From an uncultured Actinomycetes bacterium (GTDB lineage Bacteria > Actinomycetota > Acidimicrobiia > Acidimicrobiales > Ilumatobacteraceae), in NCBI GenBank assembly GCA_937876415.1, contig CALEHE010000229.1, forward strand, positions 1-43,808: a DNA stretch of 43,808 nucleotides, in the 5' to 3' direction. Made by a program: the position numbers and the translations under genes. Shown here piece by piece: positions 1 through 43,808 of this stretch (the stretch's first letter is position 1; each line of letters opens with the position of its first letter). The notes under the pieces were generated by a model. The model had not been told where the DNA came from. It ran no database searches and saw nothing but the letters and a program-made list of their open reading frames with translations.

Positions 1-640
1 GTAACGAGAGAACCTGACCACGCACCAATCGAGCCATATAGACCCAACCGAAAACTGTAAGAATTGACAAGATATAGGTCAGACGCGCCGTGTTTCCCGC
101 TGGCACTCCCCACGACTCCAAACGCTGCGTCATTGGGTTGGCGAGAGCAATGATCAACAACAGCGAAGGAAAAGCCAAAGTAACATCGCCGAGGCGACTG
201 ATCAACGAATCAACAAAACCACGACGAAGACCAGCGACAATGCCGAGAACGACGCCAATCACCGTAGTGAGAACAGTTCCGACTGTCCCGACCAAAAGCG
301 AAATACGCGCTCCGTACATCAAACGACCCAAAATGTCGCGGCCCGTACCAGGCTCAACTCCGAGCGGATGATCAAACGAAATACCCCCCAGCGGACCAGC
401 CGGCAGACCGAACTCGTTAATCGCTTCACGGTCTAACTCATAGGGATCAATATTCAAAAGCTGTACCAAGATTGGGGCGAAAACAGCGATAAAGACGAAA
501 AACACAACAACACCAAAACCAACGACCGCCAAACGGTCTTGGCGCAGTCGTTGGATACCTAGACGAGTTGGCGACAGACCAACTGCAGAAGATCGAGATG
601 AAATATTCACATCATTCTCGAGGACCCGTGACTCTGACAT
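1..640 (-). CDS. ABC transporter permease, DppC/OppC type (3' end outside window)
   Basis: N-terminal 213 residues of an inner-membrane permease of the peptide/nickel ABC importer family; the gene runs off the left edge of the window. After a polar N-terminus (residues 1-23) a hydrophobic segment (about 24-46) is followed by an extracytoplasmic stretch and the family signature HPLGVEPGTGRDILGRLMYG (about 85-104), then further membrane helices. The HPLGTD..GRD-type motif is diagnostic of DppC-like subunits. The start is the ATG at 638-640, seven bases downstream of a TANNNT element. Partner permease, ATPase and binding protein are not visible, so the substrate is unknown. It follows tpiA by 82 bases, where many actinobacteria have secG. 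Confidence 0.85.
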   Translation of the reverse strand, partial: MSESRVLENDVNISSRSSAVGLSPTRLGIQRLRQDRLAVVGFGVVVFFVFIAVFAPILVQLLNIDPYELDREAINEFGLPAGPLGGISFDHPLGVEPGTGRDILGRLMYGARISLLVGTVGTVLTTVIGVVLGIVAGLRRGFVDSLISRLGDVTLAFPSLLLIIALANPMTQRLESWGVPAGNTARLTYILSILTVFGWVYMARLVRGQVLSL

Positions 641-647
641 CGGCCTC

Positions 648-653
648 AGCCTA
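648..653 (-). promoter_or_regulatory. candidate -10 element (TAGGCT) for the ABC permease
   Basis: TAGGCT lies seven bases upstream of the permease ATG. The position fits a leaderless or nearly leaderless transcript, as seen repeatedly in this window. No clear -35 is visible. Confidence 0.4.
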
Positions 654-722
654 GACGCAGTTGTCTCTATCGCAGGAAAATCTCGCAACCAAGCTAATGA
701 GCCCAGTTACGAACGAGAACTG

Positions 723-1511
723 TCAGGTTGCCTTAGTGGTGGACTGAACAATTCGAGCGAATTCATCAGGATCGATACTCGCTCCGCCAACGAGAGCTCC
801 ATCAATATCAGGCTGAGCCATCAACACAGAAACATTGCCCGCCTTGACCGAACCACCGTATTGAATGCGCACCTTGTCAGCGGCCTCACTACCCCACTCA
901 GTCCGAATCACTGAACGAATGTGGTGACACACATCTTGAGCATCTTGAGCCGTTGCCGTCAATCCTGTGCCGATCGCCCAGATGGGTTCATAGGCAACCA
1001 CCAATGCGGCGATCTGCTCTGGTTTGCGACCTTTGAGTGATCCGCGGACCTGTGATTCAACTCGCTCAAGAGTTTGACTGGCTTCACGCTCGTCTTTAGT
1101 TTCGCCCACACACACAATTGGAGTCATTTCAAACTTGAACACTGCCGCCACTTTGGCGGCGACGATCTCATCAGTTTCACTGAAGTACTGACGACGCTCG
1201 CTGTGACCACAAATCACATACTTCACTCCGAGCTTGCTCAAAAAGGCCGGAGACACCTCGCCAGTGAACGCACCCTTTTCCTCGCTATGACAGTTCTGCG
1301 CACCCAAAAGCATTGCTAACTTGTCGCTCTCGAGAACCGTTTGAATACTGCGAATGTCAGTAAACGGTGGATGTACCGAGACATCAACTTTTTCAAAGTC
1401 TTCTTTGCCTAATAAATACGACAGCTTTTGCACGAGATGAATCGCTTCGTAGTGATTCATGTTCATTTTCCAGTTGCCACTGATCAAAGGTCGACGTGGA
1501 TTAGCGGGCAT
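723..1511 (-). CDS. tpiA: triosephosphate isomerase
   Basis: Cytosolic glycolytic/gluconeogenic enzyme interconverting dihydroxyacetone phosphate and glyceraldehyde 3-phosphate. At 262 residues it is a normal length. Visible signatures are GNWKMN with the substrate-binding Lys (about residues 12-17), the electrophilic His in CGHSERR (about 103), the catalytic Glu in AYEPIWAIGTG (about 174) and the phosphate-binding GGSV near the C-terminus. The ATG lies inside the end of pgk (11-base overlap), so the two are translationally coupled. It is the last gene of gap-pgk-tpiA. Confidence 0.97.
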   Translation of the reverse strand: MPANPRRPLISGNWKMNMNHYEAIHLVQKLSYLLGKEDFEKVDVSVHPPFTDIRSIQTVLESDKLAMLLGAQNCHSEEKGAFTGEVSPAFLSKLGVKYVICGHSERRQYFSETDEIVAAKVAAVFKFEMTPIVCVGETKDEREASQTLERVESQVRGSLKGRKPEQIAALVVAYEPIWAIGTGLTATAQDAQDVCHHIRSVIRTEWGSEAADKVRIQYGGSVKAGNVSVLMAQPDIDGALVGGASIDPDEFARIVQSTTKAT

Positions 1512-2625
1512 TAGGGGCCTCCCTTAAGGCAGCGAGACCGGGCAGGTCGCCAAGTTCAAGTAATTCAAGTGACGCTCCACCGCCGGTAGACACGTGATCT
1601 ACCTGATCATCAAAACCGAATTCAGCCAAAGCAGCAGCAGAGTCTCCGCCACCTACAACTGTGAAGGCCTTTGTATCGGCCATTGCTTGAGCGACTGTTC
1701 GAGTGCCTCCTGCGAAACGCTCATCTTCAAACATGCCCATCGGGCCATTCCAGAACACAGTTCGTGCTTCCATAATGATGTCAGTAAAGGCAGCTGCCGA
1801 GCCTGGACCAATGTCAAAACCTTTGGCTCCGGCTGGCAAACGGCGGCCATACGTGGCGTAGTTTCCATCAGCATCAAGACCGATGATGTCATCAGGTAAA
1901 TGAATTGCCTTACCGAGTGAGAGCAAGCGCTTACAGGTATCAACCTGATCAGGTTCAAAAAGTGAATCGCCAATTGAATATCCCTGTGCCGCCAAGAATG
2001 TGAAGCACATAGCACCTCCGATGACCAGCGAGTCAACCACATTAAGTAGCGCTTCTACGACACCGAGTTTGTCGGAAATTTTGGAACCACCCAATACGGC
2101 GACAAACGGATGCTTCGGGCTCTCGCGCAATGTCAGAAGTACTTCCACTTCTTTTTGCAACAACCGTCCCATCGCCGATGGAAGAGTTTTAGGTGGGCCA
2201 ACGATCGAAGCATGTGCCCGATGTGCCGCCCCGAAAGCGTCGTCAACATACATGTCAACGCCAGTGATAAGTTCAGCCACAAATTCAGGATCATTCTTCT
2301 CTTCGCCAGCATTGAAACGAAGATTTTCAAGCAACTCAACACCAGGTGCAAGTTCAGATAGTCGCTGAACGACTGGATTCATGGAGTACTTTGGCTCGAT
2401 TGCACCTTTGGGTCGTCCGAGGTGACTGATACAAACAACTGATGCGCCCCGTTCGGTCAACCAATTAATAGTGGGCAATGCCGCGCGAATACGAAAATCA
2501 TCGGTGATTATTTGAGTTCCGTCCGATGCGGTTTCCATCGGTACGTTGAAATCTGTCCGTACCAGAACTCGCTTACCGGCAACATCGCCGAGGTCTTCAA
2601 GAGTTGGAATACTTCTACTCATCAT
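1501..2625 (-). CDS. pgk: phosphoglycerate kinase
   Basis: Catalyses phosphoryl transfer between 1,3-bisphosphoglycerate and ADP in the cytosol. Family motifs seen are RVLVRTDFNVP near the N-terminus, SHLGRP, LENLRF, the hinge/nucleotide region LGGSKISDKLGV, the FWNGPMGMFE motif and the glycine-rich GGGDSAAA...STGGGASLE end. With 374 residues it is slightly shorter than the usual 390-400, but no conserved block is missing. In-frame TTG, ATG and ATG codons occur in a row at 2628, 2625 and 2622; the first ATG is used here, nine bases after the gap stop codon. No strong ribosome site distinguishes them. Operon position is between gap and tpiA. Confidence 0.96.
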   Translation of the reverse strand: MMSRSIPTLEDLGDVAGKRVLVRTDFNVPMETASDGTQIITDDFRIRAALPTINWLTERGASVVCISHLGRPKGAIEPKYSMNPVVQRLSELAPGVELLENLRFNAGEEKNDPEFVAELITGVDMYVDDAFGAAHRAHASIVGPPKTLPSAMGRLLQKEVEVLLTLRESPKHPFVAVLGGSKISDKLGVVEALLNVVDSLVIGGAMCFTFLAAQGYSIGDSLFEPDQVDTCKRLLSLGKAIHLPDDIIGLDADGNYATYGRRLPAGAKGFDIGPGSAAAFTDIIMEARTVFWNGPMGMFEDERFAGGTRTVAQAMADTKAFTVVGGGDSAAALAEFGFDDQVDHVSTGGGASLELLELGDLPGLAALREAPNAR

Positions 2626-2634
2626 CAACGCTAA

Positions 2635-3778
<1,144 letters not shown>

Positions 3779-3798
3779 AAAAGACCCCACTCAGGGTC
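3779..3798 (-). terminator. intrinsic terminator after rapZ
   Basis: On the minus strand a 5-bp GACCC/GGGTC stem (3783-3787 with 3794-3798, 6-base loop) is followed by four U residues. It starts five bases after the rapZ stop and separates the rapZ operon from gap. Confidence 0.6.
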
Positions 3799-3802
3799 GG
3801 GC

Positions 3803-4648
3803 TTATCGGGTGATATCTCGGTGTGACACCCGAACCGGTTGTCCCGACAAACGTAGCCGCCTACCTACTTCTTCGGCCACGGCCACCGAACGATGGTGAC
3901 CGCCGGTGCAGCCAATGGCGATCGTGAGATAACTCTTTCCTTCGGCGGCGTAATGAGGCAGAACGGTTTCGAGAAGACTCACGAGACCCAGCAAAAAACT
4001 CGAACACTCCTCACGATCCAAAACGAATTCACGGACTTGATGATCTAAACCTGTGAGTGCCCGCAGTCCTTCCTCCCAATGTGGGTTTGGCAAGAAGCGA
4101 ACATCCATCACGATGTCGGCATCAAGAGGCAACCCATGCTTGAAGCCAAAGGACTCAACCGAAACTTGCAAACGTTCAAGTGCCGAAACCTCAAAAGCTC
4201 CTACCAATTTTGACTTCAGTTGGTGTACGTTCAACTCAGTTGTGTCGATCACCAGGTCGCAGTCACCCTTCATTGGTTCTAGGAGACGACGTTCAAGTTG
4301 GATTGACTCCAACAATCCACTGGTTTCTCCGTCGAGAGGATGCCGACGCCGAGACGATTCGTATCGCTTAATGAGTTCAGCGTCCGACGCATCTAAATAG
4401 ATCACTCGCACTTGATGTCCGCTCGCTCGCATCGCCGCAACTTTGGGCATTAATTCGAGATGTTGCCGACCAGCGACCAACGCCAAGCGTTCAATTTCTG
4501 ATCCAGGGACACTCGCCAGATCAACAATAGTGTCGACCAACGAAGTAGGGAGGTTGTCAACGACATACCAACCAAGATCTTCCAAAACAGCCGCGGTGGC
4601 GGAACGACCCGCTCCAGAAAGTCCGGTGATCACCAAAATGTCTGCCAC
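3803..4648 (-). CDS. rapZ: RapZ/YvcJ family nucleotide-binding protein
   Basis: P-loop protein of the RapZ (YvcJ) family. In E. coli RapZ is the RNase E adaptor for GlmZ and controls GlmS; in Gram-positive bacteria the role is less clear. Walker A GLSGAGRS is at residues 9-16, followed by the conserved YVVDNLP. The C-terminal domain carries the highly conserved IGCTGGHHRSV. At 281 residues the length is normal. The start is GTG, two bases after the stop of the LLM oxidoreductase gene, so rapZ is the third gene of a methyltransferase-LLM-rapZ operon. This is unusual: in most actinobacteria rapZ sits between uvrC and yvcK-whiA. A terminator follows. Confidence 0.93.
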   Translation of the reverse strand: MADILVITGLSGAGRSATAAVLEDLGWYVVDNLPTSLVDTIVDLASVPGSEIERLALVAGRQHLELMPKVAAMRASGHQVRVIYLDASDAELIKRYESSRRRHPLDGETSGLLESIQLERRLLEPMKGDCDLVIDTTELNVHQLKSKLVGAFEVSALERLQVSVESFGFKHGLPLDADIVMDVRFLPNPHWEEGLRALTGLDHQVREFVLDREECSSFLLGLVSLLETVLPHYAAEGKSYLTIAIGCTGGHHRSVAVAEEVGRRLRLSGQPVRVSHRDITR

Positions 4649-4650
4649 GA

Positions 4651-5427
4651 CTACAAACTACCCATCATTCGGTCGCGCTCAGAGATCATTGCTGAGATGA
4701 TCTCGAGATCGAAAGTCTTATCTTGGTTCGGTCGAAGACTACGAATCACATGCCGGGCCCCAGCTTCGAAGTATTTGCCGAGATCATTCTCAAGATCAAG
4801 AGGGGTCAGCAACACACTGAGTTCCAAATTATGTTGAATCAAATGAACGGCTTTCGCTGCGAAGCCAGATGGCGGACCAAATCCGTTCCATCCGTCTGCG
4901 TACTTCACCGCCAATGGAATTGTGACCCGTTCGCCAGATCCCCCAACCCAAATTGAAATGTCAGTTCCCAATTGAGCGTTCAACCGACCGACCTCAAAGC
5001 ACAGAACTTGCAATCTTCGATCAAATAATTTCATCCGACTCACCAAGTCTCTGGGTGCATCAGTCAGTCGGTCGTCATATTCAAAGCCACCTGCTCCGAC
5101 TCCAAGGATGAATGACCCATTCCCCAGGAGCGCGATGGTCGCCGCTGAGCGGGCCAAAACTGCAGGCTCACGAATTGACAACGGAGACACAAGAACGCCC
5201 AACTGGTTAATGCGACCATTAAACAGTGGCGCAACCGAGCCGAGAAGCGACCAGGTGTCCCAGGCAACATCGTCTTGTTTTCCTGTGAAAGGTACTAAGT
5301 GATCCCACAGAAAAACAGAGTCAACTCCGATCCCGAGGGCGCTTTTCACGATCTTGTAATACTCAGGTGGTGCAACCTCGTGCGTCTGAAGTTGCACCCC
5401 GATTTTTAATGCCGAATTGTTAGACAT
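4651..5427 (-). CDS. LLM-class (luciferase-like) flavin/F420-dependent oxidoreductase
   Basis: TIM-barrel oxidoreductase of the bacterial luciferase-like superfamily, which in actinobacteria mostly uses coenzyme F420. Seen are the N-terminal strand LKIGVQLQTH, the SVFLWDHL motif, the SPLSIREPAVLARSAATI core segment, LGVGAGGFEYD and the later IWVGGSGERV...YADGWNGFG pattern. At 258 residues it is shorter than the usual 290-320, with the shortening in the insertion and C-terminal regions. It overlaps the preceding methyltransferase by eight bases and ends two bases before rapZ, so all three are probably one transcript. The substrate cannot be inferred, and F420 rather than FMN use is an inference from the subfamily. 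Confidence 0.8.
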   Translation of the reverse strand: MSNNSALKIGVQLQTHEVAPPEYYKIVKSALGIGVDSVFLWDHLVPFTGKQDDVAWDTWSLLGSVAPLFNGRINQLGVLVSPLSIREPAVLARSAATIALLGNGSFILGVGAGGFEYDDRLTDAPRDLVSRMKLFDRRLQVLCFEVGRLNAQLGTDISIWVGGSGERVTIPLAVKYADGWNGFGPPSGFAAKAVHLIQHNLELSVLLTPLDLENDLGKYFEAGARHVIRSLRPNQDKTFDLEIISAMISERDRMMGSL

Positions 5428-6178
5428 CTAATTTCACTGAACGTAAGTACAGCAGCCTCGGAATCGTCGATGCATCTTCATATTCGGCGGCGCGAGCGAG
5501 AAATCCAGGAGGAGGAGCGGGTTCGAGCATGCGTTGCACGTACAAACCATTTTCGATAAGAGCGTTTACGTATCGGCTCAACGGACGATGGATAAACGGA
5601 ATGAAAATATCCTTTTCCACCTCTTCATTCGATTCCTGTTCAATGAGATACGGCCCGATACGCCAGTATTGTTCGGGCGGATCAAGTATTTGATCATCTA
5701 TCCAACCACTACCCGGCGTTTGGAGTAGCGGATGATTTAAGAAGAAACAGAAGCGACCTCCTGGTCGAAGAACGCGGGCTACTTCAGATATAGCGGTGTC
5801 AACATCTTGAATGTGTTCAAACACTAGGCAAGCCACAACAGCATCAAAAGTTTCATCAAAGAATGGAAGTCCATCAGCGCCGGCTTTAGTGACGTGAAGT
5901 CCACCACCGCGTTCCGCCGCTACCGTCACCTGATTCCATGTTGGGTCAATGCCTGCTACGAAGCCTGCACCCAGCCTCTTCACCAAGCGCGAAACTTGAC
6001 CATCTCCGCAACCCACATCGAGAACCTGATCCATACCGAGAAGTTCTTCGGCCGCCAGAGGCAAGATTTGTTCTTCGTACTCGGCATCGGCTCCGTCGGT
6101 AAACCCGTCAATCCACCATTGAGCGTTGTCTTCCCACAAGTTGTTTTCGTTGGGGCTGATTGAAGAATTACTAGTCAC
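5420..6178 (-). CDS. class I SAM-dependent methyltransferase (UbiE/Methyltransf_11-like)
   Basis: Rossmann-fold methyltransferase of 252 residues. Motif I VLDVGCGDGQVSRLV is at about residues 53-67, the acidic strand end GIDPTWNQ follows, then motif post-II/III (DETFDAVVACLVFEHIQD) and the IxEVARVLRPGGRFCFF signature typical of UbiE-like enzymes. The acceptor substrate is not predictable. The start is GTG 6176-6178: a TAACCT element sits exactly six bases upstream, indicating a leaderless transcript. It is the first gene of the operon with the LLM oxidoreductase and rapZ, and divergent from a second LLM gene at 6212. A second, unrelated methyltransferase lies at 18125. Confidence 0.85.
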   Translation of the reverse strand: MTSNSSISPNENNLWEDNAQWWIDGFTDGADAEYEEQILPLAAEELLGMDQVLDVGCGDGQVSRLVKRLGAGFVAGIDPTWNQVTVAAERGGGLHVTKAGADGLPFFDETFDAVVACLVFEHIQDVDTAISEVARVLRPGGRFCFFLNHPLLQTPGSGWIDDQILDPPEQYWRIGPYLIEQESNEEVEKDIFIPFIHRPLSRYVNALIENGLYVQRMLEPAPPPGFLARAAEYEDASTIPRLLYLRSVKLDV

Positions 6179-6184
6179 TCTGCG

Positions 6185-6205
6185 AGGTTACGACACGACT
6201 ACCCT
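6185..6205. promoter_or_regulatory. divergent leaderless promoters (two -10 elements)
   Basis: Two TANNNT elements face away from each other in 33 bases of intergenic DNA. TAACCT on the minus strand (6185-6190) is six bases from the methyltransferase GTG. TACCCT on the plus strand (6200-6205) is six bases from the LLM GTG at 6212. The two promoters must overlap upstream, which would make their use mutually dependent. Confidence 0.5.
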
Positions 6206-6211
6206 TTGGCG

Positions 6212-7144
6212 GTGACCACGAATACAAAAACCAACGTCAAATTCTCTGTCTGGCCTTCTCCTGAAAGGTCGTGGAACGATGTTCGCTCTCTCGCAACTTA
6301 TGCCGATACAACCGGTTGGCATTGTCTCTGGTACGCCGACCACTTCATGCCCAATGATGAATCATCAGTGACGAAAGATGGCGACGTCTTCGAATGCTGG
6401 AGCATGATTTCGGCGATCGCTGCGATCACACAACAACTTCGAATCGGCTCGCTCGTCTCGCCAACGACCTTTCGCCACCCCACAGTTTTAGCGAACACAG
6501 CGGCGACGATTGATCAAATCTCCGACGGTCGTCTCACCCTCGGAGTAGGTGCCGGTTGGCAAGTCAATGAACATTTGGCGTACGGCGTAGATCTGCTTGA
6601 AGGCAAAGACCGTGTTGATCGATTTGAAGAAGCTATTCAAATAGTTGCGTCTATGCTGCGCAACGATCGAACCGACTTTGCCGGCAAACACTTCTCAATC
6701 GTTGATGCCCCGTGCCAACCTTGTCCAGTGCAAGAGCCGCTTCCGATCATGGTTGGTACTGGTGGACCGCGAATGTCGAAGATCACTGCGAGGTTCGCTG
6801 ATGAATGGAACACGTGGGGGCACGTTTCTACTGCAACAGAACGAGTTGCAACTTTCGCTCAAGCGTGTCAAAAGGTGGATCGGGACTGGAATGACATCCA
6901 CAAATCGGTTCAGGCAATGTTCTTTCTCGTTGACGATCAAGACACCATTGAAAAGATTCGCAAGGTTGCCCCGAACGACCGATCAATCATTGGATCAAAC
7001 GAATACATCATTGACCAGATTGGACAACTCATCGGACTTGGTTTTGATGAGATCATCTTCCCCGACTTCACCTTGGGTAAAGATGCGCAGACCCGACTTG
7101 ATAGTTACGAAAAGATTCGGACCGAGATTCTGAATCACTTCTAA
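6212..7144 (+). CDS. LLM-class F420-dependent oxidoreductase
   Basis: TIM-barrel enzyme of 310 residues in the luciferase-like F420 family. Recognisable are WHCLWYADHFMP near the N-terminus, the LRIGSLVSPTTFRHPTVLA strand-helix, SDGRLTLGVGAGW, the E(A/E)IQIVASMLR helix and IMVGTGGPRMSKITARFADEWN. Substrate unknown; families with this shape include dehydrogenases and reductases acting on diverse secondary metabolites. A TTG at 6206 is also in frame, but GTG 6212 lies six bases from a TACCCT -10 element, the spacing seen for several other genes here, so GTG is chosen. Divergent from the methyltransferase-LLM-rapZ operon and convergent with uvrC. Confidence 0.83.
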   Translation: MTTNTKTNVKFSVWPSPERSWNDVRSLATYADTTGWHCLWYADHFMPNDESSVTKDGDVFECWSMISAIAAITQQLRIGSLVSPTTFRHPTVLANTAATIDQISDGRLTLGVGAGWQVNEHLAYGVDLLEGKDRVDRFEEAIQIVASMLRNDRTDFAGKHFSIVDAPCQPCPVQEPLPIMVGTGGPRMSKITARFADEWNTWGHVSTATERVATFAQACQKVDRDWNDIHKSVQAMFFLVDDQDTIEKIRKVAPNDRSIIGSNEYIIDQIGQLIGLGFDEIIFPDFTLGKDAQTRLDSYEKIRTEILNHF

Positions 7145-7159
7145 TTTGCGAATCACATT

Positions 7160-9046
7160 TTACGGAGTGTGAAACTTATTGAAGATCGCTTGTGCAACGT
7201 CTTCTGGCAACCACGTTTGCGCTTGTAATTCTTCTAGAGAAGCTTTTTTCACCGCATTCACTCCACCAAATGCCTTGATGATCTTCTTTTTTCTTGCTTC
7301 TCCTAGTCCTGCAATACCGTCTAAAGCGCTCGAGACCATTCTTTTGTCACGTAACTCGCGATGAAATGAATTCGCAAATCGGTGCGCTTCATCACGAATA
7401 CGTTGAAGCATAAATAGGGCGTCACTACCCCGTGGAACTTCCACTGGATCAGATTGACCCGGAATGAAAACCTCTTCAAACCGTTTGGCCAATGAAGCGA
7501 CCGGGATTTCATGATCTAAACCGAGATTCTTCAACACTCGTTCGGCCACCGCTAGTTGGCCTTTGCCACCGTCAACAAGGAGTAGTTGAGGAGGATAAAC
7601 GAACTTCTTGGATCGTGGCTTTTGTTGTTGGGTCAACTCATCAGTCTCAATCGGTTGCTCGCGCTCCTCTATGTACGCGGTAAAACGTCGCGTCAATACC
7701 TCCTCCATAGCGGCATAGTCATCGTTACCGGGCACCTCTTTCACCTTGAAACGACGGTACTCTCGCTTGGCTGGCAGGCCATCTTCAAGCACCACCATCG
7801 AACCGACGTAATCAGTGCCTTGCAAATGCGCCATGTCATAACACTCAATACGCAATGGTGCCTCGGGAAGTCCCAAGAGATCTTGCAGTTCAGTTAATGC
7901 CCGACTCCGAGCATTGTGATCCGCCGACCGCTTCATTCGATGGCGAACAAATTCCTCACTAGCGTTCCGAGTTACTAACTCGTGTAGTTCTCGTTTGTCT
8001 CCACGTTGCGGAATACGAATTTCAACTTTAGAACCTCGTTGGAAACTCAACCATTCTTCATATGTCGCTATGGCTATCGGCAAATCAGGAACTAAGACCA
8101 TCTTCGGAACGCCTAAAACTGGCTCATCGCCGTACAACGACTCAATGATACGATCAATCAAACCTGATTGAGATAAGTCTTCAACTTTGTCAAGAATGAA
8201 GCCCTTGCGCCCAACAACGCGACCCTTTCGAACATAAAAGATTTGAATCGCTGCTTCAAGCTCGTCTTGAGCGATGCCAATCAGATCTAAGTCTTCACTC
8301 TTTTCGCCGACTATCTGTTGCTTCTCAATCGCCTTCGCCACCGACTGCAACCGGTCACGAAGTCGGGCTGCTTTTTCATATTCAAGGGCTGCAGCAGCCT
8401 TATTCATATCATCTTGTAGTTTTGCGACGACTTCATCAGTGTCGCCGTCAAGAAAGTCACAAAACTCTTTTACCAGTCCTGCATAAGCATCGGCCGATAC
8501 CTCGCCGACGCAGGGTCCGCTGCACTTCTCGATATGAAACAGCAAACATGGGCGACCCAATTTATTGTGCTGATTGAATTTTCCAGGACTGCACGTCCTA
8601 ATCGGAAAGGTGCGCAACAACAGATCAAGAGTGTCACGAATCGCGTATGCATGCGGATACGGACCAAAATATCGTGTTCCTTTGCGAGTACGCCCTCGCA
8701 TCACTACTGCGCGAGGCCATTGCTCATCTGTTGTCACGGCCAAAAACGGATAACTCTTGTCATCGCGTAATCGAACGTTGAACCGCGGATGATGTTGTTT
8801 AATCAGACTGAACTCAAGAATGAGAGCCTCTACCTCATTGCGTACAGTCATCCATTCAACAGTCTCCGCAGTGGCGACCATCTGGGCAGTGCGCGGATGC
8901 AACTGCGAAGGATCCTGAAAATAGTTTGATAAACGCTGGCGCAAGTTTGATGCTTTGCCAACGTAAATGACCCGACCGTGGACATCCTTAAATTGGTATG
9001 AACCGGGTAGCTCTGGAATCGTTCCAGCAGGTGGTCGAGCAACCAT
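7160..9046 (-). CDS. uvrC: excinuclease ABC subunit C
   Basis: Dual-incision nuclease of nucleotide excision repair; receives the UvrB-DNA complex. The GIY-YIG N-terminal domain is visible (PGSYQFKDVHGRVIYVGKA, residues 14-32), then the Cys-rich segment (CLLFHIEKCSGPCVG), the UVR domain that binds UvrB (EYEKAARLRDRLQ, about 218-230), the RNase H-like 5' nuclease domain (IECYDMAHLQGTDYVGSMV ... LLLVDGGKGQL) and tandem helix-hairpin-helix at the C-terminus (LDGIAGLGEARKKKII). Length 628 residues, normal. It starts 24 bases after uvrA and so probably belongs to the same minus-strand transcript. Its stop lies 15 bases from the convergent LLM gene. Confidence 0.97.
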   Translation of the reverse strand: MVARPPAGTIPELPGSYQFKDVHGRVIYVGKASNLRQRLSNYFQDPSQLHPRTAQMVATAETVEWMTVRNEVEALILEFSLIKQHHPRFNVRLRDDKSYPFLAVTTDEQWPRAVVMRGRTRKGTRYFGPYPHAYAIRDTLDLLLRTFPIRTCSPGKFNQHNKLGRPCLLFHIEKCSGPCVGEVSADAYAGLVKEFCDFLDGDTDEVVAKLQDDMNKAAAALEYEKAARLRDRLQSVAKAIEKQQIVGEKSEDLDLIGIAQDELEAAIQIFYVRKGRVVGRKGFILDKVEDLSQSGLIDRIIESLYGDEPVLGVPKMVLVPDLPIAIATYEEWLSFQRGSKVEIRIPQRGDKRELHELVTRNASEEFVRHRMKRSADHNARSRALTELQDLLGLPEAPLRIECYDMAHLQGTDYVGSMVVLEDGLPAKREYRRFKVKEVPGNDDYAAMEEVLTRRFTAYIEEREQPIETDELTQQQKPRSKKFVYPPQLLLVDGGKGQLAVAERVLKNLGLDHEIPVASLAKRFEEVFIPGQSDPVEVPRGSDALFMLQRIRDEAHRFANSFHRELRDKRMVSSALDGIAGLGEARKKKIIKAFGGVNAVKKASLEELQAQTWLPEDVAQAIFNKFHTP

Positions 9047-9070
9047 GACAGTAGGAGTCGTCAGACTCGA

Positions 9071-11902
9071 TCAAAGACCCAGCATGGGCTTCAAGTAATG
9101 ACCGGTGTAACTACCCTTCGTCTTGGCGACTACTTCAGGCGGCCCTGCAGCAACGATCAGACCACCACCACTTCCGCCCTCAGGACCCAAGTCGATGATC
9201 CAATCGGCAGTCTTAATGACATCAAGGCTGTGTTCAATGACCAAAACCGTATTTCCCTGATCAACGAGACGAGACAGAACCGTCAGAAGTCGACGAACAT
9301 CTTCAAAATGCAAACCTGTCGTTGGCTCATCCAACAAGTAGATCGTATGACCCGTACTGCGTTTGGCTAACTCTGAGGCCAATTTGACACGTTGAGCCTC
9401 ACCACCAGACAGCGTTGGCGCCGACTGACCCAGTCGAACATAACCAAGACCCACATCAACCAAGGTCTGCATATGACGAGCGATGACTGGTTGATTAGAA
9501 AAGAAATCAACTGCTTCGGCGACTGGCATGTTTAAAACATCTGCGATGGTCTTGCCCTTAAAGGTGATCTCAAGAGTGTCACGGTTGTAGCGAGCTCCCT
9601 TGCAAACTTCGCACGGCACATACACATCGGGAAGAAAGTGCATTTCAATCTTGATCGTTCCGTCCCCAGAACAGGCTTCACAACGTCCGCCCTGAACGTT
9701 GAACGAGAATCGGCCAGGCATGTAACCACGTACTTTTGCTTCTGCTGTCGTGGCGAACAACTTTCGAATGTTGTCAAAAACACCCGTGTAGGTGGCGGGA
9801 TTGGATCGAGGTGTACGACCAATTGGTGACTGGTCCATGTCAATCACTTTGTCAAGATGTTCGACACCGTTGACACGCTTGTGTTTTCCAGGCGCATCTT
9901 TTGACTTATAGATCCGTTGCATCAACACGGGTAGCAAGATGTCGCGAATCAAGGTGCTCTTTCCGCTCCCGGAAACTCCGGTGACCGCGACAAAACAGCC
10001 AAGTGGAATTTTGACGGTGACATCTTGCAGATTATGTTCTTTCGCTCCAACTACTTCAAGCCACTGCGATTTAGGTTGACGCCTCGACTCCGGAACAGGT
10101 ATCGAACGCTTTCCTGATAAGTACTGACCAGTGACCGATTCCTTAACTTTCAGAATTCCTTTAACCGGTCCGCTGTAGACAACCTCACCGCCGTGCTCGC
10201 CCGCGCCAGGACCTATGTCAACGATCCAGTCACTTTCTCGAATGGTTTCTTCATCGTGTTCGACCACAAGGACCGAATTACCTAAATCTCGTAGACGCAA
10301 CAAAGTTTCAATCAGCCGACGATTGTCCCGCTGATGAAGACCGATTGATGGTTCGTCAAGAACATAAAGAGTTCCAACCAAACCAGAACCAATCTGACTG
10401 GCTAGGCGGATACGTTGCGCCTCTCCTCCAGCAAGGGTTCCTGCGGTGCGTGACAGACTCAGATAGTCAAGACCCACATCAAGCAGGAAGCCCAGCCGAG
10501 CATTAATTTCCTTGACAACTCTTTCAGCGATTGTGCGATCACGTTCGGACAAAGTGAGCTTGCCTAAAAACTTCGCCGAGTCGCCAATAGACATGTCACA
10601 AACTTCTGAAATGTGCTTTCCATTGATTGTGATCGCTAGTGTTGCGGGCTTTAATCTCGCCCCTGCACAGGCCAAGCACGGAACAAGCCGCATATAACCC
10701 TCATATTGTTCGCGACTCCAATCGCTTTCGGCCTGTTCGTGCCGACGCTTAATCCACGGGATCACACCTTCAAAGGTGGTATTGAACTGGCGGGCCTTGC
10801 CATAGCGATTCTTAAACTTAACAACGACATTTCCTGGTAGACCATGCAGAACGATCTTCTGGGACTTTGCCGACAGTTTGTCCCACGGCTTATTGAGATC
10901 AATCTTGTGATCTTCGGCGATTGATTCAAGAATTCGCAGGAAAAACCCGGTCGTCGCACTTTTCCACGGAGCAATCGCACCAGCACTCAAGGCTAGATCT
11001 CCATCTGGAATGACCAGTTCGGGATCGACTTCAAAAGTTGTTCCGAGACCATCGCAAGTGACACACGCGCCATACGGTGAGTTAAACGAAAAGTTCTTGG
11101 GTTCGGGCTTTTCAAACGATTCGCCACATTTAGCACACGCTAAAAACTGACTAAAGGTCAATATCTCATCAGATTCAGTCACCAAAATTTGAGCGACGCC
11201 TTCACCGAACTTGAGAGCCGTTTCCATACTGTCGGACAGTCGACGACGATTATCGCCCTTGGCTACTAAACGGTCGATCACTATCTCAATGGTGTGCTGG
11301 TCATAACGACCAAGTTTTTGATCAGTCTTCAAAAACTCTGTGATGTCGACGATCTCGCCATCAATTCGCGCCCGTACAAAACCCTGGCCAGCGAAATCAT
11401 TCAGCAGTGCTTCATACTCGCCTTTTCTGCCTTTGACAACGGGCGCCAAAACCATGAAACGAGTTCCCTCTTCAAGGGTTAGTACTCGATCAACGATTTC
11501 CTCTGGCGTCTGCAGTGCCAACTTCGTTCCATCATTTGGACAATGTTGAACGCCGATACGGGCATACAACAAACGCAAATAGTCATAGACCTCGGTCATA
11601 GTCCCAACTGTTGACCTCGGGTTGCTACTCGCCGACTTTTGATCAATAGAAATAGCCGGAGATAAGCCCTCGATGAAGTCAACATCCGGGGGATCCTTTT
11701 GACCCAAAAATTGGCGGGCATAAGCACTCAAGGATTCGACATAACGACGTTGCCCTTCGGCATAAATGGTGTCAAAGGCTAGAGAAGACTTACCTGATCC
11801 AGAAAGGCCCGTGAAAACGACCATCTTGTCTCGGGGAATATCAATACTGATGTTCTTGAGATTGTGCTGGCGGGCGCCACGAACGATGAGACGATCAGAC
11901 AT
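9071..11902 (-). CDS. uvrA: excinuclease ABC subunit A
   Basis: Damage-recognition ATPase of nucleotide excision repair, a dimer with two ABC modules per chain. Seen: N-terminal Walker [17 protein letters not shown], the first signature and D-loop ([33 protein letters not shown]), second Walker [16 protein letters not shown], second signature [16 protein letters not shown] with [14 protein letters not shown], and zinc-binding pairs CAKC...CVTC and CEAC...CEVC. Length 943 residues is typical. The ATG is preceded by TAGCCT at a six-base distance, indicating its own leaderless promoter although uvrB ends only 34 bases upstream. Confidence 0.98.
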
Positions 11903-11908
11903 GAGCGA

Positions 11909-11914
11909 AGGCTA
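11909..11914 (-). promoter_or_regulatory. candidate -10 element (TAGCCT) for uvrA
   Basis: TAGCCT is exactly six bases before the uvrA ATG, in the short gap after the uvrB stop codon. It implies a leaderless uvrA transcript in addition to any read-through from uvrB. No LexA-type box was recognised nearby. Confidence 0.4.
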
Positions 11915-11936
11915 GTGAATCAGAAGCGGTCACGAC

Positions 11937-13976
11937 TTAACCTGCATCTTTTATTTGCCGACGGAGATCGTTGATTTCGTCACGCAAACGCGCTGCATAT
12001 TCAAACTTGAGGTCCGCAGCAGCTTCCTGCATCTCTTGTTCCAAAGTGATGATGAGTCGCGAGATTTCTTGCTGTGGCAATGTACGCAACTCGCTTTGTA
12101 CTTTTTCTCGTTCCTTCTGACGACGACGGTCTTTGCCTGGTACAGGAGCAGAATCATCACCACCAATATGCAATAGAGCCAAAATATCGCTGACTGCCTT
12201 ACGAATTGTTTGCGGGTTAATGCCGTGCTCAAGGTTGTAAGCAACCTGCAACTGGCGTCGTCGGTTTGTTTCCGATATTGCTTTCTCCATTGATGGGGTC
12301 ACTCGATCTGCATACATCACAACTTGACCATCTACATTTCGGGCGGCTCGTCCGATCATCTGAATCAGCGATGTCTCACTTCGGAGAAAGCCCTCTTTGT
12401 CGGCGTCAAGAATGGCCACCAGGCTCACTTCCGGCAAATCCAAACCTTCACGCAAAAGGTTGATACCAACTAAAACGTCGAACTCACCTAGACGTAATGC
12501 TCGCAGAATTTCAATACGTTGAATCGTGTCAATATTCGAATGCAGATAACGCACCCGCATTCCTTGTTCAAGTAAGTATTCAGTGAGATCTTCGGCCATC
12601 TTCTTCGTCAAGGTTGTCACCAAGACTCGGTCGCCCATCGTGACTCGCGTATTCACTTGATCCATCAAGTCATCGATCTGACCCTTGGTTGGCTTAATGA
12701 TGACCTCAGGATCGACTAAACCAGTTGGACGGACAATTTGTTCGACAACCTGATTGGAAATACCCAACTCGTACGGACTGGGGGTCGCCGACAAGAAGAT
12801 GCACTGATTTACCCGTTCAATAACTTCCTCGAAATGCAAGGGCCGATTGTCACGAGCGCTCGGCAACCGGAAACCGTGATCTACCAAAATATTCTTTCGA
12901 CTGCGGTCGCCCGCAAACTGGCCGTGCAATTGCGGCACAGCGACATGGCTTTCGTCAATGACCAACAAGAAATCTTTAGGGAAATAATCGAGCAATGTAA
13001 AGGGTGGCTCTCCGGGCTGCCGACCATCAATATGCATTGAATAGTTCTCAATGCCGTTGCAGTAGCCGACTTCTTGCATCATTTCTAAGTCGTATTGAGT
13101 GCGCATACGCAAACGCTGTGCTTCCAGTAGTTTTCCTTCGGCTTCAAAGAAAGCCAAGCGTTCTTGCAACTCACTTTCAATCCCAACAACTGCGCGACGC
13201 ATACGCTCGTCGCCAGCCACATAGTGGGTGGCCGGAAAAACGAGCGTTCTATTCAACTCTCGCAGTGTCTCGCCCGTTAGTGGATCAATCATGGTCAAGC
13301 GTTCGACCGTATCTCCAAACATTTCAACCCGCAGGACTGACTCTTCATAGGCGGGGTGAATTTCTATCGTGTCACCACGAACACGAAACTTTCCACGCCC
13401 GAGACTCATGTCATTACGGTCATATTGCAAATCAACGAGACGCCGCAGAATGCTGCGCATGTCATAATCAACGTTGGTGTGCAGTTCGAGCAGTTGACCC
13501 CGATATTCATCAGGGTCACCCATACCGTAAATACAGGACACTGAGGCAACAACGATTGTATCTCGACGAGTCAGAAGCGCTGCAGTAGCCGAATGTCGCA
13601 ATCGATCAATGTCATCGTTGATTGATGAGTCTTTTTCGATGAAAGTGTCCGACGAGGCGATGTACGCCTCGGGTTGGTAGTAGTCGTAATAACTGACAAA
13701 ATACTCAACTCGATTATCGGGGAAGAATTCCATCATTTCTTGAGCCAGTTGAGCAGCAAGACTCTTGTTAGGCGCGAGGATCAAGGTCGGCCGTTGTGTC
13801 TTTTCAATAGTCCAAGCAACCGTTGCGCTTTTGCCTGAGCCAGTAATTCCTAGGAGCGTTTGAAAACGCAGACCTGAATCAAGTCCAGTAGAAAGTTCAG
13901 CAATCGCTTTTGGTTGATCACCGGCGGGCGAATAATCGGAAACAACGCGAAAAGGAATGTCTTCTAAATCATTCAT
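11937..13976 (-). CDS. uvrB: excinuclease ABC subunit B
   Basis: Helicase-like subunit that verifies damage and recruits UvrC. Walker [14 protein letters not shown] is near residue 42-54, the beta-hairpin that clamps DNA is [15 protein letters not shown], the DESH Walker B is in [14 protein letters not shown], and motif VI is [11 protein letters not shown]. The C-terminal UVR domain that binds UvrC ([20 protein letters not shown]) is present. Length 679 residues is normal. The ATG lies six bases after the coaE stop, so coaE-uvrB are co-transcribed. Confidence 0.98.
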
Positions 13977-13982
13977 GATGGG

Positions 13983-14648
13983 TCATGATTTTGTATCAGG
14001 TGTTTTCGGCCCAGCATTGGGAATAGGCGTCACTGGTTCGTAGTCATGCGGAAGTTGCGGAAGAGATTTCAGCCACTCCCACAACTTTTCAATTTGGGGT
14101 TTTAGTGCGGCCAGATCACCAGCGTTGTCAACGACAAAATCAGCAGTCTCGAGTCGTTGCTCTCGGGTCGCCTGTCGGCCGATACGGGCACGGGCATCTG
14201 CTTCGTCAAAACCACGGAACTTGGTGAGACGCACGACTTGAACCTCGACGGGAACGTCTACGACAATTTTGCCTTGCAATCCTTCACGCGGATTCTCGGT
14301 CAATAGTGGGATATCAAGAATGACGACGTTGTTCGTTGTGCGCTGCTCAATCATGCGGCGGTTCATTTCGAGACCTACCGCTGGATGAACAATGGCGTTC
14401 AACGCTTTCAACGCGTCGGGATCAGTAAAAACGATATTGGCCACGGCTTGGCGATCAAGAGATCCATCGCTTGCCAAAACTTCAGCACCGAATTTCTCGG
14501 CGAGTTTTACCAAGACCGGTGAACCCGGCAACTGGACTTCGCGCACGATCGCATCGGCGTCAATAATCACTGCACCTTTATCTTCGAGCAAAGACGACAC
14601 GGTCGACTTGCCCGAACCGATACCACCAGTTAATCCCACGAGAATCAC
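13983..14648 (-). CDS. coaE: dephospho-CoA kinase
   Basis: Last step of coenzyme A synthesis: ATP-dependent 3'-phosphorylation of dephospho-CoA. P-loop GLTGGIGSGKSTV is at residues 5-17, followed by IIDADAIVRE (substrate-binding Asp pair) and the lid-region sequence EADARARIGRQATREQRLETADFVVDN. At 221 residues it is slightly longer than the usual 200, with a proline-rich C-terminal tail. The start is GTG 14648; a TAGCGT element lies exactly six bases upstream, so transcription is probably leaderless. Placement ahead of uvrB is common in actinobacteria. Confidence 0.95.
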   Translation of the reverse strand: MILVGLTGGIGSGKSTVSSLLEDKGAVIIDADAIVREVQLPGSPVLVKLAEKFGAEVLASDGSLDRQAVANIVFTDPDALKALNAIVHPAVGLEMNRRMIEQRTTNNVVILDIPLLTENPREGLQGKIVVDVPVEVQVVRLTKFRGFDEADARARIGRQATREQRLETADFVVDNAGDLAALKPQIEKLWEWLKSLPQLPHDYEPVTPIPNAGPKTPDTKS

Positions 14649-14654
14649 ACTGTC

Positions 14655-14683
14655 ACGCTACGGCATACGTCGCCAGGTACTCT
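14655..14683. promoter_or_regulatory. divergent candidate promoters for coaE and the histidine kinase
   Basis: TAGCGT on the minus strand (14655-14660) is six bases from the coaE GTG. TACTCT on the plus strand (14678-14683) is eight bases from the kinase GTG at 14692. The 43-base gap between the divergent starts leaves room for little else. Confidence 0.4.
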
Positions 14684-14691
14684 AACTATTC

Positions 14692-16008
14692 GTGGACGAC
14701 CGAAGGATTGCTCGAAGTCGCAAACAGCCTTCGGCTAATCACCCGTCTATGAGGGCTGTCGTCGGCCAAGATTCCACGGGTGAACTCTCATGGCCACTTG
14801 TTGATCGTCGACAGACCCGGACTGATCCGCCGACTGGGTTTGAACGCCGTCAGGGCATCGATCAAGGTCACATCGACAAGTTGTCCTCGGCAAATCAAAT
14901 TCTTTTGGCGTTGCAAAAGATAGCCATCACCCTCCCCTCCTCGTTTGACCTTGACAAAGTTCTAGACCAGGGTGTGTCGCAGGTTCAGGATCTGATTGAT
15001 GCGGACATAGTGACGATTTTGTTGGCTGATACAGATGCCACAAATTTCTCTATTGTGCGGGGTCGAGGATCGGCCAAGAATATTTGCCTCAACCTTGATC
15101 AGTTACCCGAGCATATTTATGCCGCTCTTTTGGTTCATCGAACAATTGCGGTCGACTTAACGCCGGACCAACAGGGCTTCGCAAAAGAGGCCCGGACTGG
15201 CGCTTATTGCGTGTTGCGTTCGCGGGGACTCGTCGTCGGGTTGATCGCCGCTGAATGGAGGATTAAGAAAGACATTGATCAGGCTGTACAGATTCTGACC
15301 GGAATCGCCGATGCACTCGGTGTTGCGGTAGATAATTCACGCCTCTTTCGCGATATTCGACGCAATAGTGCAAACGAAGAGAGACTGCGCATCGCTCGAG
15401 ATTTACACGACAGAACGGGCAGCACTCTGGCTTTTATTGGTATCGAACTCGATCGTTTAATACGACTTGAACAGGATCAAACCACTATTGACGAACTCGG
15501 CATCATCCGCGGCCACATCAGCAAGACAATCACTGAGGTCAGAGAGATGCTCTTTGATCTTCGTAGCGGACATGACGAACAGATTTCGCTTGCTGACACC
15601 GTCGAAAATTTCGCCAACCGTGTAGCGGATCGCTCGAACATCAACGTGCGTCGAAAGATTTCATTGCCTGTCATCACCGACCCATACTGGTTGAGCGAGA
15701 TCTGGGAGATGTTCAAGGAGGCAATTCTAAATGCAGAAAAGCATTCACAATGTTCAGAAATTTTGATTCAGTCATCAGTGGTTGGCGATCTCTGGATCAC
15801 CTCAGTTTCTGATAACGGAATCGGTCTACAGGCCACTCACGCTCGCGACGACTCATACGGAATAACTGGAATCATCGAGCGAGCCGAATCAATCGGAGCC
15901 AAGATCGAGATTTCATCCCCGTTACCGAACGCTGATTACGGAACCGAAATTCTCTTCTTGTTACCTCTCACTCATATCCAAAATGGCGGAGCCGAGGTTT
16001 CATCGTGA
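14692..16008 (+). CDS. GAF-domain sensor histidine kinase, NarL/DesK (HisKA_3) type
   Basis: Soluble sensor kinase of 438 residues with no transmembrane segment. A low-complexity polar N-terminus (1-60) is followed by a GAF-like domain (about 70-220). The HisKA_3 dimerisation helix carries phospho-acceptor His239 (LRIARDLHDRTGST), and a HATPase_c domain follows with the N-box near ILNAEKHS and the G-box SDNGIGLQ. This architecture resembles mycobacterial DevS-like kinases, but whether the GAF domain binds haem or another ligand cannot be told. The GTG start is provisional; ATG 14749 is an alternative. The stop overlaps the regulator start by four bases, so the two form one operon and a cognate pair. 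Confidence 0.85.
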   Translation: MDDRRIARSRKQPSANHPSMRAVVGQDSTGELSWPLVDRRQTRTDPPTGFERRQGIDQGHIDKLSSANQILLALQKIAITLPSSFDLDKVLDQGVSQVQDLIDADIVTILLADTDATNFSIVRGRGSAKNICLNLDQLPEHIYAALLVHRTIAVDLTPDQQGFAKEARTGAYCVLRSRGLVVGLIAAEWRIKKDIDQAVQILTGIADALGVAVDNSRLFRDIRRNSANEERLRIARDLHDRTGSTLAFIGIELDRLIRLEQDQTTIDELGIIRGHISKTITEVREMLFDLRSGHDEQISLADTVENFANRVADRSNINVRRKISLPVITDPYWLSEIWEMFKEAILNAEKHSQCSEILIQSSVVGDLWITSVSDNGIGLQATHARDDSYGITGIIERAESIGAKIEISSPLPNADYGTEILFLLPLTHIQNGGAEVSS

Positions 16009-16637
16009 GAATCATGCTCGTTGATGATCATCATCTTTTACGGCAGTCGTTGAAGAGGCAACTTGAAGATTGCGGCCATGAAGTCGTCGCCGATGTTGCT
16101 GATGGTACGAGCGCAATCGGCATCGCTTTAAACAAGCAGCCCGACATCATCTTGATGGATATTTCTATGGCCGGTGGCGACGGAATATCGGCATGTCGAG
16201 CCATCATGGACGCCGATGCACGGCAACGAATCGTCATGCTGACGATGCACGTGGAAACAGATCTCATTCGAAAGTCCCTCAAAGCGGGCGCAATCGGATA
16301 TCTGACCAAAGATGCCACCTTTGACGAAGTACTCACGGCTCTCCAGATGGCTTGTGATGGCGATGTGATCATCTCTCCAGAATTCGCCCATGCGTTATTA
16401 GACGAAGCCGAGGACACGAGAACACATCAAGAATCCATTCTGAGCGATCGCGAAATGGAAGTTCTCCAGCTTCTCGCCGAAGGTCAGTCAACGCCAGAAA
16501 TTGCCAGCAACATGTTCATCAGTCAAAAGACGGTAAAGAACCACCTCGCGTCTATCTACACAAAAATTGACGCCCGGGACCGCACTCATGCGGTCATCCG
16601 GGCGGTCAAAATGGGAATCATCAAAATCGGGCCGTAA
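16005..16637 (+). CDS. response regulator, NarL/FixJ family
   Basis: Two-component transcription regulator of 210 residues. The receiver domain (1-120) has the acidic pair in MLVDDHH, phospho-acceptor Asp52 (IILMDISM) and the conserved Lys in YLTKD. The C-terminal LuxR-type helix-turn-helix is LSDREMEVLQLLAEG followed by TPEIASNMFISQKTVKNHL. GTG start in a GTGA overlap with the upstream kinase, which is its probable partner. Target genes are unknown. Confidence 0.93.
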   Translation: MRIMLVDDHHLLRQSLKRQLEDCGHEVVADVADGTSAIGIALNKQPDIILMDISMAGGDGISACRAIMDADARQRIVMLTMHVETDLIRKSLKAGAIGYLTKDATFDEVLTALQMACDGDVIISPEFAHALLDEAEDTRTHQESILSDREMEVLQLLAEGQSTPEIASNMFISQKTVKNHLASIYTKIDARDRTHAVIRAVKMGIIKIGP

Positions 16638-16642
16638 GCCCG
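16621..16642 (-). terminator. intrinsic terminator after rpsA
   Basis: On the minus strand a CGGGC/GCCCG stem (16628-16632 with 16638-16642, 5-base loop) is followed by AUUUUG. It begins five bases after the rpsA stop and overlaps the last codons of the convergent regulator gene. Confidence 0.5.
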
Positions 16643-16647
16643 AATGA

Positions 16648-17979
16648 TCAGGCCTCTGGGTTTGTTTCAGTGGCTTCGGCAGCAGCAGCCGCTTCAGCAG
16701 CTCCTTGACCACCTTCGCCGTAGTACTCAGCCCAAGTCGCTTCACGTGACGCATCATCAGCGCCGGCTGACCAGTTGCCGTGCTCGTCAACTTCGAAGTG
16801 CTTGCGGTATTCCTCGGCGAGTTCTCCACCTTCAGCAGCTTGCTTGATACTGAGGCTGATGCGACGACGAGCCAGATCAAGATCAATGATCTTGACCCAC
16901 AACTCTTCGCCGGGAGTGACAACTTGCTCGGGGGCTTCGACGTGCTGGGTGCTCATTTCTGAGATGTGCACCAAACCTTCGATACCTTCGCCGACTTGAA
17001 CGAATCCACCGAATGGAACCAACTTGGTGACACGGCCGTACACAAGCTGACCGACTTCGTGACCAGAAGCGAATACTTCCCATGGGTCTTTTTCGGTCTG
17101 CTTGCGTGACAAACTGATGCGCTCACGTTCGTAATCAATGTCGAGGACCTTGACGGTGACCTTGTCGCCAATGGCAACCACTGAACCTGGGTGATCAACA
17201 TGGTTCCATGACAATTCGCTGACGTGAATGAGTCCGTCCATGCCGCCGAGATCGACGAATGCACCGAACGCAACAACGCTCGACACGACACCTTCACGGA
17301 CGTCGTCAACCTTGAGGTTGGTCAAGAAGCCATCGCGAGCCTCTTTTTGAGTCTCTTCAAGGAAAGCACGGCGAGACAAAACGACATTGTTGCGATTCTT
17401 ATCAAGTTCGATAATCTTTGTTTGCAAAACTTTGCCGACATACGGCATCAAGTCACGGACACGACGCAACTCAACAAGTGATGCGGGCAAAAATCCGCGT
17501 AAGCCGATGTCGACGATCAGACCGCCCTTGACGACCTCAATGACGAGGCCTTCGACCATTTCTTCGTCTTCTTTCTTCTTCTCAATCGTTCCCCATGCAC
17601 GCTCGTACTGAGCACGCTTCTTGGAAAGGATCAAACGACCTTCTTTATCTTCTTTAGTGAGAACTAAAGCCTCAACCTGCTCACCGAGTTTGACAATTTC
17701 GCCCGGATCAACATCGTTACGAATGCTGAGTTCACGTGATGGAATAACCCCTTCACTCTTGTAGCCAATATCGAGAAGAACTTCGTCTTTGTCGATCTTT
17801 ACAACGATTCCGAAAACGACTTGACCGTCTTCGACTTCGACCATGGTGCCTTCAATCGCATCGGCGAATGAACCAACTAGGTCGTTTTCAGTAATTTGGC
17901 GGGGAACGTAATTTCCTTCGGCATCAAAAGTTCCCATTGCGGAAGAATTTGATGTGGAGGGGCTCAGAGTGTCGGACAA
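16648..17979 (-). CDS. rpsA: 30S ribosomal protein S1
   Basis: mRNA-binding ribosomal protein with four S1/OB domains. Repeated motifs are visible: ...VLLDIGYKSEGVIPSREL (domain 1), GGLIVDIGLRGFLPASLVELRRV (2), GVVSSVVAFGAFVDLGGMDGLIHVSELSW (3) and GRVTKLVPFGGFVQVGEGIEGLVHISEM (4). The acidic/Ala-rich C-terminal tail is typical of actinobacterial S1. The start is uncertain: the reading frame is open from ATG 18018, TTG 17979 gives an MSDT-type N-terminus and is used here, and ATG 17937 (MGTFDAEGN) is also possible. All three retain the S1 domains. Confidence 0.94.
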   Translation of the reverse strand: MSDTLSPSTSNSSAMGTFDAEGNYVPRQITENDLVGSFADAIEGTMVEVEDGQVVFGIVVKIDKDEVLLDIGYKSEGVIPSRELSIRNDVDPGEIVKLGEQVEALVLTKEDKEGRLILSKKRAQYERAWGTIEKKKEDEEMVEGLVIEVVKGGLIVDIGLRGFLPASLVELRRVRDLMPYVGKVLQTKIIELDKNRNNVVLSRRAFLEETQKEARDGFLTNLKVDDVREGVVSSVVAFGAFVDLGGMDGLIHVSELSWNHVDHPGSVVAIGDKVTVKVLDIDYERERISLSRKQTEKDPWEVFASGHEVGQLVYGRVTKLVPFGGFVQVGEGIEGLVHISEMSTQHVEAPEQVVTPGEELWVKIIDLDLARRRISLSIKQAAEGGELAEEYRKHFEVDEHGNWSAGADDASREATWAEYYGEGGQGAAEAAAAAEATETNPEA

Positions 17980-18124
17980 GGGATATTCACTTTCATATGA
18001 ACGACGAACCCATAACATGAGCCGGCGTTGTTGGACAGGGACATGTTCCGCCGAACGACAGAACCCTGCAAAGTTACCAGTCCAGGGGCACTATTCCCCC
18101 ATTTCCTCAGGTTTTACGGCGGTG
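17980..18124 (-). promoter_or_regulatory. rpsA leader and candidate promoter
   Basis: Between the methyltransferase stop and rpsA, TAACTT at 18071-18076 (minus strand) could be a -10 box, giving a leader of about 45-85 bases before the possible starts. A GGGG/CCCC pair lies just upstream, near 18087-18102. No autoregulatory S1 leader fold is recognised. Confidence 0.25.
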
Positions 18125-18841
18125 TCAGAGCTTGATTGCCTGCACCAAAAATTCAGGCGACTCAACAGTCGGATCAGCCAACTTGTACGCGCCCGGCTCG
18201 ACTGACGAAATTGAGTTGACCTCGAAACCGCTCAAAGACAGTAAAAGTCGCAATTCTCGAGGCGTGTAGCAACCCGTCCACAAGTCGACTGAACGGGTTT
18301 CACCGCGGTTGTTCTTGACCTCCGTCACCTCATGTGACACGCCCGATTGGGCATCAAAATGAGCATTTAGGTGGTACTTCACTGCGAAATAAGCGTTAAA
18401 GGCCGACAAGGCAAGTTGACCACCCTGCCTCAAACAAGTGGCCATCCCTCGAATCACCACCTCATCGTCGCCTTGAGCCGTCATCAGCCCAAATGCGCCT
18501 TGGCATAAACAAATCACCGCATCGAAATCACGAAGGTGCGACGCCTCCCCCAATTGGCGGGCATCTAGACGTTCAAAAGTTGAACCCAGAACCGCATCTT
18601 CATGAGCGATGGCGATGAAGTCATGGCTGATATCAATTCCATGAACAATGACTCCTCGGCGCGCCAACTCATGGGCGTGGCGCCCCGGTCCGCAGCCCAC
18701 ATCTAAAACCCGTTGACCCGGTTGAAGATTCAAATGCTGAACTAAGAAATCAACTTCTTGAACAGTTCCCTTGGTAAACGAATAGCGCAAATAGGCGCGA
18801 CCCATATGACTGGCCATCGGCTCAAACCAATGATCAACCAT
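18125..18841 (-). CDS. class I SAM-dependent methyltransferase
   Basis: A 238-residue methyltransferase. From the chosen ATG the protein begins MVDHWFEPMASHMG and reaches motif I RVLDVGCGPGRHAHELARRG, then VHGIDIS, and ends in a typical beta-sheet cap with GCYTPRELRLLLSLSGFEV. The open frame extends upstream to 18904, but that would overlap polA by 34 bases and adds non-conserved residues, so ATG 18841 is preferred. It lies 29 bases after polA on the same strand. The substrate is unknown; the fold resembles small-molecule methyltransferases (Methyltransf_25 type). Confidence 0.8.
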   Translation of the reverse strand: MVDHWFEPMASHMGRAYLRYSFTKGTVQEVDFLVQHLNLQPGQRVLDVGCGPGRHAHELARRGVIVHGIDISHDFIAIAHEDAVLGSTFERLDARQLGEASHLRDFDAVICLCQGAFGLMTAQGDDEVVIRGMATCLRQGGQLALSAFNAYFAVKYHLNAHFDAQSGVSHEVTEVKNNRGETRSVDLWTGCYTPRELRLLLSLSGFEVNSISSVEPGAYKLADPTVESPEFLVQAIKL

Positions 18842-18870
18842 CACACACAACCGCTTACCAGCACCAGCAA

Positions 18871-21573
18871 CTACGACTTGGCCTCGGCCCAAGTCGCTCC
18901 CCACGCTGAGTTAACTGCTAGCGGAACATCTAGCGCAGTGGCATTTTGCATGATGTCAAGCACCAACTTCTCCACCTGATCTCTTTCGGCATGGGGAACT
19001 TCAACAATCACTTCATCGTGCACCTGCAACACCAAGCGACTCGCCAACTTCGCTTCACTTAATGCAGCGTCTATCCGAATCAAGGCGATTTTGAAAATGT
19101 CAGCAGCCAAGCCCTGAATGGCCGCGTTCATTGCTTGTCGCTCACCTGCTTGGCGAATTCTGAAATTCGAATTCTCGAGTTCAGGAATACGTCGACGGCG
19201 ACCAAACAGAGTTTCGGTGTAGCCCCGAGTTTTTGCTTCAGCAACGGTGCGATCCATATACGCCTGAACATTCGGGAAAGCGGCGAAGTAAGCGTTCAGA
19301 ATCTCGGCGGCTTCATCGGTTCGAATACCCAGTCGTTGGCCAAGACCGAACGCTTCCATACCGTAGGCCAAACCGTAGGACACCATCTTGGCTTTCGAAC
19401 GCTGTTCGTAACTGACGTCACTTTGAGCGATACCAAATACTCGTGCTGCCGTTGCGCTGTGTACATCTTGACCGCTGGTAAATGCCTCAATGAGTCCGGG
19501 GTCATTGGCTAAGTGAGCAATGCAACGCAACTCAATCTGGTTGTAGTCGGCCACCATCAATTCACATCCTGGAGCAGCAACGAATGCAGTTCGAAAAACT
19601 CGTCCCTCTTCGGTACGTGTGGGGATGTTATGCAAGTTCGGTTGATCGCTTGACAATCTGCCCGTGCGAGCGACCGTCTGATTAAAAGTTGCATGAATTC
19701 GACCATCGATTGCAACTTCAGCCAGCAAACCTTCGCCGTAGGTTCCGCGCAGTTTTTCCATTTCGCGATAGCGCATCAGGGGGTCAATAAACTCTGGCCA
19801 TTCATCTCGCAGTTTTTCCAGTGTTGCGGCGTCCGTCGAATAACCAGTTTTGGTTTTCTTAGGTGGCGTGAGACCTTTTTCTTCAAACAGAATTTTTCCA
19901 AGTTGAGCCGTTGAGTTCGGATTGAACGAGTACCCAGCAAGCGCTTGGATCTTCTCGGACAACTCACGTGCTTCATTAGTTAAACGAACGGCGATTGACT
20001 TCAATTGTTCTCTGTCAACGGCAATTCCCAAAAACTCCATTCGAGCGAGGACACGAACCAAGGGATTCTCCATGTCGTCATACAGTGCACGCATTCCTTG
20101 AGCATCAAGTGCCCGCAGTAACTCTTCGCTCACATGATGCGTCGCCAAAGCATTCCGACCGCTTCGTTGGGCGTCATCAACGCCAGTGGCATCGAGATCA
20201 AGTTGACCCGAGTTCGCGGCCGCATCATCGGGAAATCTGACGTTGGAATACTTGGTGACCAAATCGGCAAGTGAGTAGCGATTCTGTGCCGGATCAATGA
20301 GATAGGCGGCGATCGCTGTATCAAGCACTAGACCCTGCAAATCAATGCCCAAGCGCAACAAACTACGCATGATGGGCTTCGCATCGTGGGCTCTAAATGA
20401 ACAATTCTGTAGCGCCTTTTTAACACCGTCGTCACTCAGCAATTTCGCCGACACCCACATCGTTGCTGACTGATCAACTTCTGACGTTATTCCGAGACCG
20501 ACAAGTTCAGATCGCCCTGGTTCGCCAATCCACTCAGCAGCAATATTGAAGAGACGATCAGAAGTTAACAGCGATACAACAGCCGCTGAAGATTCAGCAG
20601 TCGTCACATCGGCATGTAACACCTGAGATTCGTCAATGCTTTCAGCGCCGACCGGTGACTCATTTTCGGTGCCATGTCCCAAGATTTTGAGCACCTCTTT
20701 AAAACGATTGTGCATTGACTTAAATTCCAAGAAGTCAAAGAGTCGTGCCACTTCAGGAGCGTTCGGTGTGACCGCTAAATTTGCGAGATCAATTTCAATC
20801 GGCGCGTCATGTCGAAGAGTCATGAGATCTTCGTTCTTGCGAGCCAGTTGCTCATTTTCTACAAGCGACGACTTCAACTTTGGTGTTTGTTCATGAGCGT
20901 GTTCAAAAATTCCGTCCAACCCGCCATACGTTGCGATCAACTTCGCCGCCGTTTTTTCACCGACTCCAGGCACACCAGGCAAGTTGTCACTGGGGTCACC
21001 ACGTAATGCCGCATAAGCGATGTATTGACGCGGCGTGACACCCGTTCGTTCGAAGATTCCGGCCTCGTCGTACAACGCGTAATCGGAGACACCCCGTTTG
21101 TTGTAGAGCACCCGCACATCTGGGTCGCGAACAAGTTGGTAACTATCGCGGTCACCAGTAACGATGATGACCTTGTATCCAATGTCAACGGCTTGATCGG
21201 CGACTGTTGCAATCACGTCATCGGCTTCGAATCCCGACAATTCACAAATGCTGACCCCCATCGCCGTCAACAACTCTTTAACAATTCCCATTTGCTGACG
21301 CAGAATGTCTGGACTCGCCTCGCGCTGAGCTTTATAAGAAGGTTCAGCAATGTGACGAAACGTAGGTTCAGGACGATCAAAGGCGACCACGATGCCACTC
21401 GGCTTGTGATCTTTGAGAAGGGTTAACAACATTGACGTCATGCCGTACACGGCATTCGTCACTTGACCACTAGCGGTGACCATATCGGTCGGAATTCCGT
21501 AGAAGGCTCGATAGGTCAGTGAGTTGCCGTCAAGAACAAGCAGAGTCTTCTCGTGTACATCTGCTGCGCTCAA
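18871..21573 (-). CDS. polA: DNA polymerase I
   Basis: Repair and Okazaki-fragment polymerase, 900 residues. The N-terminal 5'-3' exonuclease (FLAP) domain is intact (LLVLDGNSLTYRAFYG, VVAFDRPEPTFRH, EADDVIATVAD, VTGDRDSYQLV). The central proofreading-type domain is degenerate: the FDTET motif position reads IAAEW and the later acidic positions are not preserved. The polymerase domain is complete, with motif A DYNQIELRCIAHL, motif B RSKAKMVSYGLAYGM and motif C LQVHDEVIVE. The O-helix has Tyr where E. coli has Phe762. Start overlaps the ANTAR regulator stop (ATGA), indicating translational coupling. Confidence 0.97.
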   Translation of the reverse strand: MSAADVHEKTLLVLDGNSLTYRAFYGIPTDMVTASGQVTNAVYGMTSMLLTLLKDHKPSGIVVAFDRPEPTFRHIAEPSYKAQREASPDILRQQMGIVKELLTAMGVSICELSGFEADDVIATVADQAVDIGYKVIIVTGDRDSYQLVRDPDVRVLYNKRGVSDYALYDEAGIFERTGVTPRQYIAYAALRGDPSDNLPGVPGVGEKTAAKLIATYGGLDGIFEHAHEQTPKLKSSLVENEQLARKNEDLMTLRHDAPIEIDLANLAVTPNAPEVARLFDFLEFKSMHNRFKEVLKILGHGTENESPVGAESIDESQVLHADVTTAESSAAVVSLLTSDRLFNIAAEWIGEPGRSELVGLGITSEVDQSATMWVSAKLLSDDGVKKALQNCSFRAHDAKPIMRSLLRLGIDLQGLVLDTAIAAYLIDPAQNRYSLADLVTKYSNVRFPDDAAANSGQLDLDATGVDDAQRSGRNALATHHVSEELLRALDAQGMRALYDDMENPLVRVLARMEFLGIAVDREQLKSIAVRLTNEARELSEKIQALAGYSFNPNSTAQLGKILFEEKGLTPPKKTKTGYSTDAATLEKLRDEWPEFIDPLMRYREMEKLRGTYGEGLLAEVAIDGRIHATFNQTVARTGRLSSDQPNLHNIPTRTEEGRVFRTAFVAAPGCELMVADYNQIELRCIAHLANDPGLIEAFTSGQDVHSATAARVFGIAQSDVSYEQRSKAKMVSYGLAYGMEAFGLGQRLGIRTDEAAEILNAYFAAFPNVQAYMDRTVAEAKTRGYTETLFGRRRRIPELENSNFRIRQAGERQAMNAAIQGLAADIFKIALIRIDAALSEAKLASRLVLQVHDEVIVEVPHAERDQVEKLVLDIMQNATALDVPLAVNSAWGATWAEAKS

Positions 21574-22145
21574 GGTCGTAGATCTCCCGACAAGATCTTT
21601 TCAGCAACATCTCTCATACGTGAACGATCTTTCATAGCAGTTCGTTGAATAAACGAGAAAGCTTCTTGCTCTTTCAAACCGAACTCGTCAATCAGACGTC
21701 CTTTGGCTTTATCAATGATCTTTCGAGCCTCAAGTTGCTCTTCAAGAACTTCCATCTGTCCGTTTAATGCTTGCAGTTCGCGAAAACGACCAATGGCAAC
21801 TTCAATCGCTGGAATGAGATCACTTTTTTGAAAAGGCTTGACGAGATATGCCAATGCTCCGGCGTCACGCGCCTGTTCAATGATTTCGCGTTGGCTAAAC
21901 GCAGTCAGAACCAAAACACCACAGATCTTCTCATCGCCAATCATGCGGGCGACTTCAAGGCCATCCATACCGGGCATCTTGACGTCCAAAATCGCCAAAT
22001 CGGGTTTGAGTTCGCGGATCAGGTCGAGGGCGACGTCTCCCCGCCCCGCTTCTCCGATGACCTCATAGCCCTCTTCTTCGAGGGTTTCGCGTAGGTCGAG
22101 ACGAATAATGGCCTCGTCTTCAGCAATCACCACTCGAATACTCAT
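21570..22145 (-). CDS. ANTAR-domain response regulator (PdtaR/Rv1626-like)
   Basis: A receiver domain with RNA-binding output, 191 residues. Asp54 (LAILDVKMPGMDG) is the phospho-acceptor, with the conserved Lys in YLVKPFQKSDL. The ANTAR domain (about 125-187) has the two long helices and the FSFIQRTAMKDRSRMRDVA region. ANTAR proteins act as antiterminators by binding two-hexaloop RNA structures. The mycobacterial homologue Rv1626 (PdtaR) is paired with the kinase PdtaS encoded elsewhere, and no kinase is adjacent here either. The gene overlaps polA by four bases, an arrangement that recalls the proximity of Rv1626 to polA in M. tuberculosis. Confidence 0.92.
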   Translation of the reverse strand: MSIRVVIAEDEAIIRLDLRETLEEEGYEVIGEAGRGDVALDLIRELKPDLAILDVKMPGMDGLEVARMIGDEKICGVLVLTAFSQREIIEQARDAGALAYLVKPFQKSDLIPAIEVAIGRFRELQALNGQMEVLEEQLEARKIIDKAKGRLIDEFGLKEQEAFSFIQRTAMKDRSRMRDVAEKILSGDLRP

Positions 22146-22198
22146 GAGTTGTATTCAAGCACTTTTTCGTTCCGCATGCCTCAACGACAAGGAACTAC

Positions 22199-22486
22199 TC
22201 AGGAACGGCTCAACTTGTCCAGAAGTTCATCTTGCTTGGTTTCGAGTTCAGTGATTGAAGATTGAACATGTACCCGATGCTGACGCATGGCATCGGCATG
22301 TAGGCGGGCCTCGCGATATTCCATCCCCGCACCTGAGGTTTCAGACACCAGTGACCGCAGTGCCTTATCTTCTGCTTCGTCAACCAAATGACTTAATTGT
22401 TCATCCACAATCGCCAGTTCGGCTCGCAGTCGACGAAGACGTACACCCGTCTCTCTTAATCGCCGTTCGATCATTCGCTGACCCAC
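22199..22486 (-). CDS. small coiled-coil protein of unknown function
   Basis: A 95-residue, highly charged protein predicted to be almost wholly helical: heptad-like Leu/Ile spacing runs through RRLRAELAIVDEQLSHLVDE and again in VQSSITELETKQDELLDKL, with a short break near SGAGMEYREA. No enzymatic motif, Cys pair or signal peptide. The start is GTG 22486, supported by TAGGCT exactly six bases upstream; ATG 22474 is an internal alternative. It lies 53 bases ahead of the ANTAR regulator on the same strand and may head that operon. It recalls the small coiled-coil ORFs common in Acidimicrobiia, but no function can be given. Confidence 0.7.
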   Translation of the reverse strand: MGQRMIERRLRETGVRLRRLRAELAIVDEQLSHLVDEAEDKALRSLVSETSGAGMEYREARLHADAMRQHRVHVQSSITELETKQDELLDKLSRS

Positions 22487-22492
22487 ATCGTG

Positions 22493-22498
22493 AGCCTA
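22493..22498 (-). promoter_or_regulatory. candidate -10 element (TAGGCT) for the coiled-coil gene
   Basis: TAGGCT six bases before GTG 22486, the leaderless spacing seen elsewhere in the window. Confidence 0.4.
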
Positions 22499-22517
22499 CC
22501 TGTCTAAAAATCTCGTA

Positions 22518-22570
22518 GGAAAAGAACTGGTGGCGAACACACCCGAAAAATCGTGTGAGTACGCCACCAG
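22518..22570 (-). terminator. intrinsic terminator of the tRNA gene
   Basis: A perfect 9-bp stem (22527-22535 with 22562-22570), extended by an inner CACAC/GTGTG helix, is followed on the minus strand by the U-rich UUCUUUUCC. It starts eight bases after the tRNA 3' end. Confidence 0.7.
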
Positions 22571-22578
22571 GATTGTCG

Positions 22579-22651
22579 TGCCCCGGGTGGGATTTGAACC
22601 CACACCGTACGGAGTTTGAGACCGCTGCCTCTGCCGTTGGGCTACCGGGGC
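22579..22651 (-). tRNA. tRNA with anticodon CAA (reads UUG, Leu) and a short variable loop
   Basis: A 73-nt class I cloverleaf. The acceptor stem is GCCCCGG/CCGGGGC with discriminator A73; the T arm is GTGGG-TTCAAAT-CCCAC; the D arm has G10-C25, C11-G24 and C12-G23; U8, A15-U48 and U33 are in place. Counting from G1, the anticodon loop CTCAAAC puts CAA at 34-36, which formally makes this tRNA-Leu. Yet the variable loop has only five bases, whereas canonical tRNA-Leu carries a long extra arm. The anticodon stem is weak (G27-U43 and a U31-U39 mismatch). The 3' CCA is not encoded. Charging identity is therefore uncertain. Confidence 0.88.
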
Positions 22652-22753
22652 GACCCAAATATGTTAGCCCCCATCACCGAAAAGGACTCACTATTTATGG
22701 CTTGTTTCAACGTCATTACTCGTTGGTAGCCCGTTTCGAGAGCCGCCAGCGTC

Positions 22754-22759
22754 TAACTT
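22754..22759 (+). promoter_or_regulatory. candidate -10 element (TAACTT) for the fab operon
   Basis: TAACTT is exactly six bases before the fabD GTG, with no ribosome-binding sequence between. This suggests that the fab operon message is leaderless. Confidence 0.45.
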
Positions 22760-22765
22760 CTAATC

Positions 22766-23941
22766 GTGCTGGCATTTACCTTTCCGGGTCAAGGATCACA
22801 GCGTCCAGGTATGGGTCGCCCGTGGACCGAACATGATTCTTGGGATCTCGTTGAAGAAGCCTCCGATGTTTCAGGACGCGACGTCGGTCGTCTCTTACTC
22901 GATGCTGATGCAGAAGAACTCAAAGACACTCGTAACGCTCAGCTCACAACATTTGTTTCAAGCTTGATGGTGCTAGACGCAGTAGAACGTCTCGGAGTCG
23001 AACCAAGTTTTTGCGCGGGTCACAGTTTGGGTGAATACACGGCTTTAACAGCAACTGGAGCACTTGGCTTCGATGACGGGGTACGTCTGGTCGTTGAGCG
23101 AGCCGAGGCCATGCATGAAGCAGGGCAAAACAATCCCGGAACCATGTCAGCAATCTTGGGTCTCGATGATGAGCTGGTTGAAGTTGCTTGCCGTCGGGCC
23201 GATAGCGATGTGTGGGTCGCTAATTTCAATGCTCCTGGACAGATCGTGATCGCCGGTTCAGCCGAAGGCGTCGCTCGAGCAGTTGAGATCGCCAAAGAGC
23301 TCGGTGCAAAAAAGGCAATGTCACTACCGGTATCTGGTGCTTTCCATACTCCGTTCATGACACCGGCTCGTGAGCGATTACGAGTAGCCATTGGTGCCGC
23401 TCAACCTCGTGATACCGAAGTTCCGATCGTGAGCAACGTTGATGCCATCGCTCACGACCATGGCGACGAATGGACCAGTCTGTTATCGGCTCAACTATCC
23501 AGCCCAGTGCGATGGAAGCAATGTTTGCTCACGCTTGCTGATTTGGGTGTCACTGGGCTCGCAGAACTTGGTCCAGGTGGGGTTCTCACTGGAATGGCCA
23601 AGCGAACCCTTGAGGGCGTCCGAACAATCTCCGTCGCCACACCCGACGAACTCGACAAATTCATTGAATGGGTCAACAACGCCGCCCCTACTGGACTGCA
23701 ACAGCATGAAGGCGAACATCTATTTGCCGTCGAGCGTTTGGTGGTCAGTCCGGCTTCTGGTGTCTTCATTCCGATAGCGACAATACAAGCAGGAGATCGC
23801 ATCTCAATCGGACAGTCCTTGGGCAGTATCGGTGACACTCCCGTTGTATCCGTCTTCGAAGGAATCCTTCAATCATTTATTGCGGTCGAAGGTGAGCGCG
23901 TGACACTTCGCCAGCCCATCGCCTGGCTTAGGACGATTTAA
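22766..23941 (+). CDS. fabD: malonyl-CoA:ACP transacylase with C-terminal biotinyl/lipoyl-like domain
   Basis: Loads malonate from CoA onto acyl carrier protein for fatty acid elongation. Residues 1-305 are a normal FabD: FTFPGQGSQ (4-12), active-site Ser87 in GHSLGEY, the conserved Arg in VVERAEAMHEAG, and the catalytic His in SGAFHTPFM. An 86-residue extension follows (306-391), with the Gly-spaced repeating pattern of a biotinyl/lipoyl hammerhead barrel (SPASGVFIPI...GDRISIGQ...SVFEGIL...GERVTLRQPIAWL). The loop that normally carries the modified Lys (EAMKM-like) reads IGDTPVVS and contains no Lys. Start GTG 22766 begins directly with the conserved core. First gene of fabD-fabH-fabG-acpP-fabF; fabH follows after one base. 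Confidence 0.93.
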   Translation: MLAFTFPGQGSQRPGMGRPWTEHDSWDLVEEASDVSGRDVGRLLLDADAEELKDTRNAQLTTFVSSLMVLDAVERLGVEPSFCAGHSLGEYTALTATGALGFDDGVRLVVERAEAMHEAGQNNPGTMSAILGLDDELVEVACRRADSDVWVANFNAPGQIVIAGSAEGVARAVEIAKELGAKKAMSLPVSGAFHTPFMTPARERLRVAIGAAQPRDTEVPIVSNVDAIAHDHGDEWTSLLSAQLSSPVRWKQCLLTLADLGVTGLAELGPGGVLTGMAKRTLEGVRTISVATPDELDKFIEWVNNAAPTGLQQHEGEHLFAVERLVVSPASGVFIPIATIQAGDRISIGQSLGSIGDTPVVSVFEGILQSFIAVEGERVTLRQPIAWLRTI

Positions 23942-23942
23942 C

Positions 23943-24893
23943 ATGCCGGCAACTCCACCCGGAATTCGTGGCGCGGTGATTACTGGTTGGGCCAGCGCGC
24001 TTCCTCCAAAAGTTGTCACTAACGATGACCTCAGCCAGACTCTCGAAACTTCCGACGAATGGATTCGCGAGCGCAGCGGAATCTCCGAACGTCACATCGG
24101 AGGTAGTACTGCCGAACTCAGCATCCAGTCGGCCTCGGCGGCTCTCGAAATGGCGGGAATTGATCCGTTAGAAATTGATGCTCTGGTGCTCTCAACCACG
24201 ACCCCAGATCGTTGTGTACCCGCAACGTCGGCCACCGTCCAGCATGCGCTTGGATTGAAGTGTGGTGCGTTTGATGTCAATGCCGCGTGTAGCGGTTTCG
24301 TGTATTCGCTCACTGTTGCTCATGGACTCATCGCCATGGGATCCAACAAAGTTCTCGTCATCGGTACTGACACACTGTCGCGAATCACCGACTGGTCAGA
24401 CCGCAATACTGCTGTGCTCTTCGCTGACGGATCAGGCGCAGTGGTTCTTGAAGCAGTCCACGGGCCTGGCCAAATGTTGGCTTGGGATATTGATGCCGAC
24501 GGTTCGGCAGAAGATGCCCTCTACGCCGATCTTGGTGGGTTTATCAAGATGGAGGGCAAAGAAGTATTCCGACGTGCCGTGCGCATCATGGTAGATAGCG
24601 CCCAGAAATCTCTTGCTGCTGCTGGTTTAACATCAGCCGATATTGATGTGGTTATTCCTCATCAAGCCAATATCCGCATTATCCAATCAGCTTGTGAGCG
24701 ATTAGAAATTCCCATTGAAAAAGCGGCGATCGTTTTGCAATTCACTGGCAATACATCATCGGCCTCCATTCCGCTAGCACTTGTTCATGCTGCTGAAACT
24801 GGTTTGCTCAAAAAGGGCGACACGGTTTTATTGGTTGGATTTGGTGCCGGAATGACGGCAGCGAGCGCGATCATTAAGTGGGAGGGTCGCTAA
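23943..24893 (+). CDS. fabH: beta-ketoacyl-ACP synthase III
   Basis: Initiating condensing enzyme joining an acyl-CoA primer with malonyl-ACP. Catalytic triad seen: Cys116 in DVNAACSGFVYS, His in IPHQANIRI and Asn in FTGNTSSASIPLAL. The GFGAGMTAASAIIKW end is typical. At 316 residues the length is normal. ATG one base after the fabD stop. Primer preference (straight or branched) cannot be read from the sequence. Confidence 0.96.
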   Translation: MPATPPGIRGAVITGWASALPPKVVTNDDLSQTLETSDEWIRERSGISERHIGGSTAELSIQSASAALEMAGIDPLEIDALVLSTTTPDRCVPATSATVQHALGLKCGAFDVNAACSGFVYSLTVAHGLIAMGSNKVLVIGTDTLSRITDWSDRNTAVLFADGSGAVVLEAVHGPGQMLAWDIDADGSAEDALYADLGGFIKMEGKEVFRRAVRIMVDSAQKSLAAAGLTSADIDVVIPHQANIRIIQSACERLEIPIEKAAIVLQFTGNTSSASIPLALVHAAETGLLKKGDTVLLVGFGAGMTAASAIIKWEGR

Positions 24894-25627
24894 TGCCCGA
24901 AGATTCATCGATGCCTCAATCAAGCGGTCGAGTAGTTCTGATCACTGGCGGATCACGCGGTATCGGGCTCGCAACTGCTCAAAGGTTTGCCGCACTTGGA
25001 GACCGCGTTGCAGTGACATACAATTCCAGCGAACCACCCGACGGATTCTTTGCGGTCAAATGTGATGTCACCAGTTCAGTTGAAGTTGATGCCGCGTTTA
25101 CCGCTATTGAAAAGCATTTTGGTCCGGTTGAAATTTTGGTATCCAATGCCGGAATGACTAAAGACATGTTGATACTTCGCATGTCTGAATCCGATTTCGC
25201 AGATGTTATTGATGCCAACCTGACTGCGGCATATCGCGTTGCGAAACGTGCTGCGCAAGGAATGTTGAAAGCCCGTAGAGGTCGAATGATTTTCGTCAGC
25301 AGCGTTGTTGGCATGCTTGGTTCGGCGGGACAGGCCAATTATTCCGCATCAAAATCGGGACTCATTGGTCTCACCCGTTCGATCGCCCGAGAACTGGGTA
25401 GTCGAACAATCACTGCCAACGTCGTCGCACCAGGTCCTGTTGCAACAGACATGTTGGCTGCACTGTCTGAGGATCGAGTTTCGGCGTTAACCGACGCCGT
25501 TCCGTTGGGACGCCTCGCAAGTCCCGAAGAAATAGCGGGAACAATTGTGTTCCTCGCATCCCCCGACGCTGCATACATCACCGGTGCAGTGATTCCAGTT
25601 GACGGTGGGCTTGGTATGGGTCATTAG
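24893..25627 (+). CDS. fabG: 3-oxoacyl-ACP reductase
   Basis: NADPH-dependent short-chain dehydrogenase reducing beta-ketoacyl-ACP. Motifs: TGGSRGIG (cofactor), SNAGMTKD (NAG), Ser of VSSVVGMLGSAGQANYSASK and the catalytic YxxxK (YSASK). The C-terminus ends GAVIPVDGGLGMGH. The ATG at 24893 shares one base with the fabH stop and has a strong GGAGGG ribosome site at 24881-24886, so it is preferred over the upstream GTG at 24878. The last codons and stop form the first copy of a tandem repeat that continues beyond the gene. 244 residues. Confidence 0.96.
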   Translation: MPEDSSMPQSSGRVVLITGGSRGIGLATAQRFAALGDRVAVTYNSSEPPDGFFAVKCDVTSSVEVDAAFTAIEKHFGPVEILVSNAGMTKDMLILRMSESDFADVIDANLTAAYRVAKRAAQGMLKARRGRMIFVSSVVGMLGSAGQANYSASKSGLIGLTRSIARELGSRTITANVVAPGPVATDMLAALSEDRVSALTDAVPLGRLASPEEIAGTIVFLASPDAAYITGAVIPVDGGLGMGH

Positions 25628-25694
25628 TCGTATGGGTCATTAGTCGTATGGGTCATTAGTCGTATGGGTCATTAGTCGTATGGGTCATTAGTCG
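25615..25694 (+). repeat. perfect tandem repeat, 5 x 16 bp
   Basis: Five identical copies of TATGGGTCATTAGTCG run head to tail from inside the fabG 3' end to 85 bases before acpP. Each copy contains ATG GGT CAT TAG, which in copy 1 is the real fabG ending (Met-Gly-His-stop). Since 16 is not a multiple of three, the mini-ORFs fall in all frames. The array probably arose by slippage or duplication of the fabG 3' end. It lies in the fabG-acpP spacer, so its length could affect acpP expression. Confidence 0.97.
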
Positions 25695-25779
25695 AAGTTC
25701 ACTTGGAAAACACCCAATCCGAACGCTCCAGCGTTTACAGTAAGAACCGTTGCCATGTGGCTAGCAAAGGAGAACAACA

Positions 25780-26019
25780 ATGAATGAAGAACTTTTCGCC
25801 CGCTTTCGCAAGTGCGCAGTTGATGTTTTGAGCGTCGATGCCGACAAAGTCACCCTTGAGGCTTCATTTGGTGATGACCTCGATGCCGACAGCCTTGATC
25901 TCGTGGAACTCGTGATGGCACTTGAAGAAGAATTCAATGTTGAAGTTCCAGAGAGTGAAATTGAAGACGTCAAGACGGTCGGCCAGGCCTACAACCTGAT
26001 TGTTGGAAAGCTCTCCTGA
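25780..26019 (+). CDS. acpP: acyl carrier protein
   Basis: A 79-residue carrier protein; Ser38 in DDLDADSLDLVEL is the 4'-phosphopantetheine site, followed by the conserved acidic helix II (VMALEEEFNVEVPESEIEDVKTV). It carries the growing acyl chain through FabD, FabH, FabG, FabF and FabZ. A strong ribosome site AAAGGAG (25766-25772) seven bases upstream fixes the ATG, in keeping with high expression. It is separated from fabG by the tandem repeat and shares one base with fabF. Confidence 0.97.
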   Translation: MNEELFARFRKCAVDVLSVDADKVTLEASFGDDLDADSLDLVELVMALEEEFNVEVPESEIEDVKTVGQAYNLIVGKLS

Positions 26020-27194
26020 TGTTAGGACGCCGAGTTGCCATCACGGGTCTCGGCGTCGTTGCCCCATGTGGCGTTGGTCAGGAGAACTTTTGGTCGGGAT
26101 TGTTAGGTCCCGGAATCACCTCTGGCAAATGGGTCACCATTGCTGATTGGGATCCTCTTCCGTGGTTTAACAACAATGCCAAAGAGGCCCGTCGCGCTGA
26201 CCGTGTTGAACAGTTCGCGGTGGCTGCGGCAGCCGAGGCGATGGCTCAAGCCGGTGAACTCGGCGTTGACCCGACTCGTTTTGGAGTAATACTCGGAACG
26301 GGTATCGGTGGACTCGGAACTCTTGAAGAGCAGATTCAGATTCGACTAGAAAAAGGCGAGCGACGTGTTTCTCCGTTTCTTGTCCCCATGATGATGGCGA
26401 ACGCTTCAGGTGCTGCCATTTCGATGAAGTATGGCCTTCAGGGTCCGAACGAAACAATCAGCACCGCTTGTGCGGCCTCAACCCACGCGTTGGGTTATGC
26501 AGCGCGACTCATTGCCATGGGTCGCTGCGATGCCATCGTCAGTGGCGGCACTGAAGCCGCCGCTACCCCATCATCATTGGCTGGTTTTAACAACATGACT
26601 GCACTGTCATCAACTGGCCAAAGTCGTCCGTTCGATCGCGATCGCGATGGCTTCGTAATGGGCGAGGGCGCAGGAATTTTTGTACTCGAGGCTTGGGACC
26701 ATGCCGTTACTCGTGGGGCAACAATATTGGGCGAAATATTGGGATCAGCCAGTAACGCCGATGCCCACCACATCACAGCTCCGTCACCAGGGGGCCGTGG
26801 TGCAATCAATTGCATGCGACTCGCCTTAGACGAAGCTGGACTCACTCATGAATCGATTGTGTACGTCAATGCTCACGGAACTTCAACTCCTTTGAATGAC
26901 GCCGCCGAGGCTGCCGCGATGGCAACTGTGTTTCCTCATCGACCAGCCGTCACCAGTATCAAAGGAGTAACCGGCCATGCCTTAGGCGCAGCCGGTGCCC
27001 TTGAGGCCGCATCCGTCCTGTTGTCATTCCAACATAAATTGATTCCCGCCACCGCTGGCACAGTCCACTTAGATGATGACGTCAACATTGATGTCGTGAT
27101 GGGAACGGCGCGTGAGTGGAAACCCGGACCCACAATTTCGAATAACTTCGGTTTCGGCGGACACAACGGATCTTTGATTGTGGCGCCCGCCTGA
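26019..27194 (+). CDS. fabF: beta-ketoacyl-ACP synthase II
   Basis: Elongating condensing enzyme. Catalytic Cys in STACAASTHALG, first His in VNAHGTSTPLND and second His in IKGVTGHALGAAG; the NNFGFGGHNGSLIV end is typical. Starts MLGRRVAITGLGVVAPCG in a one-base overlap with acpP. At 391 residues it is slightly shorter than the usual 410, mainly in loops. Last gene of the operon and convergent with fabZ. Confidence 0.96.
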   Translation: MLGRRVAITGLGVVAPCGVGQENFWSGLLGPGITSGKWVTIADWDPLPWFNNNAKEARRADRVEQFAVAAAAEAMAQAGELGVDPTRFGVILGTGIGGLGTLEEQIQIRLEKGERRVSPFLVPMMMANASGAAISMKYGLQGPNETISTACAASTHALGYAARLIAMGRCDAIVSGGTEAAATPSSLAGFNNMTALSSTGQSRPFDRDRDGFVMGEGAGIFVLEAWDHAVTRGATILGEILGSASNADAHHITAPSPGGRGAINCMRLALDEAGLTHESIVYVNAHGTSTPLNDAAEAAAMATVFPHRPAVTSIKGVTGHALGAAGALEAASVLLSFQHKLIPATAGTVHLDDDVNIDVVMGTAREWKPGPTISNNFGFGGHNGSLIVAPA

Positions 27195-27210
27195 TTCCAT
27201 AGGCTTTGAT

Positions 27211-27639
27211 TTACGCGTCGACGAGGACGAACATCAACTCGCATTCACATGCGATTGCTCCATTAAGAAGCGCTTTGCCAGATCCCTTTCCGGCTCGAGC
27301 AGACATTCGCCCTAACTGAACCTCTAATTCAAGAGTGTCTCCGGGCTGAACTTGCCGACGAAAACGCGCCGAGTCAAGACCACCGAAAAGCGGAATCTTC
27401 CCCTCATGATGACCGCCCACCAATACTGCGATGGCGCCCATTTGAGCGATGGCTTCACACATCAAAACACCAGGCAACGTCGGACGACCTGGAAAATGAC
27501 CAGCAAAAAACCATTCATCGCCAGTTAGGTGCCACCGACCAGAAGCCGACACTCCCGGTTCAACCGAGGTGATTTCATCAACGAATAGAAACGGTGCACG
27601 ATGAGGAAGAACCTGGATTGGGCGGGGAAATGAACTCAT
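27211..27639 (-). CDS. fabZ: 3-hydroxyacyl-ACP dehydratase (FabZ-like)
   Basis: Hot-dog fold dehydratase of 142 residues removing water from beta-hydroxyacyl-ACP. Catalytic His in LPHRAPFLFVDEI and the conserved GHFPGRPTLPGVLMCEAIAQ helix are present. It supplies the one elongation-cycle step missing from the neighbouring fab operon, but is transcribed convergently. An AAGGTGG ribosome site precedes the ATG. Confidence 0.92.
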   Translation of the reverse strand: MSSFPRPIQVLPHRAPFLFVDEITSVEPGVSASGRWHLTGDEWFFAGHFPGRPTLPGVLMCEAIAQMGAIAVLVGGHHEGKIPLFGGLDSARFRRQVQPGDTLELEVQLGRMSARAGKGSGKALLNGAIACECELMFVLVDA

Positions 27640-27823
27640 GACGCCACCTTAGAAGCCGAGATCACCGAGTAAGTGAATGCCGTCGGACCAATGACGGAAA
27701 ATTACAACGAGTAGTGGTTTAACCACTCTTAGTGGCAGAACGAGCGAATAGTCCGAATGACCTATCGGAAAATCTCACGCTGCGTGATTTGATGAGAACT
27801 GTCCCTCGACAGAAAGGATCACC
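27640..27823. promoter_or_regulatory. intergenic region with two palindromes and a hairpin
   Basis: Upstream of fabZ (minus) and of a possible small ORF (plus). It contains AGTGGTT-T-AACCACT (27713-27727) and TCACGC-T-GCGTGA (27775-27787), both near-perfect dyads like operator sites, and a CTGTC-CCTC-GACAG hairpin (27799-27812) that ends at the ribosome site of the small ORF. Which regulator binds is unknown. Confidence 0.45.
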
Positions 27824-27856
27824 ATGTCTGGTCGCCCCATCCGCCGTCCTTGCTGA
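27824..27856 (+). CDS. possible 10-residue small ORF (leader-peptide-like)
   Basis: ATG to TGA encodes MSGRPIRRPC. A ribosome site AAAGGA (27813-27818) lies five bases from the ATG, in the same context as the gap start (GAAAGGATC-N-CCATG). The peptide is basic and ends in Pro-Cys. No plus-strand gene follows: the next ORF is on the opposite strand and its stop is 11 bases away. It could be a stand-alone micropeptide, a leader for a small RNA, or chance. Evidence is limited to the start signals. Confidence 0.4.
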   Translation: MSGRPIRRPC

Positions 27857-27866
27857 TTACAGCAAT

Positions 27867-28202
27867 TTATGAGTTCAAATCCCGCCGAGGCGGAGTTTGA
27901 CCAAACCACAATCCCCGACCTCGCGCGTGTGCGTGATAGTGATCGGGGATATTTCGCATGTTGTCGTCAATATAAGGCTCGTAAGCAAAGAATTTCGTGG
28001 CCTCTTCGAGCAGACGGGCGTGCAACAACTGTTTAATTTCGTCACTTGGTTGCGGATCATGGGTCTTCCACACGATCATCGGAACGCAACACGCTTCACA
28101 CTCAGCCACCCAGCACAAATCATCCTCGTAATACCACTCGGTGAATCGGGCGGCTTCGCAGAGTTCGCATTTAGTCACTTCACTCGTCTTCATCGGGTCC
28201 AC
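27867..28202 (-). CDS. small Cys-rich protein, probable metal binding, function unknown
   Basis: A 111-residue hydrophilic protein. Two Cys pairs suggest a zinc ribbon: CELC near the N-terminus and CEAC(C) about 20 residues later, around an aromatic and acidic stretch (EWYYEDDLCW). The rest is a helical segment and a His/Arg-rich end (IPDHYHAHARGRGLW). No signal peptide. GTG 28202 is used because an A/T-rich ATAATT lies six bases upstream, like other leaderless genes; ATG 28193 is an alternative. Not recognised as a named family. Confidence 0.65.
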   Translation of the reverse strand: MDPMKTSEVTKCELCEAARFTEWYYEDDLCWVAECEACCVPMIVWKTHDPQPSDEIKQLLHARLLEEATKFFAYEPYIDDNMRNIPDHYHAHARGRGLWFGQTPPRRDLNS

Positions 28203-28243
28203 GACGACAATTATTGCACTTCCTACGCCAAGGCCAAGAACGA

Positions 28244-28273
28244 CTGAAGGCGGACCCAGAGGCCCGCCTTCAG
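28244..28273 (-). terminator. strong intrinsic terminator after the fasciclin gene
   Basis: A perfect 10-bp stem CTGAAGGCGG/CCGCCTTCAG, extendable by three inner pairs to a TCTG loop. It is followed on the minus strand by UCGUUCUU and on the plus strand by UAUUACUCUUUC, so it may work both ways. Confidence 0.7.
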
Positions 28274-28296
28274 CGTATTACTCTTTCAATTCAAAC

Positions 28297-28848
28297 TCAG
28301 AGAGCAGAAGGATCTACGTCTGGGGGAAGAATCACTGCATCGATCACGTGAATGACGCCATTTGAAGCAATGACGTCGGTTGCGATTACGTTGGCATTAT
28401 TAACCATGACGCCACCTTCGGTGGTGACGGTGATGTTCTGACCCTCAACTGAAGGCACTTCGCCAGCAGTGACATCAGCAGCCAACACGGCACCCGACAC
28501 CACATGGTAGGTCAAGATCTTCACGAGTACATCTTTGTTTTCCTCAAGCAACAACTTGTCAACCAATCCTGCGGGGAGAGCAGCAAAGGCATCATTGGTC
28601 GGGGCGAATACTGTGAAAGGACCCTCGCCCTGAAGGACTTCAACGAGTCCAGCGGCAGCAACTGCGGCTACCAAAGTCGAGAAGTCTTCGTTGCCACTGG
28701 CAATGGCAACGATGTCTTGCTCTTCGGCAGGTGCTTCAGTTGTGGGGGCTTCAGTGGTGGGGGCTTCAGTTGTTGCGACATCTGAGTCGTCGCTTCCACA
28801 AGAAACCAACAAACCGATGATGGCTAGGGGGGCTAATAACTTCTTCAT
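28297..28848 (-). CDS. fasciclin-domain lipoprotein
   Basis: A secreted, lipid-anchored adhesion-type protein, 183 residues. The signal peptide [17 protein letters not shown] ends in a lipobox with Cys17. A Thr/Glu/Ala/Pro linker follows, with three TTEAP repeats, and then one fasciclin (FAS1) domain (about 46-178) with the H1 box [17 protein letters not shown] and the H2 box [16 protein letters not shown]. Ribosome site AGGAG lies seven bases from the ATG. Similar to mycobacterial MPT70/MPT83 in domain type. A strong terminator follows, so it is probably a monocistronic surface protein. Confidence 0.93.
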
Positions 28849-28973
28849 GTATATCTCCTAATAGGAAGGGGTGACTTAGCATCATGTCAGAGATGCACCG
28901 GAAAAACTTCAATTGACACTAAAGAGTCTTATGAACTTCGTCACCCTATTGAAGTCGTTCTCCAGGAAAGGGA
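28849..28973 (-). promoter_or_regulatory. trpA-fasciclin intergenic region
   Basis: Holds the fasciclin ribosome site (AGGAG). A weak stem near the trpA end (ACTTC/GAAGT) is followed by a short U-rich run, and TTGAAG-N17-TGACAT is a possible promoter. None is strong enough to call alone. Confidence 0.2.
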
Positions 28974-29759
28974 TTAACCAGCGTCAATAGCGTCGCGCAC
29001 TTCCGCGACATAGGCCCCAACCGCGTCGGCACCGCCCTCCATCAGGCGTCGCACCACCGAAGCTCCCTGGACGATTCCGTCCGCAACTTTGCAGGCTTCG
29101 ACTGCCTGAGCACTGTTGGACACTCCCACTCCAATAATGACGGGAACGTCCGTGATCTTCTTGAGACGACTCGCCAATTGACTCGCAGTCGCAGCCAGCT
29201 CAGTTCGCTCACCCGTCACACCCAGCAATCCCACTGAATACACAAAGCCCCGGGCCCGCGCACAGACCCTCGGCAAACGTTCATCGGGCGCTGTTGGCGC
29301 AGCCAACATAATCGTGGACAATCCGACCGCGTCGGCCGCAGCGCACCACGGCCCTGATTCTTCGAGTGGCAGATCGGGAATAATCGCTCCCGCAATACCT
29401 GCTTGCACCAATTGCGACGCGAACCTTTCATGGCCGGCGTGATGAACCGTGTTGTAGTAACACATCACGACGAGAGGAACATCGACGTCAAGAGTCCGGA
29501 CTCCCTCGAAAATAGAAACCGGTGTCGCTCCGTCATCCAATGCTCGTTGCGAGGCCTCTTGGATAATCGGACCATCCATCACTGGATCAGAAAATGGCAG
29601 ACCGATTTCAATCACATCGGCTCCATTGGCTGCGGCTGCCCGGATCGCATCCGCCCAACCTTGGAGCCCGCCGGTGACATAGGGAACGAGAATCTTGCGA
29701 CCCGCATCTCGTTTGGCGCGCAATGTGGCCTCAAGCGGTGTCAACACCGAGGCACTCAT
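28974..29759 (-). CDS. trpA: tryptophan synthase alpha subunit
   Basis: Cleaves indole-3-glycerol phosphate to indole and glyceraldehyde 3-phosphate. Active-site Glu in [17 protein letters not shown] (with the conserved Asp nearby), LVVMCYYN, the [11 protein letters not shown] loop and the phosphate-binding GVGVSN are all visible. At 261 residues, normal. The start overlaps the trpB stop by four bases (ATGA). Works as an alpha2-beta2 complex with TrpB. Confidence 0.96.
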
Positions 29760-30904
29760 CCAAGAATCTCCATCATTTGACCAACGTCTTTATCGCCACG
29801 GCCCGACAGGTTCATCAGAACGGTTTTTCCTTGCATTTTTGGTGCCTCACGGGTGATCCATGCCAACGCATGCGCACACTCAAGAGCCGGAATGATGCCT
29901 TCTACTTTCGCCATTAATTGGAAAGCTTCAATGACTTCTGCATCAGTCACGGTCGGGTACTCGGCTCGACCGATTGACGCCAAGTACGAATGCTCCGGCC
30001 CAACACCCGGGTAATCAAGACCTGCTGAAATTGAATGCGCCTCTTGCACTTGACCATATTCGTCTTGCATGAGATAGCTCTTCATACCGTGCACAACTCC
30101 CGGTTGTCCGCGACCGACAGCTGCTCCTCCTGCTGGCTCAACACCGATCAACCGCGCATCGGTATCCACAAAACCCGAAAAGATTCCGAGCGCATTGGAT
30201 CCCCCGCCAACGCAGGCAACCACAAAGTCTGGATCGTTGCCATAGCGCTCAAGACATTGCTCACGCGCCTCTGAACCAATGACTCGATGGAACTCGCGAA
30301 CCATCCACGGATAAGGATGCGGCCCCATCACCGAACCCAAGCAATAATGCGTTGATTCAACCGATGCGACCCAATCTCGCATTGCTTCGTTCACTGCATC
30401 TTTAAGGGTACGACTACCACTATGCACAGCTTCGACTTCGGCCCCGAGAAGCTTCATCCGAAAAACGTTGAGCGCTTGACGCTCAACGTCCACTGCTCCC
30501 ATGTACACCTTGCACGACATACCCATGAGCGCTGCAGCAGTAGCAGAGGCGACTCCATGTTGACCAGCGCCAGTTTCCGCGACGATGCGTTTTTTGCCCA
30601 TTCGCTTAGCCAGCAACACTTGACCCAACACGTTGTTGATTTTGTGCGACCCCGTGTGATTCAGGTCCTCACGCTTCAGTACTAACCGAATGCCCAACTT
30701 TGCTCCGAGTTGATAACACTCGGTGATCATTGAAGGTCGACCGGCGTATTCACGTAGAACTTGATCTAATTCAGCACGAAATACGGGATCAGCCCACGCC
30801 TCACGAAAAGACGCTTCGAGTTCTTGACAGGCCGGCACCAAGGTTTCGGGCACGAAACGACCACCGAACTCACCGAAACGACCCGCTTCAGATGGTTCAG
30901 ACAT
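29756..30904 (-). CDS. trpB: tryptophan synthase beta subunit
   Basis: PLP enzyme condensing indole with serine. PLP Lys in the HTGSHKINN motif, [10 protein letters not shown], and the phosphate-binding [10 protein letters not shown] are intact. The conserved N-terminal [13 protein letters not shown] begins about nine residues after the chosen ATG (30904). Alternatives are GTG 30928, which has GAGGAG only four bases upstream, and GTG 30940. About 382 residues. Preceded by trpF and overlapping trpA. Confidence 0.96.
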
Positions 30905-31008
30905 AATTGATTTCTCTGAAATAGACACTTCACTCCTCACAACAGACTCTCTATGTTCGCACTCAAAGTTGCATAGCGCCTAGTCGTTTACTGGAATTCA
31001 ACGATTTG

Positions 31009-31668
31009 TTATTCGTCGGCCCAGTCGTAGGGGAATTCGTTGAGTCCCGAAGTCGGGTCCTCTGGCGGTGCAGCCGCTCGGGCGTTAGCAATAAAACGGC
31101 GCAGTTTGATCGCATCTTTTTTACCGGGAGCTGATTCAACGCCCGAAGATACGTCCACTCCCCATGGGTTCACATAGTTCACCGCTTCGGCCACATTTTC
31201 GGGAGTTAATCCGCCGGCCAAGATCAGGCGAATCCCCGACGGGATCTGATCAGTCAACGACCAGTCAAACACCGTTCCTGATCCTGCTTCAGGTGCGTCC
31301 ACCAAAATCAGGTCAGTTCCGAACTGGTTTGCGATTCGCGCCTCACGGGAACCTGCGGCAACAGCCTTAATAATCCAACGCACATTGTCGGCCAAAGCAG
31401 CCACGGTAGAGACGGGTTCATGTCCATGGAGTTGTACTGCCTTCACTCCCGACTTCGACACGATGTCAAAAATACGATCGGGGAGATCATCTTTAAAGAC
31501 TCCGACCGTCAATATCTCGGGTGGCAATCGCCGAGTGATGTCATAGACAACTTGAGCTGAAACCTGACGCGTTGAGGGAGCAAACACAAAGCCAACCGCG
31601 TCGGCACCCATAGCCACTGCAAGAAGAGCATCATCCTCATTCGTGATGCCACAAATTTTCACGAACAT
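31009..31668 (-). CDS. trpF: phosphoribosylanthranilate isomerase
   Basis: TIM-barrel isomerase of tryptophan synthesis. MFVKICGITNEDDA with catalytic Cys7, GADAVGFVFAPSTRQV, VGVF, VQLHGHE, the catalytic Asp in ILVDA and LAGGLTPENVAEA are all typical. 219 residues. TACGGT lies exactly six bases before the ATG, so trpF can start its own leaderless transcript between trpC and trpB. In many actinobacteria a bifunctional PriA replaces TrpF; here a dedicated TrpF is encoded. Confidence 0.95.
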   Translation of the reverse strand: MFVKICGITNEDDALLAVAMGADAVGFVFAPSTRQVSAQVVYDITRRLPPEILTVGVFKDDLPDRIFDIVSKSGVKAVQLHGHEPVSTVAALADNVRWIIKAVAAGSREARIANQFGTDLILVDAPEAGSGTVFDWSLTDQIPSGIRLILAGGLTPENVAEAVNYVNPWGVDVSSGVESAPGKKDAIKLRRFIANARAAAPPEDPTSGLNEFPYDWADE

Positions 31669-31674
31669 GTTGAC

Positions 31675-31680
31675 ACCGTA
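31675..31680 (-). promoter_or_regulatory. candidate -10 element (TACGGT) for trpF
   Basis: TACGGT exactly six bases before the trpF ATG, within the 60-base trpC-trpF gap. No attenuator-like Trp-codon leader was seen. Confidence 0.4.
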
Positions 31681-31728
31681 CCGCCCGACAAAGAATCGAC
31701 GGCGGATACTGGAATGATCAGGAGCTTT

Positions 31729-32526
31729 CTACAGAGACGCTGACCGCAACATTCGGACCGCTTCTGATGGGTCGGGCGCTGTCACCAGACTCTCACCGAC
31801 CAAAACTGCGTGATATCCGGCGTTATGTAATTCGGCTGCGTCCTGGGCATGACGCACACCGCTTTCTGCGACTCGTACGACACCATCGGGAATTTGGTTG
31901 GCCATCCGCAATGCACGAGCATGGTCAACTTGGAAAGTGACCAAATCTCGCTGGTTAACCCCGACGATTTTTACGTCAGCAGTCAGTGCTCGTTCAAGTT
32001 CTCTCTCGTCGTGGATTTCAACAAGTACATCGAGCCCAATGTCTATGGCAAGGTGATGAAACCGCACGAGTTCGTCATCAGACAACGCAGCGGCAATCAA
32101 CAACACGCAATCTGCCCCCATCAACCGCGCATCGCACACATCGTGAGCAGAAATCGTGAAGTCCTTGCGCAACACTGGCAATCCGCAAGCGGCCGAGGCA
32201 CGTTGCAGATCTGCAATTGAACCGCCGAAGAATTCTTCGTCGGTGAGCACAGACAAACACGATGCCCCGCCAGACTCATATGCGGCCGCGATGAGTTCTG
32301 CATCAAGCCCCTCAGCAAGATCGCCCTTTGAAGGTGACCGCCGTTTAATCTCGCTGATCACGCTGATGCCGTCATTCGCATCCGCTATCAAACGCTTGCC
32401 AAAACCCCTCGTCGCGGACATGTCCACACAGCGTTGCACTAATTGCTCAAGGTCCCGTTCGTCGTGCGACGCCACCTCTCGGTGACTCGCCAGAATTCGA
32501 TCGAGGTATGTCGGGGTCTGACTCAC
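31729..32526 (-). CDS. trpC: indole-3-glycerol phosphate synthase
   Basis: Ring-closing TIM-barrel enzyme of tryptophan synthesis. Motifs: TYLDRILASH at the N-terminus, VISEIKRRSPSKG with catalytic Lys, PVLRKDFTIS, the LIAAAL strand, VGVNQRDLVTF and VAESGV. From GTG 32526 the protein has 265 residues, the usual size. The open frame continues to ATG 32589, but that would overlap the upstream ABM gene by 56 bases and add non-conserved residues. It starts seven bases after the ABM stop. Confidence 0.95.
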   Translation of the reverse strand: MSQTPTYLDRILASHREVASHDERDLEQLVQRCVDMSATRGFGKRLIADANDGISVISEIKRRSPSKGDLAEGLDAELIAAAYESGGASCLSVLTDEEFFGGSIADLQRASAACGLPVLRKDFTISAHDVCDARLMGADCVLLIAAALSDDELVRFHHLAIDIGLDVLVEIHDERELERALTADVKIVGVNQRDLVTFQVDHARALRMANQIPDGVVRVAESGVRHAQDAAELHNAGYHAVLVGESLVTAPDPSEAVRMLRSASL

Positions 32527-32533
32527 GACTGAA

Positions 32534-32839
32534 TCAGGCGCCCTTTCCGCCAATGGGTTCAATGAACTGCAATTCTGGACGACCTCCAAGGAAAGGTGTG
32601 ATGGCTGGTCCGAGAGCCTTGAAAGCCTCAGAACCCATATGCGCCGTTAAGGCGTCTTGTGATTCGTACATTTCGTACATGAATAACGCGTCAGCATCAT
32701 TGGGGTCATTGTGCAAAATGTAATAAATCGTCCCTGCTTCACCCTTGGCTGTTTCTAAAGCGGCACCTAAAGCAGCAGCGAGTTCATCGCGCTTTCCAGG
32801 AGCGGCTGGTATTTTGGCCCATACAGCGACTTTTGACAT
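32534..32839 (-). CDS. ABM-domain (antibiotic biosynthesis monooxygenase-like) protein
   Basis: A 101-residue dimeric ferredoxin-like alpha/beta barrel protein, typical of putative quinol monooxygenases (YgiN-like). Seen are VAVWAKIPAAPGKRDELAAAL, an EAGTIYYILHNDPND strand pair, FMYEMYESQDALTAHMGS and a C-terminal LQFIEPI strand. A GGGG-containing ribosome site precedes the ATG. It lies directly ahead of trpC with seven bases between, so it is probably the first gene of the trp transcript. No link to tryptophan synthesis is known to me. Confidence 0.8.
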   Translation of the reverse strand: MSKVAVWAKIPAAPGKRDELAAALGAALETAKGEAGTIYYILHNDPNDADALFMYEMYESQDALTAHMGSEAFKALGPAITPFLGGRPELQFIEPIGGKGA

Positions 32840-32898
32840 GTGTTTTCCCCTTTAGAAAATATGAATTACTTCTAACCGTAGACGAGGTTAGGTTGAAA

Positions 32899-34209
32899 TC
32901 AGAACCCGAGACGCAGTCGCACTTGATTTTCTAGGTCAGCGATCGGTACGCGGACTTGATCGGTGGTGTCACGGTCACGAATCGTCACTGAACCGTCTTC
33001 AAGCGAGTCGAAGTCAACAGTGATGCACAGTGGAGTACCGATCTCGTCTTGACGGCGATAACGCTTACCAATCGACTGAGTGTCGTCATAATCGACCATA
33101 TAACGCTCACCGAGAGCCTCAAATATCTCTCGAGCCAGCGGGGTCAAAGTATCCTTTTTGCTCAGTGGCAAAATAGCGACTTTGTACGGAGCCAAGCGCG
33201 GATGAAGGCGCAACACGGTACGAACTTCGCCACCAATCTCATCTTCTTCATAAGCAGCCAACAAGAACGCCGCCATCGCTCGGTTCACACCGGCGGCCGG
33301 CTCAATCACGAAGGGAACGTAACGCTCGTTGGTTGATTGATCAAAGAAATCAAGTTTTTGGCCTGAATGGGTGGCATGTTGATTGAGATCGAAGTTGGTG
33401 CGTTGCGCAATTCCTTCAAGTTCTCCCCAACCCCATGGGTAAGCAAATTCGACGTCGGCAGTACCGGCTGAGTAATGACTCAATTCATCAGCATCGTGTG
33501 GACGCAATCGCAACATTTCTAAGGGGATACCCAAGTCGACGTACCACTGCAAACGAGCGTTGCACCAGTACTCGTACCACTTCGGGCCTTCGGCTGGTGG
33601 AACAAAAAACTCAAGCTCCATTTGCTCAAATTCACGAGTTCGGAAAATGAAGTTTCCAGGAGTGATTTCATTACGGAAACTCTTACCTACTTGAGCGATA
33701 CCGAACGGTGGCTTCTTACGACTGGTCTGCAGAACATTGGCAAAGTTAACGAACATTCCTTGCGCTGTCTCTGGACGGAGATACACCTCTGCGCCAGAAC
33801 CTTCGACGGGACCAGCGAATGTCTTGAACATCAAATTGAAAGCGCGAGCATCAGTCAATGTGTCTTTAGCACCACAGTTTGGACAAACTGACTTGTCCTC
33901 AAGGTGGTCTTCGCGAAAACGTTGCTTACAGGTCTTGCAGTCAACAAGCGGGTCGCTGAAGTTAGCGAGGTGTCCACTGGCTTCAAAGACCTGCGGTGGA
34001 CCCAAAATTGCGGCGTCGATCAATACAACATCATCCCGCTTTTGCACCATGGTGCGAATCCACGATTCACGAACGTTCCGAAGCATCAACGAGCCAAGCG
34101 GGCCGTAGTCGTAACTCGAACGGAATCCCCCATAAATCTCCGCCGATGGATACACAAAGCCACGACGCTTGCACAGGTTGACGATTTGGTCGAGATCTTT
34201 AGCCGGCAT
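32899..34209 (-). CDS. glyS: glycyl-tRNA synthetase, single-chain (GlyQS-unrelated, class IIa)
   Basis: Charges tRNA-Gly. Class II motifs: motif 1 region GGFRSSYDYGPLGSLMLRN, motif 2 FRNEITPGNFIFRTREFEQMELEFF, motif 3 near AAGVNRAMAAFLLAAY, and an anticodon-binding domain at the C-terminus (YKVAILPLSKK). A zinc-site insertion CKTC...CPNC is present. About 436 residues. Two in-frame ATGs occur (34215 and 34209); TAACCT at 34219-34224 is nine bases from the second but only three from the first, so 34209 is chosen. Confidence 0.96.
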   Translation of the reverse strand: MPAKDLDQIVNLCKRRGFVYPSAEIYGGFRSSYDYGPLGSLMLRNVRESWIRTMVQKRDDVVLIDAAILGPPQVFEASGHLANFSDPLVDCKTCKQRFREDHLEDKSVCPNCGAKDTLTDARAFNLMFKTFAGPVEGSGAEVYLRPETAQGMFVNFANVLQTSRKKPPFGIAQVGKSFRNEITPGNFIFRTREFEQMELEFFVPPAEGPKWYEYWCNARLQWYVDLGIPLEMLRLRPHDADELSHYSAGTADVEFAYPWGWGELEGIAQRTNFDLNQHATHSGQKLDFFDQSTNERYVPFVIEPAAGVNRAMAAFLLAAYEEDEIGGEVRTVLRLHPRLAPYKVAILPLSKKDTLTPLAREIFEALGERYMVDYDDTQSIGKRYRRQDEIGTPLCITVDFDSLEDGSVTIRDRDTTDQVRVPIADLENQVRLRLGF

Positions 34210-34302
34210 AGTCATTAAAGGTTACGGGATATGACCAGCACATCAGCGGAAAATTGTTCATTTCAGACGAGTGGCCAGCCAAAAATGGCAATGAATAACA
34301 AC

Positions 34303-35058
34303 CTACGTATGACGTTCAAAAATAGAAACCGAACGTAACCGGCGTTCAATATGGTGTTCAAAGGCTCGAGTGGCCAGTTGCGAAACCTCATTGATGATTG
34401 GGTCATTTAACTGTTGACCATCAGGGTTGAATGCACGATCTAGGGACTCTCCGAGCCTTCCGCCCAAGATGTCGCGCATCAGTACCAAAGCCGGCCCTGA
34501 CACCGCCAGCCCACTTCGACACGAACGACACACCACCCCGCCCAATTCAAAGTCAAATGCCACAAATTCACTATCAGAAGATTCACCGCAGGAAACGCAT
34601 TGATCAAGTTGAGGACGCAAACCTTCCGCCGTTAACAATTTCCACAAAAAGGCGGGAACGACAAGTGGTGATGGTCGAGTCAGCAGCGTTTGCCGCGCGC
34701 CGACCAGCATGCGATACATCTGAGGTACTGGTTCTCGATCGGGGACCAACTGATCAACCGCCTCAAGAATTGAACTTGCTTCAGTCATCGAATCAAGATC
34801 ACCGAATACCGCAGCAGTCGTGTCAATGCTTTCAACTTGACTCACGATGTCAAGGTCCTTGCCGCGGTGCAGTTGCAACTCAACATGCGAAAGTGGTTCT
34901 AAACGTCCACCAAACTTGGAACGCGTTTTACGAACGCCTTTAGCAACGGCGCGCACTTTGCCGTGGTCTTGCGTTAAAAAGACAATGATCCGATCTGATT
35001 CACCGAGTTTGTACGTACGCAGAACGACACCAACATCGCGATACAGACGCGACGTCAT
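34303..35058 (-). CDS. recO: DNA repair protein RecO
   Basis: Recombination mediator loading RecA with RecR/RecF. N-terminal OB fold (GVVLRTYKLGESDRIIVFLT, then GKVRAVAKGVRKTRSKFGGRLEP), helical middle, and a zinc-finger pair CVSC...CRSC. 251 residues, normal. The ATG overlaps the stop of the upstream cis-prenyltransferase-like gene by four bases. In actinobacteria recO is usually followed by uppS on the same strand; here the catalytic uppS is divergent and a degenerate homologue is coupled to recO. Confidence 0.95.
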   Translation of the reverse strand: MTSRLYRDVGVVLRTYKLGESDRIIVFLTQDHGKVRAVAKGVRKTRSKFGGRLEPLSHVELQLHRGKDLDIVSQVESIDTTAAVFGDLDSMTEASSILEAVDQLVPDREPVPQMYRMLVGARQTLLTRPSPLVVPAFLWKLLTAEGLRPQLDQCVSCGESSDSEFVAFDFELGGVVCRSCRSGLAVSGPALVLMRDILGGRLGESLDRAFNPDGQQLNDPIINEVSQLATRAFEHHIERRLRSVSIFERHT

Positions 35059-35639
35059 GTATTAACTCCACCGAATCGGCGGTGGCGCAACGCATATTCC
35101 TGAATCGCCGACGAAATACTGGTGAGCGATAGTTCGGTCCAAGGCTCGTCGACGAACACGATTTCACTGTAAGCAAGTTCCCATACCAAGGAATACGGCA
35201 GACATTGGGCAGGACCCAAAACAACAACGAGATCTGGTTCGCCTGCATCACCAAAAAGTCGTTCATCTAAAAATGCTTCCGAGACGACGTCGTGACTTCC
35301 TATCTCAGCGAGTGCCTGACAAATTCGTTCTTGACCATCTGTTGACGCGTGAACCGAAATCTGTACGCCATCGAGGGTGATCTGCCGTTCAAGCTGCGAG
35401 CGCGAAAACTGTTCATCGTGAGGGTTGGGGCCATAAGGGTAAATCGAAATAAATCGAACTCCCGAAGCCCGAGCGATGTCCGCGAGATCCGCCAAACGGC
35501 GATCTAAACGATCTTCAAAGACCGACCAGTCAGCTATGGAGCCGCCAGCAATAACGATATGAACGAGGGAATCATCGCTTTCGACAGTGCCTATCCCCAC
35601 AGTTGTTTTTCGTTTGAAGAATCGGCGCATCACTTTCAT
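35055..35639 (-). CDS. degenerate cis-prenyltransferase homologue, candidate non-catalytic (NgBR/Nus1-like) subunit
   Basis: A 194-residue protein that aligns along its whole length with undecaprenyl diphosphate synthase but lacks the catalytic residues. HIVIAGGSIADW (27-38) stands where HVAxIMDGNGRWA is expected, so the magnesium Asp is gone. VRFISIYPYG (61-70) matches the LTLYAFS strand. PDLVVVLGPAQCLPYSLVWE (135-154) stands where PDLxIRTSGExRLSNFLLWQ is expected, losing both diphosphate-binding Arg. AYSEIVFVDEPW and the C-terminal RRFGGV (187-192) are well kept, including RFG 188-190, the RxG motif. No membrane segment. ATG 35639 is used; a TTG at 35663 is open. It overlaps recO (ATGA) and is divergent from the catalytic uppS. 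Confidence 0.82.
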   Translation of the reverse strand: MKVMRRFFKRKTTVGIGTVESDDSLVHIVIAGGSIADWSVFEDRLDRRLADLADIARASGVRFISIYPYGPNPHDEQFSRSQLERQITLDGVQISVHASTDGQERICQALAEIGSHDVVSEAFLDERLFGDAGEPDLVVVLGPAQCLPYSLVWELAYSEIVFVDEPWTELSLTSISSAIQEYALRHRRFGGVNT

Positions 35640-35672
35640 TGTTGCCGATCCCAACCTTGTCAATGAGTCAAT

Positions 35673-35746
35673 CTTGTCCCGACAAGCATGGTTCGTTAAA
35701 AAGATCCACCAAGTGCCACATCGGAACTAGCTACGACGAGTACCGT
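35673..35746. promoter_or_regulatory. divergent uppS region: palindrome and -10 element
   Basis: The palindrome CTTGTC-CC-GACAAG (35673-35686) lies between the two cis-prenyltransferase genes. TACCGT (35741-35746) is eight bases before the uppS GTG. The palindrome could be a shared operator, which would tie the two genes together. Confidence 0.4.
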
Positions 35747-35754
35747 GAAGACTC

Positions 35755-36420
35755 GTGCATGTGGCCTGCATCATGGATGGAAATGGTCGGTGGGCTCAAC
35801 GTCGGGGACTCCCCCGAACCGAGGGTCACACCGCTGGCGAGGAGAACCTCGCTGCGATCGTGCGCGCCAGTGTTGCTCGTGGCGTCGACTATTTGACCGT
35901 TTTCGGCTTTTCCACCGAAAACTGGGTGCGACCTCGTCGCGAAGTGCGCCACATTCTTGGCCTGCACAGGAAATTGTTCGGACGAGTATCTGAGTTGAAT
36001 GACCTAAATGTTCGGGTGCAATGGACTGGTCGCCCCTTTAACGATCCTGCAGCCCGCACCCCGACGTATGTACAACGCGCTATTCGAAAAGCCATTTCCG
36101 ATACCGCCCAAAATACGGGAATGACGTTGACGGTGGCCTTTGACTATGGCAGCCGTACTGAGATCGCTCACGCTGCCCGACGAGTTGTGGGTCAGCACAA
36201 GACTCCGAATGTGGCTGTGATGTCTCAAGCCATGTACATCCCAGATATGCCCCATGTTGATGTTCTGGTCCGAACATCGGGTGAAACGCGGATATCCAAC
36301 TTCTTGTTATGGCAAGCCGCGGGATCCCCTAGCTATTTCACTGACAACACGTGGCCTGAATTTTCAGAAGATGACCTTGATGCAGCGATTGCCCTCGCTC
36401 ACAAATTTCGTTCGCGGTAG
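35755..36420 (+). CDS. uppS: catalytic cis-prenyltransferase (undecaprenyl diphosphate synthase-like), lacking C-terminal RxG
   Basis: Synthesises long-chain polyprenyl diphosphate (the lipid carrier for peptidoglycan) by adding isopentenyl units to an allylic primer. Catalytic Asp8 in CIMDGNGRWA, the GHTAGEENL helix, TVFGFSTENW (49-57), FDYGSR and RTSGETRISNFLLWQ (173-187) are all present. The protein ends LAHKFRSR at residue 221; the usual RRFGG end is missing and no alternative frame restores it. An upstream in-frame stop at 35746-35748 forces the GTG start (35755 or 35761). The missing motif is present in the divergent neighbour, which is the main reason to suspect a two-subunit enzyme. 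Confidence 0.93.
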   Translation: MHVACIMDGNGRWAQRRGLPRTEGHTAGEENLAAIVRASVARGVDYLTVFGFSTENWVRPRREVRHILGLHRKLFGRVSELNDLNVRVQWTGRPFNDPAARTPTYVQRAIRKAISDTAQNTGMTLTVAFDYGSRTEIAHAARRVVGQHKTPNVAVMSQAMYIPDMPHVDVLVRTSGETRISNFLLWQAAGSPSYFTDNTWPEFSEDDLDAAIALAHKFRSR

Positions 36421-36486
36421 ATCACTCGTTTAGTGGTGTCCTTGATCACCCAACTATGAGACAAGCCTGAAGTACGGTTGCGGTCT

Positions 36487-38415
36487 GTGTCTGTCTCTCG
36501 CCCCAAGATAAACGTGACCGAAGCGCTCGAAATCGCTACGACGGCGTTGCCGCATTCGGAGTCGCGCCCTGGCCAAAAGGAAATGGCCCATGAAGTGGCC
36601 GACGCTCTTGCCGAAGGTAAACATCTCATCGTTCAAGCGGGCACCGGAACTGGGAAAACAATCGCTTATCTCGTTCCAGCCATCGTCGCTGGAAAAAAGA
36701 CTGTCGTTACTACCGCAACAAAAGCCTTGCAGGATCAACTGGCCAATAAAGACTTACCTTTTCTCGTCAAGGAACTCAGTTCATATGTCAACCGACCGAT
36801 TACTTTTGCAATTTTGAAAGGTCGCAGCAATTACATCTGCCGACAACGACTTGCCGAACTCAACGGTGAAGCCGACAAAAAGAGTCGCAAAAATGATTCG
36901 CCGACTTTGTTGGAAGCTGATGAAATGTCGCAATCGGTTCGACGCGAAATCGAACTCATTTCGGAGTGGGTCAAAACAACAACGAGTGGCGATATGGCTG
37001 ACATCTCGTGGTCACCATCAGATCGTGCCATGAAAGCAGTCAGTGTTGGCAGTGATGAATGTCCAGGGGCCCGACGTTGCCCCGTGGGCGGAACTTGTTT
37101 TTCTGAAATCGCTCGTTTCAAAGCCAGTGAGGCCGACATCGTCGTCGTAAATACTCACTTGTACGGACTTCATGTCGCGTCAGGCGGACAACTTTTGCCA
37201 GAACACGAAGTTCTCATCGTTGATGAGGCTCACGGACTTGAAGACATCATGAGCGATACCGTCGGGGTCTCGTTGCACGCCGGAAACTTCAATTTCTTCG
37301 CCGGGGTCGTTAAACGTATCATCGCCGATCCCAAAGTCATCAGTGACATCGTCAATATTGGAACGATGCTCGACGCAGTTCTGTCACCCAGCCACGGTCA
37401 AAGAATGACTGCGCCACTCCCCTTAGAGGTCACTGCGGTCTTGGCCGAAGGGCGCCGCATTGTCGCGCGCATACTTGATGTTTTGCGGGCTATCGAAACC
37501 AAAGATGACGACAGCAACCAACGCAAACTTCGGGCCCAGACCTTGGCGTCACGACTCGCCGACACCATCGACGTTGCGCTCAAAACCGATGAAACTTACG
37601 TTCCGTACGTATCGGGAACCGTTGATCATCCGAAACTTGATATCGCTCCACTTGATGTTGGTCCGGTACTTGATGCTGGGGTGTGGCAGAAGACAACCGC
37701 CATTTTGACCAGCGCAACAGTTCCTAACAAGATGGCCGAGCGAATCGGATTACCAGTCTCTCGTACCCGTATGTGCAATGTCGAAAGTCCTTTCGACTAT
37801 CAATCAAATGCAGTTCTCTACTGTGCCAAACATCTTCCGAATCCCAATTCTCCCGATTTCACCAAGTTGATGCATGATGAACTCTTTCATCTGATCGCTG
37901 CCGCTGGAGGGCGAACACTAGCTCTCTTTACGAGTTACCGCGCTCTAGACCTGGCCGTTGAAGCTATGCGTAAACGTTTGCCCAATACAATTTTGTCGCA
38001 ACGTGAGTACCAGAAAACGCAACTCGTCAAACTGTTCACCGAAGATGAATCCTCATGCCTCTTCGCCACATCGGGCTTCTTTCAAGGTATTGATGTCCCC
38101 GGACGAACCCTGTCACTGGTCACCATTGACCGCATTCCCTTTCCCCGTCCCGATGATCCACTCTTAAGCGCTCGGCGTGAGGCAATTGGCGATCGGGCGT
38201 TTCGGGAAATCGATCTTCCTCGAGCGGCAACACTGCTCGCTCAAGCAACCGGCCGATTGATCCGAAATGCCACTGACCGCGGTGTCGTTGCGGTCTTTGA
38301 TCCTCGACTCGGCAATGCCGGTTATCGACGCGACATCTTGGAATCGATGCCGCCCATGCGAAAATCAGTTGACCGCGTTGAGGTTGAAGAATTCCTCAAA
38401 ACCATTACCCGCTGA
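36487..38415 (+). CDS. DinG/XPD-family ATP-dependent helicase with Fe-S cluster
   Basis: Superfamily 2 helicase, about 642 residues. Walker A QAGTGTGKTIAYLVPA, DEAH box VDEAHGLED, motif III-like ILTSATVP, FATSGFFQGIDVPG and motif VI QATGRLIRN are all visible. A 4Fe-4S cluster is indicated by a Cys in NYICRQR and CPGARRCPVGGTC between motifs I and II. Related to E. coli DinG/YoaA, involved in replication-linked repair. The frame opens at TTG 36478, but that codon overlaps a TACGGT element that is eight bases from GTG 36487, so the latter is chosen. It follows uppS by 66 bases. Confidence 0.93.
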   Translation: MSVSRPKINVTEALEIATTALPHSESRPGQKEMAHEVADALAEGKHLIVQAGTGTGKTIAYLVPAIVAGKKTVVTTATKALQDQLANKDLPFLVKELSSYVNRPITFAILKGRSNYICRQRLAELNGEADKKSRKNDSPTLLEADEMSQSVRREIELISEWVKTTTSGDMADISWSPSDRAMKAVSVGSDECPGARRCPVGGTCFSEIARFKASEADIVVVNTHLYGLHVASGGQLLPEHEVLIVDEAHGLEDIMSDTVGVSLHAGNFNFFAGVVKRIIADPKVISDIVNIGTMLDAVLSPSHGQRMTAPLPLEVTAVLAEGRRIVARILDVLRAIETKDDDSNQRKLRAQTLASRLADTIDVALKTDETYVPYVSGTVDHPKLDIAPLDVGPVLDAGVWQKTTAILTSATVPNKMAERIGLPVSRTRMCNVESPFDYQSNAVLYCAKHLPNPNSPDFTKLMHDELFHLIAAAGGRTLALFTSYRALDLAVEAMRKRLPNTILSQREYQKTQLVKLFTEDESSCLFATSGFFQGIDVPGRTLSLVTIDRIPFPRPDDPLLSARREAIGDRAFREIDLPRAATLLAQATGRLIRNATDRGVVAVFDPRLGNAGYRRDILESMPPMRKSVDRVEVEEFLKTITR

Positions 38416-38419
38416 ACCT

Positions 38420-39121
38420 TTAGCCAGTCGGCATCAATCGATAACCAATACCTCGAACGGTGACAATCAGTTTCGGATCGTCGGGATGATCTTCAATTTT
38501 CACTCTCAATCGTCGAACATGAGCGTCCACCAATCGGCTATCGCCCAAATAGTCATAGCCCCACACTCGCTCAAGTAACTGATCACGCGATAAGACGACA
38601 TTCGGATGATCGGCGAATTCGCAGAGCAAATTGAATTCGGTTTTGGTCAGTGAAAGTTCTTGTCCACCTTTAAAAACAAGACCTTGCTCACGTCGAAGAT
38701 CGATGTCGCCCATGATTTCGCTAGGTCCACTGCCAATAGAGACGTTCTGTAATTGAGCTCGACGCAAATGAGCGCGAACTCTCGCGGCCAACTCTTTGGG
38801 TACGACCGGTTTCGTCACATAATCGTCGGCTCCGGCCTCGAGGCCCGCCACCATGTCTTGGGTATCGGTTTGAGCGGTCACCATGACGATGGGAACGATC
38901 GACATGGCACGCAGGGCTCGACACACATCAAAACCCGACATATCGGGCAGGCGGATGTCGAGCAGAACTAGATCAGGTTCGCTCGCATGAAATGCCGCCA
39001 AACCCGAGCGACCGTCTGGCGCCTCATTAACGGTGTAACCCTCATCTTCCAGCACTAACCGCAACGCCAAACGGATCTGATCGTCATCTTCGATGAAAAG
39101 CAAGGTATTCACTTCCGACAT
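38420..39121 (-). CDS. response regulator, OmpR/PhoB family (MtrA-like)
   Basis: A 233-residue DNA-binding regulator. Receiver domain: acidic cluster FIEDDDQ, phospho-acceptor Asp55 (LVLLDIRLPDMSG), and Lys in YVTKPVVPKELAARVRAHLRR, very similar to MtrA. The winged-helix output contains LSLTKTEFNLLCEFADHPNVVLSRDQLLERVWGY and VDAHVRRLRVKIE...TVRGIGYRL. MtrA controls cell wall and division genes in actinobacteria. Its likely kinase, MtrB-like, is divergent 277 bases away rather than downstream in the same operon. Confidence 0.93.
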   Translation of the reverse strand: MSEVNTLLFIEDDDQIRLALRLVLEDEGYTVNEAPDGRSGLAAFHASEPDLVLLDIRLPDMSGFDVCRALRAMSIVPIVMVTAQTDTQDMVAGLEAGADDYVTKPVVPKELAARVRAHLRRAQLQNVSIGSGPSEIMGDIDLRREQGLVFKGGQELSLTKTEFNLLCEFADHPNVVLSRDQLLERVWGYDYLGDSRLVDAHVRRLRVKIEDHPDDPKLIVTVRGIGYRLMPTG

Positions 39122-39188
39122 TCTTGCTCACGTTTTCACTTTGTTACACAAAACGCACACTATTCACATCGTCCCTTCACATTGATCC

Positions 39189-39383
39189 GTGAAACTAAAC
39201 ATCGTTCACGCTGGTTCGTCAGAGGTCGTCCTCCCCCTGATCTCTGATGGCCAGCGGAACCCAACCTTCGCCCGACTCGCCGGCCAGTGGCCCGAGTCGG
39301 GCGATTTCTATTCTCCGCCAAAGCGTCCCGACCTTCAGATTGCTCCTCACTTCCGCCGCTTTCTGACAGTGCACCTTTCATAG
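39189..39383 (+). CDS. possible 64-residue ORF upstream of the MtrB-like kinase
   Basis: GTG to TAG with codon use like the neighbouring genes, giving a soluble protein (starts MKLNIVHAGSSEVVLP, ends HFRRFLTVHLS). It stops 14 bases before the kinase start. The 12-bp hairpin lies within it, which argues either against coding or for an attenuator in which translation prevents termination. No family recognised and no clear ribosome site. Confidence 0.3.
   Translation: MKLNIVHAGSSEVVLPLISDGQRNPTFARLAGQWPESGDFYSPPKRPDLQIAPHFRRFLTVHLS
39268..39304 (+). terminator. terminator-like hairpin ahead of the kinase
   Basis: Left arm 39268-39279 and right arm 39293-39304 are perfectly complementary (12 bp, GC-rich). 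The intervening 13 bases contain a GGCC-AGT-GGCC helix. U-rich UUUCUAUUCU follows. It lies about 94 bases upstream of the kinase start. Confidence 0.5.
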
Positions 39384-39397
39384 GGCAAGATAGGTAT

Positions 39398-40783
39398 GTG
39401 CGCATCACTCAACGGATCAGACATCTCAGTTTGCGCAGTCGCGTCACTTTGCTTTTCTTGATGACCGGACTCATTGCCGCACTTTTGCTCTCAAGTGCGA
39501 GTTACCTCACTGCCCGATCCTATTTACTACAGCAACGCGAAGAAATTGTTGAACGGCAAGCCTTCAACAACGCCCAGCTCATTCGCACTCAGTTAAGAAC
39601 TCGACGCGGTGAGGCATTTGAGTTGATCACGGGAGTTCGCACTGAATCAAATGGGTTTGCGGTCTTACACTTGTCGCCCGAAGACCTGTATTTTTCGCAA
39701 GATCTTCTCAACACCCAAACGATGCTTCCCACTGAGTTGGTATCTGCGACCCTTCAAGGAATTACATCCCGCCAACGTTTCTCAATAGATGGTGAACCAT
39801 TTATTGCGATGGGTGTCTCCATTAGCGAGATCAATGCGCAGTACTTCGAAGCCTTTCCGCTGAGCGATGAAGAACGAACATTGACCATCATTGGATCGAC
39901 TTTGCTGGTCGGCATATTGGTGGTTGGATCCTTGTCATCGTTAGTCGGATTGTGGGTCAGTCGCCGCTTAATGAAACCCCTCGAACGAGTGAGCGCGGCA
40001 GCCAGCGAAATCGCCGAAGGTGGTCTCGATACCCGCCTCGAACACGAATCCGACCCTGATCTCTCACGACTCGTCAACTCCTTTAACGAAATGGCCGATG
40101 CAGTGCAAACTAGAATTGAGCGGGAAGTTCGTTTTGCTTCAGACGTCAGCCATGAACTGAGATCACCAATTACGGCTCTCGCCGCTGCCGTTGAAGTACT
40201 TGATGCCAGAAGAGCAGATTTATCCGACCGCACCCAACAGGCCCTTGATGTCGTGGTCTCGCAAATTCGTCGCTTCGATCAGATGGTTCTTGACTTACTT
40301 GAACTCTCCAGACTTGATGTCGGTATCACCGAAGTTCATCGCGAAGAAATCGATCTCGTTCCTTTCATCACCCGAATTGCCACGCGGTATGGAGTCGAAA
40401 ATATTCGCGTTGATGTTCTTCAGAACTCTGACAGTGTTATCAAGATTGACAAGCGACGCTTTGAGCGGATCATGGCTAATTTGCTGGAGAATGCTCGCCT
40501 ACACGGTGGCGGAGTGACCAAAATTGAGATTGAGTCGTTACCGCATGGACCAACCCGAGTCTCCGTTGAGGATTCTGGTCCCGGCGTTGCACAAAGTGAA
40601 CGAGTGCGAATCTTTGAAAGGTTTGCCCGTGGCTCGGCTGGTCGGAGTCGTGCTGGTGGAACTGGTCTTGGGCTAGCCCTCGTGGCCGAGCATGCTCGAG
40701 CACACGGTGGTTCCGCATGGGTTGAAGATGCAACGACAGGAGGCGCGAAATTCTTTGTCGAATTTCCCGAGGAGAAGACATGA
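39398..40783 (+). CDS. sensor histidine kinase, MtrB-like
   Basis: Membrane sensor kinase of 461 residues. Two transmembrane segments (about 15-38 and 162-187) enclose an extracytoplasmic domain. A HAMP domain follows (SRRLMKPLERVSAAASEIAEG), then HisKA with His252 (SDVSHELRSPITALAAAVEVL) and HATPase_c (N-box ANLLENARLHGG, G1 EDSGPGV, F-box FERFARGS, G2 GTGLGLALV). The frame opens further upstream, but GTG 39398 gives the expected N-terminus just ahead of the first membrane segment. It overlaps the GerMN lipoprotein by four bases, as in mtrB-lpqB of other actinobacteria. The probable partner regulator is divergent at 38420. Confidence 0.9.
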   Translation: MRITQRIRHLSLRSRVTLLFLMTGLIAALLLSSASYLTARSYLLQQREEIVERQAFNNAQLIRTQLRTRRGEAFELITGVRTESNGFAVLHLSPEDLYFSQDLLNTQTMLPTELVSATLQGITSRQRFSIDGEPFIAMGVSISEINAQYFEAFPLSDEERTLTIIGSTLLVGILVVGSLSSLVGLWVSRRLMKPLERVSAAASEIAEGGLDTRLEHESDPDLSRLVNSFNEMADAVQTRIEREVRFASDVSHELRSPITALAAAVEVLDARRADLSDRTQQALDVVVSQIRRFDQMVLDLLELSRLDVGITEVHREEIDLVPFITRIATRYGVENIRVDVLQNSDSVIKIDKRRFERIMANLLENARLHGGGVTKIEIESLPHGPTRVSVEDSGPGVAQSERVRIFERFARGSAGRSRAGGTGLGLALVAEHARAHGGSAWVEDATTGGAKFFVEFPEEKT

Positions 40784-41436
40784 ATCGGACTGCCAAATTC
40801 GTTGTGCGAACAATATTTCCCGTGAGCCTTTTTCTCGTAGGGTGCTCAATTCCTGGCAGCGGCGAAGTGACGTCAATTGACCCCAACAAAATTCCCTACG
40901 AACTCAATGCAACAACAACCAGTTCGCCACCAACGACGGTTCCCGCAACGACAACCACATCTCCGGTGATCGAAACCACCACCACGATTTCTTCAACTAT
41001 TCCCGTTGAATTAGTGAGTTTGTTCTTCGTTGCAGGAACTCAAGTAGTTCCCATTGATCGCCCGCTTTTGAGTCCAGCGGCCCCTCCTCAGGTTTTGGCA
41101 GCACTTGCCGAGGGCCCTCCAGAAGGTGACGCCGCAGCAGGCTTGCGAAGCGCCCTGCCGACCGACTTTGCCGCACAGGTAACGGTGGAACGCGGTATCG
41201 CCACGGTCGTATTACCCGCCACCTTCATCACCGATTTGCCTGGCGGCGAACAGCGTCTCGCGATCGCCCAGATCGTGCTCACACTGACTCAACAGTCAGG
41301 AGTGGGTCAGGTGCGTTTCACCAGCAACAATGAACCTCAAGCTGTGCCAAGAGGTCGTGGCGACCTGTCCAGTCCAGGCGCAACAGTAGCCTGTGATGAC
41401 TACGCCAACCTTTTGCCGAGCAATTTCTCGTGTTAG
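40780..41436 (+). CDS. GerMN-domain lipoprotein (LpqB-like)
   Basis: A 218-residue lipoprotein. The signal peptide ends in a lipobox with Cys22 (LFLVGC). A Thr/Ser/Pro-rich linker (about 45-80) is followed by a GerMN domain (VELVSLFFVAGTQVVPIDR ... VLAALAEGPPEG ... ITDLPGGEQRLAIAQIVLTLTQ). In mycobacteria LpqB follows mtrB and modulates MtrB signalling. This protein has only the N-terminal GerMN part, without LpqB's C-terminal propeller. ATGA overlap with the kinase gene. Confidence 0.85.
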   Translation: MNRTAKFVVRTIFPVSLFLVGCSIPGSGEVTSIDPNKIPYELNATTTSSPPTTVPATTTTSPVIETTTTISSTIPVELVSLFFVAGTQVVPIDRPLLSPAAPPQVLAALAEGPPEGDAAAGLRSALPTDFAAQVTVERGIATVVLPATFITDLPGGEQRLAIAQIVLTLTQQSGVGQVRFTSNNEPQAVPRGRGDLSSPGATVACDDYANLLPSNFSC

Positions 41437-41449
41437 AGATGTTGAATGG

Positions 41450-42289
41450 TCAGTAGCCCAGACGTTGAACACGGTCGGGCTTACGTTGCCAGTCTTTATC
41501 CACCTTGACATGAAGCTCGATGAACACACCAGGTGGTAATTGTTGTCGGACTGCAGTGCCCACCATTTTGAGGACGGCACCACCCTTACCGATGACCATT
41601 CCTTTTTGACTTTCACGTTCAACAATAATTTCGCAGCGAATTCTCGGCCATTCCCATTCAGTTACGACGGTCGCGATTGAATACGGCAGTTCGTCATGAG
41701 TCGCGGCCAGCAATTGTTCGCGAACAAGTTCGGCAACAAAGTCGGCTTCTGGAAGATCGCTCACGACATCATCGGGGTAATACATCGGACCTTCAGGCAT
41801 ACGTTCCAGAATGTGAGCGACCAATTCGGCGACACCATGACCAGATTTTGCCGAGACCGGAAAATAGGCAAGCGCGTCAAGGCCCGAGGACGCGATGAGA
41901 TGATTCACAACTTGCTTTTTACTGGCGACATCGGTTTTGTTGACGACCACAATTGTCTTTGACAAATCAAGTCGATCCGCAACCCATTTGTCGCCCGAGC
42001 CAAACGGCATCGTGGCGTCAAGTACTAAGCAAGCCACATCAACGTCGCTGATGCTTTCGAGGGCAGCCGCATTCACACGATCACCAAGGGCACTCACGGG
42101 TTTGTGTAGACCAGGAGTGTCGACAAACACAATCTGACTGTCGGGACGAGTTAAAACTCCACGAACTTGCCGACGAGTAGTTTGCGGTTTGTCTGAGACA
42201 ATTGAAATCTTCTTGCCACAAATAGAGTTAACGAGCGTCGACTTACCGACATTGGGACGACCAACCAGAGTGACAAATCCAGAGCGCAT
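41450..42289 (-). CDS. era: GTPase Era
   Basis: Ribosome-assembly GTPase for 30S maturation. G1 VGRPNVGKSTLV, G3 DTPGLH, G4 NKTD and G5 VSAKSG are seen, followed by a KH domain with MVIGKGGAVLK. 279 residues is a little shorter than the usual 295-300. TAGCGT (42299-42304) is nine bases upstream of the ATG. Convergent with the GerMN lipoprotein gene. Confidence 0.96.
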   Translation of the reverse strand: MRSGFVTLVGRPNVGKSTLVNSICGKKISIVSDKPQTTRRQVRGVLTRPDSQIVFVDTPGLHKPVSALGDRVNAAALESISDVDVACLVLDATMPFGSGDKWVADRLDLSKTIVVVNKTDVASKKQVVNHLIASSGLDALAYFPVSAKSGHGVAELVAHILERMPEGPMYYPDDVVSDLPEADFVAELVREQLLAATHDELPYSIATVVTEWEWPRIRCEIIVERESQKGMVIGKGGAVLKMVGTAVRQQLPPGVFIELHVKVDKDWQRKPDRVQRLGY

Positions 42290-42298
42290 TCGTTCGTC

Positions 42299-42304
42299 AC
42301 GCTA
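42299..42304 (-). promoter_or_regulatory. candidate -10 element (TAGCGT) for era
   Basis: TAGCGT nine bases before the era ATG, at the outer edge of the distances seen for leaderless-type promoters here. Confidence 0.3.
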
Positions 42305-42389
42305 CCGTCACCAATGTCCCAACGATTGAGATTGGTCAGACCAGTGCAGTGTTATACCCAGATCGCTGTTTTGTGGCACTCTTGACTAT

Positions 42390-42836
42390 ATGAATCATCG
42401 CCGCAAGCATCAGGCCCTCGATCCCCGTAAATGGTTTGATCGGCTGCAACCCCAAACATTGCAAATTGCGATGTGGTTGTTATATCTCAACGGTTTTTTC
42501 GCACTCATCGGCTATCTGGATAAAAGCGACTGGGCCGGAATCGCACGAGTCAGCAAGGGGTTAGTTGGAAGCCTGGTCGGCCTTTTTGTCGTCGTTGCCT
42601 TCATCGTCGGTGGATTCCTGATGGCCAACGACCGCAAGGTTGGCTACAAGTTGGCCCTCGTTGCCGCCTTTTCCCCGTTTATTCTCCGTATTTGGATTCT
42701 GTGGTCGGATTCGCGGTTCTCGACATTTGACAAAATCACTGGCGGTAACACCATCGGATTCATTTTTGAAGCAGCCCTTTGCGCCTTGCTTTTGCATCCC
42801 CAAAGTCGCGAGCACCAACGCGTTTGGTATTCGTAA
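42390..42836 (+). CDS. small integral membrane protein of unknown function
   Basis: 148 residues with a basic N-terminus (MNHRRKHQALDPRKWFDRL) and four predicted membrane helices (roughly 26-44, 58-78, 84-103 and 122-137). No motif is recognised. It lies divergent from era and 30 bases before the MaoC gene. No ribosome site is visible and the start is not certain. Confidence 0.75.
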   Translation: MNHRRKHQALDPRKWFDRLQPQTLQIAMWLLYLNGFFALIGYLDKSDWAGIARVSKGLVGSLVGLFVVVAFIVGGFLMANDRKVGYKLALVAAFSPFILRIWILWSDSRFSTFDKITGGNTIGFIFEAALCALLLHPQSREHQRVWYS

Positions 42837-42854
42837 GACTCAAGCACCTTTGAT

Positions 42855-42860
42855 TAGGCT
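42855..42860 (+). promoter_or_regulatory. candidate -10 element (TAGGCT) for the MaoC gene
   Basis: TAGGCT lies exactly six bases before the ATG at 42867, without a ribosome site between. Confidence 0.4.
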
Positions 42861-42866
42861 GACCAC

Positions 42867-43325
42867 ATGACTACACGAGTGATTACCGGAGTCGAAGGAC
42901 TCAAAGCTGCTGTTGGCGAACACCTTGGTTACAGCGACTACATCGAGATAACCCAAGAACGTGTCAACCAGTTCGCCGAGGCCACTGGCGATCACCAGTG
43001 GATCCATGTCGATGTTGAACGAGCCAAGAGCGGTCCTTTCGGTGGCCCTATTGCACACGGTTATCTCACCTTGTCACTCGGACCGATGTTGTATCCGACA
43101 GTTGTGCGTATCGAGGGTTTCTCAATGGGAGTGAACTACGGAGCCAACAAAATACGTTTCCCATCCCCAGTTCCTGTTGGTTCAAAAATCCGTCTTGGTG
43201 TCAAGTTGTTGGAGATTGAAGAAATCGCCAATGGCGTTCAGATGACAATGGAGTTCACCTTTGAATGCGCAGGTGCTTCAAAGCCATCGTGTGTCGCCGA
43301 GATCATTTTCCGTTCGTACATCTGA
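42867..43325 (+). CDS. MaoC-like (R)-specific enoyl-CoA hydratase
   Basis: Hot-dog fold hydratase of 152 residues (NodN/MaoC type). The catalytic Asp/His pair is in FAEATGDHQWIHVD, followed by the conserved GGPIAHGYLTLSL helix. Likely hydrates enoyl-CoA in fatty acid degradation or a related pathway; exact substrate unknown. The start is supported by TAGGCT six bases upstream. Convergent with an LLM oxidoreductase gene. Confidence 0.9.
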   Translation: MTTRVITGVEGLKAAVGEHLGYSDYIEITQERVNQFAEATGDHQWIHVDVERAKSGPFGGPIAHGYLTLSLGPMLYPTVVRIEGFSMGVNYGANKIRFPSPVPVGSKIRLGVKLLEIEEIANGVQMTMEFTFECAGASKPSCVAEIIFRSYI

Positions 43326-43334
43326 GCCAGAAAA

Positions 43335-43808
43335 TTACTTGAAATTCGCCATGACTTTTGTGGCGAATAACTCAATGGTTTCAGTGGATGGATAGTCAGC
43401 ACTCCACGGGATAAAGCCACTGCATCCAAGTTTGAGATATGTTGCAACTTTTTCGGATACCTCGTCTGGGGTACCGACCAAATTTCCGTGGCGCCATTCG
43501 TCAAAAGATTCATCAGACATCCGCTGAGGTGCTTGTTCGATCAACTCACGTTCAGTCTCACGAATAAACAATTCAGGAGACCACGTCATACGAATCTCAC
43601 TGGGATCACGTCCGACAACCTGACAATGCCCGAGCAGAGTTTCTCGCTTGCGTGCCCACTCCTCAGGTGTCCCCCCAAAGTTTGAACAGTCGGCCAGTTG
43701 GGCAACAACTCTCAATGTCAGCTGTTCGCCACCGCCACCAATCCAAATTGGTGGTGTGGGCTTTTGCACGGGCTTTGGATCACAGTTAGCTCGAAACACT
43801 TCATAGTG
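43335..43808 (-). CDS. LLM-class F420-dependent oxidoreductase (5' end outside window)
   Basis: C-terminal 157 residues of a luciferase-like oxidoreductase; the frame stays open through the right edge, so the N-terminal half is missing. Recognisable are KPTPPIWIGGGGEQLTLRVVAQLADCSNFG, and the C-terminal GTPDEVSEKVATYLKLGCSGF pattern. Third LLM gene in the window. Substrate unknown. Confidence 0.85.
   Translation of the reverse strand, partial: HYEVFRANCDPKPVQKPTPPIWIGGGGEQLTLRVVAQLADCSNFGGTPEEWARKRETLLGHCQVVGRDPSEIRMTWSPELFIRETERELIEQAPQRMSDESFDEWRHGNLVGTPDEVSEKVATYLKLGCSGFIPWSADYPSTETIELFATKVMANFK

Follow-up and report, generated by a model that had tools for sequence, protein, structure and literature searches.

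For fatty-acid synthesis, the committed step is malonyl-CoA supply, and the coupling between the carboxylase and FabD in bacteria is, to our knowledge, unsettled. In plants, BADC proteins are non-biotinylated relatives of BCCP that bind BC as well as BCCP and assist or restrain the plastid acetyl-CoA carboxylase, and a 2025 paper, in the part of its text that is accessible, calls such non-biotinylated relatives unique to the plant enzyme (PMC11926652). For actinobacteria, the available portion of another source describes AccE, the epsilon subunits of acyl-CoA carboxylases, as non-catalytic partners (PMC13118682), and an excerpt of a third states that the classical carboxylase is missing from most Actinobacteria (PMC3199775).

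The window analyzed here is a 43.8-kb stretch (43,808 nucleotides) from an uncultured bacterium of the order Acidimicrobiales, in which the fabD frame runs on, without a stop, into a C-terminal module (Table 1). We take the genes that follow to be fabH, fabG and fabF from their sequences, and the gene with the DSLDLVELV motif is presumably that of the acyl carrier protein (acp). A tRNA-Leu (caa) gene lies directly upstream of fabD on the minus strand (22578-22651). Scanning the operon for promoters and terminators gave 6 and 7 sites; these numbers are close to the averages for shuffled sequence (3.7 and 5.8), and we gave them no weight.

Table 1. Features of the fused fabD gene and its operon (positions in the window)
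Feature	Positions	Strand	Remarks
Fused fabD-module frame	22766-23941	+	one open frame, 391 residues
FabD (malonyl-CoA:ACP transacylase) domain	22766..23680	+	residues 1-305, GTG start; motifs GHSLGEY, AFHTP
Tail	23681-23941	+	in frame with fabD; residues 306-391 and stop
Variable linker	23672..23707	+	residues 303-314, overlaps FabD end; predicted disordered from residue 308
Conserved strap	23708..23740	+	residues 315-325, motif GExLxxxER
Biotinyl-type barrel (putative pseudo-BCCP)	23741..23932	+	residues 326-389
Shortened hairpin IGDTPVVS	23828..23851	+	residues 355-362, place where EAMKM would lie
Conserved end strand GERVTLRQPIAWLR	23891..23932	+	residues 376-389; contains invariant Trp
fabH (presumed)	23943..24893	+	next operon gene; ATG one base past stop of fabD-module frame; relatives at related loci
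fabG (presumed)	24878..25627	+	relatives at related loci
Acyl carrier protein gene (presumed)	25780..26019	+	DSLDLVELV motif
fabF (presumed)	26019..27194	+	frame read in window

The first-pass annotation had read this protein as a normal FabD of 305 residues followed by a biotinyl-type barrel without the modifiable lysine, and each part of that reading held. Residues 2-282 score 283.3 bits against the NCBIfam fabD equivalog TIGR00128, over its cut-off of 260.9, and the full-length model superposes on E. coli FabD (1mla) at 1.4 A over 306 columns; by this score and this fold the protein is a FabD. H86, S87 and H194, which together with the two motifs we take to be the catalytic residues, are at least 90% conserved. 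Compared with the FabD of TIGR00128, the first 305 residues, the catalytic motifs and the place in the operon are the same, and the difference is the additional 86-residue module.

The tail modeled with AlphaFold2 from 48 relatives (alignment A1) has six strands and a mean pLDDT of 92.9. The top match of this model among solved structures was Pyrococcus BCCP with Foldseek (E 4.7e-6) and E. coli BCCP with VIA-align 2 (Z 11.9, 1.1 A over 67 residues). All three analyses give a barrel-sandwich biotinyl fold for residues 306-391, and no other fold emerged. Fold alone is insufficient to call the tail a BCCP, because HlyD-type adaptors follow close behind (Z about 10) and the NCBIfam matches of the window tail, weak as they are, are headed by YqeB (TIGR03309; E 5.6e-5, 22.7 bits against a cut-off of 220). 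These barrel-sandwich hybrids differ from the module in gene context, and the YqeB match is far below its cut-off. Homology at the sequence level was seen with the family profile and not with the window tail by itself, which has no Pfam match, to PF00364 or otherwise, at E up to 10. The profile finds BCCP among solved structures (PDB 2d5d, E 1.4e-5), and 37 of the 48 family members match PF00364 at E <=1, the best at 3.7e-6. Consequently, we base the BCCP assignment on the profile ranking against solved structures and on gene context.

What sets the module apart from a working carrier is its biotin site. The 86-residue tail holds no lysine and no cysteine, and the loop that should carry EAMKM reads IGDTPVVS, as the first-pass annotation had stated. 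The two carriers of the same genome retain EAMKM and ESMKM, with both lysines in one column of the profile alignment, and the module hairpin is four columns shorter than theirs; loop and hairpin are shortened in the fused forms. Among 172 distinct profile-matched sequences (193 frames), that column holds a gap in 111, glycine in 33, another letter in 25 and lysine in 3. These three (L194 with EVMK, L195 with EALK and L206 with EAMK) look like true BCCPs. TIGR00531 also matches at the places of L194 and L206, with the score at L206 over the cut-off, and L195 adjoins a biotin carboxylase. Seven further profile matches of the 172 have a lysine no more than four columns from the site, scattered and not conserved. 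With no lysine in the tail and 3 of 172 at the column, the module does not class as an ExMKM-lysine biotinyl domain. Read from its letters, it is unable to carry biotin at the usual place. We also considered a lipoyl domain and rejected it, since the tail has no hairpin lysine to lipoylate.

Between FabD and the barrel lies a linker and then a short strap that is better conserved than either domain, with a mean entropy of 0.93 bits against 1.11 for FabD (residues 1-300), 1.44 for the barrel and 2.68 for the linker. All 31 fused rows agree at strap positions G316, E317, L319 and R324, and 29 of them at E323; in the mixed alignment A4 (32 rows) the counts are 22 for G316, 31 for E317, 22 for L319 and 30 each for E323 and R324. 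Residues 315-320 of this strap are nevertheless predicted to be disordered, and a conserved yet unfolded segment beside a carrier fold is what would be expected of a docking segment. The Trp of the end strand is invariant in both A1 (48 rows) and A4 (32 rows). In the full-length model (pTM 0.77), residues 308-320 have pLDDT below 50; a firm packing of the barrel on FabD was considered and finds no support in this model with its disordered linker. Constraint on the tail is weaker than on FabD. Uncorrected pN/pS of the tail is 0.10-0.35 in nine of ten pairs of the window gene and a relative, with pS near saturation in most of the ten, and 0.52, on few changes, in the closest pair (L088). The FabD part gives 0.04-0.13 across the ten pairs, so the tail ratio is about 2-4 times higher in nine of them and 6 times in L088.

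The module is widespread in the order. A hand tally of 99 order genomes gave 66 with the fusion (counting G028 and G068 as fused) and 14 with a separate module frame beside fabD. Two more (G007, G025) have the module away from fabD or on a different contig, two have a FabD with an unclear tail (G058, G086), two have FabD and no module that we found (G046, G074), in four (G008, G033, G042, G083) the sole matches are acyltransferase ones within long frames, and nine gave no match. The 14 separate frames were confirmed by reading; six (L040, L042, L046, L049, L050, L051) span 90-103 codons between stops, and the other eight sit in longer stop-to-stop frames. G028 (L026, L048) and G068 (L052, L055) each have both a fused copy and a split fabD and module pair. 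A set of 80 named loci was collected with patterns taken from fused tails; in 79 of them FabD and module share one frame, and the remaining one (L138) is truncated by the end of its contig. Metagenome-assembled genome records titled Bifidobacterium breve or Ferrithrix thermotolerans (L087, L092, L093 and others) have tails 64-98% identical to that of the window, and the Bifidobacterium titles look wrong. In G007 (L053, G007:C77) the module is followed by fabH, fabG and acp, and fabD is on another contig.

Beyond the order, a separate module frame beside fabD occurs in f66, a family of the same class, and outside the class in f67, f72, f73, f75, f99, f102, f107 and f110, mostly with fabH on the other side of the module; fusion to FabD outside the class occurs in f79 and f113. 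Because common biotin and lipoyl proteins match the module profile as well (it has matches in 126 of 296 genomes at E <=0.001 and in 89 of 149 at E <=1e-4), only matches fused with or beside fabD were counted. On this count, and by hand cross-matching, 33 of 149 phylum genomes have a module at FabD (13 fused, 20 adjacent), in 10 families; FabD itself was detected in 120 of the 149 at E <=1e-50. Two f75 genomes (G122, L192; G202, L191) and the f73 genome G105 have fabD and fabH without a detected module, whereas other f75 genomes have it. A weak module match in L185 (G123:C117, 1873-3435, minus strand) is flanked by genes for a DegT-type aminotransferase and a sulfotransferase, not by fab genes. 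The plasmid collection held no match to the tail. Conservation of the extension across the group is supported by these counts, and the outcome that the first-pass annotation had named as refuting, an extension in one genome only, did not appear. Since many relatives encode the module separately beside fabD, we regard it as a conserved part of the fatty-acid machinery.

How often the two genes were joined is less clear-cut. At least 4 changes of the fused state are required by a FabD tree of 100 rows, yet an AU test does not reject one clade of all fused rows (p 0.096). The fused rows of the order fall together, with one module-less paralogue (L056) among them, its split rows group with f66, and f113 (L170) sits on a long branch. 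Repeated independent fusion is suggested by this topology.

Carboxylase genes lie near the module in few of the stretches. In G181, G358 and G275 the operon runs module-fabH-acp-fabF-carboxyltransferase, with fabD adjoining this module-led operon on the opposite strand in G275. In G367 the module stands directly before a carboxyltransferase gene, and no fabD, fabH, fabG, acp or fabF match was found within 6 kb of it. In G175 (f81; L208, G175:C3:209000-222000), positions 2405-7767 hold an accA-like gene (below the accA cut-off), fabD, a biotin carboxylase, a BCCP-like frame and fabH. This BCCP-like frame before fabH keeps a lysine, in an unusual EALKHLNE in place of EAMKM, and the arrangement suggests where the module came from. 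A BLAST search for carboxyltransferase and biotin carboxylase had matches in 8 of 204 stretches (L007-L210; median length 5 kb), from the six genomes G367, G358, G181, G275, G175 and G233, and found neither gene in the 43.8-kb window. Elsewhere among the stretches, the identified neighbors of the module are fabD and fabH.

The first-pass annotation had asked whether the fusion tracks with carboxylase type, and across the 149 phylum genomes it does, albeit confounded by shared ancestry. None of the 33 genomes with a module at FabD, the window's included, has accA over its cut-off, compared with 59 of the 116 others; the Fisher p of 5e-9 overstates the case because related genomes are not independent, and the families of the 33 share none with the families that have accA over the cut-off. 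For accB over its cut-off the counts are 1 of 33 (G171) against 61 of 116. In 12 of the 33 there are accA matches that fall short of the cut-off, and these are probably carboxyltransferases. Two genomes with module-like frames away from fabD (G181, G123) were counted among the 116, and neither has accA over the cut-off. The f104 genomes with a carboxyltransferase-linked module (G275, G358, G367) are outside the 149-genome sample, and another f104 genome, G233, has accA. In the window genome, we read a BC-BCCP alpha subunit (L002) from sequence. A further frame of that genome (L004, G000:C15) reads as an apparent carboxyltransferase with a biotinyl domain (ESMKM) joined to its N-terminus.

Our leading hypothesis, which we offer tentatively and as somewhat short of probable, treats the tail as a pseudo-BCCP without catalytic activity: within actinobacterial type II fatty-acid synthesis it would serve as a docking module that binds acyl-CoA carboxylase and works like plant BADC. 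The first-pass annotation had likewise suggested docking or substrate channelling towards acetyl-CoA carboxylase or ACP, a role that is plausible. The biotinyl-type barrel would have lost its biotin hairpin, and barrel and strap would dock on a protein whose usual partners are biotinyl domains, most likely acyl-CoA carboxylase, through its biotin carboxylase or carboxyltransferase. Docking would then hold the producer of malonyl-CoA beside FabD, its user, in a working mode like that of the BADC proteins and with FabD physically attached in this order. The module would probably descend from an accB in the fab operon that could take on a different role after the alpha subunit of the carboxylase had incorporated BCCP. 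We counted in favor of docking the fold, the profile, the loss of the lysine, the link to fabD, the carboxyltransferase operons, the arrangements in G367 and G175, the absence of accA, the pN/pS of the tail and the BADC precedent. Against it we counted the rarity of carboxylase neighbors, the action of BADC in accA-type carboxylases, which are missing in these genomes, the weaker constraint on the tail than on FabD, and the limits of the accA exclusion, namely its confounding by ancestry, the 12 genomes with accA matches under the cut-off and the f104 genomes outside the sample. In Chloroflexus, according to the accessible text of one study, binding of BCCP to the carboxyltransferase depended on biotin (PMC11077971), and docking of a lysine-less barrel at the carboxyltransferase is disfavored for that reason.

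The main rival places the module within the FabD/FabH/ACP machinery, with strap and barrel binding ACP, FabH or a second FabD and thereby raising local concentration or holding the elongation enzymes together, with no carboxylase involved. We consider this rather unlikely. In its favor, FabD lies within 131 of the 193 module frames of the stretches (FabH within none), fabD and fabH flank the separate gene in several families, the module of G007 stays with fabH-fabG-acp when fabD is elsewhere, and carboxylase genes are near the module in few stretches. The disordered linker joining FabD and barrel in the model is likewise consistent with a tether, whereas the same model (pTM 0.77) gives no sign that the two pack firmly. 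We know of no ACP-binding role for the biotinyl-type fold, and the module of G367, before a carboxyltransferase and with no fab gene match in 6 kb, also fits this alternative poorly.

The module might instead sense a small molecule, such as acyl-CoA, acyl-ACP or biotin, and tune FabD accordingly. The strongly conserved end strand with its invariant Trp would suit such a sensor; however, the best conserved part includes a disordered peptide, which resembles a protein-binding motif, and no ligand pocket is known to us in biotinyl barrels, and we regard a sensor as improbable. We give an equally small chance to a relic, a former accB that was fused or left in the operon and is decaying without function. 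The missing biotin lysine, the shortened loop and hairpin of the fused forms, the weaker selection on the tail than on FabD and the lack of a module in some f75 genomes (G122, G202) are what decay would leave, but the module is kept with invariant positions in many families in and beyond the class, and pN/pS is well below 1 in nine of the ten pairs. A carrier modified at another residue, be it a displaced lysine, Ser or Cys, is very improbable: seven of the 172 profile matches carry a lysine near the site, at most four columns away, but these lysines are scattered and not conserved, and the window tail has neither lysine nor cysteine.

Carboxylase docking, the reading we prefer, invites comparison with three described systems. 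Relative to BCCP (AccB, PF00364, TIGR00531), the module shares the fold (Z 11.9 to E. coli BCCP), profile similarity and the two-half glycine pattern, and differs in lacking the biotinylation lysine, in its shorter hairpin, its GExLxxxER strap and its WLR end, and in being fused or adjacent to FabD. Like plant BADC, as the accessible part of its source describes that protein, it is a BCCP relative without the biotin motif and part of fatty-acid synthesis, a likeness by description; it differs in being bacterial, fused to FabD and with a partner that is only a candidate. Filing it as a BADC was considered and rejected, because BADC belongs to accA-type enzymes, the heteromeric accA/accD-type carboxylases, and accA is over the cut-off in 0 of the 33 genomes. 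AccE subunits are small, and the module resembles them, again by description only and as far as the available text on AccE goes, as a small non-catalytic partner in actinobacterial acyl-CoA carboxylation; unlike AccE, the pseudo-BCCP module lies by FabD. No title among the literature matches listed, in a search mostly confined to papers open without subscription, names a FabD-biotinyl fusion or a lysine-less BCCP module of fab operons. The fold and FabD are already known; a family of BCCPs without the lysine in the fab operons of bacteria, and its joining to FabD, appeared in none of those titles.

Extended from this protein to the whole family, the proposal becomes a little more doubtful. Pseudo-BCCPs in actinobacterial fab operons may tether or regulate acyl-CoA carboxylase as a bacterial counterpart of BADC, welded to FabD in this order, so that malonyl-CoA would be made and used in one assembly. 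If true, such a bacterial family would widen the idea of the non-biotinylated BCCP beyond plants. A conserved, catalytically silent protein of carrier fold at the malonyl-CoA step, fused to FabD in one large group, offers a concrete handle on how carboxylase and FabD are coupled.
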